The notes below the pieces were generated by a model. That model was not told where the DNA came from. It saw nothing but the letters and a program-made list of their open reading frames with translations, and searched no databases. Below are positions 1 to 64,000 of a stretch of 64,000 bases of DNA, piece after piece. The translations under genes and the position numbers were made by a program. This DNA is from Limosilactobacillus reuteri (GTDB lineage Bacteria > Bacillota > Bacilli > Lactobacillales > Lactobacillaceae), in the NCBI RefSeq assembly GCF_020784725.1, contig NZ_JAJGTZ010000037.1, positions 1-64,000 of the forward strand, written 5' to 3'. Position 1 is the first letter of the stretch. Every line of letters starts with the position of its first letter.

Positions 1-126
1 GACTTCGCAAATGTTTTGCTTCAAATCACATCGTGATTGAAGACCCTACACATTTGATTCGTCGAAACTTTGTTCAGTTTTCAAAGGTCTACCCGTTGAC
101 TAATCAAGCAGCCAATCAACATATTT
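1..126 (-). other. 5' leader of an rRNA operon (16S gene off the left edge)
   Basis: Read on the minus strand, this stretch begins just below a strong promoter and runs off the window's left end. It holds a boxA-like antitermination sequence, CTTTGAAAACT (76-86), and an imperfect hairpin (about 21-40, TCAAATCAC facing GTGATTGA), both usual in the leader between an rrn promoter and 16S rRNA in lactobacilli. No rRNA gene sequence itself is present. The call rests on recognition of this leader type plus the stacked promoters; moderately confident. Confidence 0.7.
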
Positions 127-156
127 ATTATAGCATGTATCAGATCAGCTTGTCAA
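127..156 (-). promoter_or_regulatory. rrn promoter, proximal
   Basis: Minus-strand TTGACA (151-156), 18-base spacer, TATAAT (127-132). Both hexamers are perfect sigma-A consensus. It is the nearest of three stacked promoters to the rRNA leader. Confidence 0.85.
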
Positions 157-216
157 GAAGAAATTTTAATTATTTTTGAATTTCTTTTGATTGATAACTC
201 AATCAGCAACTTTATT

Positions 217-245
217 AATGTATCATGTCATCAATCAGATGTCAA
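217..245 (-). promoter_or_regulatory. rrn promoter, middle
   Basis: Minus-strand TTGACA (240-245), 17-base spacer, TACATT (217-222). It lies about 90 bases upstream of the proximal promoter in the same orientation. Confidence 0.75.
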
Positions 246-310
246 CAATTATTTTTAACTTTTTTGCTGGACAATCTCAACAGCACTTAACTGCTTTGAC
301 AACGATAATT

Positions 311-339
311 ACTATACATGGATTTTTCTCCCTCGTCAA
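311..339 (-). promoter_or_regulatory. rrn promoter, distal
   Basis: Minus-strand TTGACG (334-339), 17-base spacer, TATAGT (311-316). Third of three same-direction sigma-A-like promoters spaced about 90 bases apart. From here to the dedA promoter (340-535) I see only AT-rich sequence with a short AATTAG/CTAATT inverted repeat and no gene. Confidence 0.7.
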
Positions 340-535
340 CACTTTTTTTAATTTTTATTCATTTTTTTCATTCGCTTTACTATTACTTATGATAATAAAC
401 GTTATTTAGCCTTTTTAAAAATGGCGTGACGCTCTTTCACCATTAATAAATTCCGAATGAATTAGTCTCACATGGCTAATTAGATTTACCAATAAATATA
501 TTTTTTCAAAAATTATTAAAAGTTTTAAACGCCTC

Positions 536-564
536 TTCACAACATTTTTCTATCTTGCTACACT
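536..564 (+). promoter_or_regulatory. dedA promoter
   Basis: TTCACA (536-541), 17-base spacer, TACACT (559-564). Transcription would begin near 571, so an upstream in-frame TTG at 555, which sits inside the -10 element, cannot be the dedA start. Confidence 0.6.
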
Positions 565-602
565 TTAACAGTATTATCTTAATTACACAAAGGAGAATTA
601 CC

Positions 603-1250
603 TTGGCAACTCTTATTGATTTTATATTACATATTGATGTTCATCTAATTCAGATTGTTAATCAATTCGGCGATGCAACCTATTTAATTTTATTCGCTAT
701 TATATTTATTGAAACTGGTGCAGTCATAATGCCATTTCTACCTGGAGATTCCCTTCTCTTTGCTGCAAGTGCACTAGCTGCTGACCCACGTTATCATCTT
801 AACATTTGGATTTTTGTTTTTATTTTCTTATGCGCCTGTTTGGGTGGAGACTCCCTTAACTTTTTAATTGGTCATAAGATTGGTAAGAGTCTTTCTAACC
901 ATTCACTTTTTGGTAAATTGATTGATAAAGATAGTTTAGAACGTGCCGAAGCCTTCTTTGAAAAGCATGGTGCGCCGGCTATTATCCTCGCCCGTTTTAT
1001 TCCGATCATTAGAACATTTGCTCCATTTGCGGCCGCAGGTTCTGGTTTTCCCTACAAGCAATTTATTCGTTATAGTGTAATTGGCTGTGTTATCTGGGTA
1101 GCACTTTGTTGTGGATGTGGTTACTTCTTCGGTAATCTTCCCTTCGTTCAAGAACACTTCTCTATCATCATTCTTGCAATTATTGTGGTTACGTTAATTC
1201 CAGCCGTTATCGGAGCACTACGTTCGCGCTTTGTTAAAGAAGATGCTTAA
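603..1250 (+). CDS. DedA family membrane protein (SNARE-associated domain)
   Basis: A 215-residue multi-pass membrane protein of the DedA/VTT superfamily, linked in other bacteria to lipid-carrier recycling and membrane-potential homeostasis. The family's hallmarks are present: an acidic residue in the first long hydrophobic segment (Glu37), the PGD motif (47-49), and the RFIPIIR segment (131-137) with its conserved Arg pair. Four or more hydrophobic stretches fill the chain. The TTG at 603 is chosen because AAAGGAG (589-595) lies 7 bases upstream and the predicted transcript starts near 571. Its 3' end overlaps the convergent gene by 33 bases. The exact substrate cannot be told from sequence. 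Confidence 0.88.
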   Translation: MATLIDFILHIDVHLIQIVNQFGDATYLILFAIIFIETGAVIMPFLPGDSLLFAASALAADPRYHLNIWIFVFIFLCACLGGDSLNFLIGHKIGKSLSNHSLFGKLIDKDSLERAEAFFEKHGAPAIILARFIPIIRTFAPFAAAGSGFPYKQFIRYSVIGCVIWVALCCGCGYFFGNLPFVQEHFSIIILAIIVVTLIPAVIGALRSRFVKEDA

Positions 1251-1871
1251 CATAAGTTTTATCCATCCCCAAATCAAAAGTAAGATTATCAATATAAGTC
1301 CTAACCATAATCCAAATAGTACTGTAAAAAATTTTTCGGGCATCAGTAATATGATTGGTGTTGTTCGTTGATCAAATAACCAATCCATATTGCTAAAGAA
1401 AAGATAATGAAATTTAATAAAAAGGACATTGAAATTTGTTATCCCCATAAACCCACTAAAGAGCAACAAAATAAATAATATCTGAAACGGTAAGATCAAT
1501 CGCCAAAGTTGATTTTGCCGTTTTTGTTTTTTTAATCCATATACTAACAACGGGAGCGAAACCACCATCACAGCTTCATTCAATAAAATCAAATATTTTA
1601 CGTCTTCAAAATGGCGAACTGCAGAAGGGGCAATTGGTAAATATCTTAGTTCGAGGACTCGTTGTGTTGGAAGCTGAATATATTTAATGACATTTCCATA
1701 ATCAGCCATTAATTCAGAAGCAGATAATCCTAGAAGATGCTTAGGTATTGTTATAAAAAAAGGTGAAATGTTAATAACGATAAAAAGAGCAATACTAATT
1801 GCAACAACTAAACTAAGTAGTGTCACTAAGATTGCTCTCCCCCATTGAATAAGTTCAAATTTCCCATTCAT
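1218..1871 (-). CDS. TIGR01906 family integral membrane protein
   Basis: A 217-residue hydrophobic protein with an N-terminal membrane segment (about 12-37) and further segments around 95-110, 120-145 and 180-210. It matches the lactic-acid-bacterial TIGR01906 (DUF1461-type) family, which regularly follows the yutF phosphatase gene, as here. The function is unknown. The ATG at 1871 follows AAGGTG (1882-1887) by 10 bases and lies inside the end of yutF, indicating translational coupling. The 3' end overlaps dedA tail to tail. Confidence 0.75.
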   Translation of the reverse strand: MNGKFELIQWGRAILVTLLSLVVAISIALFIVINISPFFITIPKHLLGLSASELMADYGNVIKYIQLPTQRVLELRYLPIAPSAVRHFEDVKYLILLNEAVMVVSLPLLVYGLKKQKRQNQLWRLILPFQILFILLLFSGFMGITNFNVLFIKFHYLFFSNMDWLFDQRTTPIILLMPEKFFTVLFGLWLGLILIILLLIWGWIKLMLSIFFNKART

Positions 1872-2625
1872 CAAGATTATTCACCTTATATGTTGGCTGG
1901 ATTTTTTCTTTTATAACTTCTTCTGGGCGTGATAAACCAGTATAAACTAATAAACTATCCATTCCGACGTTAATTGCTGCTTCAATATCAGTGTGATAGT
2001 TATCACCGACCATAATTACCTTTTCTTTAGGCAGTTGAACCCTTTCAAGTGCCATTTTCATAATTATCGCTTCTGGTTTACCAATCATCACAGGTTCCAC
2101 TTGAGTTGCATATTCTACTAGCTTTACAATCGAACCTGCGCCAGGAACCATCCCTCGTTCATTAGGTAAATTACTATCAGCATTGGTCCCAATAAATTTA
2201 GCGCCATTTCGAATTAACAAAACTGCTTTTTCAAGTTTCTCATAAGTAACACTCGTATCTAATCCGACAACGACATATTCAGGTTGATCATCAGTCAAGA
2301 TAAACCCTCGCTTTTCTAAAGCTAACTTTAATCCCGACTCACCAATAACATAAATTTTACTTTTTACTGGCGCTATTGACCGTAAATAGTCAGCAGTTGC
2401 GATTGCTGTTGTGTATATATTTTTCGCCGTAACATTAATATTATGATTTTCACGGAGGTTTTCAGCGACAAAATCTGGTGTTCTGGTACTATTATTTGTT
2501 ACAAATAGGACCTCTTTCTTGGCAGCTTGCAGTCGTTTGATAAATCTTCCGGCTGCTGGAATTTGCTTTTTCCCCCTGTAAGTAGTCCCATCTAAATCAA
2601 TAAAATATCCTTGATAATCTTTCAT
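1855..2625 (-). CDS. yutF: HAD-family phosphatase, NagD/YutF type (TIGR01457)
   Basis: A 256-residue HAD hydrolase of the IIA cap subclass, probably a small-molecule phosphatase for sugar phosphates or nucleotides. Motif I is DLDGT (10-14, nucleophile Asp10, acid Asp12), motif II VTNNST (42-47), motif III Lys183 in IGKPE, and motif IV GDN...D (207-213). The physiological substrate is not settled in this family. It is the middle gene of yutD-yutF-TIGR01906, starting 9 bases after yutD ends, with GGAG/AAGG-rich sequence upstream of its ATG. Confidence 0.88.
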   Translation of the reverse strand: MKDYQGYFIDLDGTTYRGKKQIPAAGRFIKRLQAAKKEVLFVTNNSTRTPDFVAENLRENHNINVTAKNIYTTAIATADYLRSIAPVKSKIYVIGESGLKLALEKRGFILTDDQPEYVVVGLDTSVTYEKLEKAVLLIRNGAKFIGTNADSNLPNERGMVPGAGSIVKLVEYATQVEPVMIGKPEAIIMKMALERVQLPKEKVIMVGDNYHTDIEAAINVGMDSLLVYTGLSRPEEVIKEKIQPTYKVNNLDEWEI

Positions 2626-2633
2626 CGTTTACC

Positions 2634-3170
2634 TTAGCTCCTCTTTTTTCGTTGATGAATCACAAATTTTTGACGGTGACCGTTTTTTATACGTTCTGCA
2701 CGCTGATTATGCCGTTGACGCACGTTCGGTTGTTTAACCTGCCTCCGCCGTTCATGAATGACTGGCGTAGTTTTCTTTCGATGCTGACGGTAACTGTGCC
2801 GTGGAATACAAACATCATCATTGTGAAGGATAAAATACGCACAACCAAAATTACAATACTCAAATAAATAATCTTCAATCGTATCAGTGCCCAATTCTGG
2901 TTCAAATAAGGGATTATCATCATCATAAAAACCTTTTAAGCGTAATTGGTCATATCCCCAATCCCCAACGATATAGTCATATTTACTTAGGACACTGCTA
3001 AACCGTTCTGCGAATTTTTCTGAATTAAAACCGTCACGGTAGTCCTTTACTAATTCGTAGGGATGTCCATTAACGGTAAAATGTGTCTGGTCTTTTTCTT
3101 CAATATGATAGATTAAAGCTCGCTGCTCTTCACGCTGATCAATATAATCTTGAATCTTAGCTCTATTCAT
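2634..3170 (-). CDS. yutD: YutD family protein
   Basis: A 178-residue soluble protein of the YutD family (function unknown), conserved beside yutF in Bacillales and Lactobacillales. The N-terminal two thirds match the family (the YELVKDYRDGFN and YDYIVGDWGYDQLRLKGFY segments). The last 50 residues are rich in Arg, Lys, His and Gln, which suggests nucleic-acid contact, but this is only inference. The ATG at 3170 is preferred over a GTG at 3179 because AAGGTG then sits 6 bases upstream. Confidence 0.8.
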   Translation of the reverse strand: MNRAKIQDYIDQREEQRALIYHIEEKDQTHFTVNGHPYELVKDYRDGFNSEKFAERFSSVLSKYDYIVGDWGYDQLRLKGFYDDDNPLFEPELGTDTIEDYLFEYCNFGCAYFILHNDDVCIPRHSYRQHRKKTTPVIHERRRQVKQPNVRQRHNQRAERIKNGHRQKFVIHQRKKRS

Positions 3171-3196
3171 CTCTTTCACCTTCTTTTGACTTTTGA

Positions 3197-3805
3197 TTAT
3201 TTTTGCCCCGGATACTTCATAGCCTTTTTCGCTACGATTTCTTCTATTTCATGAAAATTCAGCGGTGCTCCAAACTTAGGCTTATTTTCGAGATAGTCTA
3301 ATTCAGGAGCGTCCACACCTACATTTATATTTTCTTTAATGGGAACAGAATAATGGTGAATATGGCCATGAAGGTTAATAATTTGCGGTGCTATTCCTAA
3401 CATAAGAGGGTAATGAGTTAAGTAATATTGACGATGATTATATTTTAATAGTACCCCCACGTCATGAAACTGAAATTTAGGAAGTCCATTAAACTCATAA
3501 TTATTATTTTCTAGATACTTAAAAAGGGCGCGATTATCATGATTTCCCTTTACCAATATTAAGTGCCCATGTAACTGTAATAATACCTCAAGAATTGCTT
3601 GATAGGCATCTCGTTGAGGTTTAGTAAAGTACAGAGCAATATCTCCTAAATGATAAACAATATCATTTTCACCAACCTTATTGTTCCAATTATCAATAAT
3701 CGTTTGGTTCATCTCATTGACATCATTGAATGGCCTTGGTGCAAATTTATTTGTACCAAGGAGACTATCATGAAAAAAATGAGTATCTGACGTGCAAAAC
3801 TTCAT
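3197..3805 (-). CDS. calcineurin-like metallophosphoesterase
   Basis: A 202-residue two-metal phosphoesterase. All five ligand motifs are visible: DTH (7-9), GD (54-55), GNHD (87-90), His131 in LTHYP, and HGHIH (146-150). It belongs to the compact MPE family seen on phage and bacterial genomes whose substrates (phosphodiesters or nucleotides) are mostly undefined. It heads the minus-strand run toward yutD, separated by 26 bases, and starts just after the ackA terminator. The GAAAGAAG ahead of the ATG is a weak ribosome site. Confidence 0.82.
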   Translation of the reverse strand: MKFCTSDTHFFHDSLLGTNKFAPRPFNDVNEMNQTIIDNWNNKVGENDIVYHLGDIALYFTKPQRDAYQAILEVLLQLHGHLILVKGNHDNRALFKYLENNNYEFNGLPKFQFHDVGVLLKYNHRQYYLTHYPLMLGIAPQIINLHGHIHHYSVPIKENINVGVDAPELDYLENKPKFGAPLNFHEIEEIVAKKAMKYPGQK

Positions 3806-3854
3806 AGAGAATCTTCTTTCTTAAAAGGGCAATATAGTTATCTTAAATTCTAAA

Positions 3855-3895
3855 ATAAAAAGAGACTAGAGACAAATATTTCTTGTCAACTAGTC
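3855..3895 (-). terminator. ackA terminator
   Basis: Inverted repeat GACTAG (3864-3869) with CTAGTC (3890-3895), extended by an inner GACAA/TTGTC pair. On the minus strand it is followed by a T-rich run (TCTTTTTATTTT), as expected for an intrinsic terminator of ackA. Confidence 0.75.
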
Positions 3896-3919
3896 ATCTT
3901 TTGGCGAATTATTTAGTGC

Positions 3920-5116
3920 TTAGTTATTTTTCTTTAAACGTTCAATGTCACGAACAATCATTAATTCTTCGTTAGTTGGAATTAACAATGTCTTAATCTT
4001 TGCATCATCAGCGGAAAGGTCACGTTCAACACCATGGCAATTGTTCTTTTCTTGATCAATCTTAATGCCAAAGTAGTCAAGCTTATCTGTGATCATCTTT
4101 CGTACTGGAACACTGTTTTCACCAACACCAGCAGTAAAGACAATAGCATCTGCACCACCCATTTCCGCAATATATGCTCCAATGTAACGAACAATGCGGT
4201 TAACATAAATATCTAATGCAAGTTGTGCCCGTTCGTCACCCTTTTCAGCGGCTGCAAGAATATCACGCATATCTGGTGAAATACCAGAAATTCCAAGTAA
4301 ACCAGACTTGTGATTCAAAATATCAATCATCTCATCAGAGGATAGGTTTAATTTACCCTGCATAAAAGCAATTAATGATGGATCAACATCCCCTGAACGA
4401 GTTGCCATTGTTATTCCTGCAACAGGCGTGAAGCCCATTGACGTATCGAATGATTTACCATTCTTTACGGCAGTGATTGATGCACCCGCACCAATATGCA
4501 TGGTGATTAATTTAAGTTCTTCAATTGGTTTTCCTAACATTTCCGCAGCACGTGCAGATACGTAACGGTGACTGGTACCATGAGCACCATACTTACGAGC
4601 ACCATACTTCTCATACCAATCATAAGGCACACTGTACAATGCATTCATTTCTGGCATATCAACATGGAATGATGTATCAAAAACAGCAACCGCAAATGCA
4701 TTAGGCAATACTTTACGGAAAGCTTTAATGCCAACTAATTCTGCAGGCTCATGGAGTGGGGCATACTCTGCCAATTCATCAATCTTGCTAATAACATCAT
4801 CATCAATAATTGTTGAATCCTTAAAGAATTCCCCACCGGCAACGATTCGGTGACCTACTGCTGTGATTTCATCATAACTTGCCACAATCTTTAATTCAAT
4901 TAACTTATCTAACAAGTAATTAACTGCGGCAGCATGATCAGCAAATGGCTTATCTTCTTCATGCTTTTGACCATTACCATACTTAATCTTAGCATGACCC
5001 ATTTTCTCACCAATACGTTCAATCGTACCTTCAGCTACTACATCTTCACTTGGCATATCAAATAATTTGAATTTAAGTGTTGAACTACCAGCGTTAACTG
5101 CAATTGTTTTTGACAT
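3920..5116 (-). CDS. ackA: acetate kinase
   Basis: A 398-residue cytosolic acetate kinase, full length, interconverting acetyl phosphate plus ADP with acetate plus ATP, the ATP-yielding step of heterolactic carbon flow. Family signatures include the N-terminal VNAGSSTLKFKL, the MHIGAGASI region, FDTSMGFTP, and ATRSGDVDPS. AAAGGAG precedes the ATG. The gene follows the YtxK-type methyltransferase by 13 bases, so the two are probably co-transcribed, an arrangement widespread in Firmicutes downstream of comG. Confidence 0.97.
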   Translation of the reverse strand: MSKTIAVNAGSSTLKFKLFDMPSEDVVAEGTIERIGEKMGHAKIKYGNGQKHEEDKPFADHAAAVNYLLDKLIELKIVASYDEITAVGHRIVAGGEFFKDSTIIDDDVISKIDELAEYAPLHEPAELVGIKAFRKVLPNAFAVAVFDTSFHVDMPEMNALYSVPYDWYEKYGARKYGAHGTSHRYVSARAAEMLGKPIEELKLITMHIGAGASITAVKNGKSFDTSMGFTPVAGITMATRSGDVDPSLIAFMQGKLNLSSDEMIDILNHKSGLLGISGISPDMRDILAAAEKGDERAQLALDIYVNRIVRYIGAYIAEMGGADAIVFTAGVGENSVPVRKMITDKLDYFGIKIDQEKNNCHGVERDLSADDAKIKTLLIPTNEELMIVRDIERLKKNN

Positions 5117-5129
5117 TGACTTTTCTCCT

Positions 5130-6140
5130 TTAACGTAAATTCGTTGTTACCCATTTACTGATATCATCCATGAATGAAGCGAATTTTGCTTTATCCTTAA
5201 ATGAAGGAAACTCACCCAACAAAACTTTAGCTGCTTGTTTGCTATCTCCACCCTGACGTTGCAATAATAAAATTGATTTTTGCGCATTCGGATTAGCAAA
5301 AAGTTCTGCTGGTAAATTGATAAGTCCTTGTAAATAAGCAACAGACTGAATCCATTTAACAAATGATTGTGATTCTTTAGTTTGGAACAAGCTACTAGGC
5401 ACTAAGAATACTCCAAATGCACCAGGCTTAAGATAATTCATAGATTGTTCAATTAACAAATGGTGAACATAGGAATGCCCCTCTTTAGCCCGTGTTTGAT
5501 AGTTTTTGGCGTTTTCATCAAGCGGATAGTAACCAATTGGCAAATCAGAAATAGCTAAATCACATTGAGGAATATCCAAAGCAGTTACAGCATCTTGATG
5601 GTACAACTTTACATTAAGGTGTTGTAATTCTGTACTTACGCTCGCAACTTCTAACATATCTTCGTCATTATCTATTCCGTAACCAACGATATCTTTATCT
5701 CCATTTACTTTAAGCTGATTCATCACAGTCGTTAATAAATTAGCCGTCCCAACGGCTGGATCAAAAACAGTCTTAATCTCCTTGATTTTTGTAACCTTTT
5801 CAATTAAGAAAGCCATGATTAAGCCAATTGTATCAGGAGTCATTTGATGATTAGCCTGAATTGCGTCTTTTCGAATTACTTTCAAAAAACTCAGCTGAAT
5901 AATTTGCCGGATAATTTCTGGCTTCACATTTTGCAAATTTAATTCTTGGTATATTTTCTGCAATTCATTTACAGTTTTTTTATCAGGAACCCCGTCATCA
6001 ACACGAACAGTATTATTGTCAATAATATTTTCTGCGTTTTCTAATAGCGCATCTAAATATGAACAATTTAACACTGCTTGTAAAATTTCAGTGGCCTTAT
6101 CAAAAAGCTCAAATAATTGCTGTGGTGTTTTCTGTGTCAG
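5130..6140 (-). CDS. class I SAM-dependent methyltransferase, YtxK type (N6-adenine methylase fold)
   Basis: A methyltransferase of about 336 residues related to type I restriction N6-adenine methylases, located between comG and ackA as in Bacillus. SAM motif I is FDPAVGTANLL (about 126-136) and the catalytic-type motif IV is SDLPIGYYP (about 198-206), a variant of N/DPPY. The target is unknown. The start is unusual. The first standard start in frame is a GTG at 6074, but the 22 codons upstream remain open and read as the family's conserved N-terminus (LFELFDKATEILQ before NCSYLDALLE). No ATG, GTG or TTG precedes them; a CTG at 6138-6140 lies 9 bases after GGAGG (6150-6154). I propose CTG as the start. 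Confidence 0.75.
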   Translation of the reverse strand: MTQKTPQQLFELFDKATEILQAVLNCSYLDALLENAENIIDNNTVRVDDGVPDKKTVNELQKIYQELNLQNVKPEIIRQIIQLSFLKVIRKDAIQANHQMTPDTIGLIMAFLIEKVTKIKEIKTVFDPAVGTANLLTTVMNQLKVNGDKDIVGYGIDNDEDMLEVASVSTELQHLNVKLYHQDAVTALDIPQCDLAISDLPIGYYPLDENAKNYQTRAKEGHSYVHHLLIEQSMNYLKPGAFGVFLVPSSLFQTKESQSFVKWIQSVAYLQGLINLPAELFANPNAQKSILLLQRQGGDSKQAAKVLLGEFPSFKDKAKFASFMDDISKWVTTNLR

Positions 6141-6217
6141 TGCTAGTCGCCTCCAAATAATACAATCATTACTTTATTAGTTTAACTATTATTCCTAGCA
6201 AATTCAAGATAACACTC

Positions 6218-6424
6218 CTATCGGTCTCTTAGATTATCTGTTATTCCATCAATATAAATTGAACAAAGGTCACGTCCCATTTCCTGATAATTCTGATAAT
6301 AACGATATTGAAACAATAAAACTGAACTAATTATAAGTAGGACGGCAATACTTACAAATAAAATAGAACCCTCTTTTTTATTTTGGTGGATAAAACTTAA
6401 CAATTGCACTTGCTTTCTCTCCAT
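6218..6424 (-). CDS. comGG: ComGG-like competence pseudopilus protein
   Basis: A 68-residue protein in the last position of the comG operon. It has one membrane segment (about 19-40) behind a positively charged N-terminus and little else; ComGG proteins are poorly conserved and usually longer. The assignment rests on position and topology. It overlaps comGF by 47 bases in another frame, with AAGGAAGG directly before its ATG, which is tighter than ideal, so the start is uncertain. Confidence 0.6.
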   Translation of the reverse strand: MERKQVQLLSFIHQNKKEGSILFVSIAVLLIISSVLLFQYRYYQNYQEMGRDLCSIYIDGITDNLRDR

Positions 6425-6809
6425 CCTTCCTTGTCACCTTAATCAATACTCGTTGGGAATCAAGTTGCGTAAACGAGTATTCATGATTCTTAATTTTATC
6501 TAACAATGGCATATAACCACCTTTATTCTGACACGTTAGGTATAGAGCATGGTTTTCTCTTAATTCATACTTTTGATCAGTTGTCTGACTGTACAGTAAT
6601 AACCAATTATCACGAACCTCCATTAATTCAAAACGATGATTGATCGACTCTAATTCCCGTAAAAACAAATGCCAAGTGATCGTTGATTCTAAGTTCATTT
6701 TACCTACTTGTCTCATGCTAGTAGTAACTAAACTTATATTGATAATCACTAATGAAGAAATAATTAATGCGCAAGTTGCTTCTATTAAAGTAAAGGCCCC
6801 CTTCTTCAT
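6378..6809 (-). CDS. comGF: competence minor pseudopilin ComGF
   Basis: A 143-residue minor pseudopilin of the competence DNA-uptake pilus. The prepilin cleavage site is visible as GA before FTLIE, placing Glu10 at mature position +5, followed by a hydrophobic helix (about 11-30). The rest is a hydrophilic domain ending in IVKFYPPK, like other ComGF proteins. Its ATG overlaps the end of comGE by 4 bases, so translation is coupled. Confidence 0.82.
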   Translation of the reverse strand: MKKGAFTLIEATCALIISSLVIINISLVTTSMRQVGKMNLESTITWHLFLRELESINHRFELMEVRDNWLLLYSQTTDQKYELRENHALYLTCQNKGGYMPLLDKIKNHEYSFTQLDSQRVLIKVTRKDGEKASAIVKFYPPK

Positions 6810-7096
6810 TTTTCAACCCGACAAAGGCATCGCTCGTTATTATAAACAACTACCCTTTGGACCGTTGCTTTTGCGGTTAAATCACCACGGCTTAAAATAA
6901 CTGGTTGCTTTTTAACCACATATAAATCACTAGCCTCTTTTCCTAACCTCGTTGCGGCCATTTTTAGTTGAAGATTTCTATTTTGTAACCACAATTGTTT
7001 TTCGCAAATAAAAAATAAATTTATCCCCATTGCTACAACAAGTAAACTAATTAAACTATCTGCCATCATAAATGCCTTTGCTTTAGCGTTTCTCAA
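6806..7096 (-). CDS. comGE: ComGE-like minor pseudopilin
   Basis: A 96-residue protein in the comGE position. It has a short basic head, a degenerate prepilin site (A before FMMAD, with Asp instead of Glu at +5), and a hydrophobic helix (about 9-30). It contains three Cys, at about residues 30, 90 and 92. It overlaps comGD by 14 bases and comGF by 4. The family is weakly conserved, so the name depends on operon position. Confidence 0.7.
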   Translation of the reverse strand: MRNAKAKAFMMADSLISLLVVAMGINLFFICEKQLWLQNRNLQLKMAATRLGKEASDLYVVKKQPVILSRGDLTAKATVQRVVVYNNERCLCRVEK

Positions 7097-7517
7097 TTCG
7101 GTATCCTCCCCATCCTAATTGAATCTTCATGTAGTAATAACGGCCATCGATTAATGATTTAAAACGCTGGGTACAGGGACGCGTATAGCCATTTGGCGTA
7201 AGATAAAGTTCACCAAACCACTCAACATTCAGTGTCGAGGGAATAAGAATTTCTTTTGTTTCTCTTGTTTGATCATTTATGCGAAAAGTAATCATTTCAC
7301 CATTTTTATCGTAGCGAATCACAATAAATTGATGTTTGCTCTCACACTCTAATTGCGCCCACTGCCAATTTTGACGCAACGATTGCCAAAATTGTTCTTC
7401 AGCTAGTTTTTGACGCGTCTTTGTAAAATTCGGAATTGTAATTAGTAAAAGGAGGGCCGTTATTCCTAAAACAATAATGGCTTCAAGAAACGTAAACCCT
7501 TCTTCACGAAAATTCAT
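7083..7517 (-). CDS. comGD: competence minor pseudopilin ComGD
   Basis: A 144-residue minor pseudopilin. The prepilin motif is EEG before FTFLE (Gly7 cleaved, Glu12 at +5), followed by a hydrophobic helix (about 13-28) and a globular domain. It would be processed by the ComC-type prepilin peptidase and join the competence pilus. It overlaps comGC by 4 bases. Confidence 0.85.
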   Translation of the reverse strand: MNFREEGFTFLEAIIVLGITALLLLITIPNFTKTRQKLAEEQFWQSLRQNWQWAQLECESKHQFIVIRYDKNGEMITFRINDQTRETKEILIPSTLNVEWFGELYLTPNGYTRPCTQRFKSLIDGRYYYMKIQLGWGGYRIEKR

Positions 7518-7825
7518 CGCTGAATTGCCTTCCCATCAACAATTACAATTTTTTCATGATGGGCCTGCTGAACTTGTGCATCAGTCAGATAATTGGCTTT
7601 ATTTAACTCTTCTAAACTGACATTATCAGTTCCATTTTCATTTTCATATGCATCAATTTGGGTCTGAATTACAGAAGTCATTGCCCTTCCGTGAATACTA
7701 TTAGCACGTTTTCGTTGTTGAGAAAGATTTGGCAACATAATTAATACTAACAAGCTAATAATAAATAAGACGATTGACATTTCGAGCAAGGTGAAGCCTG
7801 ATTGTTTTTTCTTTAAAATTTTCAT
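7514..7825 (-). CDS. comGC: major competence pseudopilin ComGC
   Basis: A 103-residue major pseudopilin of the DNA-uptake pilus. It has a basic leader, cleavage after Gly10 in SG/FTLLE, Glu15 at +5, and a strongly hydrophobic helix (11-30). The acidic, ordered C-terminal domain is typical of ComGC. AAGGAGT lies upstream and the ATG touches the comGB stop codon. Of the small comG genes this is the most recognisable. Confidence 0.93.
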   Translation of the reverse strand: MKILKKKQSGFTLLEMSIVLFIISLLVLIMLPNLSQQRKRANSIHGRAMTSVIQTQIDAYENENGTDNVSLEELNKANYLTDAQVQQAHHEKIVIVDGKAIQR

Positions 7826-8895
7826 TAATAAACTCCTTGGAATGAATGATAAATTGGCAATAAGATACTAAGATATAAAATAACAATTATGATTGCAATA
7901 ATGCTAAAGATAACTGGTTGAACAAAAATCAATAAATGTTCAATTGCAGTTGTGAGGGCCTTAAATTTTAAATTTGCGAAAACAATTAAGTCCCGTCCCA
8001 TATTTTCCCTGGTCGCTCCTTTATTCATAAAAATGATTAACTCATTAGGAAGAAAAGGATAATGAGTCACCACATCTGAAATATCTCCGTCACGTTGAAT
8101 AGTAGTCATTATTTTGTTACCAAAAATATAAAGAATTGATTTTCTATCAAAGCTCTGGGTAATTTCACAAATTTCAGCCAACGACAATCCTTGTTGCAAC
8201 ATTGATCCTAATATACTAGTTAAATAATATTGAAAATAATAACAATAACATTTACCGATTATTGGTATTGTACAAATCTTGATTAGCCGTTGTTCCTTGT
8301 TCATTTGATGCCATCTTAGCCACTGAAAGACAGTGCTAACAATGATAATGGTAAAAAGATAAGTTGCTCCTAATGCAATCGTGTGAATCAGCGAAAAATT
8401 CTGCCCCTCACCTTGCCATACCTTCAATTCTGGAAAGACAAACATAATTAGTCCACAGATCACTACCCCTAACATCCCTAAAAGAATTAGCGGATATTGC
8501 AGAAGACTAAATAACTTTTTTCGTTGACGTTCCTGAGCTGCAAGCAACTTTCCTACTTCACTTAATGTTTTTGTTAAATTACCATGTTTTTCTGCTAATA
8601 GTAATTGATAAAATAAGTCGTCTTTTACTTCTTGCTGTAGGCTCTGGGCAAAACTCGCTCCCTTTTGCATTCGTTTATCTATAGAAACAATCCAAGGGGC
8701 TAGCTTCGGCTTGACAGCCTTGATAAAACCAAGTGCTTCTCTAACAGAAAAGCCAACACTTAACAAATCTGCTAATAGAAGGAAAAAATTTGCTTGTTGC
8801 TGATGGTTGAATTTAACCCTGCTGGTATTGACGTGCAGTATTCTCCGTAATTTCTCCATTTTCCACAGCCTGCCGAAGAGCTTTTGCCCATTCAT
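7825..8895 (-). CDS. comGB: competence pilus membrane platform protein ComGB
   Basis: A GspF-type inner-membrane platform protein of about 356 residues for assembly of the competence pilus, with three hydrophobic segments (centred near residues 125, 180 and 335) and two related cytoplasmic domains. It partners with the ComGA ATPase. The ATG at 8895 is preferred because AAGGGGG lies 8 bases upstream. This makes it overlap the comGA end by 83 bases; a later ATG at 8859 (MEKLRRIL) would shorten the overlap but lacks a clear ribosome site. Confidence 0.85.
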   Translation of the reverse strand: MNGQKLFGRLWKMEKLRRILHVNTSRVKFNHQQQANFFLLLADLLSVGFSVREALGFIKAVKPKLAPWIVSIDKRMQKGASFAQSLQQEVKDDLFYQLLLAEKHGNLTKTLSEVGKLLAAQERQRKKLFSLLQYPLILLGMLGVVICGLIMFVFPELKVWQGEGQNFSLIHTIALGATYLFTIIIVSTVFQWLRWHQMNKEQRLIKICTIPIIGKCYCYYFQYYLTSILGSMLQQGLSLAEICEITQSFDRKSILYIFGNKIMTTIQRDGDISDVVTHYPFLPNELIIFMNKGATRENMGRDLIVFANLKFKALTTAIEHLLIFVQPVIFSIIAIIIVILYLSILLPIYHSFQGVY

Positions 8896-9790
8896 CAGAC
8901 ATTCCCCCTTTCTTGGTGGCATTGAGTAAATCACTAAATTGATGCCGATTTAACAGGTCACATAAGATGGCTTGTTCTCCATTCACCAACGGAATTAAAC
9001 GCTGATAAGATACCGCTGTTAATACTTGCTGAAGGTGATAAGACTCTATCCCTAATTGTTGAAGGCGAGAAACAACCCCATAAGCATTTCGAGCATGGAT
9101 AGTTCCCAAAACTAAGTGACCACTTAATGCAGCTTGGACAGACATAGCTGCTGTCTGTGAATCACGGATTTCCCCAATGATAAATACATCTGGGCGATGT
9201 CGTAATCCCAATTTTAATAAACTTTCATAGTCCATCCCTGCTAATTCATTTACTTGTAATTGGATAAATCCCGGATGATTAATTTCTACGGGGTCTTCAA
9301 TTGTTAGTACAATTTGTTTCGGTAATAACTGTCGAGCAAGCTGATACATGGTAGTTGTTTTACCAGCCCCCATTGGCCCAGCAAAAAGAATTAAACCTCG
9401 TTGTTGACGATATTCCTGTAATATTTCCCACTGGTGAGGGACTAAAAAATTAAAACTAATATTATTAAGGGGATATATAAAGCGAATAACTAATGATTCC
9501 CTCCCTTGGTAATCACCAACACTTGATAAGCGTAAATTGACCTTTTGGTGAGCATAACTAAATTTAAAAGCGCCTAGCTGGGGTCGCCGATGCTCACTAA
9601 CTGCCATGTTGGCGCAATACTTTAAGTATGAGATAAAACGTTGACCATAGTCACGCGTAACCTGCTTAAAAGGAGACACGGTCCCTTTTATCGCTAAGGA
9701 TAATTGATAATACCTATCATGAGGTAAAATGTATAGGTCACTTGGTTGCTTGCGAATTATTCCTGCTAATTCTTCTTCAAAACTCGGCAT
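8813..9790 (-). CDS. comGA: competence pilus ATPase ComGA
   Basis: A 325-residue GspE/PilB-family secretion ATPase that powers competence pilus assembly at the membrane. Walker A is GPMGAGKTT (138-146), the Asp box TIEDPVE (163-169), Walker B DVFIIGEIRD (201-210), and the His box GHLVLGTIHA (224-233). It lacks the long N-terminal domain of full PilB, as usual for ComGA. It is the first gene of a seven-gene operon with overlaps throughout. GGGAGG sits 7 bases before the ATG, and a candidate competence box lies immediately upstream. Confidence 0.96.
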   Translation of the reverse strand: MPSFEEELAGIIRKQPSDLYILPHDRYYQLSLAIKGTVSPFKQVTRDYGQRFISYLKYCANMAVSEHRRPQLGAFKFSYAHQKVNLRLSSVGDYQGRESLVIRFIYPLNNISFNFLVPHQWEILQEYRQQRGLILFAGPMGAGKTTTMYQLARQLLPKQIVLTIEDPVEINHPGFIQLQVNELAGMDYESLLKLGLRHRPDVFIIGEIRDSQTAAMSVQAALSGHLVLGTIHARNAYGVVSRLQQLGIESYHLQQVLTAVSYQRLIPLVNGEQAILCDLLNRHQFSDLLNATKKGGMSDEWAKALRQAVENGEITENTARQYQQG

Positions 9791-9804
9791 ATTTTAACCT
9801 CCCT

Positions 9805-9826
9805 ATTATTTAAATACGGATAAATT
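9805..9826 (-). promoter_or_regulatory. candidate competence (com) box upstream of comGA
   Basis: Minus-strand core CGTATTTAAATA (9807-9818), with flanks AATTTATC before it, lies 17 bases upstream of the comGA ATG. The same 20-base block recurs before radC with 18 of 20 bases identical, and a 9-of-12 version occurs before cinA. It resembles the streptococcal ComX box TACGAATA. No ordinary sigma-A promoter is evident here. Confidence 0.65.
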
Positions 9827-9854
9827 CTAAAAATGCACTAAAAAATTTAAAACT

Positions 9855-9893
9855 AAAAAAGAGGTTAAAAAGCGTTTTGCTTTTTAACCTCTT
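9855..9893 (-). terminator. yebC terminator
   Basis: Perfect 15-base inverted repeat (9859-9873 with 9879-9893) around a 5-base loop. On the minus strand it is followed by a run of six T. It ends the yebC transcript just before the comG control region. Confidence 0.9.
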
Positions 9894-9909
9894 AATAACA
9901 ATGATTGAA

Positions 9910-10656
9910 TTATTCTTCATCGTCATCTTCATCTGGTAAAATACCAGTTTCGTAAATATCAGCAACATCATCATTTTCTGTTAATTCATCAATCAAATGA
10001 CGGTATTGCTTTGCCTTATCTGCAGGTACCTCTGTCCGGTTTTGAGGGATCATGGTAACTTCGGCAGTATCTAATTCATAACCTTGTTCTTGAAGAGCAT
10101 CACGAACATCTGTCATGTTACTTGGATCTGTGAAAATTTGGAACTTTTCTTCAGTTGCCTTCATATCTTCAGCTCCAGCATCCAAAGCATCCATTAACAT
10201 ATCATCTTCGCTCTTATCGAGACCGTCACGAAGAATTTCGATTAATCCTTTACGGTCGAACATGTATGAAACTGATCCACTAGCACCTAATGAACCGCCA
10301 GAGTGACTAAATGCTGAACGAACAGCTGATGCAGTACGGTTCTTGTTATCAGTAAGAGCAGAAACCATTACTGCTACCCCACCTGGTCCATAACCTTCAT
10401 AAGTAACTTCTTCGAACTTAGCTCCACCAATACCTGAAGCTTTAGCAATGGCACGGTCAATATTTTTCTTAGGCATGTTGGCCGCGTGTGCCTTATCGAT
10501 TACAAGCCGTAATTGAGCGTTGTTCGCTGGATCAGGATCACCTGCTTTAGCTGCTTGGTACAAGTCACGTGAAATCTTTTGGAAAATCTTACCACGCTTA
10601 GCATCTTGGGCGTTCTTACGTCCCTGAATGTTATGCCATTTTGAATGTCCTGACAT
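9910..10656 (-). CDS. yebC: YebC/PmpR family protein
   Basis: A 248-residue YebC/TACO1-family protein, full length. The N-terminal [20 protein letters not shown] and the middle EGYGPGGVA...TDNKNRT segments are diagnostic. Members have been described as transcription regulators and, more recently, as ribosome-associated factors that help translation of difficult peptide stretches; which applies here cannot be told. It is a single gene with its own promoter and terminator. Confidence 0.95.
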
Positions 10657-10699
10657 TACTGACTCCTCTTTTCTTTATTAATGTAATACAAACAGATAA

Positions 10700-10728
10700 A
10701 TTTTAGCAAATATTCATCGTTAATTCAA
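10700..10728 (-). promoter_or_regulatory. yebC promoter
   Basis: Minus-strand TTGAAT (10723-10728), 17-base spacer, TAAAAT (10700-10705), about 45 bases before the yebC ATG and directly after the preceding gene's stop codon. Confidence 0.7.
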
Positions 10729-10730
10729 GG

Positions 10731-11576
10731 TTATTGGCGAGGTTGCCATTTCCGTTTTACAAATTGCAGAATAAATAACACGATACTAATGACAATCATC
10801 GTCATTGAACTATGAAATCCAGTCTGCTGAAAATCATTAGCAACCTGAGAGATAAAGGGACTGATATCTGGTTGTCCTGCACCTAATTGAAGGGCAATTG
10901 CATGAATAGATATAACAATTCCTGTATATAAAACCGATCCCCATAGACAAATCCACTTAAAACTACCGATTAAGTGATGCTGCCATAAGCCTTTAAGAAT
11001 CAATATAACGAGGCCAATAATTGAAATCACTAAAATAATATTAACAGCCGTTTTAGCGATTTTAATCCCATTAATTAATTGTGCAACTTCAGGAGTATTT
11101 AACTGACTGTTAACCATCGAATTGATGTTACCAGCAATTGCTGAAGAACTGCCTGCTGGTAACATGGACGTTGACAAACCATATTGAGCTAATTGGGAAT
11201 TAACAGATGTGTCCACATTATTAACTATAGGTGATAGATCAAGATTAATTTTTTCACCTGCATATACCTGATCAATTGCCTGATTAACTAGCTTGTCAGT
11301 ATCACTTTTCTTTAAGACAGAAGTTGAAATCCCGTACTGAGTTAGACTACTGTTAACCTGACTTAACATAACTGATTCAAGCGATGAACTTGTAACTTCT
11401 TCTTTTACAAAGTTAACATTTAAGAGTGTCGAATTAATTAGTAATGTTAGCCCAAGTAAAGTCACACAGATTACACCCCATAAGCAGTATAGAAAATGAC
11501 GCTTTTTCGGTGTTTCTTCTATCGGTTTCTCAACTTTTTCTTGTCGTTGTGCTCGCAATTCACTTCGGGTTGTCAC
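10731..11576 (-). CDS. membrane protein of unknown function with a duplicated extracellular motif
   Basis: A 281-residue protein I do not recognise. It has a charged cytoplasmic head, a membrane segment (about 28-50), an extracellular domain to about 165, and then three more hydrophobic segments (about 170-195, 205-230, 255-275). The outer domain carries a motif twice: NSSLTQYGISTSVL (about 75-88) and NSQLAQYGLSTSML (about 130-143), suggesting internal duplication. It starts with GTG 13 bases after the ccpA stop, so it may be read through from ccpA. A role at the envelope is inference from topology only. Confidence 0.7.
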   Translation of the reverse strand: MTTRSELRAQRQEKVEKPIEETPKKRHFLYCLWGVICVTLLGLTLLINSTLLNVNFVKEEVTSSSLESVMLSQVNSSLTQYGISTSVLKKSDTDKLVNQAIDQVYAGEKINLDLSPIVNNVDTSVNSQLAQYGLSTSMLPAGSSSAIAGNINSMVNSQLNTPEVAQLINGIKIAKTAVNIILVISIIGLVILILKGLWQHHLIGSFKWICLWGSVLYTGIVISIHAIALQLGAGQPDISPFISQVANDFQQTGFHSSMTMIVISIVLFILQFVKRKWQPRQ

Positions 11577-11589
11577 AACAAATCACAAC

Positions 11590-12600
11590 CTACTTACGAG
11601 TTGATTGGCGTTCAACAAAGCCATGATCTAAAATCATATTCTTTTCATCATCATTGCTGTCATCGCCATCCATTAATTTTGTCAACAACCGCATTGAAAT
11701 GGCTCCAAGATCATAAAGAGGTTGAGTGATTGAAGTAATTGTCGGCCGGACAACCTTTGTATAATTAGTGTCATTGGAAGAAATTAGTTCAAAATCAGCT
11801 GGAACGCTAATACCAGCATCTGTAAGCCCATTTAAGAGCCCAGCAGCTAAACTATCATCTGTTACATAAGCAGCCTTTAAGCCCTTTTCGATAACTTCTT
11901 GTGCCTTTGCATATCCTGCTTGATAAGACCCGTCTGTTTCAATTACTAATGAATCATTAAATGCCACGTTATTATTTGCTAACGCTTCTTTATATCCATT
12001 GAGGCGGTCTTTACCATTAATTGAGTATCGTAATGGACCAGTAATATATGCAACTTGTTGATCACCATGCTTTAGCAGAAATTCTGTTGCTTCCTTGGCG
12101 GCTGCTTGGTAGTTAATCCGAACGCTTGGTAAAGCATCATCATTAACAACAGAACCAGCTACTACAACTGGTGTATTTGTGCTTTCAAATTCATTCCTTA
12201 GATCATCAGAAACATCATGCCCCATAAAGATAAGTCCATCAACCTGTTTAGCAAGCAAGCTCCGCACCACTTTTAGAATCTTTTCATCATCAGAATCAGA
12301 ATTAGTTAAAATGATATTGTACTTATACATTGAAGCAACATCATCAATCCCCAATGCTAATTCCGCAAAGTATGGATCAGTTATATTAGGAATAACTACC
12401 CCAACAGTCGTTGTCTTTTTAGAAGCTAATCCCCGTGCAACTGCATTAGGACGATAATTAAGCTGCTTAATCACATCTAAAACTTTTTGTCTAGTTTCTG
12501 GCTTTACATTTGGATTGCCATTTACTACCCGTGAAACAGTGGCCATTGAGACACGAGCTTCTCGGGCAACCGTATAAATTGTTACTGATTGTTTTTCCAT
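11590..12600 (-). CDS. ccpA: catabolite control protein A (LacI family)
   Basis: A 336-residue LacI/GalR regulator. The N-terminal helix-turn-helix (about 6-28, YTVAREARVSMATVSRVVN) and hinge (LNYRPNAVARGLA) match CcpA closely, followed by a periplasmic-binding-like effector domain. With phosphorylated HPr it represses or activates carbon-use genes at cre sites. Its position divergent from pepQ is characteristic of lactobacilli. GAAAGGG precedes the ATG. A cre-like site overlaps its -35 region, so autoregulation is likely. Confidence 0.93.
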   Translation of the reverse strand: MEKQSVTIYTVAREARVSMATVSRVVNGNPNVKPETRQKVLDVIKQLNYRPNAVARGLASKKTTTVGVVIPNITDPYFAELALGIDDVASMYKYNIILTNSDSDDEKILKVVRSLLAKQVDGLIFMGHDVSDDLRNEFESTNTPVVVAGSVVNDDALPSVRINYQAAAKEATEFLLKHGDQQVAYITGPLRYSINGKDRLNGYKEALANNNVAFNDSLVIETDGSYQAGYAKAQEVIEKGLKAAYVTDDSLAAGLLNGLTDAGISVPADFELISSNDTNYTKVVRPTITSITQPLYDLGAISMRLLTKLMDGDDSNDDEKNMILDHGFVERQSTRK

Positions 12601-12657
12601 AAGATAGCCCTTTCTTTATTGGTATAATCTGTTTTCATATTTTTTCATAACCTAGTT

Positions 12658-12686
12658 AATATAGCAGATTTAGTTTTAATTAGCAA
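12658..12686 (-). promoter_or_regulatory. ccpA promoter
   Basis: Minus-strand TTGCTA (12681-12686), 17-base spacer, TATATT (12658-12663). It sits back to back with the pepQ promoter. Confidence 0.65.
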
Positions 12687-12695
12687 ACGTTCTTC
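12682..12695. promoter_or_regulatory. weak cre-like site between ccpA and pepQ
   Basis: AGCAAACGTTCTTC keeps the central AAACGTT core of the CcpA operator but several outer positions differ from consensus. It overlaps the ccpA -35 element and lies just upstream of pepQ's -10, where autoregulation would be expected. Low to moderate confidence. Confidence 0.4.
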
Positions 12696-12721
12696 ATTAT
12701 TTTTTTGCTTTCATAACAATA

Positions 12722-12730
12722 TGTTATAAT
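12722..12730 (+). promoter_or_regulatory. pepQ promoter (extended -10)
   Basis: TGTTATAAT: a perfect TATAAT (12725-12730) preceded by the TGN extension. No good -35 hexamer is present at the usual distance, as is common with extended -10 promoters. Confidence 0.65.
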
Positions 12731-12761
12731 ATTCGCAATCTTTTTTTAGGAAGTGAATGCA

Positions 12762-13862
12762 GTGACAAAACTTAATCAATTACAATGTGCCCTTGCTGAA
12801 AAAGGATTAGATGCTGCTTATATTAGTGATCCAATGACCATTAATTACCTAACTGGTTTCTACAGCGATCCAGTAGAACGGGTATTAGCACTAGTCCTTT
12901 TTGCCGATAGTGAGCCATTTCTGTTTGCCCCAGCGCTTGAAGTAGAAGCAATAAAGGATACTGGTTGGAAATATCCGGTATATGGGTACTTAGATCACGA
13001 AAAACCGTTTGAGCTTATTGCTGAACATATCAAAAATCACGCTGGTTCACCAATTAACTGGGGAATTGAGGGAGAATCACTAACTGTTGACCGTCTTCGT
13101 GCCTTAGAAGAAGTCCTCCCCAATGCCCATTTTAATACTGATCTCTCTCCTTTGATAGCAAAAATGCGGATGATTAAAAGCGATGATGAGATCGCTAAGT
13201 TAAATGAAGCTGGAAAATGGGCCGATTTTGCTTTTAAAGTAGGATTCGAATCAATTCAAATTGGTAAAACAGAACAAGAAGTTGCTGCCGATTTAGAATA
13301 CGCGCTTAAACAACATGGGATTAATAAAATGAGTTTTGATACTCTAGTTCAAGCTGGTCCTCATGCTGCCGAGCCTCATGGAGCTACCTCCAGTAATAAG
13401 ATCCAAGATAATCAGCTCGTCCTCTTTGACTTAGGAACAATTGTTGATGGCTATATTAGTGATGCTTCCCGAACAGTGGCTGTCGGAAAGTCAAACAACA
13501 AACAAAAAGACATCTACAAAGTATGTTTAGAGGCTCAATTGGCCGCTCAAAATGCTGCGAAGCCGGGAATGACTGCTGAAGAATTAGATAAGATCGCTCG
13601 TGATATCATTACTGCAGCTGGTTATGGCGAATACTTTATTCACCGCCTCGGACACGGAATGGGTAGCAGTGAACACGAATTTCCATCAATCATGGAAGGA
13701 AACCAGCTAGTTCTTGAACCTGGAATGTGCTTCTCCATTGAACCCGGCATTTATATTCCAGGTTTTGCCGGTGTCCGGATTGAAGACTGTGTTCATATTA
13801 CAGAAGATGGTTGCGAACCATTTACGCATACAACTAAAGAATTGCTAACTTTCCCTCATTAA
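12762..13862 (+). CDS. pepQ: Xaa-Pro dipeptidase
   Basis: A 366-residue M24-family prolidase that splits dipeptides with C-terminal proline in the cytosol, important for peptide nitrogen use. The two-metal site is complete: about Asp223 and Asp234 (FDLGTIVDGYISDASR), His298 (LGHGMG), Glu327 (IEPGIY) and Glu341 (RIEDCV). The GTG at 12762 is chosen because AGGAAG (12748-12753) lies 8 bases upstream; an earlier GTG at 12753 would overlap that site. Divergent from ccpA, as in other lactobacilli. Confidence 0.94.
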   Translation: MTKLNQLQCALAEKGLDAAYISDPMTINYLTGFYSDPVERVLALVLFADSEPFLFAPALEVEAIKDTGWKYPVYGYLDHEKPFELIAEHIKNHAGSPINWGIEGESLTVDRLRALEEVLPNAHFNTDLSPLIAKMRMIKSDDEIAKLNEAGKWADFAFKVGFESIQIGKTEQEVAADLEYALKQHGINKMSFDTLVQAGPHAAEPHGATSSNKIQDNQLVLFDLGTIVDGYISDASRTVAVGKSNNKQKDIYKVCLEAQLAAQNAAKPGMTAEELDKIARDIITAAGYGEYFIHRLGHGMGSSEHEFPSIMEGNQLVLEPGMCFSIEPGIYIPGFAGVRIEDCVHITEDGCEPFTHTTKELLTFPH

Positions 13863-13864
13863 AA

Positions 13865-13897
13865 TAAAAAAGCTGAGAAATCTCTCAGCTTTTTTAT
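13865..13897. terminator. bidirectional terminator between pepQ and the YtxH gene
   Basis: Stem GCTGAGA (13872-13878) with TCTCAGC (13883-13889), flanked by A-runs on one side and T-runs on the other, so it can stop transcripts from both convergent genes. Confidence 0.88.
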
Positions 13898-13902
13898 TTT
13901 AC

Positions 13903-14361
13903 TTATTTATCGGCTGTCTTAGCGTCATCTTGATCTGCTTCATCGTCTTCAGTAGATGCTGGCTTTTGATCACTAGTAGCATCGATAATAATATCGTTAT
14001 TATCTTCATCTGCTTCTTTATTCTTCGCTAATTCCTCACGAATATCAGCAGTTTGCTTATCAAAGTCATCATTAGTCATATGATTAACTACTTTATTGGC
14101 GCTATCTTTTACCTTACCCTTAACATTATTAACAGCATCCGCAGCGCCACTCACCTTATCGTTCAAGTTAGAATCACTCATAAGATCATCAACAATGTCT
14201 AATGCGTCTAAGGTGTAATCAGTCACATAATCAGCAACTTTATTAATCTTTTCATCAATGCTTTCTTTCAATGCTTCTTTTTTAGCTGGTGCCATTTTCT
14301 TCCATGCAGCATATGTTGCAGCTCCACCTAATAATATCCCAGCAAGTAACTTTTTACTCAT
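13903..14361 (-). CDS. YtxH domain-containing protein
   Basis: A 152-residue protein with a short N-terminal hydrophobic segment (about 4-20, with small-residue GGAATYAAW typical of YtxH), an amphipathic Lys/Asp-rich middle and a very acidic tail. YtxH proteins are membrane-anchored and often stress-linked, with no defined biochemical role. The gene overlaps the end of the DUF948 gene by 8 bases, and the YtxH/DUF948 pairing is common in Firmicutes. Confidence 0.75.
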   Translation of the reverse strand: MSKKLLAGILLGGAATYAAWKKMAPAKKEALKESIDEKINKVADYVTDYTLDALDIVDDLMSDSNLNDKVSGAADAVNNVKGKVKDSANKVVNHMTNDDFDKQTADIREELAKNKEADEDNNDIIIDATSDQKPASTEDDEADQDDAKTADK

Positions 14362-14794
14362 TATTTGTCATTCCTTTCTTTTGCTTCCGATGCTGTCTAA
14401 ATCTGTTGAAAGCATCTAAAACAAGTGTCTTTCCTGCAAACTTAAAAATACTCCGGTCAAATTGTCGTTTCTCACGACGCAGCCGAGCTTTTTCGACCAT
14501 TTCTTGAAGTGAGGCATTCACTTCTGAAACACTCTGACTTACATCTGCGACTGCTTTAACCGCCGGGTCTAGTTGTTCTGATTTATGGTTAATATCGTCT
14601 AACAATGTATTCGTGTTACTTAGCACATCCTCCATTTCTTGGCTAAGATAATGAACATCCCGCGTTAAAGTTGTAATACTTTTATTTGTTTCTTTCATCG
14701 TCTTACTCAATTGATTCAACAGGATACATGCAAAAATGACTAAGATTAGGAATGCGATTGCCGCAATTAACCCTGCCAACTGGCCAAAAGTCAT
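14354..14794 (-). CDS. DUF948 domain-containing membrane-anchored coiled-coil protein
   Basis: A 146-residue protein with one N-terminal membrane helix (about 6-28) followed by a long predicted coiled coil (about 30-110) rich in Ser, Thr, Leu and Val at heptad spacing, and a basic tail. This fits the DUF948/YtxG family, whose function is not established. It is translated together with the downstream YtxH gene. The start has a good GGAGG sequence upstream. Confidence 0.78.
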   Translation of the reverse strand: MTFGQLAGLIAAIAFLILVIFACILLNQLSKTMKETNKSITTLTRDVHYLSQEMEDVLSNTNTLLDDINHKSEQLDPAVKAVADVSQSVSEVNASLQEMVEKARLRREKRQFDRSIFKFAGKTLVLDAFNRFRQHRKQKKGMTNNE

Positions 14795-14936
14795 CTGATA
14801 ATCCCTCCTTTAGTTTTCAAAATACTTATTCAATACTAAGAATATCATAAAACAAATAAAAACGATAATCTAGTGTAGTCGACAGAAGCTTGTCTTCCCT
14901 GTTAAAATATTTATTAGTATTTTTTAGGAGGTTATT

Positions 14937-15812
14937 ATGATTACTGGTGCCACTTCTCTTACGTCAAAACAGATGGAACAATTAAAAAAAGCTTTTACAG
15001 ATTTATCTTGGCACGAAATTTCACAACAACTTTTAAGTAAATTTCTTTTAATTATCGTTACGTTTGTCTTATTTTTAATGCTTTTATGGTTAGGACGAGT
15101 TATCATTGTCCACCTTTTTCAAGAATCAAAAAAATACAATGTACTAAAAAATAGCAATCGAATGGCAACGGTAAAAGCCCTTGTCTTAAATATTTATCGC
15201 TATACTTGTTATTTTTTCTTATTATACGCCATATTATCAGAAATTGGCGTTCCAGTAGGGACACTGATTGCTGGAGCCGGAATCTTTAGTTTAGCCTTAG
15301 GACTTGGGGCTCAAAGTCTTGTTAGTGATATCGTGACTGGCTTTTTCATTTTACTTGAGCAACAATTAGACGTTGGCGATACTGTCCAAATTGGTCAAAT
15401 CAAAGGAACTGTAACTGCTCTTGGTATCCGCACCACTCAAGTTACTAGTTCTGATGGAACACTTAATTTTATTCCTAACCGTAACATTACCATTGTTCAA
15501 AACCTTTCACGAAATAATATGGTTAGCAATGTTGATATTCATATTACTTCAAAGACCCCGCTTAACAAGGTAGAAGAAATTGTTACACAAGTGAATAAAA
15601 AACTAGTTCCACAAATAAAGGCACTACAATTAAAACCAGTTATTGTCGGACCAGTCGTTACTCCAGACGGTGCGCTCGTTTTTCGCGTGACAATAACAGC
15701 AGTCAGTGGAAAACAATCAACTGTCGCTAGTCGCTTTTTGGCAGCATATCTTAAAGAATTACGAACAAATAATATTCCAATTGCCTGGGAGGGAGTACCT
15801 AATGAGTATTAA
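14937..15812 (+). CDS. small-conductance mechanosensitive channel, MscS family
   Basis: A 291-residue MscS-family channel that releases solutes on osmotic downshock. Three hydrophobic segments occupy about residues 35-60, 80-100 and 103-130. The third carries the pore-lining Gly/Ala pattern (GTLIAGAGIFSLALGLGAQS) followed by the DIVTGFFILLEQQLDVGD signature and the cytoplasmic beta domain. TAGGAGG precedes the ATG. The last codons overlap the next gene by 11 bases. It resembles Bacillus YkuT in size. Confidence 0.92.
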   Translation: MITGATSLTSKQMEQLKKAFTDLSWHEISQQLLSKFLLIIVTFVLFLMLLWLGRVIIVHLFQESKKYNVLKNSNRMATVKALVLNIYRYTCYFFLLYAILSEIGVPVGTLIAGAGIFSLALGLGAQSLVSDIVTGFFILLEQQLDVGDTVQIGQIKGTVTALGIRTTQVTSSDGTLNFIPNRNITIVQNLSRNNMVSNVDIHITSKTPLNKVEEIVTQVNKKLVPQIKALQLKPVIVGPVVTPDGALVFRVTITAVSGKQSTVASRFLAAYLKELRTNNIPIAWEGVPNEY

Positions 15813-16638
15813 ATTAATTGCTACTGATATGGACGGAACCTTTTTACGAGACGACCATACTTACAATCATTCTTTATTCGCAAAGGTCTTTCATCAACTT
15901 GAACGCCATAATATCTACTTTGTCGCTGCTAGTGGATCCAGTTTCCCACGGTTGCAACGAGAATTTAAAGACTACACCGCCAAGATGGGATTTATTTCGC
16001 AAAACGGTTCAGTTATTCATTTAGGAAGCAAATTATTTAAATCTTTTCCTATTAATCAGGAATCTTTAGCCCGGGTTATTCATGTCCTTGACCGTTTCTA
16101 TGGCCCGCAAGATATTAATCAATTAGTAATCTCTACTAGTGAAAAATCTTATGTTGATCAGGGGATGAGTATTCACGATTTTAATATTGTGAAACTTTTT
16201 TATGAAAATGTAGAGCGTATCCCTGATATCCGGCAGATTTTCACTCAACGGCCAACTGAAGATTTTACCAAGATATCAATTAATTTCGCTAACCATATCG
16301 ATCTTAAAAAAGTTGCAACAACCTTAGATGGTTACTTACCGCCATCTTTAATCATGGAAAATTCAGGCTTTAATACTGACTTAATCGGTAATGCTGCTGC
16401 AACTAAACAAAATGCCCTTTCCCTTTTGCAGTCCCACTTTAATTTAAAGGCAAATGAAATTGTTACGTTTGGCGACAATGAAAATGACCTCGGAATGTTA
16501 GCGATGACAAGTCAAAGCTACGCAATGCAGAATGCACAACCGATTATTCAAATGCAAGCTGCCCACACCACAACAATTGATAATAATCATGATGGTGTCT
16601 TGCAGACTATTAACCAGTTAATTAAAAATGAAGGATAA
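15802..16638 (+). CDS. Cof-type HAD phosphatase
   Basis: A 278-residue HAD hydrolase of the Cof/IIB class. Motif I is DMDGTF (Asp9, Asp11), the cap domain follows, and motif IV is FGDNENDLGML in the last quarter. Such enzymes dephosphorylate sugar phosphates, FMN-type or other small metabolites; the substrate is undetermined. The ATG at 15802 lies inside the end of the channel gene behind GGGAGGG, so the two are translationally coupled. Confidence 0.88.
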   Translation: MSIKLIATDMDGTFLRDDHTYNHSLFAKVFHQLERHNIYFVAASGSSFPRLQREFKDYTAKMGFISQNGSVIHLGSKLFKSFPINQESLARVIHVLDRFYGPQDINQLVISTSEKSYVDQGMSIHDFNIVKLFYENVERIPDIRQIFTQRPTEDFTKISINFANHIDLKKVATTLDGYLPPSLIMENSGFNTDLIGNAAATKQNALSLLQSHFNLKANEIVTFGDNENDLGMLAMTSQSYAMQNAQPIIQMQAAHTTTIDNNHDGVLQTINQLIKNEG

Positions 16639-16644
16639 AAAGAA

Positions 16645-16740
16645 GAGGCCTCCAACGTTCGATTTTGCCAAGCGCTGGAGGCCTATGTTGTACTGCACTA
16701 TTTGTTTTTTTATGAAAGTAACTTGACTTATGTCACAGCC
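16645..16740. repeat. intergenic palindromic repeat, half copy (copy A)
   Basis: About 95 bases closely matching part of the element at 24561-24738 in inverted orientation. The stretch 16710-16737 (TATGAAAGTAACTTGACTTA then TGTCACAG) is identical over 28 bases. It holds the GGCCTCCAACG...GGAGGCC hairpin and lies between the 3' ends of two convergent genes, where it may also act as a transcription stop. The second half of the full element is missing. Confidence 0.8.
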
Positions 16741-16747
16741 ACTTTCA

Positions 16748-17191
16748 TTATTTTCCAAAAGTATGCATTGTATAATTGACCGCTTTTAATACTTCACGAC
16801 GTGTCACAATTCCGCAAAAGTAATTATGATCGTCCACCACCGGTAAAAATGACTGGTCAATTAAGAGGTGTAAATTTTCTTCGATATCAGTTGGATCTTG
16901 GATAACCGGCGCATCGGTTTGCATCACATCCCTGACCGTTAATTCATTTAAGCGTTCTACATTGATCCGTTTTGTCTCCAATAATTGGTCAGTAATCATT
17001 GCCAAAGAAATTTGACCGCAATAATGGTTTTTATTGTCAATCACAATAATTTTAGCGTAACGATCCTTAGTAAGAACTAAGAATGCATGATCTAAACTAT
17101 TACTTTGGTTTACCGTTGCGACTAAACTGGCAGGGATCATAAACTTCTGCTTATTTTTCAGCAATAAAGTCCGTAAACGCTGATCAATCAC
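16748..17191 (-). CDS. cbpB: CBS-domain protein, cyclic-di-AMP-binding CbpB type
   Basis: A 147-residue protein built of two CBS motifs (about 10-70 and 80-140) with no other domain. It matches the stand-alone CBS proteins (YkuL/DarB/CbpB) that bind cyclic di-AMP and, in relatives, signal to the stringent-response enzyme Rel. The target here is not shown by sequence. GTG start at 17191 with AAAGGAGT 9 bases upstream. Confidence 0.82.
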   Translation of the reverse strand: MIDQRLRTLLLKNKQKFMIPASLVATVNQSNSLDHAFLVLTKDRYAKIIVIDNKNHYCGQISLAMITDQLLETKRINVERLNELTVRDVMQTDAPVIQDPTDIEENLHLLIDQSFLPVVDDHNYFCGIVTRREVLKAVNYTMHTFGK

Positions 17192-17206
17192 AAAAAATAC
17201 ACTCCT

Positions 17207-17731
17207 TTATTTTTGACGACTGAATTCACAATGTAATCCAGGAAGAACTTCCATCTGACGGTTATAATAATCTATAATAAACCGCTCAGGCTGTGCATCA
17301 ATAATTGCAAACGTTCCCCCAAATTTAGCATATTCACCACGAGGAAAACTGATACTCCCAGGATTAATTATTAGCATTTGATGATCATAAACGGCGCCTA
17401 ACTGATGAGTATGCCCATAGCACACAATGGATGCACCCTTTTCTTGGCCAGTAAGCATCAGAGGGGTTAGAGAAAAATTGACCCGCTGTAAATGGCCATG
17501 AGTGATATAGAGTTGCTCTTGACCAGCATTAATTACCAACTCATTAGGGTACGATAAACCATAATCATTATTCCCCTTCACTGCTTTAAAATTGCTCATT
17601 GGTTCCCGATTAGGAGCTAATTCTGAATCGCCACAGTGAATCATCAGGTCAACCTGATCCCTCATTTTTTGAACAATCTCTGTCAAAATTTTTTCTTCTC
17701 GATGGTTATCACTTACAACTAATAGCTTCAT
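17207..17731 (-). CDS. YfcE/MJ0936-type metallophosphoesterase
   Basis: A 174-residue small metallophosphoesterase with DNHRE (metal motif I), CGDSE, GNND, THGH and GHTH motifs. Family members hydrolyse phosphodiesters in vitro; the natural substrate is uncertain. It follows rdgB closely, an arrangement (murI-rdgB-phosphoesterase) conserved in lactobacilli. The ATG at 17731 is preferred over an upstream in-frame start inside rdgB. Confidence 0.87.
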   Translation of the reverse strand: MKLLVVSDNHREEKILTEIVQKMRDQVDLMIHCGDSELAPNREPMSNFKAVKGNNDYGLSYPNELVINAGQEQLYITHGHLQRVNFSLTPLMLTGQEKGASIVCYGHTHQLGAVYDHQMLIINPGSISFPRGEYAKFGGTFAIIDAQPERFIIDYYNRQMEVLPGLHCEFSRQK

Positions 17732-17736
17732 TTTTA

Positions 17737-18324
17737 TTACCACCAATCATTAAATTGCTTCATAAATGACCGTAATGCTCGTCCACGATGACTAATTTGA
17801 TTCTTTTGGTCGGCTGTTAACTGGGCCATTGATTTGCCTAATTCATCAACATAAAAAAGCGGGTCATAACCAAAACCGTTTTTTCCTGTGAGTTGATGAA
17901 GAATATGGCCATCAACCCGACCATTGGCAACTAATTTGGTTCCATCAGGCTTAATTCCGACGATGGTAGTATGGAAGTGGGCAGTCCTTTTTTCATCAGG
18001 TACCCCATTTAATGCCGATAAGAGTTTAGTATTATTAGCAGCATCGTCATGATCACCAGCATACCTTGCTGAGTATACACCTGGAGCACCTCCAAGGGCA
18101 TCAACCACTAATCCCGAATCATCCGCCATAACAGGTAATTGAAGTTCATTAGCAGCTGTAGTGGCTTTAATTGTTGCATTTTCTTCAAATGTTTTACCAT
18201 TTTCATTAATTGCTATTGGTGCAAAATTGGCTAATGTTTTTACTTCAATTCCTAGGGGAGCAAGCATCTCTTGGTATTCACGCGCTTTCCCGGCATTCTT
18301 TGTTGCAATTACGATTGTTTTCAT
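17737..18324 (-). CDS. rdgB: XTP/dITP diphosphatase (Ham1 family)
   Basis: A 195-residue house-cleaning pyrophosphatase that removes non-canonical purine triphosphates (XTP, dITP) from the nucleotide pool. The signatures are TKNAGKAREYQ near the N-terminus, ENA, the central ADDSGL...GVYSARYAG segment, and GFGYDPLF with SHRGRAL near the end. It is next to murI as in many Firmicutes. Confidence 0.95.
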   Translation of the reverse strand: MKTIVIATKNAGKAREYQEMLAPLGIEVKTLANFAPIAINENGKTFEENATIKATTAANELQLPVMADDSGLVVDALGGAPGVYSARYAGDHDDAANNTKLLSALNGVPDEKRTAHFHTTIVGIKPDGTKLVANGRVDGHILHQLTGKNGFGYDPLFYVDELGKSMAQLTADQKNQISHRGRALRSFMKQFNDWW

Positions 18325-18325
18325 T

Positions 18326-19129
18326 TTAACCTTCCTCGTTTAATTGAATATGTGCACACTTGCGGTAGCCATTCGGTAACCATTGTTGTGCACCAGCAAC
18401 TAAGTCTTTAACATCTCCCGTTGAATAAAGGTCGATACTTGATGCTAAATCATTACTCAATTGATTTTCACTAGTTAACAATTCCTTTGCCTGTCTGATT
18501 GTCTCAAATGCAGGATCAATTAACTGAACATTAGATCCTAATTTATTATGAATTTCTTTTTGTAAAAACGGAAAATGGGTGCATCCAAGGATCAAAGCTT
18601 CAATCGATTGATTATCAAATACTTTTAATTCAGCATCAACAGCTTTTTGTGCTTCAGTTGTCCCTGTTTGCCCATGTTCAACAATTGGGACCAGTGGTTG
18701 GGCGGAAGAACTGATAACTTTTAAAGCAGGATTGAGTTTAGCTAACGTTTTAGCATAGGCGCCATTTTTAATAGTGGATTCGGTGCCAATTACCCCAATT
18801 TTTTTATAATGATGTTGGGTAGCAGCCATGGCTCCTGGTTCAATTACCCCAATTACTGGAATTGGTAATTCATTTTGAAGAAGTTGAAGAGCTGCTGCAG
18901 TCGCGGTATTACATGCAATTATCATCATTTTTACGTCTTGTTTTAACAAGAATTTTCCAATGCGTAATGCTAATTGCTGAATCTGTTCTTTTGTCTTAGT
19001 TCCATATGGAAAATGCCCTTGGTCACCCACAAAAATTACAGATTCTTGGGGCATTTGTTCACGAAGTACACGGGTTACAGATAGGCCGCCTAGCCCTGAA
19101 TCCATAACCCCGATTGGTCGTTTATCCAT
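18326..19129 (-). CDS. murI: glutamate racemase
   Basis: A 267-residue glutamate racemase making D-glutamate for peptidoglycan. The two catalytic cysteines are seen in ACNTATAA (about Cys73) and GCTHFP (about Cys183), and the N-terminal DSGLGGLSV motif is intact. The ATG at 19129 follows GAGGTG by 6 bases; a GTG 9 bases earlier overlaps that site. One base separates it from rdgB. Confidence 0.95.
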   Translation of the reverse strand: MDKRPIGVMDSGLGGLSVTRVLREQMPQESVIFVGDQGHFPYGTKTKEQIQQLALRIGKFLLKQDVKMMIIACNTATAAALQLLQNELPIPVIGVIEPGAMAATQHHYKKIGVIGTESTIKNGAYAKTLAKLNPALKVISSSAQPLVPIVEHGQTGTTEAQKAVDAELKVFDNQSIEALILGCTHFPFLQKEIHNKLGSNVQLIDPAFETIRQAKELLTSENQLSNDLASSIDLYSTGDVKDLVAGAQQWLPNGYRKCAHIQLNEEG

Positions 19130-19283
19130 TCTCTTCACCTCGTTAATTCATTAAAACGTTTAAAACCTTGAAACTATATTATCCGTTTCTCCATAAGATT
19201 TTGCAAGTTTTTCAGGTTTAACCCTATTAAGATCTTGAAATTTAAGTATAATAATAATGATTGTTAAAAAGGAGCGAGTGGAT

Positions 19284-19838
19284 ATGAGTCAGAAATTATA
19301 TAATCAGTTAATAGCCGGTCATCAAGGACTAGGGGCTGGAACAATGCGCGACGTGATTTTACCAGCCATCCTAGGCAAAGAAACCGATGAGATGCTATAT
19401 TGGATTGGTAAAGATCTCGCTCGAGTATATCCTGTTGCTACAGCCGAGGATCTAGTATATCTCACTAATCAGCTTGGCTTTGGCCGTTTAGCTTTACGTA
19501 AAAAAAGCAATACTTCTCAAGTGTGGCGGCTATCAGGGGTAATTGTAAAGGAACGGATTCAAAGAGACGAAGAGGAAACCTCCTTTGGTTTAGAGTGTGG
19601 TTTTCTTGCTCAAGAAGTAGAGTTTCAACTTGGAACGGTTGCAGAGGCAAAGATCTTTGACCGTCACCGTGATTATGTTGATATTTTGATTCAAAACGAT
19701 CCACAAAGTTCAGCTGATAATGAACGATCTGAGATGGTAACATTCATCACTGTTGATCGCCCTAACGAAAAAGAAGACGCACCTAAAAAAGAAACTCGTC
19801 ATTCACTACTAAAGCGACGAAAAAAAGATAAAAAATAA
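19284..19838 (+). CDS. yslB: YslB family protein (DUF2507)
   Basis: A 184-residue protein matching YslB/DUF2507. The LGAGTMRDVILPAILGKETDEMLYWIGKDLAR region is typical, and the last 30 residues form a Lys/Arg-rich tail. The function is unknown; the fold is thought to be related to ligand-binding domains seen in transport-protein particles. AAGGAG lies 9 bases before the ATG at 19284, and a TATAAT at 19247-19252 may be its -10 element, though no good -35 is seen. Confidence 0.8.
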   Translation: MSQKLYNQLIAGHQGLGAGTMRDVILPAILGKETDEMLYWIGKDLARVYPVATAEDLVYLTNQLGFGRLALRKKSNTSQVWRLSGVIVKERIQRDEEETSFGLECGFLAQEVEFQLGTVAEAKIFDRHRDYVDILIQNDPQSSADNERSEMVTFITVDRPNEKEDAPKKETRHSLLKRRKKDKK

Positions 19839-19850
19839 GTTTAAAATACT

Positions 19851-19892
19851 AAAAAGCTGGAAGAAAACAAAAAGTTTTTCTCCAGCTTTTTT
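19851..19892. terminator. bidirectional terminator between yslB and trxA
   Basis: AAAAAGCTGGA pairs with TCCAGCTTTTT across an A/T-rich inner stem. T-runs occur on both strands, fitting the two convergent genes. Confidence 0.88.
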
Positions 19893-20207
19893 CTAATCAA
19901 CATATTGTTGTAAAATTTGCTTTAATTGATCCTCACTATGGTAACCAATGATTTGGTCTACTACCTTACCATCTTTCTTAACCATTAATGTAGGGATACT
20001 CATAATCCGGAATTTTTGTGCAGTTTCTGGATTTTGGTCAACATCCATCTTAAAAAATTTAATATCAGTCATCTTATCAGACAGTGCATCGACTACTGGA
20101 GATTGCATCCGACATGGACCACACCAAGTTGCCCAAAAATCAATTAAATCAACACCAGTTGCAGTATCTTGTTCAAAGGTTTGATCGGTAGTTACGTTTA
20201 CAGCCAT
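19893..20207 (-). CDS. trxA: thioredoxin
   Basis: A 104-residue cytosolic thioredoxin with the active site WCGPC (Cys29, Cys32) and the cis-proline loop SIPTLM. It reduces protein disulfides using thioredoxin reductase. AAAGGAGG sits 8 bases before the ATG at 20207; a TTG two codons earlier is less likely. It has its own promoter just downstream of mutS2. Confidence 0.96.
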   Translation of the reverse strand: MAVNVTTDQTFEQDTATGVDLIDFWATWCGPCRMQSPVVDALSDKMTDIKFFKMDVDQNPETAQKFRIMSIPTLMVKKDGKVVDQIIGYHSEDQLKQILQQYVD

Positions 20208-20238
20208 CTTCAATTCCTCCTTTGTTTTTCTTAACGTT

Positions 20239-20267
20239 ATTCTAACAAATCACTTCTTAAATGTCAT
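20239..20267 (-). promoter_or_regulatory. trxA promoter
   Basis: Minus-strand ATGACA (20262-20267), 17-base spacer, TAGAAT (20239-20244) with a TGT extension of the -10 element. Confidence 0.68.
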
Positions 20268-20297
20268 TTAAGTTGCTTACTTTTTTATAGTAAGTGA

Positions 20298-22673
20298 TTA
20301 TAAATTAACAATTGTCGCTCCATCCCCTCCAGCATTAGGAGAAGCATAGGAGAATGATTTAACTTGGGGATTGCTTTGCAAATATTGTTGCGTTCCCTTA
20401 CGAAGAGCACCAGTCCCTTTTCCATGAATAATTGTTACTGTTGAAAGATTATTCAATAATGCATGATCAATAAAGTTACTGAGCTCACTCATTGCTTGTT
20501 CATAACGATGCCCCCGTAAATCAAGACGGGCCGAGGTTTTACGTGTTTGTGTCGTTCTCACAGCAGCCCGTGGTCGTCGCTTTGCATCTTTTTCTCGTGG
20601 GAGATCTTTCTTAGCTACTTTTTCAAGATTATTCTCATCAATTTCCATTTTAAGAATCCCAATCTGAACTTCCCACTTGTGGTTCCCCCGCTTAGATAAA
20701 AGTTCTCCATATTGACCATAAGATTTTACCAAGACTGCATCACCTTTATGCAAATCATGCTTTTGCTTAGCCCGTTGCAATACAGAGTTGTGTTGCAACC
20801 GTGGATTATCCTGATGAAGAGCATTTAATTGCCCTTGTGCATCAATTAATTCATTTTCTTTTACATTTCCGCCCTGCTGAACCTCTAACTGGCGCAAATG
20901 ATGAATAATTCGGTCAGCCTTTTTCTTCGCCATCGCAACTTGATGATTAGCCTTCGAACGTGCTTGTTCATATAACTTATCACGCTGTTCATTAAAGCGG
21001 GTGAGTTTCTCATCAAGGTCACGCTGAACTTTTTCATTTTTGGCTACTAGTTTTGTTAGCTTTTCACTTTCTTCGCGTGCTTTTTTCCGTTGCTCTACTA
21101 AATCACCAATCATATTGTTAAGGTCTTGACTATCATCACTAACAAATGTCCGTGCTTCATCAATAACCTGGGGATTAATTCCTAATCGCTGAGCAATCTC
21201 TAATCCATTCGACCGCCCAGGAATCCCTAGTAGTAATTTATACGTCGGCTTAAGAGTTTCTTGGTCAAATTCCATACTAGCATTAATCGTCTTAGCACGA
21301 TCATATCCATAAACTTTGAGTTCAGGATAGTGGGTTGTAATTACAACCATGGTTCCTTTACTGCCAATATCATCAAGAATAGCCATTGCTAAAGCAGCCC
21401 CTTCTTTGGGATCAGTTCCAGCACCAAGCTCATCTAGAAGGACTAAGCTACGACTTGTAATTTGTTCAAGAATGGCTTTTACTCCATCCATATGACCAGA
21501 GAAAGTACTCAAATTTTGTTCCAATGACTGTTCATCACCAATATCCGCAAATACATTATCAAAGATCCCAATTGTGCTGCCTTCTTCTGCAGGAATAAAC
21601 AGGCCGGATTGTCCCATCAATTGGATGATTCCTAAAGTTTTAAGCGTAATGGTTTTACCACCAGTGTTGGGGCCGGTGATAATAATCGCCTGATAATCTT
21701 CCCCAATCTTAATGTCATTTGTCACTACTCGTCGAGGATCGATCAAGGGATGGCGAGCTTTTCGTAATGAAACGTGATTTTCTTTGCTTAAGAGTGGGAG
21801 TGTTGCCTTAGTATCATGTGCCCAGCGTGCCTTGGCATTAATAAAGTCAAGGTGTCCAAGAATTGCTTCATTTTGACCAATATCATGCCGGTAAGGAGCA
21901 ATCATTTGTGATAATTCAATTAACACTCGTTGCATTTCTTGTCGTTCTTCTATTTGCGCTTGTCGTAACCGATTATTAGTTTCTACAACAGCTGCTGGTT
22001 CAATATATAAAGTTTGTCCACTAGCACTTTGGTCATGAACAACCCCACCAAATTTATTTCGGTAGCGAGCGATTACTGGAATTACATAGCGGTCATTTCG
22101 CATTGTGACAATCGGGTCACTTAAGTATTTCGCATTTTTCCCGCGCGTATATCTTTCCATTTGTTGGTGAATTTCTGCTTCCGTTTGGGTAATTAATTGC
22201 CGGATACCATGGAGTTTAGCCGATGCTTCATCATTTATCCGCCCATCAGGATCAATCGAACGAACTAGCCGCTGAGTAATTGAAGGAATTGTAACTAGGC
22301 GGTCAACTTGGGTAGTTAAAAACCGTAGTTTAATTTTTTTCTCCCGCATCTGGTCAAAAAAGTTTTTTACACTCATACTAGTTTGCAGCACTTTTGTAAT
22401 TTGAGCTAATTCCGTGCCGTTCAGATTGGCCTTAATTTTCAAACGTTTCAATTGCGGTTTGATATCAGCTAGTTGCGGAATAGGAATCCCGTCTTCTAAT
22501 CTTAAAATATCGGCTCCATCAGTAGTTTCTGTCAAAAGTTCTTTGACTGCCTCGTAATCAGTTTGTGGAACAAGCTGCATTAATTCGCGGCGACCAGCTG
22601 CGGAAACAAGGTATTGAGCAAGTTGTCCTTTTATTCGATCAAATTCTAATGTTTCTAAAATTTTGTTATTCAT
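20298..22673 (-). CDS. mutS2: MutS2 endonuclease / ribosome collision factor
   Basis: A 791-residue MutS2. It has the MutS core and clamp domains without the mismatch-recognition domain, Walker A GPNTGGKT (near 335), a coiled-coil region (about 510-620), a KOW-like basic part, and a C-terminal Smr nuclease domain (about 715-791, LDLRGHRYEQAM and HGKGTGALR). MutS2 suppresses homologous recombination and, in Bacillus, splits collided ribosomes. It follows cvpA immediately, GGGAGG preceding its ATG. Confidence 0.96.
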   Translation of the reverse strand: MNNKILETLEFDRIKGQLAQYLVSAAGRRELMQLVPQTDYEAVKELLTETTDGADILRLEDGIPIPQLADIKPQLKRLKIKANLNGTELAQITKVLQTSMSVKNFFDQMREKKIKLRFLTTQVDRLVTIPSITQRLVRSIDPDGRINDEASAKLHGIRQLITQTEAEIHQQMERYTRGKNAKYLSDPIVTMRNDRYVIPVIARYRNKFGGVVHDQSASGQTLYIEPAAVVETNNRLRQAQIEERQEMQRVLIELSQMIAPYRHDIGQNEAILGHLDFINAKARWAHDTKATLPLLSKENHVSLRKARHPLIDPRRVVTNDIKIGEDYQAIIITGPNTGGKTITLKTLGIIQLMGQSGLFIPAEEGSTIGIFDNVFADIGDEQSLEQNLSTFSGHMDGVKAILEQITSRSLVLLDELGAGTDPKEGAALAMAILDDIGSKGTMVVITTHYPELKVYGYDRAKTINASMEFDQETLKPTYKLLLGIPGRSNGLEIAQRLGINPQVIDEARTFVSDDSQDLNNMIGDLVEQRKKAREESEKLTKLVAKNEKVQRDLDEKLTRFNEQRDKLYEQARSKANHQVAMAKKKADRIIHHLRQLEVQQGGNVKENELIDAQGQLNALHQDNPRLQHNSVLQRAKQKHDLHKGDAVLVKSYGQYGELLSKRGNHKWEVQIGILKMEIDENNLEKVAKKDLPREKDAKRRPRAAVRTTQTRKTSARLDLRGHRYEQAMSELSNFIDHALLNNLSTVTIIHGKGTGALRKGTQQYLQSNPQVKSFSYASPNAGGDGATIVNL

Positions 22674-22674
22674 T

Positions 22675-23211
22675 TTATCCTCCCTGTACTAGCGTATCAA
22701 TTACTAAATGCGCTATTCCTGGTGTTTGATTAATCATAAAACGCGCTAGTTCCGAGTTTGCTATTTGCATTTGCCACCAACCTGCTGGAAACAATTGCAT
22801 AATTAGCAAAACAACGTAAATAATCAAATAGCCAATCAAAAATGAGATTAAGCCACCCGCAATTTTATCAAGTGTCCCCACCACTGGAATCCTCTTTATC
22901 CAGTTTAACTGACGAATACCCCAGTGACAAAGAATTGAAACAATTGTAAAAATTATCATAAATGCAATCCCATTATAAAAGAAAAGATTACTATTTACAT
23001 TTGCAAGCAAACTCTCGGAGAAAGTTGCCGGGGTTCCAATATTTGGTAATAATGATTTTAACCAACCCCCAATCAATTGCGCTCCCTGACGAGCAACGAT
23101 CCAAGCTACTATATATGTCCCCAGCATTAACGTCATTGTCAATAATCCGCGACGATGACCATTAATAAAGCACCCCATTAAAATCAAAATAATAAAGGTT
23201 GTTAAAATCAT
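22675..23211 (-). CDS. CvpA family membrane protein
   Basis: A 178-residue integral membrane protein with four hydrophobic segments (about 1-20, 25-45, 75-100, 110-140). The RRG motif after the first helix and the GG...GFLIGYL region match the CvpA family, named for colicin V production but here of general unknown function. It precedes mutS2 by one base, a conserved pairing. Confidence 0.85.
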   Translation of the reverse strand: MILTTFIILILMGCFINGHRRGLLTMTLMLGTYIVAWIVARQGAQLIGGWLKSLLPNIGTPATFSESLLANVNSNLFFYNGIAFMIIFTIVSILCHWGIRQLNWIKRIPVVGTLDKIAGGLISFLIGYLIIYVVLLIMQLFPAGWWQMQIANSELARFMINQTPGIAHLVIDTLVQGG

Positions 23212-23243
23212 CCTAATGATCCTTTCATTCTGCTTGTAAAGAA

Positions 23244-23279
23244 AAAGGACTGTGACAAATGTGTCTACAGCTCCCTTTT
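23244..23279 (-). terminator. hairpin after the DUF1292 gene, with ends like the intergenic repeat
   Basis: An imperfect hairpin with AAAAGG/CCTTTT ends and ACAG/CTGT and GACA/TGTC inner pairs; T-rich on the minus strand, so it probably ends the ireB-yqgF-DUF1292 transcript. Its two arms match the two outer ends of the element at 24561-24738 (AAAAGGGAGC and TGTCACAGTCC), as if only the ends remain. Confidence 0.65.
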
Positions 23280-23309
23280 GTTAATATTTTATTTATCCTG
23301 GAATTTTAA

Positions 23310-23606
23310 TTAAGCCTTAAAATTACCATCATTATCAAGGAAAGTATTTAATACTTCTTCAACCATGTCCCACTCCTTATCATCTTCAATTGGAACAAGG
23401 TCCTGTCCATCGTTATCTTCATTATCAGCTATAATGTAAGCTTGGATGTCAACGGAATCATCATTTTCTTGTTCTGCGGGATAGATAAAGATATATGATT
23501 TGCCATAATCATCAGAATCAAACGTAAACAATTCCTTAAATAATTGTTCATTACCATTCTCATCAATTAACGTAATCATGTCTTCGTTATTGTCTTGTTT
23601 ACTCAT
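23310..23606 (-). CDS. DUF1292 domain-containing protein (YrzB type)
   Basis: A 98-residue, very acidic protein of the DUF1292 family ([20 protein letters not shown] and SYIFIYPAE are typical). Its function is unknown; it is almost always found after the ireB-yqgF pair, as here. It starts 10 bases after yqgF with GAGG upstream. Confidence 0.85.
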
Positions 23607-23615
23607 TTTAATACC

Positions 23616-24059
23616 TCATTTTAGCTTATTCACAAGGCGGCCATGGCGATCCAAATAGCTTTGTAAAATGAATGTTGCTGCAACTTCATCGATAACTTTT
23701 TTCTGCTTAGCACGTGAAATATCCGCTTCTTCAACTAGCATTCGGTGTGCCTCAACCGTCGTTAAACGTTCATCTTGAAAGTCAATAGGAATATCTGGAA
23801 AACGTTGTTGTAATAACCTGCCATAGTGCTGAGATGCTTCAACACGAGGACCTTCTGTATTATTCATATTTTTAGGAAGGCCAATTACAAACCCAGCTAC
23901 CTGTTCTTTTTTCACTAACTCGGCAACACGATCAATCCCGAAAATTTCGTTTTCTTCATCAATTGGAATAATCTCAACTGCTTGAGCCGTCCAACCGAGA
24001 GGATCACTTACGGAAATACCAACCGTTTTAGAGCCAACGTCTAATCCCATTAATCTCAT
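23616..24059 (-). CDS. yqgF: YqgF family putative pre-16S rRNA nuclease / Holliday junction resolvase-like
   Basis: A 147-residue RNase H-fold nuclease. Its core motifs are [16 protein letters not shown] (metal Asp6), [15 protein letters not shown] and the final DEVAA segment. Bacterial YqgF is implicated in maturing the 5' end of 16S rRNA, and was earlier annotated RuvX. Its ATG overlaps the ireB stop by 4 bases. Confidence 0.93.
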
Positions 24060-24322
24060 TTAGTTTCACCGTTATTCTTTAGGTATGACCGAACAAGCTC
24101 TTCAATAATTTCGTCACGTTCATGTTGACGAATCAAGTTACGTGCATCATTCAAACGCGGAATATAAGCAGGATCACCAGATAAAAGATAACCAACAATT
24201 TGATTAATCGGGTTATATCCCTTTTCTTCTAATGATTCATAAACCGTCTTTAATGTTTGCTTCATATCTTCTTGACATTCTTGACCGAAATCAAAGAACA
24301 TCGTTTTATCATTTGTAGCCAT
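24056..24322 (-). CDS. ireB: IreB family regulatory phosphoprotein
   Basis: An 88-residue member of the IreB (YrzL, DUF965) family, with the conserved [22 protein letters not shown] block. In Enterococcus, IreB is phosphorylated by the Ser/Thr kinase IreK and affects cephalosporin resistance. The Thr-rich N-terminus ([12 protein letters not shown]) carries the phosphorylated-type threonine. GGAGGTG lies 7 bases before the ATG at 24322. First gene of ireB-yqgF-DUF1292. Confidence 0.93.
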
Positions 24323-24357
24323 CAATCGTCACCTCCAGATATTCTTTTCAACCATCC

Positions 24358-24386
24358 ATTTTACTATATTCTTATTGAAATCACAA
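24358..24386 (-). promoter_or_regulatory. ireB promoter
   Basis: Minus-strand TTGTGA (24381-24386), 17-base spacer, TAAAAT (24358-24363), about 36 bases upstream of the ireB ATG. The AT-rich sequence between here and the alaS terminator holds no gene that I can see. Confidence 0.62.
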
Positions 24387-24502
24387 TTTACATTTGTCAA
24401 TTGTAAGTAAACAGTAATATTAGTTTTATCTCAAACTACAAGTTTTATAATTATAGCTGATAATAGCGTTTCTTGATAGTATTTTTTATTACTTTAAGAA
24501 GT

Positions 24503-24554
24503 TCTTACAAAAAAGAAAGATTGAAAGAACTCAAAAATTGGTTTCTTTCAATCT
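24503..24554 (-). terminator. alaS terminator
   Basis: AGATTGAAAGAA (24518-24529) pairs with TTCTTTCAATCT (24543-24554). On the minus strand it is followed by TTCTTTTTTG. It lies beyond the repeat element, so the element would be part of the alaS 3' untranslated region. Confidence 0.8.
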
Positions 24555-24560
24555 CTTAGA

Positions 24561-24738
24561 CTGGGACTGTGACATAAGTCAAGTTACTTTCATAAAAGAC
24601 AAATGGCGCAGTACATCAATGGCCTCCAACGCCCAGTAAAACCGAACGTTGGAGGCCTATTGTTGCTTGCGGGGGCTCCCAGAGGCTAGCTTCGCGGCAA
24701 AAAACGAAGTCACAAGCAACTTCTGTCTCGCTCCCTTT
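24561..24738. repeat. intergenic palindromic repeat, full copy (copy B)
   Basis: About 178 bases between the alaS stop and its terminator. The ends are related as an imperfect inverted repeat (GGGACTGTGACATAAGT at one end, the complement of GGGAGCGAGACAGAAGT at the other). Inside are two further hairpins: GGCCTCCAACG/CGTTGGAGGCC (24621-24631 with 24647-24657) and GTTGCTTG/CAAGCAAC (about 24662-24669 with 24713-24720). It is more GC-rich than its surroundings. No open reading frame is visible, so it would have to move, if it does, by enzymes encoded elsewhere. Confidence 0.8.
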
Positions 24739-24742
24739 TGAT

Positions 24743-27397
24743 TTACTTATCGAGGTAATCTTTAGCTTGGCTTAAAGCTTCCTTGATTCCGGCTGGATTC
24801 TTTCCACCAGCTTGGGCGAGGTTTGGTCGACCGCCACCGCCACCATTAATAGCTGGCGCAATCGCCTTAATAAGGTCACCGGCTTTTAAGCCTTCCTTAG
24901 TTTTATCATCACTAACAGCCACTAATAAGTTTGCTTTACCATCACTAGCTGTCGCAAGAACAAGAACATCAGAAAGAGCCTTTGAACGCCAAGTATCAGC
25001 AAGTTGCCGTAATTGGCCCATTCCAGCAACTTGAACTTCGGCAGCAATTAAACTTCCATTCTTGGTTGCTTGAACGTTTTCAAAAACATTATTAGCTTGT
25101 TGAGCAGCAATCTTAGCTTGGAGGGCCTCATTTTGCTTTTGAGCTTCCTTAAGTTCATTTTGCAGTGTTTCTACTTGGTGAGGAACCTCCTTAATCTGAG
25201 CAACCTTCAAACTAGCAGCACTCTTTGTTAAGAGGTCATCACGATCTTGGAGGAACTTAAAGGCATCACTGGAAGTTACTGCTTCAATCCGCCGTACTCC
25301 AGCACCAACTCCTCCTTCAGAAACAATCTTGAAGAGACCAAGCTCATTCGTGTTTTTAACATGGTCACCACCACAGAACTCAGTGTTAAAGTCACCAATC
25401 TTAACAACCCGAACCTTATCACCATACTTATCTGAGAACAAGGCGATAGCACCCATTTCCTTAGCAGAATCAATATCAGTTTCCACTGTCTTGACTGGGA
25501 TTTCCTTCCAGATTTGCTCATTAACCATGTTTTCAACCTTCTTAAGGTCCTCAGCAGTTACCTGGCCAAAGTGGTTAAAGTCAAAACGTAAGTAATGTTC
25601 TTCAACTAATGATCCGGCTTGTTGAGTATGACCACCAAGAACGTTCCGTAATGCTTGGTCTAACAAGTGGGTTGCTGTATGGTTCTTTTCAATCTTAAGG
25701 TGACGAATACGGTCAACAACCAGTTTGTAACGAGCACCCTTTTTAATAGGGGCAGTTAATTCTACCCGGTGAAGGTTTTGCTGGTTTGGTGCATGTTGGA
25801 CATCAACCACGCGACCAACTTTTTTACCATAGTTATCAATAATGTCACCAGTATCAGCAACTTGACCTCCCATTTCAGCATAGAATGGGGTCACGTCAAA
25901 AATTAGTTCAATGTTCTTATCATCTGGTTGTGCTTCATCAGCTTGTTGACCATCATGTGCTAAACCAATAACTTTTGCATTATCAACGGTCAAATCAGTG
26001 TAACCAACATATCTGCTATCTTCTTTGAATGAAGTCCACAAATCAGTTTGAACCCCCATCCCGTTATCCATATCACGGGCATTACGAGCACGATTTTGCT
26101 GCTCCGTCATTGCTGCTTGGAAGCCCTTTTCATCAACTGTTAATCCTTCATCTTCGGCATATTCCTTGGTTAATTCAATTGGGAAGCCATAAGTATCATA
26201 AAGCTTAAATGCTGTTCGCCCATCAATTTCGTTGGTCTTATTTTCCTTAGCTTCAGCAATCACGTTATTCAACAAGTTTAATCCGCCATTTAAGGTTGCA
26301 CTAAAGCGATCTTCTTCTGATTCAATAACCGAAGCAATATAGTCAGCATTTTTAAGAACATCAGGATAGTAATCTTCCATGATCTTGCCAACTGTTGGAA
26401 CCATCTTTGCTAAGAATGGTTCATCGATCCCCAGCTTCTTTCCAGCAACAACTGCTCGCCGAAGCAACCGTCGAATAACGTATCCACGACCAACATTTGA
26501 AGGCAAGGCGCCATCCCCGATCGCAAAGGTAATTGTCCGAATATGATCAGCGATAATCTTAAATTGAATATCGTCTTCTTTATTTTGACCATACTTCTTA
26601 GTACCACTAAATTCTTCAGCTTGCTTAATTAATGGCATGAATAGGTCGGTTTCAAAATTAGTAGGGGCATTTTCAAAGATTGAAACAACCCGTTCAAGGC
26701 CCATTCCCGTATCAATATTTTTATGCGGAAGTGGTTCGTAAGTATCTTCTGGCGTATGGTTAAATTGACTAAAGACAATATTCCAAATTTCAAGGTAGCG
26801 TTCATTTTCACCACCAGGATAATTTTCTGGATCATCATCGGCTAAATTATTAAATTCTTGACCACGGTCATAAAAAATTTCTGTATCTGGACCAGATGGA
26901 CCTTGACCAATATCCCAGAAGTTATCTTCATCAGCAATTAGGTGATCTTCAGCAACACCTACTTCACGCCAGCGATTATAAGCGTCATGGTCTTTAGGGT
27001 AATAAGTAATGTATAGCCGTTCAGGATCAAAACCAAACCATTCATCACTTGTTAGTAATTCCCAAGCCCATGGAATTACTTCATTTTTAAAGTAATCACC
27101 AACAGAGAAGTTACCCAACATTTCAAACATAGTATGGTGCCGAGCAGTCTTACCAACATTTTCAATATCGTTCGTCCGAATACTCTTTTGTGAACTTGTC
27201 ATCCGTGGATTCTCAGGAACAACTTTCCCATCAAAGTATTTCTTCATTGTGGCAACCCCAGAGTTAATCCATAGTAATGTTGGATCATTTACTGGAACTA
27301 ATGATGCACTCGGCATAACTTGGTGGCCATGCTCTTCAAAAAACTTCAAGTACATCCGCCGTACTTGAGCACTATTTAGCTTCTTTAACTCTTTCAT
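24743..27397 (-). CDS. alaS: alanyl-tRNA synthetase
   Basis: An 884-residue class II synthetase, full length, charging tRNA-Ala. The catalytic core begins with the SAQVRRMYLKFFEEHGH segment; the editing domain carries HTATHLLDQALR and the CGGDHV zinc-type motif; the C-terminal Gly-rich GGGGGRPNLAQAGG segment is diagnostic. The ATG at 27397 follows AGAAAGGG; in-frame codons farther upstream belong to the T-box leader. Expression is probably controlled by uncharged tRNA-Ala through that leader. Confidence 0.97.
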   Translation of the reverse strand: MKELKKLNSAQVRRMYLKFFEEHGHQVMPSASLVPVNDPTLLWINSGVATMKKYFDGKVVPENPRMTSSQKSIRTNDIENVGKTARHHTMFEMLGNFSVGDYFKNEVIPWAWELLTSDEWFGFDPERLYITYYPKDHDAYNRWREVGVAEDHLIADEDNFWDIGQGPSGPDTEIFYDRGQEFNNLADDDPENYPGGENERYLEIWNIVFSQFNHTPEDTYEPLPHKNIDTGMGLERVVSIFENAPTNFETDLFMPLIKQAEEFSGTKKYGQNKEDDIQFKIIADHIRTITFAIGDGALPSNVGRGYVIRRLLRRAVVAGKKLGIDEPFLAKMVPTVGKIMEDYYPDVLKNADYIASVIESEEDRFSATLNGGLNLLNNVIAEAKENKTNEIDGRTAFKLYDTYGFPIELTKEYAEDEGLTVDEKGFQAAMTEQQNRARNARDMDNGMGVQTDLWTSFKEDSRYVGYTDLTVDNAKVIGLAHDGQQADEAQPDDKNIELIFDVTPFYAEMGGQVADTGDIIDNYGKKVGRVVDVQHAPNQQNLHRVELTAPIKKGARYKLVVDRIRHLKIEKNHTATHLLDQALRNVLGGHTQQAGSLVEEHYLRFDFNHFGQVTAEDLKKVENMVNEQIWKEIPVKTVETDIDSAKEMGAIALFSDKYGDKVRVVKIGDFNTEFCGGDHVKNTNELGLFKIVSEGGVGAGVRRIEAVTSSDAFKFLQDRDDLLTKSAASLKVAQIKEVPHQVETLQNELKEAQKQNEALQAKIAAQQANNVFENVQATKNGSLIAAEVQVAGMGQLRQLADTWRSKALSDVLVLATASDGKANLLVAVSDDKTKEGLKAGDLIKAIAPAINGGGGGRPNLAQAGGKNPAGIKEALSQAKDYLDK

Positions 27398-27625
27398 CAA
27401 ATCGCCCTTTCTAAAACAAAAACCACCATTGCGAATCAGAGACGCCGGATTGACGCGGTACCACTCTGCTTGCAACGATGGAATTCGTTTACCTCTTTAC
27501 TTCTTGGTTGCCCAAGGTTAAATATCAAATTATCCGAATGGGGAGCACTAAGGCTAGGAAATCAGTTGTCACACCTTACCAACTGTCTCTGAAATTTTCC
27601 ATTAGTTATAGCATGTCCCAAACGT
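27398..27625 (-). promoter_or_regulatory. T-box leader of alaS
   Basis: A minus-strand T-box riboswitch between the alaS promoter and ATG. The core AGTGGTACCGCG (about 27455-27467) is the tRNA-acceptor-binding T-box; its variable base T fits A73 of tRNA-Ala. A terminator follows, pairing ACCGCG...ATC with GATT-CGC-AATGGT ahead of GGTTTTTG (about 27414-27465). Stem I shows the AGAGA bulge and a CAGTTG/CAACTG arm. A GCT at 27544-27546 is a possible alanine specifier. Confidence 0.85.
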
Positions 27626-27630
27626 GTCAT

Positions 27631-27659
27631 ATTATAGCGAACAATTACTTTAAAATCAA
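27631..27659 (-). promoter_or_regulatory. alaS promoter
   Basis: Minus-strand TTGATT (27654-27659), 17-base spacer, TATAAT (27631-27636). Its -35 overlaps the stop codon of the upstream helicase gene. Confidence 0.75.
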
Positions 27660-29029
27660 CGGGCATTTCGTTCACGGCGATGTTGTTTTTGTCGTGCACG
27701 CTTAGCTTTCCGAATTTTATGTCGTAATTCTAGCTTTCGTTTTTGCTGTTCGTCTTCTTTAATCGCCTTTTTAATCCGTTTCTTATAACCAGGTTTAACC
27801 TTTTTCTTAGTCTTTTTTACGTAACCCTTCATTGACGGATCAAGTTCATTTTGCCGCCGCTTATAATGCTTCCGGCGATTACGGTCATGGGTAGTTACTA
27901 GTTGACCATTCTTTAATTCTTTTGGTACAAATTTAACTCCCCGCTCCTCAAGCTTAGCAATTAAATCGTCTTCTGCTGGCTCATATAAGGTAATGGCAGT
28001 TCCCTTCATCCCATTTCGCCCTGTACGGCCAACCCGATGAACAAAGTATTCAAGATCAGTTGGCAAGTCGTCATTAATTACTAATGATACTCCATCAATA
28101 TCAATTCCACGCGCTGCTAAATCAGTTGCTACAACATATTGATATTCAAGATCACGAATTTGCCGCATTGTCCGTTTCCGACGACGAGCTTCCAATCCCC
28201 CATGAATCATCGCTACTTTTAGCCCTTGATTTTCTAAATACTGAGTTAATTCAACTGCTCGTTCTTTTGTATTAGCAAATACTAACGCAAGATATGGTTC
28301 TCCAAGAGTCAATAAACGATAAATTAGCTGGTTACGATCTTGCCCCTTAGTTGACATTAACCAATTATCAACGTCTGGATTGATTACTGCTTCAGTAGGA
28401 ATTTCTTCAACTACTGGGTTTTCCATATATTTTTTTAAGAAGGGGCGTAGTTTCTGCGGAATCGTCGCTGAGAAAACCATCATCTGAAGGTCATCAGGAA
28501 AATGACTAGCAATTTGGTCAACTTCATGTAAGAATCCCATATCCAATGTCATGTCCGCTTCATCCACCACAAACATTTTTGCTGTATGAATATCCAATGC
28601 TTGACTCTTGATTAAGTCTAATACTCTTCCTGGAGTTCCAATGACCAATTGAGGTTGTTTTCGGCTTAATTGGTTAACTTGATGCTGCTTGTCTGTACCA
28701 CCAACATAATTGTGAATGGTAAGAGGATGAGGAGCATATTTATTAAGCTGCTTGGCCGCATTATAAATTTGGTATGCTAATTCCCGGCTAGGAGTTGTAA
28801 TTACTGCTTGAACAGTTTGATCTTCCGGACTAATCTTTGAAAAAATCGGTAAGAGGAAGGCATGTGTTTTTCCACTACCAGTCGCTGATTGCCCCACAAC
28901 ACTTCGTCCCGCCATAATCACTGGTATTACTCGTTGTTGGACCGGTGTTGGTTGACGAAAATTAATTTTTTGAATTGCTGTTAACAGATAAGGTTGTAAC
29001 TGAAAATCAGCAAATTTTTTATCACTCAT
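27656..29029 (-). CDS. DEAD-box RNA helicase, CshB-like
   Basis: A 457-residue ATP-dependent RNA helicase. It has the Q motif (RQPTPVQQ), Walker A SATGSGKT (about 48-55), VDEADM (about 150), SAT, and HRVGRTGR. The last 90 residues are highly basic (Lys/Arg about half), a tail typical of CshB-type helicases that act on structured RNA in the cold and in RNA decay. It is followed by the alaS promoter, and preceded by nrnA with 13 bases between. Confidence 0.9.
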   Translation of the reverse strand: MSDKKFADFQLQPYLLTAIQKINFRQPTPVQQRVIPVIMAGRSVVGQSATGSGKTHAFLLPIFSKISPEDQTVQAVITTPSRELAYQIYNAAKQLNKYAPHPLTIHNYVGGTDKQHQVNQLSRKQPQLVIGTPGRVLDLIKSQALDIHTAKMFVVDEADMTLDMGFLHEVDQIASHFPDDLQMMVFSATIPQKLRPFLKKYMENPVVEEIPTEAVINPDVDNWLMSTKGQDRNQLIYRLLTLGEPYLALVFANTKERAVELTQYLENQGLKVAMIHGGLEARRRKRTMRQIRDLEYQYVVATDLAARGIDIDGVSLVINDDLPTDLEYFVHRVGRTGRNGMKGTAITLYEPAEDDLIAKLEERGVKFVPKELKNGQLVTTHDRNRRKHYKRRQNELDPSMKGYVKKTKKKVKPGYKKRIKKAIKEDEQQKRKLELRHKIRKAKRARQKQHRRERNAR

Positions 29030-29042
29030 AGCTATTTCCCTT

Positions 29043-30002
29043 TCATTTTTGGTTTGCGTAACTTTGTGTTAATTGGTCCAATTCATCAATCACTTGTTTA
29101 ATTTCTGCTTCATCTTTAGCCTTGGCGCCACTAGCAAGGGGATGCCCGCCGCCATCGTGCTGCTTAGCTAATTCATTAATTGTTGGCCCCTTTGAACGGA
29201 GACGAATGCGATAATGGCCATCTTCTTGTTCTACAAAAATTGCCCAGGCAATAACATCATGAATTCGACCCGGTAAAGAAACAATTGCGGACGTCCCGGC
29301 TTCAGTTAATCCAAATTGTTCTAAAATTTCATTGGTTAAGATAACATATGCGGCTCCATTATCTAGTATCTGCAAATTTTCATAAACATATGCTGATAGC
29401 CGAGCCACTGGTAAGGTAATTTCATTTTCGTGCTGACTAATTTCCGCTGCATTTGCGCCGGCCGCCATTAACGAACCTGCAACTAGCATCGTTCGAGGAG
29501 TTGTTGCTGGATAAAGGAAACGTCCTGTATCGCCAATAATTCCTGCGTATAAGGCATGGGCAGCCTTCTGGGGAAGAGTTAATTCTTTTGCAAATCGTTG
29601 ATAAAAACTATAAATCATTTCAGAACAGCTAGAAGCATCTGGTTCAACCCACATAATATCGCCAAAGGGTTCATCATTAGGATGGTGATCAATCTTAATA
29701 AGCTTGTCCCCATTATCAAAGCGTCGATCATCAATTCGTGGCGCATTTGCTGTATCCGTAACAATTACTAATGCATCATCAAATGTTTGATTGTCAATCG
29801 TATCCATTTCACCGATCCAATCAAACCCTGGAATATGCTTTCCTACAACATAAATTTGCTTATATGGGAATGAAGCACGCAAAATTTCTGCAAGGCCAAC
29901 TTGTGAGCCAATCGCATCTGGATCAGGGCGTTGATGCCGATGAATAATTATTTTATTGTATTTTTTGATTTGTTCAAAAATTGCTGTTAATGGATTTGCC
30001 AT
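29043..30002 (-). CDS. nrnA: bifunctional oligoribonuclease / PAP phosphatase NrnA (DHH family)
   Basis: A 319-residue DHH-DHHA1 phosphoesterase that degrades short RNA and dephosphorylates 3'-phosphoadenosine 5'-phosphate. Manganese motifs are HRHQRPDPDAIGS (21-33), VTDTAN, and IDHHPND; the C-terminal DHHA1 signature is HDGGGHPLASGA. The ATG at 30002 has TAAGGAG upstream. It is placed before the helicase gene, suggesting a shared RNA-turnover transcript. Confidence 0.92.
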   Translation of the reverse strand: MANPLTAIFEQIKKYNKIIIHRHQRPDPDAIGSQVGLAEILRASFPYKQIYVVGKHIPGFDWIGEMDTIDNQTFDDALVIVTDTANAPRIDDRRFDNGDKLIKIDHHPNDEPFGDIMWVEPDASSCSEMIYSFYQRFAKELTLPQKAAHALYAGIIGDTGRFLYPATTPRTMLVAGSLMAAGANAAEISQHENEITLPVARLSAYVYENLQILDNGAAYVILTNEILEQFGLTEAGTSAIVSLPGRIHDVIAWAIFVEQEDGHYRIRLRSKGPTINELAKQHDGGGHPLASGAKAKDEAEIKQVIDELDQLTQSYANQK

Positions 30003-30074
30003 TATGCTATTTCTCCTTACCCGAATAAAATTTAACACTATCTTTTAGTATAGCAATAAACGCGATTAACAACC

Positions 30075-30121
30075 AAATAAAAAAGATGAAAATATTCGCT
30101 TATTTACGACTATTTTCATCT
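30075..30121 (-). terminator. yajC terminator
   Basis: AGATGAAAATA (30084-30094) pairs with TATTTTCATCT (30111-30121), followed on the minus strand by TTTTTTATTT. Confidence 0.85.
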
Positions 30122-30129
30122 AAATTAAA

Positions 30130-30594
30130 TTATTTTTCTTCACTGTCTTTTTGTTCATCACTAGCACTCGCTGCAGATGGCGATTCACTAGCAACACTAT
30201 CTGCTGAAGTATTTTCAGAACTAGCGGCCGCAGAACTAGCAACAGCTTTATGATCTTGTGAAGCTTCATTAGCTGGTGCATCTGCTCGTTTGATAACGCG
30301 GGCAATTGCTACCATATCAAAAGTAAGATAGATCCCTTCACAATCTAATGTAACTGTCCGGTCAGCCTTATTGATTGAATCAATCTTACCATGCATCCGG
30401 CCAATCGTAACAACTTCATCACCTGGGTGTAATTCATTCATCATCTCTTGGTGTTCTTTACGTTGCTTTTGTTGTGGGCGAATCATAAAGAAGTACATTA
30501 ATGCTACCATTAAGATGATTAAAATAATTCCTGAGTAACCACTTGCATTATTAGATGAAGCAGCACCAAGAACAAAACTACTCAAACTATTCAC
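30130..30594 (-). CDS. yajC: preprotein translocase subunit YajC
   Basis: A 154-residue YajC. It has a single membrane helix (about 21-40) followed by the FFMIRPQQKQRKEHQEM cytoplasmic motif and the GDEVVTIGRMHGKI domain. It is longer than usual (about 100) because of a low-complexity Ala/Ser/Glu tail (about 105-154). It works with SecDF near the translocon. The start is GTG at 30594 (cac on the plus strand). It follows the Tgt-like gene, its usual neighbour. Confidence 0.93.
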   Translation of the reverse strand: MNSLSSFVLGAASSNNASGYSGIILIILMVALMYFFMIRPQQKQRKEHQEMMNELHPGDEVVTIGRMHGKIDSINKADRTVTLDCEGIYLTFDMVAIARVIKRADAPANEASQDHKAVASSAAASSENTSADSVASESPSAASASDEQKDSEEK

Positions 30595-30665
30595 GGTTTA
30601 TCCATCCCTTCAAAAAGTTAACTAATATTAACTTTAACAAACTTTACTATAAAAAGCTATATGCT

Positions 30666-31754
30666 CTATTGATTCTGCAATAATTCTTGAACAAATTTTT
30701 TTGTTTGACGATTTTTAATTGCCTGTCGTAAACCACCCATTAATTTATTGAGGGTAAACAGATTATGCTGTAGCAGAAGTTGTTCACCGTAAAGACTATG
30801 ATTGGTAATTAAGCTATGGAGCAATGCCCGCGAATAGCCCGCGCGACAAGTAGCACATGCACATTGACGATCGAGTACTTGGAAATCGAAGCTAAAATGT
30901 TGCCGATCAAGATGAAGAACTGTTGTCCCTTGATTAACTAATGCAATCCCATTCGCCGCTTTTTTAGCTGCTAGATTGCTATCAATTAAATCTACTCCTG
31001 CTAAAACTGCCGCTAGCATCTGGTTAAAAGAAAGTGCAGCAGGGAGATAGCGTAGTTTCTTTTCTTCTAGTTTAGGCGTAATTTCGTTAACAATTCGACT
31101 AAATTCTTGATCATCTAAGTTGCTAGGAATTCCACTCAACCGATAGCCGCTTAATCCAGCCTCATCAACTGCCTTAATACTAGCTGTTCGCAAAGCTTTT
31201 AAGCCGCCACCAACAATTGAACCAAGTGCTTGTCCTTTTTTGGGGGTGACATCAGATAACCAGTCATTGGTTTGGTTTACCCCAGCGTTTAAATCGTCAA
31301 CTGGCGCATAATAATCTGTTGCTTGGTCAAAGCTTTGAAAAATATCAGCCCCGAGCGCTTCTTGAACTTGAAGAGCAGTTTCTGGTTGCCAAAATTTTAG
31401 TTGTCCCGTTACCGGATCATGAAAACGAACCCCATCATGTTTTTTTCCGCGTGGCTTTGCTAAGTGATAGGCCTTCTCAGTTTCCAAATCCACAAATAAA
31501 AGGCCATCCCACTGAAAAAGTTGGTGGAGATCTCCTAATTTTTCAGTCATCGAGGCATATTTTAGCCACCGCTTTAACCCACTTGTCTTAACTGCATTTA
31601 CACCAGCCTGATTAAGCTGGATAGGTGATAACTTTGCTAATTCATCTCCACTTGCAACCAAAGCCGGTGTTTCAATTTGTCGTCCATTAACCTGCAAAAG
31701 TCCGGTTCGTGCTTGGCCATCACTTTGATTAATTGTAAATTCTAACTTACTCAT
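30666..31754 (-). CDS. diverged Tgt-like protein (tRNA-guanine transglycosylase family)
   Basis: A 362-residue TIM-barrel protein at the usual tgt position between ruvB and yajC, homologous to tRNA-guanine transglycosylase along its length but strongly diverged. The zinc site is kept (CACATC with HNL about 26 residues later), as are counterparts of the catalytic-type aspartates (FVD, SFDQ, VDLIDS). The base-recognition motifs are not: SGGFQV is replaced by LETEKA, the Gln of IVQGG by Gly (SIVGGG), GGLSVGE by SGIPSNL, and PTRxARNG by AAKKAANG. The queA gene that normally lies beside tgt is absent. It may be catalytically altered or inactive. ATG 31754 chosen, GAGG 6 bases upstream. Confidence 0.85.
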   Translation of the reverse strand: MSKLEFTINQSDGQARTGLLQVNGRQIETPALVASGDELAKLSPIQLNQAGVNAVKTSGLKRWLKYASMTEKLGDLHQLFQWDGLLFVDLETEKAYHLAKPRGKKHDGVRFHDPVTGQLKFWQPETALQVQEALGADIFQSFDQATDYYAPVDDLNAGVNQTNDWLSDVTPKKGQALGSIVGGGLKALRTASIKAVDEAGLSGYRLSGIPSNLDDQEFSRIVNEITPKLEEKKLRYLPAALSFNQMLAAVLAGVDLIDSNLAAKKAANGIALVNQGTTVLHLDRQHFSFDFQVLDRQCACATCRAGYSRALLHSLITNHSLYGEQLLLQHNLFTLNKLMGGLRQAIKNRQTKKFVQELLQNQ

Positions 31755-31766
31755 AATTTTCCTCAA

Positions 31767-32783
31767 TCAATTTTTATCAGTAGGATACTCAATCCCTAAA
31801 TGTTCATATGCTGTCGGTGTCACTAACCGGCCGCGAGGGGTGCGACTAATAAAGCCAATCTGTAATAGATATGGTTCATACATTTCTTCAATCGTATTAG
31901 TTTCTTCACCAATATTTGCCGCAATTGTTTTTAATCCTACTGGACCTCCATGGTAGAAATTGATCATCGTTAACAGCATTTTCCGATCAATCTCATCTAA
32001 GCCCCGATCATCAACTTGGAGAAGGGATAATGCTTGCTTAACAATTGTCGAATCAATACTTTGTTTCCCTGCTACCTGGGCAAAATCACGTACTCGTTTT
32101 AAAAGTCGATTTGCGATTCGTGGTGTACCACGTGAACGAAGAGATAGTTCGTGGGCCCCTTCATCTTGAATACTAGTATGGAAAATCTTGGCAGAACGAA
32201 AAATAATTTTTGTCAATTCATCTTGACTATAGTAGTTCATGTGTTCAACAATCCCGAAACGATCACGTAATGGTGCCGATAACATTCCGGCTCGTGTCGT
32301 TGCCCCAATTAATGTAAATGGCGGAAGGGGAAAATGAACGGGGTGCGCAGTTGGTCCCTCGCCAATAACAATATCAATATAGTAATCTTCCATCGCTGAA
32401 TAAAGCATTTCTTCCACAACTTTGGGTAACCGATGGATTTCATCAACAAAAAGGACATCCCCCGGTTTCAGCTCATTCAATAAAGCTACTAAATCCCCTG
32501 GCTTTTCAATCGCCGGCCCACTAGTCGTTTTAATATTAACGCCCATCTCATTAGCAATTACCATCGCCAAAGTTGTCTTTCCTAATCCTGGAGGACCATA
32601 TAACAATACATGATCAAGGGCTTCTTCTCGGGATTGAGCAGCCTTAATATATACTTCTAATTCGTGCTTGATTTTAGGTTGACCAATATATTCCCTCAAT
32701 TTCTGCGGTCGAAGAGTTATCTCAACCTGGCTTTCTTCTTCTCCGGATGGGTGATCTGATAAAATACCATGATCATTTTCCAC
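31767..32783 (-). CDS. ruvB: Holliday junction branch migration helicase RuvB
   Basis: A 338-residue AAA+ motor of the RuvAB branch-migration complex. Walker A is GPPGLGKTT (near 62), Walker B FVDEIH, sensor GATTRAG, and a C-terminal winged helix ([12 protein letters not shown]...RTPRGR). GTG start with AGGAGGTG 8 bases upstream. It follows ruvA by 14 bases. Confidence 0.98.
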
Positions 32784-32797
32784 AAGTCCTGCACCTC

Positions 32798-33397
32798 CTA
32801 GTTAAGCAACCTTAATGCTTGTCTTAAGTATTCATCAGTTGCCATTTGTTCTTCTTTCATTAATGCCTTTTGAACCTTTTTAATATCCCGTTCCTTGTAT
32901 CCTAATGCAGCCAATGCTTCCAAAGCGTCTTTCAACTCACGATTGCCTGTTGCATCAACGGTAAGCTGAGTTGTTGTAAATAATGAGTTGCTACTTTCAT
33001 TAGTAAGCTTATCACGTAAGTCTAACACAATTTGCGATGCTGTCTTTTTCCCGATTCCTGGGAACTTAGTTAAATAGCTAACATTATTATTAGTAATTGC
33101 ATCAACAAGTCCTTGATGATCAGGGTTAGCTAAAATTGCTAAAGCACTCTTTGGTCCAATTCCAGAAACATTGATTAATTGCATAAACAGATTTTTTTCA
33201 TTTTGATCTGTGAAGCCAAACAAGGAAATATTATCTTCACGCACTGCTTGGTAAACATATACTTGGACCTTCTTAGTCCGATCCTCTTGATAACGATAGG
33301 GATTAGCAACTAGTAGTTTGTAACCAACTCCATTCACATCAACAACGATATATTGTGGAGCAACGATGGTTATAAGGCCTGTTAAGTATTCGTACAA
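32798..33397 (-). CDS. ruvA: Holliday junction DNA-binding protein RuvA
   Basis: A 199-residue RuvA: OB-fold domain (1-65), two helix-hairpin-helix motifs ([12 protein letters not shown] and [15 protein letters not shown]), a variable linker, and domain III that contacts RuvB. It starts with TTG at 33397, placed 7 bases after AAGGAGG. It lies between mutL and ruvB in one transcript of repair genes. Confidence 0.97.
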
Positions 33398-33409
33398 GGT
33401 AGTTCCTCC

Positions 33410-35416
33410 TTAAAATTCATGGTCATCAAAATCGTCCGCATATGGGGTATGTGAATCCTGAATTCGTTTAAACATTTTTTCTAAATCCTGATCATTAAAA
33501 TGAACAGTTACCGGACGCCCATGTGGACAATTAAAAGGATTTTCACATTGTGGCAATCGTTTCAGCAACGCTTTAGCTTCTCGTTCGTCAAGGTGGTGGT
33601 TAGCCTTTATAGCCCGCTTACAGCTCATCATAATCGCTGTTTTCATTCGAAATTCTTTGACGGTTAGCTTTCCATTCTTAATTAACCAGTCAATCATTTC
33701 TTTGGCCGTGTCTTCTTCTTGCCCCTCTTTAAACCATGTCGGATGGGAGCGCAAAATAAAACTATTTTGACCAAATGACTCTAATTCTAATCCGACCGCT
33801 GCCAGAGTATCAAGATGCTGATTAATTGTCATTGTATCGACAGTCGAATAATTAAGAACAAGCGGAACCAAGAAATTTTGCTGATCAGCGCTCACTTCCC
33901 CAATTTTTTGACGATAATACTCATAATTGATTCGCTCCTGAGCAGCATGTTGGTCAACAATGTAAAGCCCATCTCCTGCTTGTGCTAATAAAAAGGTTCC
34001 CTGAAGCTGACCAATATATTGAAGATCAGGAAACCGATTTTGCTGCTGATCTTGTTTATCATGGACATCCAATTCCATATTGGCAGGTTTTACCGATTTT
34101 TTCCTTATGGCAGGAACAGGAGTAGAAAATAGTGTCACTTCCCCCTCATTTTGATAACGTTCATCAAACTTTTGCATTGCTGGCGTATTTAAATCTTCAA
34201 CATGGTGAATAACGATTGGTGCTGGGATTTCACTATCAAGCGCGTCAGCATGGGCAGGATTATCAGCTTCTGGAGTTGAAATCTCAGTTGCCGCCTTTTC
34301 TGTGGCTGATACTGCCGAAATCGGAGCGGCGTGATAAACAGGTGATGCTTCCTTTAATCGACGATCAAGGTCCGCTACCTCATCATCATTAGGAATAAAT
34401 TGATCAGCATCTACATCTGGAATTAAGTTCTCAACTGCTATCCGTTTCCGAATTGTCTCAGCAATCAATTTTATTAGTTGCTGTTCTTTGCTCAAACGAA
34501 CCTCGCGTTTAGCTGGATGGACATTCACATCAACCAAAACAGGATCCAGATCAATGTTGATTACAGCAATCGGGTAGCGACCAACCATTAGTTTCGATTC
34601 ATATCCCTGAATAATTGCCTTTGTTAATTCAAAATTACGAATATACCGATGGTTGATTGTGATTGTGATATATTGACGTGATGCCCGTGTTAATTCTGGT
34701 AAGGAAACAAAACCACTAACGTTAAAATCATCATCTGCCCCACTTATCTCAAGCATCTTGCGTCCTGCTTGAACGCCATAAATTGCTGCAACTACTTGCT
34801 GTAAGTTATTATTACCTGCCGATCGAAATAATTCCCGCCCATTATGGGTAAAGCTAAAAGCAACCGCTGGATTAGCAAGGGCAAGCCGATTAATGATGTC
34901 CGTAATTCTGGTTAGCTCCGTTTGGGGTGATTTTAAGTACTTTAATCGCGCAGGAGTGTTAAAGAATAAGTCGGTTACCTTAATATCGGTTCCTTGACGC
35001 GCACCAGCCGGCTTCACTACTAATTCTTTCCCTCCCCGTAAATGGATCATTGTTCCTTCTTCTTGACCAGCTTGAGCAGTCGTAAGCGTTACATCAGCGA
35101 CTGAAGCAATACTAGGTAACGCTTCACCACGAAATCCCATTGTCTGCACCTTAAAGAGGTCATGGCGAGAATTAATCTTACTAGTTGCATGACGGTGAAA
35201 TGCAAGACTAATATCTTCAGCAGCGATTCCGTCACCATCATCAATCACGCGCACACTGTCTAAACCAGAATTTTCCACAATAATATCTACACGGTGACTA
35301 TGGGCATCCAATGAATTTTCAACTAATTCTTTTACAATTGATGCTGGACGTTCAATTACTTCACCGGCAGCAATTTGATTGGCTAAAATATTATCTAATT
35401 CATGAATCTTTCCCAT
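33410..35416 (-). CDS. mutL: DNA mismatch repair protein MutL
   Basis: A 668-residue MutL. The GHKL ATPase part shows ENSLDAH, DDGDGI and TMGFRGEAL; a low-complexity linker runs about 335-470; the C-terminal domain has DQHAAQERINYEYY and CPHGRP, the residues of the MutL endonuclease site found in species without MutH. It acts with MutS, encoded immediately upstream. Confidence 0.97.
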   Translation of the reverse strand: MGKIHELDNILANQIAAGEVIERPASIVKELVENSLDAHSHRVDIIVENSGLDSVRVIDDGDGIAAEDISLAFHRHATSKINSRHDLFKVQTMGFRGEALPSIASVADVTLTTAQAGQEEGTMIHLRGGKELVVKPAGARQGTDIKVTDLFFNTPARLKYLKSPQTELTRITDIINRLALANPAVAFSFTHNGRELFRSAGNNNLQQVVAAIYGVQAGRKMLEISGADDDFNVSGFVSLPELTRASRQYITITINHRYIRNFELTKAIIQGYESKLMVGRYPIAVINIDLDPVLVDVNVHPAKREVRLSKEQQLIKLIAETIRKRIAVENLIPDVDADQFIPNDDEVADLDRRLKEASPVYHAAPISAVSATEKAATEISTPEADNPAHADALDSEIPAPIVIHHVEDLNTPAMQKFDERYQNEGEVTLFSTPVPAIRKKSVKPANMELDVHDKQDQQQNRFPDLQYIGQLQGTFLLAQAGDGLYIVDQHAAQERINYEYYRQKIGEVSADQQNFLVPLVLNYSTVDTMTINQHLDTLAAVGLELESFGQNSFILRSHPTWFKEGQEEDTAKEMIDWLIKNGKLTVKEFRMKTAIMMSCKRAIKANHHLDEREAKALLKRLPQCENPFNCPHGRPVTVHFNDQDLEKMFKRIQDSHTPYADDFDDHEF

Positions 35417-35427
35417 TAAATATCACC

Positions 35428-38073
35428 TTATTTCAATTTCTGCTGCCACTTATAAATTTGATTCATTACATCCATGGGTGTCATTCCCATTAAATTAAGT
35501 TCTTTTAATTGATGTAAAATCCGCCGATCAATACTCGATTCTTTTTTCTCAGGTTGAGTAGCAAATAATTCAAGTTGACCATTATCTTCAACAGCTGGTG
35601 CAGACTCTTTCTTTACCGTTGCCGCTTCATTTATCTTCGCTGATATTGGTTCTGTATGGTAATTATCTGTTGCTGGTTTAGGTGTGTTCGGTAGTTTTAC
35701 ATCCTTTTGCTCTAATTTTTGCAAAATAGTATCTGCACGTTTTAATAATGAGGACGGCATTCCTGCTAGTTTAGCCACGTGGATTCCGTAAGACTTATCT
35801 GCAGGGCCTGCACTTACCTTATGCAAGAATACTAACTCCCCATCTTTTTCCGTTGCCCCTACATGAACATTTTTAAGCCGCGACAAGCTATGCTCAAGAG
35901 CTGTCAGTTCATGATAGTGAGTTGAAAATAGCGTTTTAGCACGAACATGCTGATGAACATACTCAATAATCGCTTGAGCCAATGCCATCCCATCATAAGT
36001 TGCGGTTCCCCGGCCAATTTCATCAAAGAGGATCAAACTACGATCTGTGGCATGAGTCAAAGCATTATTTGCTTCCATCATTTCAACCATGAAGGTACTT
36101 TCACCAGAGATTAAGTCGTCAGCCGCCCCAATTCGGGTAAAGACTTGATCAAAAATTGGCAATTCAGCGGATTTGGCAGGGACAAAACAGCCAATTTGTG
36201 CCATCACTGCAATCAATGCTAGCTGACGCATATAGGTACTCTTCCCTGACATGTTTGGCCCAGTAATCAGGAGAATATCAGTATCTTCTCCCATCAAAAC
36301 ATCATTAGGCACATATTCCTGATGTCCCATAAACTTTTCCACAACTGGGTGACGACCATCTTTAATTTTTAATACGTGACCAGTATTCATTTCAGGACGG
36401 ACAAAGTGGTAGTCTTCACTAACAACCGCAAAGCTTTGGAGTACATCTAATTCCGCAAGTTGTTGTGCTAATTTTTGTAGGCGTGTAATTTGCTCCTTGA
36501 CTTGTTCACGGATTTTAACAAAAATATCATATTCCAAGGCTGTCGACTTTTCTTGCGCCCCCATTATCAATGCCTCTTTTTCTTTTAATTCTGGAGTAGA
36601 AAAACGTTCAGCATTAACTAAGGTTTGTTTACGCTCGTAGCGATCTTTAGGAAGCTTGTCAAGATTAACTTTTGTAACCTCAATATAATAGCCAAATACA
36701 TGATTATAACCAATTTTAAGGTTATTTATGCCCGTTAATTTCCGTTCATGTTCTTGCAGGTCTGCAATCCACTGTTTTCCATTATTCATCGCATCACGGT
36801 ATTGGTCTAATTGGTCATTATAGCCATCCTTAATTACGCCACCTTCAGTAATAGCAATTGGCGGTTCTTCAACAATTGAGTGATCAATTAAATCTGCCAC
36901 ATCGTCCAAAGGATCCAATTGTTTTTGCAATTCTTCAAAGACAGGTGAATCAAGAGTTTCTAAAACGTATTTTAGTTTAGGAACTTGCCTTAAGGAAGTC
37001 TTAAGTTGAATAAGATCACGTCCATTAACACTTCCATAGGCAACCCGCCCTGCTAAGCGTTCAAGGTCATATACCTTAATTAACTCTTGCTGCAAATTAC
37101 TTCTCTCAAAATAGTGGTCTAGTAATTCTTGGACCTTATCTTGTCGTTCACTGATTGCATTTTGATTAATTAATGGCCGGTCAATCCACCGTTTAAGAAG
37201 ACGACTGCCCATCGCTGTTTTTGTCTCATCTAAAAGCCATGCTAAGGTCCCCTGACGCTTCCCACTTCGCATATTGCGCATTAATTCAAGATTTGTTTTT
37301 GAATAGTGGTCAATCTTCATAAAAGAACTTGGTTGATATGCAATTGCTTTCTGCAAATGGGCTAAAGAGCGCTTTTGGGTCGTTAATAAGTACGACACAA
37401 GTAACGCAACAACGTGCTGTTGGGCTTGATCATCAAGATCTTGAGTAAGATAACTAATCTCAGCATTTTTAAGGACCGTTGGCTGATGTGATTGAAGGAT
37501 ATTTCGTTGCTTAAACTGAGTTGTTATTTCAACTGGTAGTTCACCATCCACAACTACTTCCTTACTTTGGAGATTAACCAATTCATTAACTGCGTCATTT
37601 GCATTATTTAAGCTCGTCGTTTTAAGCTCCCCAGTTGATAAGTCTGTATAGGCAATACTAAATAACCCATTTTGTCTACTAATCGCTGCAAGATAATTGT
37701 TATCACGTGCCTGTTCACCATTTAAATCCATTTGCGTTCCAGGTGTAATTAAACGGGTAACAGCTCGTTTAACCATCCCCTTCGCCTTTTTAGGGTCTTC
37801 CATCTGTTCGCAGATTGCTACTTTATAACCTTTATCAATTAAAATATCAATGTAGTTGTTAACTGCGCGATGGGGTACCCCACACATTGGAATTGGATTT
37901 TTCGCACTATGGTTTCTCGTTGTTAAGGTTAGCTCAAGAAGTTGTGCTCCTTTAATTGCATCGTCATTAAATAGCTCATAAAAATCACCAAGTCGGTAAA
38001 ATAAAAAGGCATCTGGATATTGATCTTTTACCTTTTGATATTGTTCCATCATCGGTGTTGTTTTTTTTGCCAC
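35428..38073 (-). CDS. mutS: DNA mismatch repair protein MutS
   Basis: An 881-residue MutS recognising mismatches and small loops. The mismatch-binding FYRLGDFYE (Phe-x-Glu) is at about 25-33, Walker A GPNMSGKS near 615, and [12 protein letters not shown] follows. A linker-like stretch (about 800-845) precedes the C-terminal tail. GTG start with GGGGTG upstream. First gene of mutS-mutL-ruvA-ruvB. Confidence 0.97.
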
Positions 38074-38177
38074 TAAATTTCACCCCGTTAATATATTTTT
38101 TAATCTTAATAATAAACTAATTATATTTTTTGTCTAAATTTGCTGCAAGATCTCTGTTAATGATGGATGTTGTTTAA

Positions 38178-38217
38178 AATAATAAAGAGACTGAAGGTTA
38201 TACCCAGCCTCTTTATA
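38178..38217 (-). terminator. rny terminator
   Basis: ATAAAGAG and CTG pair with CAG and CTCTTTAT around an 11-12 base loop, 17 bases after the rny stop. T-rich sequence follows on the minus strand. Confidence 0.75.
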
Positions 38218-38234
38218 GGAACTGAAAAATCAGT

Positions 38235-39788
38235 TTATTTAGCATAATCAACTGCTCGAACTTCCCGAATAACGGTTACTTTAATATGTCCTGGATATTC
38301 TAATTGCTTTTCAATTTTGTTCTTAATATCATGTGACAAAGTTGTTGCCTGCAAATCAGAAATCTTCTTCGGTTTGACAATCACGCGAAGTTCTCGACCA
38401 GCTTGAATTGCATAACTATGGTCGACACCATCATAACTGTTTGCTATGCTTTCTAGTTTCTTTAAACGTTGAATGTATTGTTCTAATGACTCGCTTCGAG
38501 CACCAGGACGTGCCCCTGAAATTGCATCTGCTGCTTGTACAAGAACAGCAATCACAGAAGTGGCAGGAACATCCCCATGGTGAGAAGCAATCGTATTGAT
38601 AACCACTTTATTTTCCTTATACTTGCGGGTTAACTCTACACCTAACTCAACATGTGAACCATCAACTTCATGATCAATTGCTTTCCCAATATCATGGAGG
38701 AGACCAGCACGTTTTGCTAATGTAACATCTTCCCCAAGTTCAGCAGCCATAATTCCGGCCAACTTAGCAACTTCGATCGAGTGGTCTAAGACATTTTGAC
38801 CGTAACTAGTCCGGTACTTCATTCTTCCGACCGTCTTAATTAGGTCTGGATGCATTGAATGAATTCCTAAATCAAATAATGCTTGCTCACCAGTCTCCCG
38901 TAGTTGAGTATCCATTTGCTTACGAGCCTTATCAACCGCTTCTTCAATTCGTGCAGGATGAATCCGACCATCTTGAATTAGTTTTTCAAGCGCGATCTTA
39001 GCAATCTCACGTCGTACCGGATCAAAGCCACTCAATACAACAGCTTCTGGCGTGTCATCAATAATCAAATCAATTCCTGTTAACGTCTCTAAAGTTCTAA
39101 TATTTCGCCCTTCACGACCAATTATTCTTCCCTTCATATCATCATTAGGAAGATTAACAACTGAAACAGTCGTCTCTGAGACAACATCAGCAGCACTACG
39201 CTGAATTGCTTCAACAATTAATTTCTTTGCATTACGTTCTGCAGAAAGTTCCGCTTCTTGTTCACTGTCGCGAATCATTACTGCTCGTTCAGTTTTTAAC
39301 TGTTCTTTTACTTCAGATAATAATAACTGTTTAGCATCTTCTTGTGACATTTGAGCAACTTTTTCAACTTCTTGTTTACGTTGTTCAATCAAGGCATTAG
39401 CTTGTTCCTTTGATTGATGAAGCTGCTCTTTTTCTTGATCTAATTTACGTTCACGAACGCCAACGGCATTCTCCCTTTTTTCTAGAGCGCTATCCTTATG
39501 ATCTAAAGAAGCCTCTCGTTGGAGTAATCGATCTTCCTGTCGCTGAACCTCACTCCGCCGCTGTTTTAGCTCATCTTCCACTCTCTCGCGGTATTGATGG
39601 CTCTCTTCTTTCGCTTCTAAAATAGCTTCTTTTTTCGCCGTTTTTGCTTCTTGTTTTGCTTTAGAAATAATACCTTTAGCATCATTATGTGCTTCTGCAA
39701 CTTGTTTTTCATATGAAACCTTACGAATTACATAGCCGACAATAATTCCGACAACCATAGCAAGCGCGGCGAACATTAAAATTTTCAC
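38235..39788 (-). CDS. rny: ribonuclease Y
   Basis: A 517-residue membrane-anchored endoribonuclease that starts mRNA decay in Firmicutes. An N-terminal membrane helix (about 4-22) is followed by a long Lys/Glu/Gln coiled coil (about 25-195), a KH RNA-binding domain ([17 protein letters not shown]), and an HD metal-dependent nuclease domain ([12 protein letters not shown]). It begins with GTG behind GGAGG. It ends in the conserved [10 protein letters not shown]. Confidence 0.97.
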
Positions 39789-39875
39789 TATTTCACCTCC
39801 GCTTCAACTATTATGTTGTTGGTATGAATAAATTAATTTCACCGTGTAACGTCAAAAAAACATCACACAAGTTAA

Positions 39876-39904
39876 ATTTTAATCTTGCCACACTAAGGTG
39901 TCAA
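39876..39904 (-). promoter_or_regulatory. rny promoter
   Basis: Minus-strand TTGACA (39899-39904), 17-base spacer, TAAAAT (39876-39881). The leader before the GTG is about 80 bases, with no further structure that I recognise. Confidence 0.75.
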
Positions 39905-39937
39905 CTATTGAATTTATCAATTGCTTAAACAGCCATC

Positions 39938-39992
39938 ATAAAAAGGGAAATCCCTAATATTCAGCTATTAATGCTAAAAAATTAGGGAATTT
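39938..39992 (-). terminator. recA terminator
   Basis: AAATCCCTAAT (39948-39958) pairs with ATTAGGGAATTT (39981-39992) over a 22-base loop; CCCTTTTTATG follows on the minus strand. Confidence 0.75.
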
Positions 39993-40011
39993 CGGTTTCA
40001 AATATTATTAT

Positions 40012-41100
40012 TTATTCTTTACTTGCTTCTTCAATTGTTTCTTGTTTATTTTCACCGGTCTTACAACTGGCTTTATCGTCAGTAGTTTTTTTAGTTGACT
40101 TTTCATTTAACGGTTCCATCCCATTTGCAACACGAACTTTATCCATTAATTCACTCATGCTATCTGGGTGTTCCTTAAGCCACTTTTTAGCATTTTCACG
40201 ACCTTGTCCAATACGTTCGTTACCATATGAGTACCAGGCACCGCTCTTGTCAACAAGATCGTTTTCAACTGCCATGTCTAGTAATTCACCAGTCTTAGAT
40301 ATTCCTTCACCATACATAATATCAATTTCACAACGTTTGAATGGTGGAGCAACCTTATTTTTAACAATCTTTACTTTAGCTTTATTTCCAATAACATCCG
40401 TACCATTCTTAATTTGTTCTGCACGACGAATTTCCATACGAATAGTTGAGTAAAATTTAAGTGCACGTCCACCAGTTGTTGTTTCAGGGTTACCAAACAT
40501 TACTCCAACCTTTTCACGAATTTGGTTAATAAAGATAGCAATTGTCTTTGTCTTATTAATTTCACCAGAAAGTTTCCGAAGAGCCTGAGACATCAAACGA
40601 GCTTGTAATCCAACATGGGTATCACCCATATCACCATCAATTTCAGCACGAGGAACTAATGCTGCAACTGAATCAACAATTACTAAGTCAACTGCCCCAC
40701 TTGAAATCAATGCATCAGCAATTTCTAATCCTTCTTCACCACTATCAGGCTGTGAAAGCAATAGGTCATTAATATTAACACCTAAGGCTTCTGCATATTG
40801 AGGATCAAGAGCATTTTCAGCATCAATATAGGCTGCTGTCCCGCCTTGACGTTGTACTTCTGCTACTGCATGTAATGCTACAGTAGTCTTACCAGAACTT
40901 TCAGGGCCATAAATTTCAACTATCCGACCACGAGGATATCCACCAATTCCAAGTGCCTTGTCAATAGCAAGGGAACCACTAGAAACCGAAGCAACCTTCA
41001 TATCAGTGGCGTCACCCATTCGCATAATAGAACCCTTACCGAAGTTCTTTTCGATCTTTCTGATAGCAACATCTAATGCTGCTTTTCGTTGGTCAGCCAA
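40012..41100 (-). CDS. recA: recombinase RecA
   Basis: A 362-residue RecA, which pairs DNA strands and stimulates LexA cleavage. Walker A is GPESSGKTT (near 65), the second ATP site region [12 protein letters not shown], loop L2 includes [13 protein letters not shown]. The C-terminal tail is Lys/Glu-rich and contains a Cys. The start codon is TTG at 41100, 9 bases after AAGGAGG. It follows cinA, and an SOS box lies between them. Confidence 0.98.
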
Positions 41101-41174
41101 ATCAAATTCCTCCTTTTTTACGGTTTATCCGATAACTAATAATAACAGTTTTAGACAAAAAAACAAGAAAAAAG

Positions 41175-41188
41175 TGAACAAAAGTTCG
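41175..41188 (-). promoter_or_regulatory. LexA (SOS) box upstream of recA
   Basis: Minus-strand CGAACTTTTGTTCA matches the Gram-positive LexA operator CGAACnnnnGTTCG at all but the last base. It lies just after the cinA stop and about 75 bases before the recA start, next to a weak TTGTTT-17-ATTATT promoter. Confidence 0.7.
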
Positions 41189-41189
41189 T

Positions 41190-42437
41190 TTATTTTTTTA
41201 GTTCACGGTAAATTAATTGAAGTCCATATTGAACACTCAATGTCCGAATTGCCCGTCTTCCAATATAGGATGCAAGATGTAATTGCACGGTTTTAGTCGG
41301 GCACCCCTTTATTGCTAGTCCAATCCAGACCGTTCCTGCTGGTTGTCCTTCTAACATGTCTGGACCCGCTACACCAGTAAAACCAATCCCAATTTCAACA
41401 TTTAATTTTCGTCGACACCCTTCCGCCATTGCCGCAGCAGTTTCAGAACTTACAACTCCGTACTGGTCAATCATGTTGTGGGGAATTTCTAATAACTTTT
41501 CCTTTGCACTAATAGCATATGTAACAAAACCACCATTAAAAACAGTTGAGGCTCCTGGTATGGAACAAATAGTACTTTGGAACATTCCCCCTGTTAAACT
41601 TTCTGCTGCAGTCAATTTCCAACCATGATTTTTTAATTGATCAACGACAACTTTGGCAAGTGTGAGGTCGTCTCCTACTCCAAAGAAAAATGGTTCTTCA
41701 ACTGCAAGAATTGCTTTTTGCGCCTGATCAATTTTTTCTTCAGCTTCAGCCACTGGTAAGTCACGCACGGTGAGTCGAACCTGGATTGCCGTTGGTTGAA
41801 CATAGGAAGTAATACTGATCCCCGCTATATCGTTAGTAACTTCTTCAATTTCATCCATTAATTGTGACTCCGGCCGTCCTAAAAAGTTTAGTGTCCGACT
41901 AGTAATTTTCTTTCCCGTTTGGAAATATTGCTGGAGTTTAGGAATCAGACTCTTCTCAACCATTGCTTTAAATTCGGCGGGTGGTCCCGGTAAAACAACC
42001 ACGACTTTACCCTTAGTTTCATACCAACATCCTAGGGCAAGCCCGACTGGATTAATAAGTGGTTCTCCTCCCTGCGGATACTGGGCTTGACGAATATTCT
42101 CTGCTTCCATTTTTATTTGCCGCTGTTCAAATGTTTTTTGAATCCATTTCCAGTGTTCTTCGTCAGTCTGCAACTCTTTCCCTAAGATTTTGGCAACTGT
42201 AGGCATCGTAATATCATCTGTAGTTGGCCCGAGTCCCCCGCAAACAAAAACTAATTGAGCACGAGTCAACGCGTGATCAATAACATGCTCTAACCTCTGC
42301 GATTGATCGTCAACAGTTGTTTGATAAGTAGCCGGTAAGTCAAGTTGGGTTAGCCTTTTAGCTAAGTACATGGCATTAGTATTAACTATTTGCCCAAGGA
42401 CTATTTCAGTTCCTACTGAGATAATTTCTGCATCCAT
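41190..42437 (-). CDS. cinA: competence/damage-inducible protein CinA
   Basis: A 415-residue two-domain protein. The N-terminal domain (about 1-170, SVGTEIVLGQIVNTN and CGGLGPTTDD) resembles molybdopterin-binding/MoaB folds and in relatives hydrolyses ADP-ribose. The C-terminal domain (about 255-410, AESLTGGMFQSTICSIPGAS and GFTGVAGP) is nicotinamide-nucleotide amidohydrolase-like. In streptococci cinA is a late competence gene transcribed with recA; the same order is seen here. A candidate com box lies 19 bases before the ATG. Confidence 0.96.
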   Translation of the reverse strand: MDAEIISVGTEIVLGQIVNTNAMYLAKRLTQLDLPATYQTTVDDQSQRLEHVIDHALTRAQLVFVCGGLGPTTDDITMPTVAKILGKELQTDEEHWKWIQKTFEQRQIKMEAENIRQAQYPQGGEPLINPVGLALGCWYETKGKVVVVLPGPPAEFKAMVEKSLIPKLQQYFQTGKKITSRTLNFLGRPESQLMDEIEEVTNDIAGISITSYVQPTAIQVRLTVRDLPVAEAEEKIDQAQKAILAVEEPFFFGVGDDLTLAKVVVDQLKNHGWKLTAAESLTGGMFQSTICSIPGASTVFNGGFVTYAISAKEKLLEIPHNMIDQYGVVSSETAAAMAEGCRRKLNVEIGIGFTGVAGPDMLEGQPAGTVWIGLAIKGCPTKTVQLHLASYIGRRAIRTLSVQYGLQLIYRELKK

Positions 42438-42455
42438 AAAACTTCATCCCCTATT

Positions 42456-42467
42456 AATATATATACG
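42456..42467 (-). promoter_or_regulatory. candidate competence (com) box upstream of cinA
   Basis: Minus-strand CGTATATATATT, preceded by TTA to give TTACGTATA, differs at one base from streptococcal TACGAATA over eight positions. It matches the comG/radC motif at 9 of 12 bases. A TATACT a few bases upstream could serve as an ordinary -10, so cinA may have both basal and competence control. Confidence 0.55.
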
Positions 42468-42510
42468 TAAAGTATAGTCATTTTCACTAAAATCTTAAAA
42501 CTATGAATAT

Positions 42511-42557
42511 AAAAAATGTGAGGGTGAAAAAAAACTTTTGTTTTTTCTCACCCTCAT
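42511..42557 (-). terminator. pgsA terminator
   Basis: TGAGGGTGA (42518-42526) pairs with TCACCCTCA (42548-42556), extended inward by A-run/T-run pairing around ACTTTTGT; T-rich after the stem on the minus strand. Confidence 0.88.
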
Positions 42558-42560
42558 ATC

Positions 42561-43148
42561 CTATTTAAATCCATCCGAAAAGACGTCGCGTCCTTGAATG
42601 AAGTAATCCACTCCAGAATAAATAGTAAAGAACAAGCAAATATATAACATAATTTGGCCAAACGGAATATTCCAAATAGCAAAAATAACATTATTTAAGA
42701 GTAAGAAGATAATTGCAATAAACTGCGTAGTTGTCTTAATCTTCCCCGGCATTTTAGCGGCTAATACTACCCCATCTTGTTCTACTAACAATAAGCGTAA
42801 GCCCGTAACAGATAATTCTCGCCAAATAATGATTGAAGTTACCCATGATGGAACAACACCATTTCCAGTTAAAACGATAAATGCAGTCATGACAAGCAAC
42901 TTATCAGCAAGCGGATCAGTAAACTTCCCAAAATTAGTTACTAGATGCTGTCGCCGCGCAATTTGTCCATCAAGATTATCAGTAATTGTTGCGGCAATAA
43001 ATAAAATAGCAGCAATAAGCTGAGCCATCGGGATAGTTGCTCCCCAAAAACTTACAGCTCCCCAGCTTTGTAATGGCAGAACCATTAATAATAAGAAAAA
43101 GGGAATAATAATTAAACGTATAACAGTTAGTTTATTTGGTAAATTCAA
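42561..43148 (-). CDS. pgsA: CDP-diacylglycerol-glycerol-3-phosphate 3-phosphatidyltransferase
   Basis: A 195-residue membrane enzyme making phosphatidylglycerol phosphate. The CDP-alcohol phosphotransferase motif is complete (DGQIARR, then G...D and D in FGKFTDPLADK, about residues 60-82). Four or more hydrophobic helices span the rest. TTG start at 43148, eight bases after AAAGGAG. It follows rodZ, a common order. Confidence 0.95.
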   Translation of the reverse strand: MNLPNKLTVIRLIIIPFFLLLMVLPLQSWGAVSFWGATIPMAQLIAAILFIAATITDNLDGQIARRQHLVTNFGKFTDPLADKLLVMTAFIVLTGNGVVPSWVTSIIIWRELSVTGLRLLLVEQDGVVLAAKMPGKIKTTTQFIAIIFLLLNNVIFAIWNIPFGQIMLYICLFFTIYSGVDYFIQGRDVFSDGFK

Positions 43149-43174
43149 TGTTCTAACTCCTTTAGTCCTCTTAA

Positions 43175-44212
43175 TTAACGAGTTGGTTGATTACTTGGCT
43201 GACTAGCATTTGCCTGAGGACGACTGTTATTATTAGCAGCAGACGGTTGAGTAGCATTATTAGGACGTGCCGAGGATGACGAAGCTTGGCTTGAACTATT
43301 TGACGGCTGACTTGCTGAACTGCTGCTTGTTTGGGTACGCCCAAAGTTAATCGTTACATTCCGCGTGTTTTGATAACGGCCATTATTAGTAAAGTCGATT
43401 TCTTGATTACCGAGTTTTAATTTTGTTGCTCGAGCGTTGCCAACCGTAATTACTAATGAAGTTGTGTCACGACTTATTTTTATATTGGTTTTTTCATTAT
43501 TGTTCAATGTTTTATTTAATAAGTCATTATTATTTGCTCTTACTTGCATCCAAGAACGATCACTTGGTTCAATTTGTAGCGTTGTGTCTTTAGTAAGTTG
43601 ACCTGCTGTATAAGTAACGCTTGTATCATTCCGATTAGGTGCTTCTTGAAGCTTAATTGCCGTTGATTTACTTTCCTTTGTACTTGCCTTTTTAGCAGAA
43701 GTAGAGGCCTTCTTACGACTCTCTCCAGAAACGGATACCGAACTATTATCAATTCGTGTAGAAGAATCGCGATGATTGCGAGCAATGGCCGTAATCCAAA
43801 TAGCTGCCAACACTAAAATAATCACGCAAGCAATAATAATCGTTGGCATGTAGTTACGCACCTTGTCTACACTCCCACTAACAGTTTTTCGTTGATTTGC
43901 ACGAGTTTCAACTGCTTGAGCCAAGTGATCGGAATACTCTTCCGTTTTAGTCTGTGGCAATTGATCATCATATTTTTGCAATAATTCATTACCATCTAAG
44001 CCCACCGTATTGGCATATTGCTTAATGAACGCACGAACATAAAAGTCACCAGGAAGTTCGTCAAAATTTTCATCTTCAATCGCGATTAAATACCGCTTTT
44101 GAATCTTAGTCATTTGTTGAAGATCATCAAGGGTATAGCCCTTTTCTTCCCGTGCTTTTCGTAAAATTTTACCGATTTCAAGTCGTTTTTGATCGTTCTC
44201 GTTCTCACTCAT
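43175..44212 (-). CDS. rodZ: RodZ-like cell-shape protein
   Basis: A 345-residue RodZ homologue. It has an N-terminal helix-turn-helix (about 8-75, IGKILRKAREEKGYTLDDLQ), a Lys/Arg-flanked membrane helix (about 117-142), and an outer domain (DUF4115, about 190-290) followed by a long Ser/Asn/Gln/Pro-rich tail. RodZ links MreB filaments to the membrane. The extended low-complexity tail suggests a cell-wall-spanning extension. Confidence 0.88.
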   Translation of the reverse strand: MSENENDQKRLEIGKILRKAREEKGYTLDDLQQMTKIQKRYLIAIEDENFDELPGDFYVRAFIKQYANTVGLDGNELLQKYDDQLPQTKTEEYSDHLAQAVETRANQRKTVSGSVDKVRNYMPTIIIACVIILVLAAIWITAIARNHRDSSTRIDNSSVSVSGESRKKASTSAKKASTKESKSTAIKLQEAPNRNDTSVTYTAGQLTKDTTLQIEPSDRSWMQVRANNNDLLNKTLNNNEKTNIKISRDTTSLVITVGNARATKLKLGNQEIDFTNNGRYQNTRNVTINFGRTQTSSSSASQPSNSSSQASSSSARPNNATQPSAANNNSRPQANASQPSNQPTR

Positions 44213-44310
44213 TATTCTATCTCCATTTTCATTTATCTTTACTCTTGGATATTATATCATGCTCAATTATATATTAGCTTATCGGAATAAATCTATAGGA
44301 AAAGTTTAGT

Positions 44311-45609
44311 TTATTGATGTTGCGGAACAACTTGGTATACTGAAATACCTTGAGGAGTAATAAACTCTTTTGCAACTTGATAAAGATCATCAATCGTAAT
44401 AGTTTCCAAGGTCGCTATCTCATCCATCAAGCTAGCACCAGCAAAGAGCTCCCCAGCATAACGATTAGCAATTGCTTCTGGCGAATCTAATAAACCAATT
44501 AATCGCCCTAGTTCTGCTTTTTTAATTCCCTCAAACCTTGTCCGCGCCGCTTCAATTTGTTGGTCAGCACTTTCAAGAATATCAATGATTTCATCTGCAA
44601 AGCGTTCCATCTGATCAGTATCAGAGCTAAAGTACGCAAAGTGAAAGCCCCGTTGCATTTCGAAGTTGTAGCTAAACGTGTCATCTAATGTTTCATTATT
44701 ATACAAACGTAAATAATTATCTGAAGTGTCATCAAACAAAACATCTAACAAAAGATCAATTGCTAATTTGTAGTGAAGCCGTTCTTTACCATCATCAAAT
44801 TGCTTGGTCCCTCGTAACCCTACCATCACTTTGGGACGAACAATATCCATCGTTAATGAACGAAATGGAATTACATCATGAGCAGTTGAATCGTTCAAGC
44901 TAAATAACCGTTGTGGTGTCTCTGCAGGAGCGAAAATCTTTTGTTCTTGATTTTGCTTGATCCACACCATTGTTTCTTCTGGATCTAAGCGTCCTACAAG
45001 AAAAAGGTTCATATTGGTCGGTTGATAAAAAGTCCGGTAACTATCCATCAAAATTTCTGGTGTAATATGACTGATTGATTCAACAGTTCCTGCGATATCA
45101 ATCCGCATTGGATCTTTGGGATACAAGTTGCCTAAAATACCTAGGTAAAGCCGCCAACTTGGATCATCTTCATACATTTGAATCTCTTGGCCAATAATCC
45201 CCTGCTCTTTCTTCACAGTTTCTGCAGTAAAGTATGGCTCTTGAACAAAATCCAATAGAACATCTAAATTCTCATGGAGGTTACTAGTCGTCGAAAAAAG
45301 ATAGCTTGTTTGGGTAAAACTAGTAAAGGCATTTGAATCAGCTCCTAGTTTACCAAACAAGTCAAAGGCATCATGATCTTTTTTCTCAAACATTTTATGC
45401 TCAAGAAAGTGGGCAACCCCATCCGGAATAGTAATAGCCTCCTTTTGATGGTACGGGATAAAATGATTATCAATGGAGCCAAAATCAGCTGTTAAAATAG
45501 CATATGTCTTATGGTAGTCTTCCATTGGTAAGAGCTGGACTTTCAAACCATTTGATAATTGTTCACGGTAAATGGACTGGTTAAATTTTTGATAAACTTC
45601 TCTATCCAT
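44311..45609 (-). CDS. yfmH: M16 peptidase-like protein YfmH (EF-P modification associated)
   Basis: A 432-residue M16-family protein. Its N-terminal domain carries the zinc-peptidase motif HFLEH (HxxEH) within AHFLEHKMF, with a downstream Glu (EQGIIGQE), so it is likely the catalytic half. In Bacillus the YfmF/YfmH pair is linked to modification of elongation factor P. The ATG at 45609 aligns with the family start; in-frame GTG codons at 45624 and 45627 overlap the yfmF end and lack a clear ribosome site. Confidence 0.85.
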   Translation of the reverse strand: MDREVYQKFNQSIYREQLSNGLKVQLLPMEDYHKTYAILTADFGSIDNHFIPYHQKEAITIPDGVAHFLEHKMFEKKDHDAFDLFGKLGADSNAFTSFTQTSYLFSTTSNLHENLDVLLDFVQEPYFTAETVKKEQGIIGQEIQMYEDDPSWRLYLGILGNLYPKDPMRIDIAGTVESISHITPEILMDSYRTFYQPTNMNLFLVGRLDPEETMVWIKQNQEQKIFAPAETPQRLFSLNDSTAHDVIPFRSLTMDIVRPKVMVGLRGTKQFDDGKERLHYKLAIDLLLDVLFDDTSDNYLRLYNNETLDDTFSYNFEMQRGFHFAYFSSDTDQMERFADEIIDILESADQQIEAARTRFEGIKKAELGRLIGLLDSPEAIANRYAGELFAGASLMDEIATLETITIDDLYQVAKEFITPQGISVYQVVPQHQ

Positions 45610-45613
45610 ATAA

Positions 45614-46861
45614 TTATTTCTCACCACTTAATAAATAAACTGCCTGAAGTTTCATTTGTTTAGCAACACGCATGACGTCAGCTACGGTTACTTTTTTTAT
45701 TTCGGTAATAAAGTTCTTATCTGATTCATTAACTAATTTGGTAACTAATTGTTGTTCTAAAACATTACTTGCCAAATCATGACCTGCCCGGTATTGGTTA
45801 ATCAAACTATCTTGAACTTCACTTAGCGTCTCAATATTAAAATCACCATTTTGTAAGGCAGTCAATTGTTCCTGGATCATATTTTGAACTTTTTCTTGGT
45901 CACTCGCTTGAATTCCCGTTTGAACACTTATAATCCCATTGAATGGAAGAAACCGACTAGAAGCATAATAAGCTAAACTAGCTTTTTCACGGACATTCGT
46001 AAAAAGTTTTGAATATGGCGTGCCACCAAAAAGCCCATTGAAAACTAAACCAGCATAGTAATCTGCGTCATGATAATAGACAGGTAAAGAATATGCCAAA
46101 TTTAACTTTGCCTGATTTACTTGTTGGTGTTCTGTTTTTCTTTGAACTTGGTCATACAATGCTTGATGATATAAAGGTGAATTATTAACAATATCGCGAT
46201 CCTTAAAAGGCAACTTAGCAATAACTTGCTGAGCACGCATCGAATCGATGTCACCTAACACAAAAATATCAATTTTATCTTCATTAATCATTGAATGATA
46301 CGTTGAAACTAAACTTTTAGCATTTAGGTTCTCAAGATCGGCAATTTGCCCAAAACTAGGAACCTTCATTACAGAATCATTTTGGTAGTACAAGTCCATA
46401 AGACGTTGATTAGCCAAAAATTGTTTGTCGTCATAAAGCGACTTTATCGCACTTTTTAAATTATTAGATTGAATCCTAAAAGTAGGACCATCAAATTCTC
46501 CATCATCGATTAGAGGATGGAAAATGATCTCATTTATTAAGCCACTAATCTTTTCAAATAAATCTTCACCAACAAAGTGATCATTAACAAAACTTGCTCG
46601 TAATCGAACCGTATGCAATGTCCCCAGCCGGTTAACATATAAATTAACATAAGCACCATATAAAGATGCCAATTGACGAGCCAAAGCCGTCTGTGTTGGA
46701 TAGCGATGCGTGCTGGTCTCTAATAGGTTTGCCAATAAATTTCGTGCAGTAGCATTTGTTGGTGTTTGCGGAGTCGCAAAATCTATTAAGACGTGATTCA
46801 TCTTAAATTGTTTTGTGGGTATAATGTGCAAGTCCACGCCACGAGCAAGATTAAAATCCAC
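45614..46861 (-). CDS. yfmF: M16 peptidase-like protein YfmF (inactive partner)
   Basis: A 415-residue M16-fold protein. Where the active partner has HxxEH, this one reads NLLETSTH, so it cannot bind the catalytic zinc in the usual way. This matches the split M16 design in which one subunit supplies structure. It precedes yfmH with a short gap or overlap depending on the start used. GTG start, nine bases after AGGGAG. Confidence 0.85.
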   Translation of the reverse strand: MDFNLARGVDLHIIPTKQFKMNHVLIDFATPQTPTNATARNLLANLLETSTHRYPTQTALARQLASLYGAYVNLYVNRLGTLHTVRLRASFVNDHFVGEDLFEKISGLINEIIFHPLIDDGEFDGPTFRIQSNNLKSAIKSLYDDKQFLANQRLMDLYYQNDSVMKVPSFGQIADLENLNAKSLVSTYHSMINEDKIDIFVLGDIDSMRAQQVIAKLPFKDRDIVNNSPLYHQALYDQVQRKTEHQQVNQAKLNLAYSLPVYYHDADYYAGLVFNGLFGGTPYSKLFTNVREKASLAYYASSRFLPFNGIISVQTGIQASDQEKVQNMIQEQLTALQNGDFNIETLSEVQDSLINQYRAGHDLASNVLEQQLVTKLVNESDKNFITEIKKVTVADVMRVAKQMKLQAVYLLSGEK

Positions 46862-46947
46862 GTTCTCTTTCTCCCTTCAATATAAAATGCAGCAAGAGGG
46901 GTTCCACTAGCTGCAACCTAGTTACATTCGAATTATCGTACTGAATA

Positions 46948-46976
46948 ATGATACGTTAAATAAGACTAAATTACAA
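46948..46976 (-). promoter_or_regulatory. yfmF promoter
   Basis: Minus-strand TTGTAA (46971-46976), 17-base spacer, TATCAT (46948-46953). The 80-base leader contains a GCAGC...GCTGC hairpin (about 46890-46915). Confidence 0.65.
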
Positions 46977-47024
46977 ACCGATTACGTAAATTCATCCTAT
47001 TTTTATTAATCTGTTTGTAGGAAA

Positions 47025-47065
47025 TAATAAAGGGCAGAGACTATTTTCCAAGTCCCTGCTCTTCT
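47025..47065 (-). terminator. terminator of the amino-acid ABC operon
   Basis: GGGCAGAGACT (47032-47042) pairs with AGTCCCTGCTC (47051-47061) with a single mismatch; CTTTATTATTT follows on the minus strand, just past the substrate-binding protein gene. Confidence 0.78.
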
Positions 47066-47916
47066 TATTTAGTGTTATCTGGTCCCAAGTAGTTACTATC
47101 TTGACCGAACCATTTTTCATTAAGCTTCCGTAATTCACCGTTTTTCTGCAGATTACCTAACCCTTGATTAATTTTCTTCTTTAAGGTCTTGTCACCTTTT
47201 CGCATTCCCACCGCAAAATGTTCCATTGGCAACTCTTTACTAAGATATGTACGATATGAATTGCTATTTGGTTGGTGCTTGATATAGTAATTAGCATAAA
47301 CCTCATCCATTAAAATCCCTTGAATTCGATTTGCATTTAAATCAATGAATGCATTAGGAAACGTATCATAAAGTACTGGTGTATGATTCTTTATTTTATC
47401 TTTTAACAATTTTGGCTTCTCATCCAAAACGGTAACTCCGGTAGAACCATTCTGTACCCCGAGTGTTTTGCCCGTCATTCCGTTCAAATTTTTAATGTTA
47501 CTCTTCTTTTTAGTTACTAATACCTGCCGATTTTCTAAATAGTAACGACTAAAGGCAACTTTTTTGGCGCGGCTAGGATTAACAGAATAACCATTCCATA
47601 GCAAGTCAATCGTACCGTTTTTTAGCTCAGTCTCTTTCATTGACCAATCAATTGGCTGAAAATCAACCTTTATCCCATACTGCTTAAAAACAGCGCGTGC
47701 AAGATCAACATCATAACCAACTAGCTTCCCATTCTTTTGACGAAAACCCATTGGCACAAAGCTATCATCAAGACCAACAATCACTCTTTTTCGGCGCTCG
47801 ATCCGGTTCCATGTATCTTGCGTATCAGCACGCTTTGTTACACTTTCACAGCCACTAAGAAGGAGAACAGGTACTACTAACAAAATAAGTAACCAAATTG
47901 CTTTCGCTTTTTTCAT
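47065..47916 (-). CDS. amino-acid ABC transporter substrate-binding lipoprotein
   Basis: A 283-residue type 3 solute-binding protein. The N-terminal signal ends in LLLSGCES, a lipobox with the lipid-anchored Cys near residue 23. The GYDVDLARAVFKQYG, DLLWNGYSV and PMEHFAVGMRKGD segments are typical of polar amino-acid binding proteins. Substrate cannot be read from the sequence; the T-box leader upstream hints at histidine, with a caveat given there. ATG at 47916 behind GAGAGGAG. Last gene of the operon. Confidence 0.88.
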   Translation of the reverse strand: MKKAKAIWLLILLVVPVLLLSGCESVTKRADTQDTWNRIERRKRVIVGLDDSFVPMGFRQKNGKLVGYDVDLARAVFKQYGIKVDFQPIDWSMKETELKNGTIDLLWNGYSVNPSRAKKVAFSRYYLENRQVLVTKKKSNIKNLNGMTGKTLGVQNGSTGVTVLDEKPKLLKDKIKNHTPVLYDTFPNAFIDLNANRIQGILMDEVYANYYIKHQPNSNSYRTYLSKELPMEHFAVGMRKGDKTLKKKINQGLGNLQKNGELRKLNEKWFGQDSNYLGPDNTK

Positions 47917-47933
47917 CAGTATTTCTCCTCTCA

Positions 47934-48584
47934 CTATTTATTCTGACGTTGATCAAGTGGTTGTACTCGTAAAATATCATCAGCAATATCCTCGGCAAAC
48001 TCTAAATCGTGAGTAACAATTAATTGAGTCATTCCGTCCTTCTTTAATCCCAAAATAATATTAGCCACATCTTTTCGGAGGTTTGGATCAAGCGCTGATG
48101 TCGGTTCATCATAACACAAAATTTTAGGCTTCATTGCTAATGCACGGGCAATTGCAACCCGTTGCTTTTGGCCACCTGAAAGTTGGTAGGGGTACAATTT
48201 CCCTTTTGTATTAAGCCCTAATTCTTCAAGCAGTTTTTGCGCATCAGCAATGGCTTCTTGTTTATCCTTTTTCAATACCATCATCGGCGCTAACGTGATA
48301 TTTTCCATTACTGAAAGATTTGGGAAAAGCTTAAAGTCTTGAAAAACCACACCAATTACCCGGTCAACTGCATCTGTTCCCTGAGGGTCAAATCGATGAC
48401 CGTTAATGAAAAACTCACCACTATCGGGAGTTTCCAGTCCAGTAATACAACGAAGTAAGGTCGTTTTCCCAGCACCTGATGGACCAACAATACAAAGAAT
48501 CTCACCATCTTTAACAGTTAAATTAACCCCATCTAAAATTTGCCGATCGCCAAAACTCTTTTTTAAATCTCGAACTTCTAACAT
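47934..48584 (-). CDS. amino-acid ABC transporter ATP-binding protein
   Basis: A 216-residue nucleotide-binding subunit of the GlnQ/HisP class. Walker A is GPSGAGKTT (34-42), the signature LSGGQKQR (about 136-143), and Walker B LCYDEPTSALDP. It is somewhat shorter at the C-terminus than the usual 240 residues. It lies between permease and binding-protein genes. Confidence 0.94.
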   Translation of the reverse strand: MLEVRDLKKSFGDRQILDGVNLTVKDGEILCIVGPSGAGKTTLLRCITGLETPDSGEFFINGHRFDPQGTDAVDRVIGVVFQDFKLFPNLSVMENITLAPMMVLKKDKQEAIADAQKLLEELGLNTKGKLYPYQLSGGQKQRVAIARALAMKPKILCYDEPTSALDPNLRKDVANIILGLKKDGMTQLIVTHDLEFAEDIADDILRVQPLDQRQNK

Positions 48585-48598
48585 TCAGATTCCCTCCT

Positions 48599-49246
48599 TT
48601 ACTTGAAGTATGCATAACATTTTTCAACTTGCCGTAGAATTAATGTACAAATTCCTACAAGGATCAAGTAGATTAATCCGACTAACATCAATGGGACAAG
48701 CGTGACATCCCGTGAAGTTGCAACGTTTCCTGCTCGAAGTAAATCGCCGAGACCAATTACGTAAACTAACGATGAATCTTTTACTAAGTTAATAACTTCA
48801 TTTCCAATTGATGGAATAACGATTTTTATTACCTGAGGAATGATGATTTTACGAAGGGTTTGCCAGTAGCTTAGTCGTAAAACACGAGCTGCTTCAAACT
48901 GACCTTGATCAACAGATTGAAAACCACCACGGAAAATTTCAGCAAAATAAGCTGCATAGTTCAAAATAAAAGCAACTAGGGCGGCATCGTAACGTTCAAA
49001 AACAATGCCAATAATTGGTAATCCATAGAATACAAAGATTAGTTGAAGCAGTAAAGGCGTTCCCCGCATTAACCAAACATAAATTTCTAATATCCACTTC
49101 AAAGGCTTAATTTTAGAAGTAAGCCCTAAGCTAACCAAAATCCCTAATGGCAAAGATCCAACTAATGTCCAGAAGAAAATTTGTAATGTAAGAGCAGCCC
49201 CTTGAAATAATGAAGGTAGAATTTCACTTATATATTGCATTGACAT
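48599..49246 (-). CDS. amino-acid ABC transporter permease
   Basis: A 215-residue inner-membrane permease of the HisM/GlnP class. It has five or so helices and the EAA-type loop AARVLRLSYWQTLRKIIIPQ. AAGGAGG sits nine bases before the ATG at 49246. First gene of the operon, under a long T-box leader. Confidence 0.94.
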   Translation of the reverse strand: MSMQYISEILPSLFQGAALTLQIFFWTLVGSLPLGILVSLGLTSKIKPLKWILEIYVWLMRGTPLLLQLIFVFYGLPIIGIVFERYDAALVAFILNYAAYFAEIFRGGFQSVDQGQFEAARVLRLSYWQTLRKIIIPQVIKIVIPSIGNEVINLVKDSSLVYVIGLGDLLRAGNVATSRDVTLVPLMLVGLIYLILVGICTLILRQVEKCYAYFK

Positions 49247-49294
49247 TTACTATTGCCTCCTTAAATTATTGAGTAATAGAAATAACAGGAAAAG

Positions 49295-49325
49295 AAAAAT
49301 CCTCTAGGAGATACCTCCTAGAGGA
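49295..49325 (-). terminator. second T-box terminator
   Basis: Perfect 11-base stem TCCTCTAGGAG (49300-49310) with CTCCTAGAGGA (49315-49325), four-base loop, T-run after it on the minus strand. Strong enough to stop transcription unless the second T-box antiterminator forms. Confidence 0.88.
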
Positions 49326-49401
49326 CGAGTACATCGTGGTTCCACCTCATGTTTACAAATATTTCACAATATTTGCCTTAATAAGTCTATTTTAATGAAA
49401 C

Positions 49402-49440
49402 AAAAAAACACCCTCGAGCCTAAACTGGCTACGAGGGCGT
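49402..49440 (-). terminator. first T-box terminator
   Basis: CCCTCGAGCC (49411-49420) pairs with GGCT (49427-49430) and CGAGGG (49432-49437) with one bulged base, followed on the minus strand by seven T. Confidence 0.88.
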
Positions 49441-49676
49441 TTCCGCGGTTCCACCTCATCTTGCTATTTTCTCACGAATAATAGCCTTAGTGAGTTCATT
49501 AAAATAAACTCCGCGCTGTAACGGGCTTCCCCGGGTCTTCCTACTATGGCTTTCAGAAGGCCAACTCACAGATGTGATTCAAACCAAAGCATCGATCCCT
49601 TCCCATCATTAAGGACTCTCTTTGCAATGCTTAAAGCTCTACTAGTCTGTTCCCTGTCATTTATGATATTGTAAAT

Positions 49677-49705
49677 ATCCTATACTGGAATATCTATTGT
49701 GTCAA
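49677..49705 (-). promoter_or_regulatory. promoter of the T-box/ABC operon
   Basis: Minus-strand TTGACA (49700-49705), 17-base spacer, TAGGAT (49677-49682), just after the mreD stop. Confidence 0.72.
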
Positions 49706-49714
49706 GCACTAATT

Positions 49715-50251
49715 TTAAATTTGATCATCGTTTAATGCCCAGCGATATATTGCGCGAATTGGCCAGAAGAGGACAACAAAATAAATTAAATTTAATGCTA
49801 ACGTTGGAGCAAGCGTATAAATAAGATAGTCGCCAAAACCAACATTAGTAATATTTACTAAATAATATGCCCAATAATTAAAGGTCTCAAAAATGACAAT
49901 ATCAACAAAGAAAATCATAATCATCGAAAGAAATGATGAACTAAAATAACGAGATAAAATTTTAGTTATTTCTACCACTAATGGATACAAGAAAATATAT
50001 AATCCTAAAATTCCTGAAAAGTATAAATCATAAACTGCACCGGCAGCAATTGCAAATGGAATTAATGGAATCTCAATATCATCTTGAAAGAAATATGATA
50101 AAACTAACCATAGTAAGACAAGTTCACTTACCATTGAATAGGGATAACTGAAAAATAATGGTGCCCACACATGGCTTAAGGCTCCGTCCAAAAACAGACA
50201 TACAAATAAACCAATTGGGAATATATATTTTAAGCGTGATAAACGATACAT
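49715..50251 (-). CDS. mreD: rod shape-determining protein MreD
   Basis: A 178-residue membrane protein with five or six helices, in the mreBCD order. It shows the MreD-type pattern of an Asp-containing first helix (LFLDGALSHV) and a YDLYFSGILGLY segment. It supports the elongation machinery that guides sidewall peptidoglycan synthesis. It starts seven bases after mreC. Confidence 0.9.
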   Translation of the reverse strand: MYRLSRLKYIFPIGLFVCLFLDGALSHVWAPLFFSYPYSMVSELVLLWLVLSYFFQDDIEIPLIPFAIAAGAVYDLYFSGILGLYIFLYPLVVEITKILSRYFSSSFLSMIMIFFVDIVIFETFNYWAYYLVNITNVGFGDYLIYTLAPTLALNLIYFVVLFWPIRAIYRWALNDDQI

Positions 50252-50257
50252 AATTTA

Positions 50258-51115
50258 TCACTCCTGTGAAACTGCTTCAGCAACTGTAACAATATTAATA
50301 TCATTAAAGTCCGTTGCTGGAGTAATATAGATTTTCTGGGCTAAGCCATAATCATCTTTACCGACACGTGACACGCGACCAACGTAAAGTCCCTTTGGTG
50401 TCACACCACCCATTCCACTGGTTACTACTCGGGTACCCTTTTTTATTTTAGCTTTAGAAGTTACTTGTCCCATTTCAAGCTCGTTATTTCTTGCATTATA
50501 TCCGGTGATAATCCCATTAACCACCTTCCCACTTTGCCCATTAAGGGTAATTGCAAAACGGTTTGATGATTCACTAGTATCACTCAATAATTCAACTTTA
50601 CTATTAGTTTTATTCACTTCTGTAATCCGACCAATTAACCCACTACCACTCATAACGGGCATATTCTTCTTAATGCCACTAGATTGACCTTTATTAATTA
50701 CAAGTTGTTGTTGCCATGAAGATGGTGTGCGCATTAACACAGCCGCTGTAACTGTATTATAGTCGGTCATTGAATTATTAAGTTTTAACTGCTGTTTTAA
50801 TTGTTTATTTTCATGAGCTAAGGTCTGATCACGGACTTTAGTTTGTGCTAATTCAGTTACTTGCTGTTTAAGTTCACGGTTTTCAGAATAAGTATTCATC
50901 AACCCATTTATTGAACTCACACTTGTCTGTGCCCAATTTACAGGGAGAGCAACTGCACTATCAACAAAGCCAACAATATCATTTCCAAATTGTTGGATAA
51001 TCGGTGGTGTATTTCGTCTATTCCGTAAAGAAACAGAACCTGCCATTAGTCCAAAACAGACAACTAGAATTATCACAGCAATAACTAATCGGCGATTGGA
51101 AAAAAATTTCTGCAT
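50258..51115 (-). CDS. mreC: rod shape-determining protein MreC
   Basis: A 285-residue protein with an N-terminal membrane helix (about 10-30), a coiled coil (about 55-100) and a C-terminal beta-barrel extracellular domain (GSGLIGRITEVNK, TSGMGGVTPKGLYVGRV), as in MreC, the scaffold between MreB and the penicillin-binding proteins. The ATG at 51115 has GGAGGG five bases upstream; in-frame codons beyond it run into a leader hairpin. Confidence 0.94.
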   Translation of the reverse strand: MQKFFSNRRLVIAVIILVVCFGLMAGSVSLRNRRNTPPIIQQFGNDIVGFVDSAVALPVNWAQTSVSSINGLMNTYSENRELKQQVTELAQTKVRDQTLAHENKQLKQQLKLNNSMTDYNTVTAAVLMRTPSSWQQQLVINKGQSSGIKKNMPVMSGSGLIGRITEVNKTNSKVELLSDTSESSNRFAITLNGQSGKVVNGIITGYNARNNELEMGQVTSKAKIKKGTRVVTSGMGGVTPKGLYVGRVSRVGKDDYGLAQKIYITPATDFNDINIVTVAEAVSQE

Positions 51116-51148
51116 TATGACCCTCCAATGCATACACAAGGTAATTAA

Positions 51149-51212
51149 GACGGGGCCTGCCAAACAATCCTGCTTGGCAACCAGCCCCGTCAATCATTAG
51201 TTAGTACTAATG
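51149..51212 (-). other. GC-rich hairpins between mreB and mreC
   Basis: GACGGGGC (51149-51156) pairs with GCCCCGTC (51184-51191) with an inner CCAA/TTGG pair, followed by a CATTAG/CTAATG hairpin. There is no good T-run on the minus strand, so this looks less like a terminator than an RNA processing, stabilising or attenuating structure inside the mreBCD transcript. Confidence 0.55.
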
Positions 51213-51248
51213 ATGATTCATCGCTGACGTCACTGTCAGAGAATCATT

Positions 51249-52250
51249 TTACTTTTTCTTCATTACATCAATACTCTTTAATGACTCGCCGGTACCAATA
51301 GCAACACAGTCAAGGGGATCATTAGCAATAAATACTGGCACTTTGGTTGCATCTGCAATAACATCTGGTAAATGCTTTAATAGTGCGCCGCCACCAGTTA
51401 ATACAATCCCGTGATCAATAACATCAGCAGCAATTTCTGGGGAAGTTTCTTCAAGTGTTCCTTTAATTGCCGTAATAATACTGTCAACAACATCTTGGAG
51501 GGCCGTTGAAACATCTTTTGCCGATACTTGCATTGTCTTTGGTAATCCAGTTACAAGATCACGACCGCGAACTTGTGTTGTTCCCATTTCTTCAGCAGCT
51601 TCAACAGACGCAGACCCAATATCCCACTTAAGCTTTTCAGCTGTTCGTTCACCAATTAATAAATTCATATGTTGACGAACATATTGAACAATTGCATCAT
51701 TCATCTTATCTCCTGCCATTCGAATGGACCGGCTTGAGACAATACCACCTAACGAAATGGTAGCAACATCAGTAGTACCACCACCAATATCAACAACCAT
51801 ACTACCAGTTGGATCCATAACCGGCAATCCAGCTCCAATGGCTGCTGCAAATGGTTCTTCAATAACATAAGCATCACGAGCACCTGCAACTCGAGTAGCA
51901 TCAATCACTGCCCGTTTTTCAACTTCCGTGATCCCACTAGGAACACATACCATAACATATGGCTTACCATTATTTCCTAGTGCTTTATCAATGTAATACT
52001 TCATCATTGCAACTGTTGTGTCGTAATCAGCAATAACACCGTCTTTCATTGGACGGATAGCCACAATGCTTTCTGGCGTTCGTCCGATCATATCACGGGC
52101 ATCACTACCAACAGCGATTACTTCGTTAGTCTTAGAATTACGAGCAACAACTGATGGTTCTCTTAATACAATACCCTTACCTTCAAGGTAGACAATTGTA
52201 TTAGCAGTTCCAAGGTCAATGCCAAGATTTTTTGTTCCAATACCTAGCAA
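51249..52250 (-). CDS. mreB: rod shape-determining protein MreB
   Basis: A 333-residue bacterial actin. The nucleotide-binding motifs are DLGTANT (phosphate 1), [11 protein letters not shown] (phosphate 2) and ILTGGGALL (adenosine). It forms membrane filaments that position cell-wall synthesis. It begins with TTG at 52250 behind GGGAAG. Its promoter has an extended -10 element and a pair of direct repeats upstream. Confidence 0.97.
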
Positions 52251-52292
52251 TCTGCTTCTTCCCTTCGTCTTAAAATCAAATTAATATCGTGC

Positions 52293-52347
52293 ATATTATA
52301 CCATAGCCACTCGGTACATACGAACATTAATATACATTAATACGAAC
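52293..52347 (-). promoter_or_regulatory. mreB promoter with upstream direct repeats
   Basis: Minus-strand TGGTATAAT gives an extended -10 (TATAAT at 52295-52300). GTTCGTAT occurs twice (52318-52325 and 52340-52347), spaced 22 bases start to start, that is two helical turns, with ATTAAT repeated between them. The first copy covers the -35 region, so the pair could be an operator. No regulator can be named. Confidence 0.55.
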
Positions 52348-52385
52348 AAAGAAAGCGTAATTATTGCAATAAATTAAAAGTTTCT

Positions 52386-53018
52386 TTACTTTTTAAGCTC
52401 ATTAACGAGACTAGCTTCACGCCAACTATGGTATGTATCACGACCAACAATCATAAAGTCAACTAAATGAAGTCCAATAATCTCGCATCCTCGTTCTAAG
52501 CGGCGAGTAAAAGATTCATCTTGCTTAGAAGGATGGATATCTCCCGTCGGATGATTGTGGATCATAATAATTCCTTGAGCTGAACACCGGAGCGCATATT
52601 GAAAAATCTTATCAGGATAAAGAATACATTCACATCCACCGCCTACAAATAAAATTTTCCAATCAATTATCTCATTATGGATATCTGTACAGGCAATACA
52701 AACACTTTCTTGCTCCTCACTTTGAAAATGATCAACCATCTTACGGCCTAATTCGATACTCGAATAAGCATGGCCAATGATTTCTTCGTGACTTTTAGTT
52801 ACTATCTTCCCTAATTCAATTGCAGCAAAAAAGTTAAACATTTCTGGCGCCCATTCATTTATCTCATTTTTTTCAATACGTGAAAGCCGTTTAATTGCTA
52901 GGGGATTAGGACACTTACGTAAGAAACGTTGACATAATTTCTGCTTCTTTGTTCCCAATTTATCAGGAATAGCCGTCCAGACTAATTTTGTATATTCGTT
53001 AATCACTTCATTTTCCAT
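52386..53018 (-). CDS. radC: RadC family protein (JAMM/MPN domain)
   Basis: A 210-residue RadC. A short helix-hairpin-helix-like N-terminal part is followed by an MPN domain with the metal motif HNHPTGDIHPSKQD (HxHP...S...D). RadC was named for repair, but in streptococci it is a late competence gene with no clear repair role. The upstream sequence carries the same box as comG. It lies between folC and mreB as in many Firmicutes. Confidence 0.93.
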   Translation of the reverse strand: MENEVINEYTKLVWTAIPDKLGTKKQKLCQRFLRKCPNPLAIKRLSRIEKNEINEWAPEMFNFFAAIELGKIVTKSHEEIIGHAYSSIELGRKMVDHFQSEEQESVCIACTDIHNEIIDWKILFVGGGCECILYPDKIFQYALRCSAQGIIMIHNHPTGDIHPSKQDESFTRRLERGCEIIGLHLVDFMIVGRDTYHSWREASLVNELKK

Positions 53019-53049
53019 AAATAAATAATTCTCCTTTTTACACTCTATA

Positions 53050-53069
53050 TATTTAAATACGGAAAATTT
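53050..53069 (-). promoter_or_regulatory. candidate competence (com) box upstream of radC
   Basis: Minus-strand AAATTTTCCGTATTTAAATA, 31 bases before the radC ATG, matching the comG box at 18 of 20 positions. AAGGAG follows for translation. No separate sigma-A promoter is obvious between folC and radC. Confidence 0.62.
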
Positions 53070-53084
53070 GTACTTTTACACTTT

Positions 53085-54398
53085 TTAATTTAAAAAGAAT
53101 TTACGAACATCTGAAACAAAATAAAGAGAACCAGTAATAATCATTACATCGTCCGCACTCATTTGACTTGCCACCTGTCCGATCCCCAAGCGCCAGTCGT
53201 TAATAATCTGGATGGGATATTTAGTTGGAATATCAGCAACTGCTTTTGCCAAGTCTGCACTTGGCCTTTTAGGACCGGGGCCAGTAAAGTGAGTAACAGT
53301 TAAGTGAATATTTCCCAAGCTTGCTAATTCACCAAGCATTAATTCATATTGTTTATCAGCCAGAATCGCTACTAAGAGATAAACTTCCCGCTCGGCAAAA
53401 TCATTCTTAATAGTATGGACTAGGGCCTGAATACCAGGGAGATTATGAGCGCCGTCTAATAAGATGAGGGGCGTAGTATTTATTTCTTCTAACCGGCCCG
53501 GCCAAGCAGCATTTTCTAATCCTGCTATCAAAGCACGGCGATCAATTGCCAGTCCACACTTTCCCATAAAAAGCTCAAGAGCCATCAAAGCAACTGCTGC
53601 GTTTTCTATCTGATAATCGCCTGGCAAGCCAAGAATTATTTCTATTTTTTGCAGTTTTTTTCCTTGATACCGAATTTTCGCGTGGAATTGATGACCATTA
53701 AGCTTGTGAACAGTAAAATCTTTTTCTAATTCAAAAACCGAGGAAGTTTTCTCCTTTGCATCTGCAAGAATAGTTTTGCGCGCTTCAGTTGGAAGGGCAC
53801 CTAAAACAACGGGGACGCCTTTTTTGATTATTCCCGCTTTTTGAGCTGCAATCTTAGCCAAAGTATCACCTAAATACTTCATATGATCCCAGCCAACTGT
53901 CGTGATCACGCTAACAACTGGCGTAATTACATTGGTAGAATCGTATAGCCCCCCAATTCCTACTTCAAGCAATACAACATTAGGCTTCTTTTCAGCCATA
54001 TAGCAAAACATTAATGCTGTATCAATTTCAAATTCAGTTGGTCCACCTGTTTCCAATGTATCATCAAGTTTTTTGACAACTGGAGCGATTTTTTGAACTA
54101 ATCTTAAAAGATCATCATCGCTAATTGGGATTCCATTGTACTCAATCCGTTCATTAAACCGCGTAATAAAAGGCGATGTAAAACTTCCAACGTTGAGACC
54201 ACTTTCTAGTAAAGCAGACCGCATCATTGCAACAGTTGATCCTTTACCATTAGTTCCTGTAACGTGAATGTATTTAAGTCCTTCTTGCGGGTTTCCTAAT
54301 TCTGCCAAAAATAGTTTCATCCGTGTGAGTGTTGGAATTTTCTTGAATTGCGTTCGTCCATGAATAAAAGATAATGCTTCATCATAAGTTTTAATCAT
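53085..54398 (-). CDS. folC: folylpolyglutamate synthase / dihydrofolate synthase
   Basis: A 437-residue Mur-ligase-like enzyme adding glutamates to folates. The ATP-binding loop is GTNGKGST (near 48), with the DSTNVITPVVSVITTVGWDH region and a C-terminal ligase domain (LLDGAHNLPG). AAAGGATG precedes the ATG. It usually follows valS directly; here the cyd and ndh genes lie between them. Confidence 0.96.
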   Translation of the reverse strand: MIKTYDEALSFIHGRTQFKKIPTLTRMKLFLAELGNPQEGLKYIHVTGTNGKGSTVAMMRSALLESGLNVGSFTSPFITRFNERIEYNGIPISDDDLLRLVQKIAPVVKKLDDTLETGGPTEFEIDTALMFCYMAEKKPNVVLLEVGIGGLYDSTNVITPVVSVITTVGWDHMKYLGDTLAKIAAQKAGIIKKGVPVVLGALPTEARKTILADAKEKTSSVFELEKDFTVHKLNGHQFHAKIRYQGKKLQKIEIILGLPGDYQIENAAVALMALELFMGKCGLAIDRRALIAGLENAAWPGRLEEINTTPLILLDGAHNLPGIQALVHTIKNDFAEREVYLLVAILADKQYELMLGELASLGNIHLTVTHFTGPGPKRPSADLAKAVADIPTKYPIQIINDWRLGIGQVASQMSADDVMIITGSLYFVSDVRKFFLN

Positions 54399-54416
54399 TT
54401 ATTTCATCCTTTATTT

Positions 54417-54422
54417 ATTATA
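54417..54422 (-). promoter_or_regulatory. possible folC -10 element
   Basis: Minus-strand TATAAT between the ndh terminator and folC; the -35 region is poor (CTTATA at 17 bases). Placed by location and the perfect -10 only. Confidence 0.42.
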
Positions 54423-54448
54423 GCCATACCTTTTTAGCGTATAAGTAT

Positions 54449-54492
54449 AAAAACGAGGCTGTTGAAAAAACAAAAGTTTTTTCTCAGCCTCA
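54449..54492 (-). terminator. ndh terminator
   Basis: GAGGCTG (54455-54461) pairs with CAGCCTC (54485-54491) with an A-run/T-run inner stem; GTTTTTA follows on the minus strand. Confidence 0.87.
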
Positions 54493-54500
54493 TTCGTTTT

Positions 54501-55715
54501 CTAGTGATATAAATCAAAGCGACCTTTAGCAAATAGCTCTTTCAAACCACCCGTTTCTAACAAGGAACGGTCAGCAATAATTTTCTTCATTGCTGAAGCA
54601 GGATATCCACGTAATTCGTGTCCCATGGCTTCACCAAATGCCCGCGTATTACCAACGGAAGCAACTGTTCCTAATGACTTGTAAGTAAATGGCTTAGCTT
54701 CATGCTTGCCAGTCTTAATGCGGCTAACAATGTCTTCAGCCGTGTAATCAGCCATTGCTAGGGCAATTTGTGCAGTGGTTGGGTATGGGCGTTTACCATC
54801 CGGTGGCATTACAGCCGCAACATCCCCAATGATGTAAATATCATCGTGCTTAGGGTCTGTTAAGTGGTCAGTAACGATTACCCGGCCACGCTTAGCATCA
54901 AAACCGCATTCTTCCATCAATGGATTACCGCTTACTCCAGTTGTCCAGATGATTGTACCAGCATTAAGGGACTCTTCATCATCATCTCCATGTTTATAGA
55001 TGACTTTGCCAGGTTCAATCTTGCTAATTCGTGAACCATCAAGTAATTGTACGTTAAGGCTCTTAACAAGGTTCACCCCATATTCAGCAAGTTTTTCACT
55101 AAACATTGGAAGTAATCTTGTTGAAGCTTCAATCAGCGTAATTTTAATTTCATCTGGTGAAACTCCAGCAATTTTTGCATAACTTGCTCGAGCGTCAACA
55201 AGCGCCCCTGCTAACTCAATTCCAGTAAATCCACCACCACAAATAACAATTTGAAGATCATCAGGATTGTGAGTGGTACGATAATCTTTCATTTTGGCAA
55301 TGATGTGGTCATAAATCGCTAAAGCTTCTTTAACATTAGTCATTGGTAATGCATTTTCTTCAGCACCAGGAATTCCAAAAGTTTCTGAAACAAAACCAAG
55401 CCCTAATACACAATAATCATAGTGCAGCAGTTCTTCATGACCAGCAAGCTTAACCGTCTTTTTATCAGGATCGATCTTTACAACTTCATCTTGGATAAAG
55501 GTAGTAATTTGTGGATTAATAACATCACTAATTGGATAAGTGATCCTGGAAGCAGTTTGCGTTCCCGCAGCAGCTTCGTGTAAATCAGTAGCTTCATAAT
55601 GATAATTATTACGATCGACTAGTGTAATATGAACATTATTTTTTAGCTTTTTTTGTAATAATACGACCGTCTTTAAGCCAGCATAACCAGCTCCAAGTAC
55701 AACAACTTCTTTCAT
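54501..55715 (-). CDS. ndh: type II NADH dehydrogenase
   Basis: A 404-residue membrane-associated flavoprotein that passes electrons from NADH to menaquinone/quinone without pumping protons. The FAD-binding motif VVVLGAGYAGLKT (3-15), a second NAD-binding motif IVICGGGFTGIELAG (about 163-177) and TDHLTDPKHDDIYIIGD are typical. Directly downstream of cydABCD, it would feed the cytochrome bd oxidase. It has AAGGGATG upstream and probably its own extended -10 promoter. Confidence 0.92.
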   Translation of the reverse strand: MKEVVVLGAGYAGLKTVVLLQKKLKNNVHITLVDRNNYHYEATDLHEAAAGTQTASRITYPISDVINPQITTFIQDEVVKIDPDKKTVKLAGHEELLHYDYCVLGLGFVSETFGIPGAEENALPMTNVKEALAIYDHIIAKMKDYRTTHNPDDLQIVICGGGFTGIELAGALVDARASYAKIAGVSPDEIKITLIEASTRLLPMFSEKLAEYGVNLVKSLNVQLLDGSRISKIEPGKVIYKHGDDDEESLNAGTIIWTTGVSGNPLMEECGFDAKRGRVIVTDHLTDPKHDDIYIIGDVAAVMPPDGKRPYPTTAQIALAMADYTAEDIVSRIKTGKHEAKPFTYKSLGTVASVGNTRAFGEAMGHELRGYPASAMKKIIADRSLLETGGLKELFAKGRFDLYH

Positions 55716-55747
55716 TACTATTCATCCCTTCATCAATAGTCCTATTT

Positions 55748-55756
55748 ATTATAACA
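55748..55756 (-). promoter_or_regulatory. ndh promoter (extended -10)
   Basis: Minus-strand TGTTATAAT, a perfect -10 with TGN extension, just after the cydC stop codon. It allows ndh to be made independently of the cyd transcript. Confidence 0.58.
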
Positions 55757-55768
55757 TTTCTAAACTAG

Positions 55769-57514
55769 CTAGATACCCTCATCTGCCATTTTTAACGCCC
55801 GGTAATGTTCATTTGTTTTTTGTAATTCTTCAGGGCTGCCTTGCATTGAAATTTTACCATCCTCGATAAAAACAACTTGATCCATCATTTCTATACCTTG
55901 TAAATGGTGAGTAATCCAAATCAAAGTTTTGCCTTGTAACTGCTTCATAAAAGTCTCAATTATCTTTTCTTCTGTTACCGGGTCTAAGCCTACAGTTGGT
56001 TCATCTAAAAGGATAATGGGCGCATCTTTGAGCAAAATCCGAGCAAGGGACAATCGGTGACGCTCTCCGCCAGAAAACCGTAACCCTGCCTCATCAACCA
56101 TCGTATGAAGCCCTTTTGGCAGTCGTCTAATCATAGGAGCCAATCCAACTCGTTCAAGGACATCCCATACCTGATCCTCTGTCGCATCTTCGTTCCCCAA
56201 ACGGATATTATTTAAAATTGTGGTATGAAATAAATATGGTGATTGGTGAACGATCCCGATATAATTCGAAATCTCATCACCAAATTCGTCTGTTGGCACA
56301 TTATTAAGAGTAACAGTACCTGACGTAGGCTTCCGATCTCCACGAATTAAACTAGCTAACGTACTCTTTCCAGCCCCACTGCGACCAAGAATGGCAAGTT
56401 TTTCGCCGGGATCAACATTAAGATTAATTCCCCGCAAGATCATCTTCTCTGTCTTAGGATAGCGATAATAAACATCCGTAATTTTAAGATAATAAGGAGC
56501 GGCAATATCAATATTAGCTTTAGAAGGAGCTGGCGGTTGTGGCAATTCATTCAACCGCTTTAATGAATCTGTATATACATTGGTTTCTTGAGCAGCTGCT
56601 GGTAAACTAGACAACACTTCATCAAGGGGAAAGACACAAAGTACAAAAGCCGCAATCCAATTTGCACTGCCTCCCCAATGTCCGCCGAAACGTGCTGCTC
56701 CCCATATAATAAGACTAACAACCACCAATAAAATCATTACCTGAAGAATAAAATCACGCCAATGTTCAAAACGTTTCATCGCTTGTTGAGACGCTAATAC
56801 GTTTTTTTCACTTTTTTCATAGTGTTGCAGATAATCCGCACTTCGCCCTGCAAATACCCAGTCTGTAATTCCCATGATATTATCAGTAAGATCAGCATAC
56901 AAGGTATTTGTATATTGCTTTTCTAGTTGCTGGCGCGCACCATTAACAAGCACTGACCATACGGGAACCGCAATGATAATCAAGCCAAATAGAACTAACA
57001 TTAAAAGTCCCATTAATGGAGAAATTATTCCCATTCCAATAACGATAATGGCATAAAGTCCAAATGCAACTAGCATCGGAAAAATCGTTCGTAAATACAA
57101 ATTTTGAATGTGGGCAACGTCTTCTGAAAGTAACCCAAGAATATCTCCAATCCGATACTTACTATTAAAGAAAACGGCATCCTGCTCTAGTGAATCATAG
57201 AGCTTTTTACGAAATGCAGAAGTCATTTTAAGCACCCAATTATGACTAACCAATCGTTCAAAGTAATTAGTCACTGGTCTGAAAATCCCAAAGGCCCGAG
57301 TAAGAACGATAGGAACATATACTAACAAGATATTAAAAGGCATCGTCGCGGACTTACTGATTAAGTAGCCGGCGGTGAACATCAATCCACTAGCACAAAT
57401 AAAGGTAACAATTCCAAGGGTAATTGCTAATGCCAAGGTCCACTTGTAACGCTTCAGGAATGGTTTTACCCACCGATCATGTTTCATTGCTTTAAGTAAA
57501 GGAATCTTATTCAT
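55769..57514 (-). CDS. cydC: ABC exporter subunit CydC
   Basis: A 581-residue half-type ABC exporter with six membrane helices (about 20-290) and a nucleotide-binding domain: Walker A GRSGAGKST, signature FSGGERHR, Walker B IILLDEPT. With CydD it forms the heterodimer needed for cytochrome bd assembly (thiol or haem transport). It starts eight bases inside the end of cydD. Confidence 0.94.
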   Translation of the reverse strand: MNKIPLLKAMKHDRWVKPFLKRYKWTLALAITLGIVTFICASGLMFTAGYLISKSATMPFNILLVYVPIVLTRAFGIFRPVTNYFERLVSHNWVLKMTSAFRKKLYDSLEQDAVFFNSKYRIGDILGLLSEDVAHIQNLYLRTIFPMLVAFGLYAIIVIGMGIISPLMGLLMLVLFGLIIIAVPVWSVLVNGARQQLEKQYTNTLYADLTDNIMGITDWVFAGRSADYLQHYEKSEKNVLASQQAMKRFEHWRDFILQVMILLVVVSLIIWGAARFGGHWGGSANWIAAFVLCVFPLDEVLSSLPAAAQETNVYTDSLKRLNELPQPPAPSKANIDIAAPYYLKITDVYYRYPKTEKMILRGINLNVDPGEKLAILGRSGAGKSTLASLIRGDRKPTSGTVTLNNVPTDEFGDEISNYIGIVHQSPYLFHTTILNNIRLGNEDATEDQVWDVLERVGLAPMIRRLPKGLHTMVDEAGLRFSGGERHRLSLARILLKDAPIILLDEPTVGLDPVTEEKIIETFMKQLQGKTLIWITHHLQGIEMMDQVVFIEDGKISMQGSPEELQKTNEHYRALKMADEGI

Positions 57515-59237
57515 GGGTTATCTCCTTCCCCCGTGTTTGATCCATCAATTCTGTAAAGTAACCATGTTCATCAAGGAGCTGCTGATATGTTCCTTGTTCA
57601 ATTAACTCGCCATTTTTTAATACCAAAATGTAGTCCATCTGCTTCATCCAATGCAAACGGTGGGTAGCAAAAAACACTAATCTATTTTCCATCAACGGAA
57701 GCATTCTTTTTTTCAACTCTAGCTCAGTCTCAATATCAAGGTGGGCGGTTGGCTCATCGAAAATCATTACTCGGCGTTCCGGATCAAGAAATGCCCGTGC
57801 TAAGGCAATTCGCTGTGCCTGCCCACCACTTAATGCCCGGTGACCACTGCCAATCATCGTCTCTAATCCTTGAGGCAATTCATCAACAAGATTATCTAAC
57901 CCAACAACATGAATTGCTTCTTTTATTTTATCTTCACTGACATTTGGCGTATAAAAGGCAATATTATTTTTTAACGTATCTGCAAAAATATAGGGAGTCT
58001 GTGGAATGTAGAGAATCTGTTTTTGCCAGTCATAAATATCCAAAGTCGTCACTTTTTTTCCCTGAATGGTAATTTGACCGCTTGTTGGAGCTAAAAAGCC
58101 ACTCAAAAGATTAATCAAAGTTGTCTTTCCGGCTCCACTCATCCCAATAATACCAATTTTCCGATTTCCCTTAACCGTTAAATCAAGATTTGTTAATTCA
58201 CTGCCATTTTGAGGATACATAAACTCAACATTCTTAAAACTTAACTCATCGTCTCCTGTCCACTGGTGTAATTCAACAGTCGGCCTCTTGGGTAATGGCA
58301 TCTCAAGAATTCGCCGAACAGCATGAAATGAATTTTTACCATTCAATGTTGCATGATAATCACTTGCAAAGTTCCTAATAGGCAAAAAATACTCAGGTGC
58401 CAAGATCAGAATTGCTAGTGCTGGGAATAACAATAAGTGACCATTAATTAACCGTAAACCAAGAAAGACCGCTAAGATTGCAATAGCTAATGTAGTAAAG
58501 AAATCAAGAGCAAACGTTGATAACATTGCTACTTTAATCACGTTCATTGTTGATTTTCGAAAACGTTCGCTTGACCGATAAATACTTTGCGAATACTTCT
58601 TACTAAGGCCAAAGTACTTCAATGTGTCAATTCCCCGCAAAGAATCAATAAAGTGATTAGACAATATTTGAAAAGCTGCAAACTGCCGATCCGCCTTAGC
58701 CTTCGCCGCATAACCTAAAATAATCATGAATAAAACAATCAAAGGATAAACTAACAACATAACAATGCCTGAAATCCAATCAAGCCAAAAACAGACAACC
58801 AAAATAATGACTGGAATAATCATCATGCTGATCACCTTGCTATAGATGAGTCGAATATAATTTTCGACTTCTTTAATTCCATCAAGGGCCAGGGTAACCA
58901 TATTACCGGTTCCCTCCCGCTGAACAATTACTGGTCCAAGCGCAAAGACTTTTTTTAATAATTGCTGACGAAAGTTTTGGGCAGCATTAGCCGAATACTT
59001 ATCAAGCCAATCATTCCCAATTTCGGTTAGCCCATGACGCAAAAGGTAGCAAACAATAAATCCACCTAAGCCATATATTTGACTTAGAAGAGAATGCCCC
59101 TGCCATAAGCCTGTTAGTAAAGCAGCCAAACTTAATCCCTGACCAAGGATAAGAAAAGCTTGCAGGACATAAAGCCCCACAAGCTTAATCATGATATGTC
59201 TGCTCCCCTCGATTTTGAAGAGTAGTCGATCAATCAT
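57507..59237 (-). CDS. cydD: ABC exporter subunit CydD
   Basis: A 576-residue ABC exporter half. Membrane domain about 15-300, Walker A GMSGAGKTT, signature LSGGQAQR, Walker B VMIFDEPT. Partner of CydC in cytochrome bd maturation. The gene follows cydB by six bases; its ribosome site overlaps the cydB end. Confidence 0.94.
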   Translation of the reverse strand: MIDRLLFKIEGSRHIMIKLVGLYVLQAFLILGQGLSLAALLTGLWQGHSLLSQIYGLGGFIVCYLLRHGLTEIGNDWLDKYSANAAQNFRQQLLKKVFALGPVIVQREGTGNMVTLALDGIKEVENYIRLIYSKVISMMIIPVIILVVCFWLDWISGIVMLLVYPLIVLFMIILGYAAKAKADRQFAAFQILSNHFIDSLRGIDTLKYFGLSKKYSQSIYRSSERFRKSTMNVIKVAMLSTFALDFFTTLAIAILAVFLGLRLINGHLLLFPALAILILAPEYFLPIRNFASDYHATLNGKNSFHAVRRILEMPLPKRPTVELHQWTGDDELSFKNVEFMYPQNGSELTNLDLTVKGNRKIGIIGMSGAGKTTLINLLSGFLAPTSGQITIQGKKVTTLDIYDWQKQILYIPQTPYIFADTLKNNIAFYTPNVSEDKIKEAIHVVGLDNLVDELPQGLETMIGSGHRALSGGQAQRIALARAFLDPERRVMIFDEPTAHLDIETELELKKRMLPLMENRLVFFATHRLHWMKQMDYILVLKNGELIEQGTYQQLLDEHGYFTELMDQTRGKEITHE

Positions 59238-59243
59238 AAATTT

Positions 59244-60260
59244 TTATTTAACCTCCGGAATAGCTGGCATTGCAATCCGTTTACGGAAAATCCAGTAAGC
59301 CCAGATTGTATATGCCAAAACAAATGGTAAAAGACAGCAAGTAGCAATTGTCATCACTGTCAACGTATATTCTGTTGAGGAAGCATTTTGAATAAGAATA
59401 CTGTACTTCGGACTAATGCTACTAATTAGTACCCGTGGGAAGAGACCGATAAAGATCAGTACAACTAATGATACTAAGGTTAACCCACTTGAAATAAAGG
59501 CAATTAGTTCATGACCAGCAAAGGTTTCTGCTTGAGCTAAGACCGAGAAACCAACAATCAATATAAGCATGATGATTGTGCCAACGGGGTGAACAGCCAT
59601 AAAGTCAGTCATAAAGATTAATAATAATGCAAAGACAACTTCGCCAGCATAAAGAATCCAGTACAAAAATTCAGCATAGTTCCGGGCGCGTTCTTGAACC
59701 GGACCAGTCGTCTTTAAGGCAATATAATTAATTCCATGTAAGTAGGTTAATAGCAATAAGGCAATCCCACCAACAACTGAAATCCAGTTGAAATAATCAA
59801 AGAATCCTGCGTGAAAATTGCCATTAGCATCAATCGGCATTCCATGAATCATGCTAACAAACATAATACCGAGGAAAAATGGAACAATCGCACTACCAAT
59901 TGCTAATGCCCAATCCCAAATCCGCTTTTGTGGCATTGGACTATTTTTGCGGAATTCAAAAGAAACACCACGAACAATTAAGCCAGCTAGGATAATCATT
60001 AAGATTAAATAATATCCGCTGAAAAGACTAGCATACCAATATGGGAATGAAGCAAACATCGCACCACCAGCCGTGATTAACCACACTTCATTTGCATCCC
60101 AAACCGGTCCAATTGTCCGCACAAGTTGGTCACGCTCTGATTCGTTATGAGCAAGTGTTTCAACCGCCATTCCTACCCCATAATCAAATCCATCTAGGAA
60201 GAAGAAGCCAGCAAAAAGCACCCCAATCAATACAAACCATAATAATTGAAGAAAACTCAT
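59244..60260 (-). CDS. cydB: cytochrome bd ubiquinol oxidase subunit II
   Basis: A 338-residue membrane protein with eight or nine helices, the second subunit of the bd oxidase. The FFFLDGFDYGVGMAV motif near the N-terminus and the WDANEVWLITAGGAMFASFP segment are family signatures. It starts at the base following the cydA stop codon. Confidence 0.96.
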   Translation of the reverse strand: MSFLQLLWFVLIGVLFAGFFFLDGFDYGVGMAVETLAHNESERDQLVRTIGPVWDANEVWLITAGGAMFASFPYWYASLFSGYYLILMIILAGLIVRGVSFEFRKNSPMPQKRIWDWALAIGSAIVPFFLGIMFVSMIHGMPIDANGNFHAGFFDYFNWISVVGGIALLLLTYLHGINYIALKTTGPVQERARNYAEFLYWILYAGEVVFALLLIFMTDFMAVHPVGTIIMLILIVGFSVLAQAETFAGHELIAFISSGLTLVSLVVLIFIGLFPRVLISSISPKYSILIQNASSTEYTLTVMTIATCCLLPFVLAYTIWAYWIFRKRIAMPAIPEVK

Positions 60261-61679
60261 CTAGAACGCCTCCTTGTCAAATGGGTCAAGGACCTTCTTG
60301 AATTTAGGTTCAATTGCTTCCGATGGATCTTTATGTAACTCAAGAACAATTAACCAAATTAATGTAATTGCCAGAGTTGTAAATAGGATAAAGTAAACAA
60401 TATTTGATGTTAACAATGATCCAACTGAAACATTTGGCGATACACTTTCAGCAATTGTAAACAAGCCATAAACTGTCCATGGGATACGACCAAATTCTGT
60501 TACAAACCAACCAGCAGTATTCCCAATAAATGGTAAGAAAGTAGTAATTGCAATACACCAAAGTGCCCAGCGTCGTTGTGCAAGTGGTTTTTTGCTCTTT
60601 TCCCTAGTCATAATTAATCCAACTAATGAAACTAAGAAAATCCAAGCACCAACAGCACACATAATCCGGAAACTATAGAATAATGTATTTACCGGTGGGT
60701 AGTAATCAAGATTCTTACCGTATTTTTTCTTAAATTGGGCATTGAGTTCATTCATCCCAGTAACTGCACCAGTAGTTTTATGGTATGACAAAATACTTAG
60801 GGCATATGGAATGTCAATATTGCCCTTTACTTCATGGTCTTTCATATCGGCAATACCAACAATTGTCCATGGTGCATGCTTACCAGTAGTTGTGAAAACA
60901 TCTTCAGTAGCTGCAAATTTCATTGGTTGTTCTTTGATTAAGTATTGCATCTGGGCATCCCCTAACGCAATTCCACCAATAGAGAAAATCAATGAAATTA
61001 AAAGGCCCAACCGCATTGACTTCTTGTAAAACTTCTTATTAGCTTCAGAAAGTTTTTGATTCTTTAAAAGTTGGAATGCAGTTAAACCAGCAATAATAAT
61101 TCCACCCATCATGATAGCATTAAGGATAACATGCCCAAATTCATACCATAATTGAGGGTTTTTAAGCAATGCGCCAAAATTAACCATTACTGCACGGCCA
61201 CCCTTAATTTCATAACCAACTGGGTGTTGCATGAATGAGTTGGCAGTTAAAATCCACAAAGCGGATGTTAAAGAACCAAAACTCGTCATCCAAATAAAGA
61301 AAAGGTGTAACCCTGGCTTAACCTTTTTCCAGGTAAATACCCATAAGCCAATAAATGTTGATTCAATAAAGAATGATAGCAAAGCTTCGAGGGCTAATGG
61401 AGCACCAAAGATATCACCCATAAACCGTGAGTAATCCGACCAGTTCATCCCAAATTGGAATTCCTGAATCAAACCTGTAACAACACCGACCGCAAAACTA
61501 AGTAAGAAAATATTTCCCCAAAATTTTGCCATTTTTTTGTATGTTTCGTCTTTAGTTGAAACATACATACTTTCCATAATGGCGACGATAAAAGCTGTTC
61601 CAATGGAAAATGGAACAAAAAAGAAGTGGTAAACCGTCGTCATGGCAAATTGGAAACGTGCCAGACTAAGAATAGTCAT
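60261..61679 (-). CDS. cydA: cytochrome bd ubiquinol oxidase subunit I
   Basis: A 472-residue haem-bearing subunit that oxidises quinol and reduces oxygen to water. Axial haem ligands appear conserved: His18 in TTVYHFFFVP, the His of QHPVGYEI (about 182), and a Met of RIMCAVGAW (about 365). No haem biosynthesis genes are in view, and lactobacilli generally need exogenous haem, so activity probably depends on supplied haem. The ATG at 61679 follows GGAGGGAGG. First gene of cydABCD with promoter and cre site upstream. Confidence 0.96.
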   Translation of the reverse strand: MTILSLARFQFAMTTVYHFFFVPFSIGTAFIVAIMESMYVSTKDETYKKMAKFWGNIFLLSFAVGVVTGLIQEFQFGMNWSDYSRFMGDIFGAPLALEALLSFFIESTFIGLWVFTWKKVKPGLHLFFIWMTSFGSLTSALWILTANSFMQHPVGYEIKGGRAVMVNFGALLKNPQLWYEFGHVILNAIMMGGIIIAGLTAFQLLKNQKLSEANKKFYKKSMRLGLLISLIFSIGGIALGDAQMQYLIKEQPMKFAATEDVFTTTGKHAPWTIVGIADMKDHEVKGNIDIPYALSILSYHKTTGAVTGMNELNAQFKKKYGKNLDYYPPVNTLFYSFRIMCAVGAWIFLVSLVGLIMTREKSKKPLAQRRWALWCIAITTFLPFIGNTAGWFVTEFGRIPWTVYGLFTIAESVSPNVSVGSLLTSNIVYFILFTTLAITLIWLIVLELHKDPSEAIEPKFKKVLDPFDKEAF

Positions 61680-61721
61680 TATAAATACCTCCCTCCGAAG
61701 TATATCAATAAAAAGAATAGT

Positions 61722-61735
61722 TGAAACCGTTTCCC
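61722..61735. promoter_or_regulatory. cre (CcpA) site in the cydA leader
   Basis: TGAAACCGTTTCCC keeps the key CcpA operator positions (TGnAAnCGnnnnCn) and a palindromic GAAACCGTTTC centre. It sits about 10-23 bases after the predicted transcription start, where CcpA would block elongation or initiation. Confidence 0.65.
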
Positions 61736-61750
61736 GTTTCTCCACAATTA

Positions 61751-61779
61751 ATCATAATACTTGTGATAAATAATTACAA
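61751..61779 (-). promoter_or_regulatory. cydA promoter
   Basis: Minus-strand TTGTAA (61774-61779), 17-base spacer, TATGAT (61751-61756). The sequence from here to the valS terminator (61780-61890) is AT-rich with no gene that I can see. Confidence 0.65.
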
Positions 61780-61892
61780 TAAATAAATGGCAAATACGTG
61801 AAATAATTTCTAAATAAACCGCTTAATTATCGATTATTTAATCCTTATCATTAGATAAACATTTTTGAATAATACATGATTATTTTTTCATA

Positions 61893-61932
61893 TTAATTAA
61901 AAAGGAATCGGCAATTACCAATTCCTTTTTAA
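61893..61932 (-). terminator. valS terminator
   Basis: TTAAAAAGGAAT (61897-61908) pairs with ATTCCTTTTTAA (61921-61932), inner GG/CC pair, T-rich on the minus strand. It lies about 130 bases past the valS stop; the stretch 61933-62059 between shows no gene. Confidence 0.78.
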
Positions 61933-62059
61933 TCTAATTTTAAAATGCATTCATAAATCTTATAGCAAATGCATCTCCACAGTGGTCTCGCCTATTTAAT
62001 AAAATGATATATTTTTTATTTATTATTAGAAACGTTAATTATCCCACTATAAATCGACA

Positions 62060-64000
62060 CTAAGCTTGTTGAAGTGATTGAAGGCGTTCTTTAGCAGCTG
62101 CTAATTTTTGTTGCCATTCCGCTGCCTTTTGTCGTTCAGCTTCAACAACTTTTTCCGGCGCGTTATTAACAAACTTTTCATTACCAAGCTTCTTTTGTGA
62201 ACGTTCTACTTCTTTTTCAAGTTTAGCAATCTCTTTTTCCATCCGATCTCGTTCTTCATCAAGATCAACTAATTCAGCCATCGGGATGTAAACTTCTGCT
62301 CCAGTCAAAATACCGCTCATCGCAAGCTTAGGAGCTTCAACATCCTTACCAATAGTTAAGTTTTCTGGATGACAGAAGCGTTCAATGTAATCCCGATTAT
62401 CATTCAACATCTGTGCCAAATGATCACTATCAACTTTCACCAAAATATCGACTGGTTTAGACATTGGTGCATTAGCTTCATTTCGAATGTTACGAACAGC
62501 CTTAATTAATTCAATTAAACTATTCATTTGTTCAGTCGCAACTGGATCATCCAGTTCGGCATTGGCAACTGGGTAATCTGCAACCATAATTGATTCGCCA
62601 TCATGCGGCATTGATTGCCATAATTTTTCGGTAACGAATGGCATAATTGGATGTAACATCTTCAAGGTCTGGTCCAGAACGTAACCAAGAATATTCTTAG
62701 TATCTGTCTTTTCTTCATCAGTTCCATTATTGAGTTTTTCCTTGGTCATTTCGATATACCAGTCACAGAAATCATTCCAGATGAAGTTGTAAAGCGCCCG
62801 ACCAGCTTCACCAAATTCAAACTTGTCAAACTGTTCGTTAACCTGCTTTACAGTTGCATTTAACCGACTCAAAATCCACCGATCAGCTAAATCCCACTTA
62901 CTCTTATCAGGAAGGACAGGCGCAGGCATCTCACCAAGGTTCATAATAACGTAACGACTAGCATTCCAAATCTTATTAATAAAGTTCCAAGCAGCATCCA
63001 TCTTAGTGTAGCTAAAACGAATATCTTGACCAGGAGTTGAACCAGTAATTAAGAACCACCGCAGGGCATCTACCCCGTACTTCTTGATAACATCCATTGG
63101 GTCAATACCATTCCCCAAGGATTTACTCATCTTTCGCCCTTGTTCATCACGAATCAAACCATGGAGAAGGACATTCTTAAAAGGTGCCCGACCCGTAAAT
63201 TCAAGCGATTGGAAAATCATCCGGGAAACCCAGAAGAAGATGATGTCATAACCAGTAACTAAAGTATTGGTTGGGAAGTAGCGCTTGAAGTCTGCTGAAT
63301 CAGTATTAGGCCAGCCCATCGTCGAGAATGGCCAAAGCGCACTGGAGAACCATGTATCAAGGACATCCTTATCTTGTTCCCAATTTTCGGCATCTTTAGG
63401 AGCTTCCATACCAACATAAACTTCGCCAGTCTGTTTGTTATACCAAGCTGGAATCCGGTGACCCCACCATAATTGACGAGAAATAACCCAATCATGAATA
63501 TTTTCCATCCATTGCGTAAAGGTATGTTCAAATCGTTCTGGAACGAAATTAACTCGGTCATCAGTATCTTGGTTCTTAAGAGCTGCTTCGGCTAATGGCT
63601 TCATCTTAACAAACCATTGTGTGGAAAGACGTGCTTCAACTTGTACCCCTGTTCGTTCTGAGTGACCAACAGAGTGAACGATTGGGTCAATCTTTAACAT
63701 GTAACCTTGGTCTTGAAGATCCTTAACAATCGCTTCACGAGCTTCAAAACGGTCCATACCTTCGTATTTACCGGCATTTTCATTCATAGAAGCATCTTCA
63801 TTCATTGTATTAAGCTCGGGAAGGTTGTGACGCTTACCTACCTTGAAGTCGTTTGGATCATGAGCCGGGGTAATCTTAACCATCCCGGTACCGAATTCAG
63901 GTGTTACGTAGTCGTCAGCAATAATTTCAATTTCCCGGTTGACAAGTGGTACCATGACTTTCTTACCAACTAAGTCCTTGTAACGTTCATCATTAGGGTT
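62060..64000 (-). CDS. valS: valyl-tRNA synthetase (5' end off the window)
   Basis: The last 646 residues of valyl-tRNA synthetase, open to the window's right edge; the N-terminal catalytic HIGH region is outside. The editing-domain end ([21 protein letters not shown]), the KMSKS loop ([11 protein letters not shown]), the anticodon-binding domain, and the C-terminal coiled coil (about the last 65 residues, Glu/Lys-rich) are present. The first in-window residues [15 protein letters not shown] continue in frame, so no internal start is needed. Confidence 0.97.

Follow-up and report, generated by a model that had tools for sequence, protein, structure and literature searches.

A partly tandem histidine T-box leader in Limosilactobacillus reuteri with a conserved alternative helix that may link its two antiterminator-terminator units

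Genomic context of the leader

Our analysis concerned a window of 64,000 nucleotides of Limosilactobacillus reuteri DNA (positions 1 to 64,000 of contig NZ_JAJGTZ010000037.1, assembly GCF_020784725.1), in which a leader with two T-box units is encoded on the minus strand, flanked by mreD (49715-50251) and by an operon for a permease, an ATPase and a binding protein (49246-47065; Table 1). The genes are arranged like those of the hisYZX transporter, which T-boxes regulate in many Lactobacillales according to the parts of PMC9413887 cited here, and none of the three proteins matched a histidine-specific NCBIfam equivalog at cut-off. The permease is identical over its 215 residues to that of Limosilactobacillus agrestis. 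The genome (99.96% complete) contains a tRNA-His (GTG), and it gave no match to hisD, because of which this L. reuteri is probably a histidine auxotroph. T-boxes are heavily used in its 2.0 Mb; there were 26 matches to the T-box model RF00230 at E-values of 0.001 or less, 13 of them above cut-off, and two of the 26 are the two units of the leader described here. A further T-box within the window (27435-27627, minus strand; 43.6 bits, below the gathering score) is located upstream of an alanyl-tRNA-synthetase-like frame (24743-27475), a gene we named by eye.

Anatomy of the leader

The first unit is a T-box leader that covers the full RF00230 model and exceeds its gathering score of 93, while the second is a partial match (49378-49321, minus strand; E-value 7.2e-4 in the search of the whole genome) that scored better, at 28.7 bits and 5.4e-5, when positions 49240-49440 were searched alone. 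As this second match covers only model positions 162-216, it includes neither Stem I nor Stem II, and no further full T-box, equipped with a Stem I and a specifier, was found there. A sequence-only reading of this DNA had proposed one Stem I followed by two related antiterminator-terminator units, with T-boxes about 110 bases apart, and the searches bear this out: the GGTGG cores start at 49455 and 49346, i.e., 109 nt apart, the blocks TAAGGC, ATTATT/ATATT, GTGA and ATGAGGTGGAACC recur in both units, and both terminators are predicted to be strong. We regard it as confirmed that the window holds two such related units and one Stem I before one operon. The distance from terminator 1 to the second T-box is only ~57 nt, Stem III-2 included.

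Table 1. Features of the two-unit leader and its operon (coordinates within the window)
Feature	Position	Strand	Evidence or remark
Promoter-like site TTGACA-17-TAGGAT	49677-49705	-	Consensus scan 10/12; consensus match only
Complete T-box leader (Stem I, Stem II, IIA/B, Stem III-1, antiterminator 1)	49430-49663	-	RF00230, 97.1 bits, model 1-219
Specifier codon CAC (His)	49574-49576	-	By eye in RF00230 alignment, after GAA-U, before A
Hairpin H0, 8 bp, 4-nt loop, between F-box and Stem III-1	49492-49511	-	MFE of growing transcript before the invading strand
Strand alpha (H0 5' strand, loop, start of H0 3' strand)	49495-49511	-	Common to both alternative helices
Stem III-1	49463-49485	-	MFE and RF00230 alignment
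Antiterminator 1, T-box bulge UGGAACC (49453-49447)	49433-49457	-	RF00230 alignment, constrained fold
Terminator 1 and U-run	49402-49443	-	-25.7 kcal/mol (predicted)
Putative invading strand alpha'2, 17-bp complement of alpha	49383-49399	-	Covariation in relatives; stops directly before Stem III-2 flank
Stem III-2	49356-49375	-	MFE
Antiterminator 2, T-box bulge UGGAACC (49344-49338)	49321-49348	-	Partial RF00230 match (model 162-216, 25.8 bits), constrained fold
Terminator 2 and U-rich tail	49289-49326	-	-20.3 kcal/mol (predicted); sole terminator-like site of scan
Amino-acid ABC permease (hisY position), first gene	48599-49246	-	Pfam BPD_transp_1; NCBIfam HEQRo_perm_3TM above cut-off
ABC ATPase (hisZ position)	47934-48584	-	Pfam ABC_tran
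Solute-binding protein (hisX position)	47065-47934	-	Pfam SBP_bac_3

Judged by its specifier, read by eye, and by the hisYZX-like order of the genes that follow, in a genome with the matching tRNA, the leader is a histidine T-box. The earlier description of the genes as an amino-acid ABC operon holds and is narrowed by this to a hisYZX-like operon; it had given neither the strand nor the amino acid, nor the exchange element described below. At the gathering cut-off RF00230 reports the leader as a single T-box, so annotations of this kind should be read with caution. How doubles can be missed is also shown by a non-His leader (L105, 1868-1482, minus strand), in which the RF00230 alignment treats the first unit as an insertion and takes the second as the antiterminator.

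Distribution of two-unit leaders

When two exact cores were required to start 87-117 nt apart, the pattern matched 47 of 395 Lactobacillales genomes, in 16 of 80 genera, against no match to the reversed control pattern in the same 395 genomes. At each of the 47 places, one of which is that in the window, a relative of the window permease follows, and the pattern occurs once in the genome of the window itself. With starts 118-148 nt apart the pattern was present in 23 of the 395 genomes, and 19 of the 20 loci that we fetched from this wider-spaced set again precede a relative of the permease. The remaining one (L225, a relative at the level of Lactobacillaceae) has a double unit with cores 126 nt apart before a 463-residue frame other than the window permease, which looks like an amino-acid permease of another family. 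When we started instead from the permease, the best 80 loci among the relatives listed, searched with one motif mismatch allowed, comprised 31 short doubles, three wider pairs (163, 283 and 286 nt), 11 loci with a single core and 35 with none.

Outside Lactobacillales we found the pattern in 26 of 398 genomes of the phylum (the genome of the window counted), the reversed pattern giving one match there, in a different genome, and in 29 of 63 genomes of one other class. These doubles precede frames that by eye resemble 3-deoxy-7-phosphoheptulonate synthase, anthranilate synthase, trpD, sodium:solute symporters and CoA ligases; six of eight 60-residue starts of such frames matched NCBIfam models, with scores below the whole-protein cut-offs. 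Elsewhere, then, doubles precede genes for aromatic amino acids, and their specifiers, where read, are those of Phe and Trp.

Both units as potential switches

In predicted folds of the window each unit can form a terminator and an overlapping antiterminator, and in the first the UGGN bulge is accompanied by an antiterminator and a terminator that are mutually exclusive. Among relatives, terminator 1 was found in all 66 pattern-found His doubles and all 49 non-His doubles, and terminator 2 in every one of the former and in 48 of the latter. Median values in the His doubles were -18.0 for terminator 1 and -19.0 for terminator 2, these being raw fold energies, and the weakest second terminators reached only -3.6 kcal/mol in the motif-found doubles and -4.3 kcal/mol in the permease-found sample. 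Antiterminator energies were left unused because many of the scored segments included part of the next hairpin. We rejected the idea that the second unit is a chance match or a decayed remnant, based on the distribution of the pattern, the permease neighborhood, and the T-box and terminator that are kept.

The second unit might nevertheless be a passive back-up terminator, a duplication remnant deaf to tRNA, and the predicted strength of terminator 2 in the window would suit such a role. This we consider highly improbable, as all 31 doubles found through the permease keep the terminator and also the T-box bulge (with at most one mismatch to the motif), as the UGGN base agrees between the units of every non-His double (see below), and as a plain terminator would hold the genes off during starvation too.

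The tRNA read by the second unit

The variable base of UGGN is equal between the two units in 49 of 49 non-His doubles (44 U/U and 5 C/C). We read the specifier by eye on the RF00230 alignments in seven of these 49 (L119 had no RF00230 match and L118 was left out): the C/C leaders L110, L117 and L128 have UGG (Trp), and the U/U leaders L105, L112, L120 and L123 have UUC (Phe). In all seven the UGGN base fits the tRNA named by the single specifier, as C fits G73 of tRNA-Trp (entries of TBDB) and U the A73 that we read by eye in tRNA-Phe of the L. reuteri genome. In His doubles the base is equal in 48 of 66 and different in 18 of 66. This greater freedom is expected if C73 of tRNA-His is paired, as given in entries of TBDB, and in the tRNA-His of the L. 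reuteri genome C73 seems by eye to pair with G-1; for the His leaders we therefore no longer took an equal UGGN base to prove that both units use one tRNA. To judge from these sequences taken together, the second unit seems to read the same tRNA as the first.

The sequence-only reading had left two options, that a single codon-reading arm controls two consecutive decisions, or that the second unit senses acceptor ends with less codon specificity. The first is favored by the UGGN agreement, the seven fitting specifiers and the conserved strand exchange described below, and the second is disfavored. In its fuller form the second would mean two tRNAs and two independent decisions, in which unit 2 captures another uncharged acceptor end without Stem I and with little codon specificity. 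Although the discriminator domain of unit 2 is complete (Stem III and T-box bulge) and Stem I is lacking there, we think this unlikely, since it leaves the covarying alpha/alpha'2 helix and its register without a reason, and since the T-boxes that have been studied need Stem I together with Stem II for tight binding of tRNA, according to part of a review.

An alternative helix of H0 with the strand that follows terminator 1

Between the IIA/B pseudoknot with the F-box and Stem III-1 lies the hairpin H0, and the strand directly 3' of terminator 1 can pair with both the 5' arm and the loop of this hairpin. In the window the resulting alternative helix pairs 49511-49495 with 49399-49383 over 17 bp and is longer than H0. 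MFE folds of the growing transcript had H0 at the three stages that precede alpha'2 and the 17-bp helix at the four that follow it, and in a 151-nt piece the forced long helix was predicted at -57.4 kcal/mol vs -49.6 for forced H0. In the last two of these unconstrained stages, folded without tRNA or pseudoknot, Stem I was rearranged and antiterminator 2 was absent.

To compare the two linkers across species we computed duplexes between linker A, which follows the F-box, and linker B, which follows terminator 1. In the 66 His doubles the median was -19.6, vs -12.4 when B was taken from other species and -12.1 when B was shuffled, and 40 of 66 fell in the best 2% of 50 shuffles. The 31 permease-found doubles gave -21.1 (vs -13.2 and -13.3, respectively; 20 of 31 in the best 2%) and the 49 non-His doubles -23.6 (vs -15.9 and -14.1), with only 21 of 49 in the best 2%. 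Shuffles for these duplexes were approximately dinucleotide-preserving; those for the single-T-box, non-His anchored, MFE and single-His tests were mononucleotide shuffles. Linker A paired with the region after terminator 2 had a median of only -9.3 vs -19.2 with B. No exchange helix was apparent in single T-boxes of the L. reuteri genome (none of 19 ranked in the best 2%, another five of the 24 tried having no recognized core) or in single His leaders (0 of 10; 11 tried, one without a terminator).

We then scored base pairs in fixed columns. The 97 His leaders (66 + 31) reduced to 91 distinct ones, the window falling outside the 91 because both its anchored strands equal those of another leader that was retained. 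Fixed, ungapped anchors were used in place of a search for the best helix, because picking the best helix biases the counts; the offset was the best of 144 and misses the Limosilactobacillus register by as much as 2 nt, which lowers the paired count. Relatedness was handled by register shifts and by permutation within families, which we assigned manually from names and titles. Over eight columns 82.4% of positions were paired, vs 60.9 +/- 1.5% with permuted partners (0/1000 permutations), and over 12 columns 77.4%, vs 32.5-47.3% in shifted registers. The two strands covary; pair 1, for instance, is AU in 22 leaders, GC in 18, CG in 16, UA in 13 and GU in eight. The sequences themselves differ by genus, e.g., GGAGUUUAGUGAUAA in Lactiplantibacillus, GGAGUUGCUUGC in Levilactobacillus, GUGGUCAAUAAG or GUGGUUGAAAAAC in Lacticaseibacillus and GAAGUUAUUGUAA in Companilactobacillus, each with its own complement downstream (with one G-U pair in Levilactobacillus); Leuconostoc (L171) falls outside the fixed register of this comparison.

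Permutation within families retained the excess for pairs 1-6 (84.6 vs 70.1%, 0/1000) and for pairs 7-12 on the loop side of H0 (70.1 vs 48.4%, 0/1000). For pairs 7-12 it was pronounced in the 53 leaders of Lactobacillaceae and others (76.4 vs 44.3%, 0/1000) and weak in the 38 of Enterococcaceae type (61.4 vs 54.1%, 12/1000). An anchored test of the non-His doubles (32 of 49 usable) gave 97.9 vs 92.8% at the base and 74.9 vs 65.7% on the loop side (0/500 each). One strand of H0 has two alternative, covarying partners, with the loop side weaker in the Enterococcaceae-type and non-His leaders. These loop-side pairs bear on whether alpha'2 might be a by-product of duplication that merely copies the 3' strand of H0. 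The base of alpha'2 does resemble that strand, and the two Stem IIIs have similar flanks. However, alpha'2 is complementary to the loop of H0 as well and changes with it from species to species, which would not be expected of a copied 3' strand, and we find this explanation scarcely credible.

In 90 of 91 His leaders the long helix exceeds H0 in predicted stability. In MFE folds from the F-box on, at least 6 bp of it formed in 86 of 91 His leaders vs 119 of 455 with shuffled B, and in 37 of 47 non-His leaders vs 65 of 235; it was absent from five and 10 leaders, respectively. Before B is included, H0 (at least 4 bp) was present in 73 of 91 His and 39 of 47 non-His leaders and missing from 18 and eight. 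Terminator 1 was kept in every one of these folds (91/91 and 47/47).

The modeled long helix loops out unit 1 and puts Stem III-2 in the register of Stem III-1. Measured to its own Stem III, alpha pairs in the same register with the H0 3' strand and with alpha'2 (84.6 and 85.7%, against 48.1 and 51.9% at the second-best offsets), from which it would follow that unit 2 takes the place of unit 1. From the end of alpha'2 to that of the terminator 2 stem there are 84 nt. A scaffold might account for this, if the long helix insulated unit 1 from unit 2, prevented misfolding or stabilized the RNA with no tRNA being moved; any helix closing off unit 1 would do likewise, and terminator 1 is paired in all 91 predicted His folds. 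Insulation, however, needs neither the equal register of the two Stem IIIs nor the H0 strand in particular, and we do not believe a scaffold alone to be a likely account.

Several single T-boxes have an H0-like hairpin between F-box and Stem III (by eye, L002, L006 and L010 of the L. reuteri genome, and L153 and L164), because of which H0 looks older in these comparisons, the invading strand having apparently come with the second unit. The consensus structure of RF00230 contains no helix between F-box and Stem III.

A strand-exchange relay as a working model

We think it reasonably probable that antiterminator 1 and then, via strand exchange, antiterminator 2 test a single tRNA held on a single Stem I. 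At the stage of unit 1, H0 would join the IIA/B pseudoknot to Stem III-1 and set antiterminator 1 at the 3' end of the tRNA; an uncharged tRNA would stabilize antiterminator 1, and RNA polymerase would pass terminator 1. Emerging alpha'2 would then pair with the 5' strand and loop of H0, evict the local partner and form the longer helix. Unit 1 would be looped out, such that terminator 1 may fold harmlessly, and Stem III-2 would receive the register that Stem III-1 had held. Antiterminator 2 would retest the tRNA still held by Stem I and Stem II, and the transporter genes would be reached only if it is still uncharged. The relay fits the order of synthesis, because alpha'2 leaves RNA polymerase right after terminator 1. 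From the computed anatomy, the two switches, the alternative helix with its covariation, the equal register and the absence of the helix from the single-unit leaders tested, we infer a timely exchange, hand-over of the same tRNA, a tRNA response of both terminators and a tighter off state. If an uncharged 3' end is needed at each pass, leak in fed cells should multiply down; the lower leak and sharper response that had been expected of two units are plausible under the model, and the earlier interpretation as a whole is partly supported.

Relation to known systems

Vitreschak et al. are said to have described, in RNA in 2008, a new structural class of T-boxes with duplicated terminator-antiterminator elements. 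The leader very probably belongs to this class, the partly tandem T-boxes, which likewise have one Stem I and two antiterminator-terminator units, here with the second antiterminator and terminator downstream of a full T-box and no second Stem I or Stem II. Their mode of action is called unknown in the cited part of a 2020 specialist review (PMC7583486). To this class our leader adds the conserved strand-exchange helix of H0 with the linker after terminator 1. We found no description of strand exchange in tandem T-boxes in the portions available to us of the open-licence PMC literature (including PMC7583486, PMC7778990, PMC2494555, PMC9413887, PMC9481103, PMC12452182 and PMC10482949); it may be in print in Vitreschak 2008, Gutierrez-Preciado 2009 or Kreuzer and Henkin 2018. 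Within that literature, the architecture is of a known kind and the conserved exchange helix is the new element here.

A survey of His T-boxes (PMC9413887) reports, in the parts cited, that most leaders carry a single T-box and that in five Enterococcus species tandem T-boxes precede the histidine transporter. Such fully tandem T-boxes also make two serial decisions before the same kind of operon, but each unit has its own Stem I and specifier, whereas the second unit in the window has neither. We observed two more, in Enterococcus sp. 5H (L158) and Vagococcus bubulae (L159), each with two full-model matches upstream of the permease and with cores 286 and 283 nt apart, respectively. Single His T-boxes before hisYZX (e.g., L164 of Listeria farberi and L190 of Bombilactobacillus) share the target operon, the anatomy of unit 1 and an H0-like hairpin, but have no second unit and no H0-complementary strand (0 of 10). 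Tandem riboswitches and tandem aptamers also place serial terminators or serial sensing in one leader; as described in the cited parts of PMC9481103 and PMC12452182, they have an aptamer for each platform or several aptamers for one platform, in contrast to the one aptamer and two platforms of the window.

The conserved alternative helix provides a concrete mechanism that can be tested by mutants of one short strand. Whether the design is a general one, in which a branch-migrating helix common to both hands one aptamer, during transcription, from a first expression platform to a second for a proofreading-like double test of the tRNA, kept with compensating changes in the His leaders of Lactobacillaceae and Enterococcaceae and with an analogous design in Phe and Trp T-boxes of other classes, we would put at about an even chance. 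If true, these leaders would be a natural case of one sensor with two switches in series driven by RNA strand displacement, which would be useful for understanding tight off states and for the design of RNA devices.
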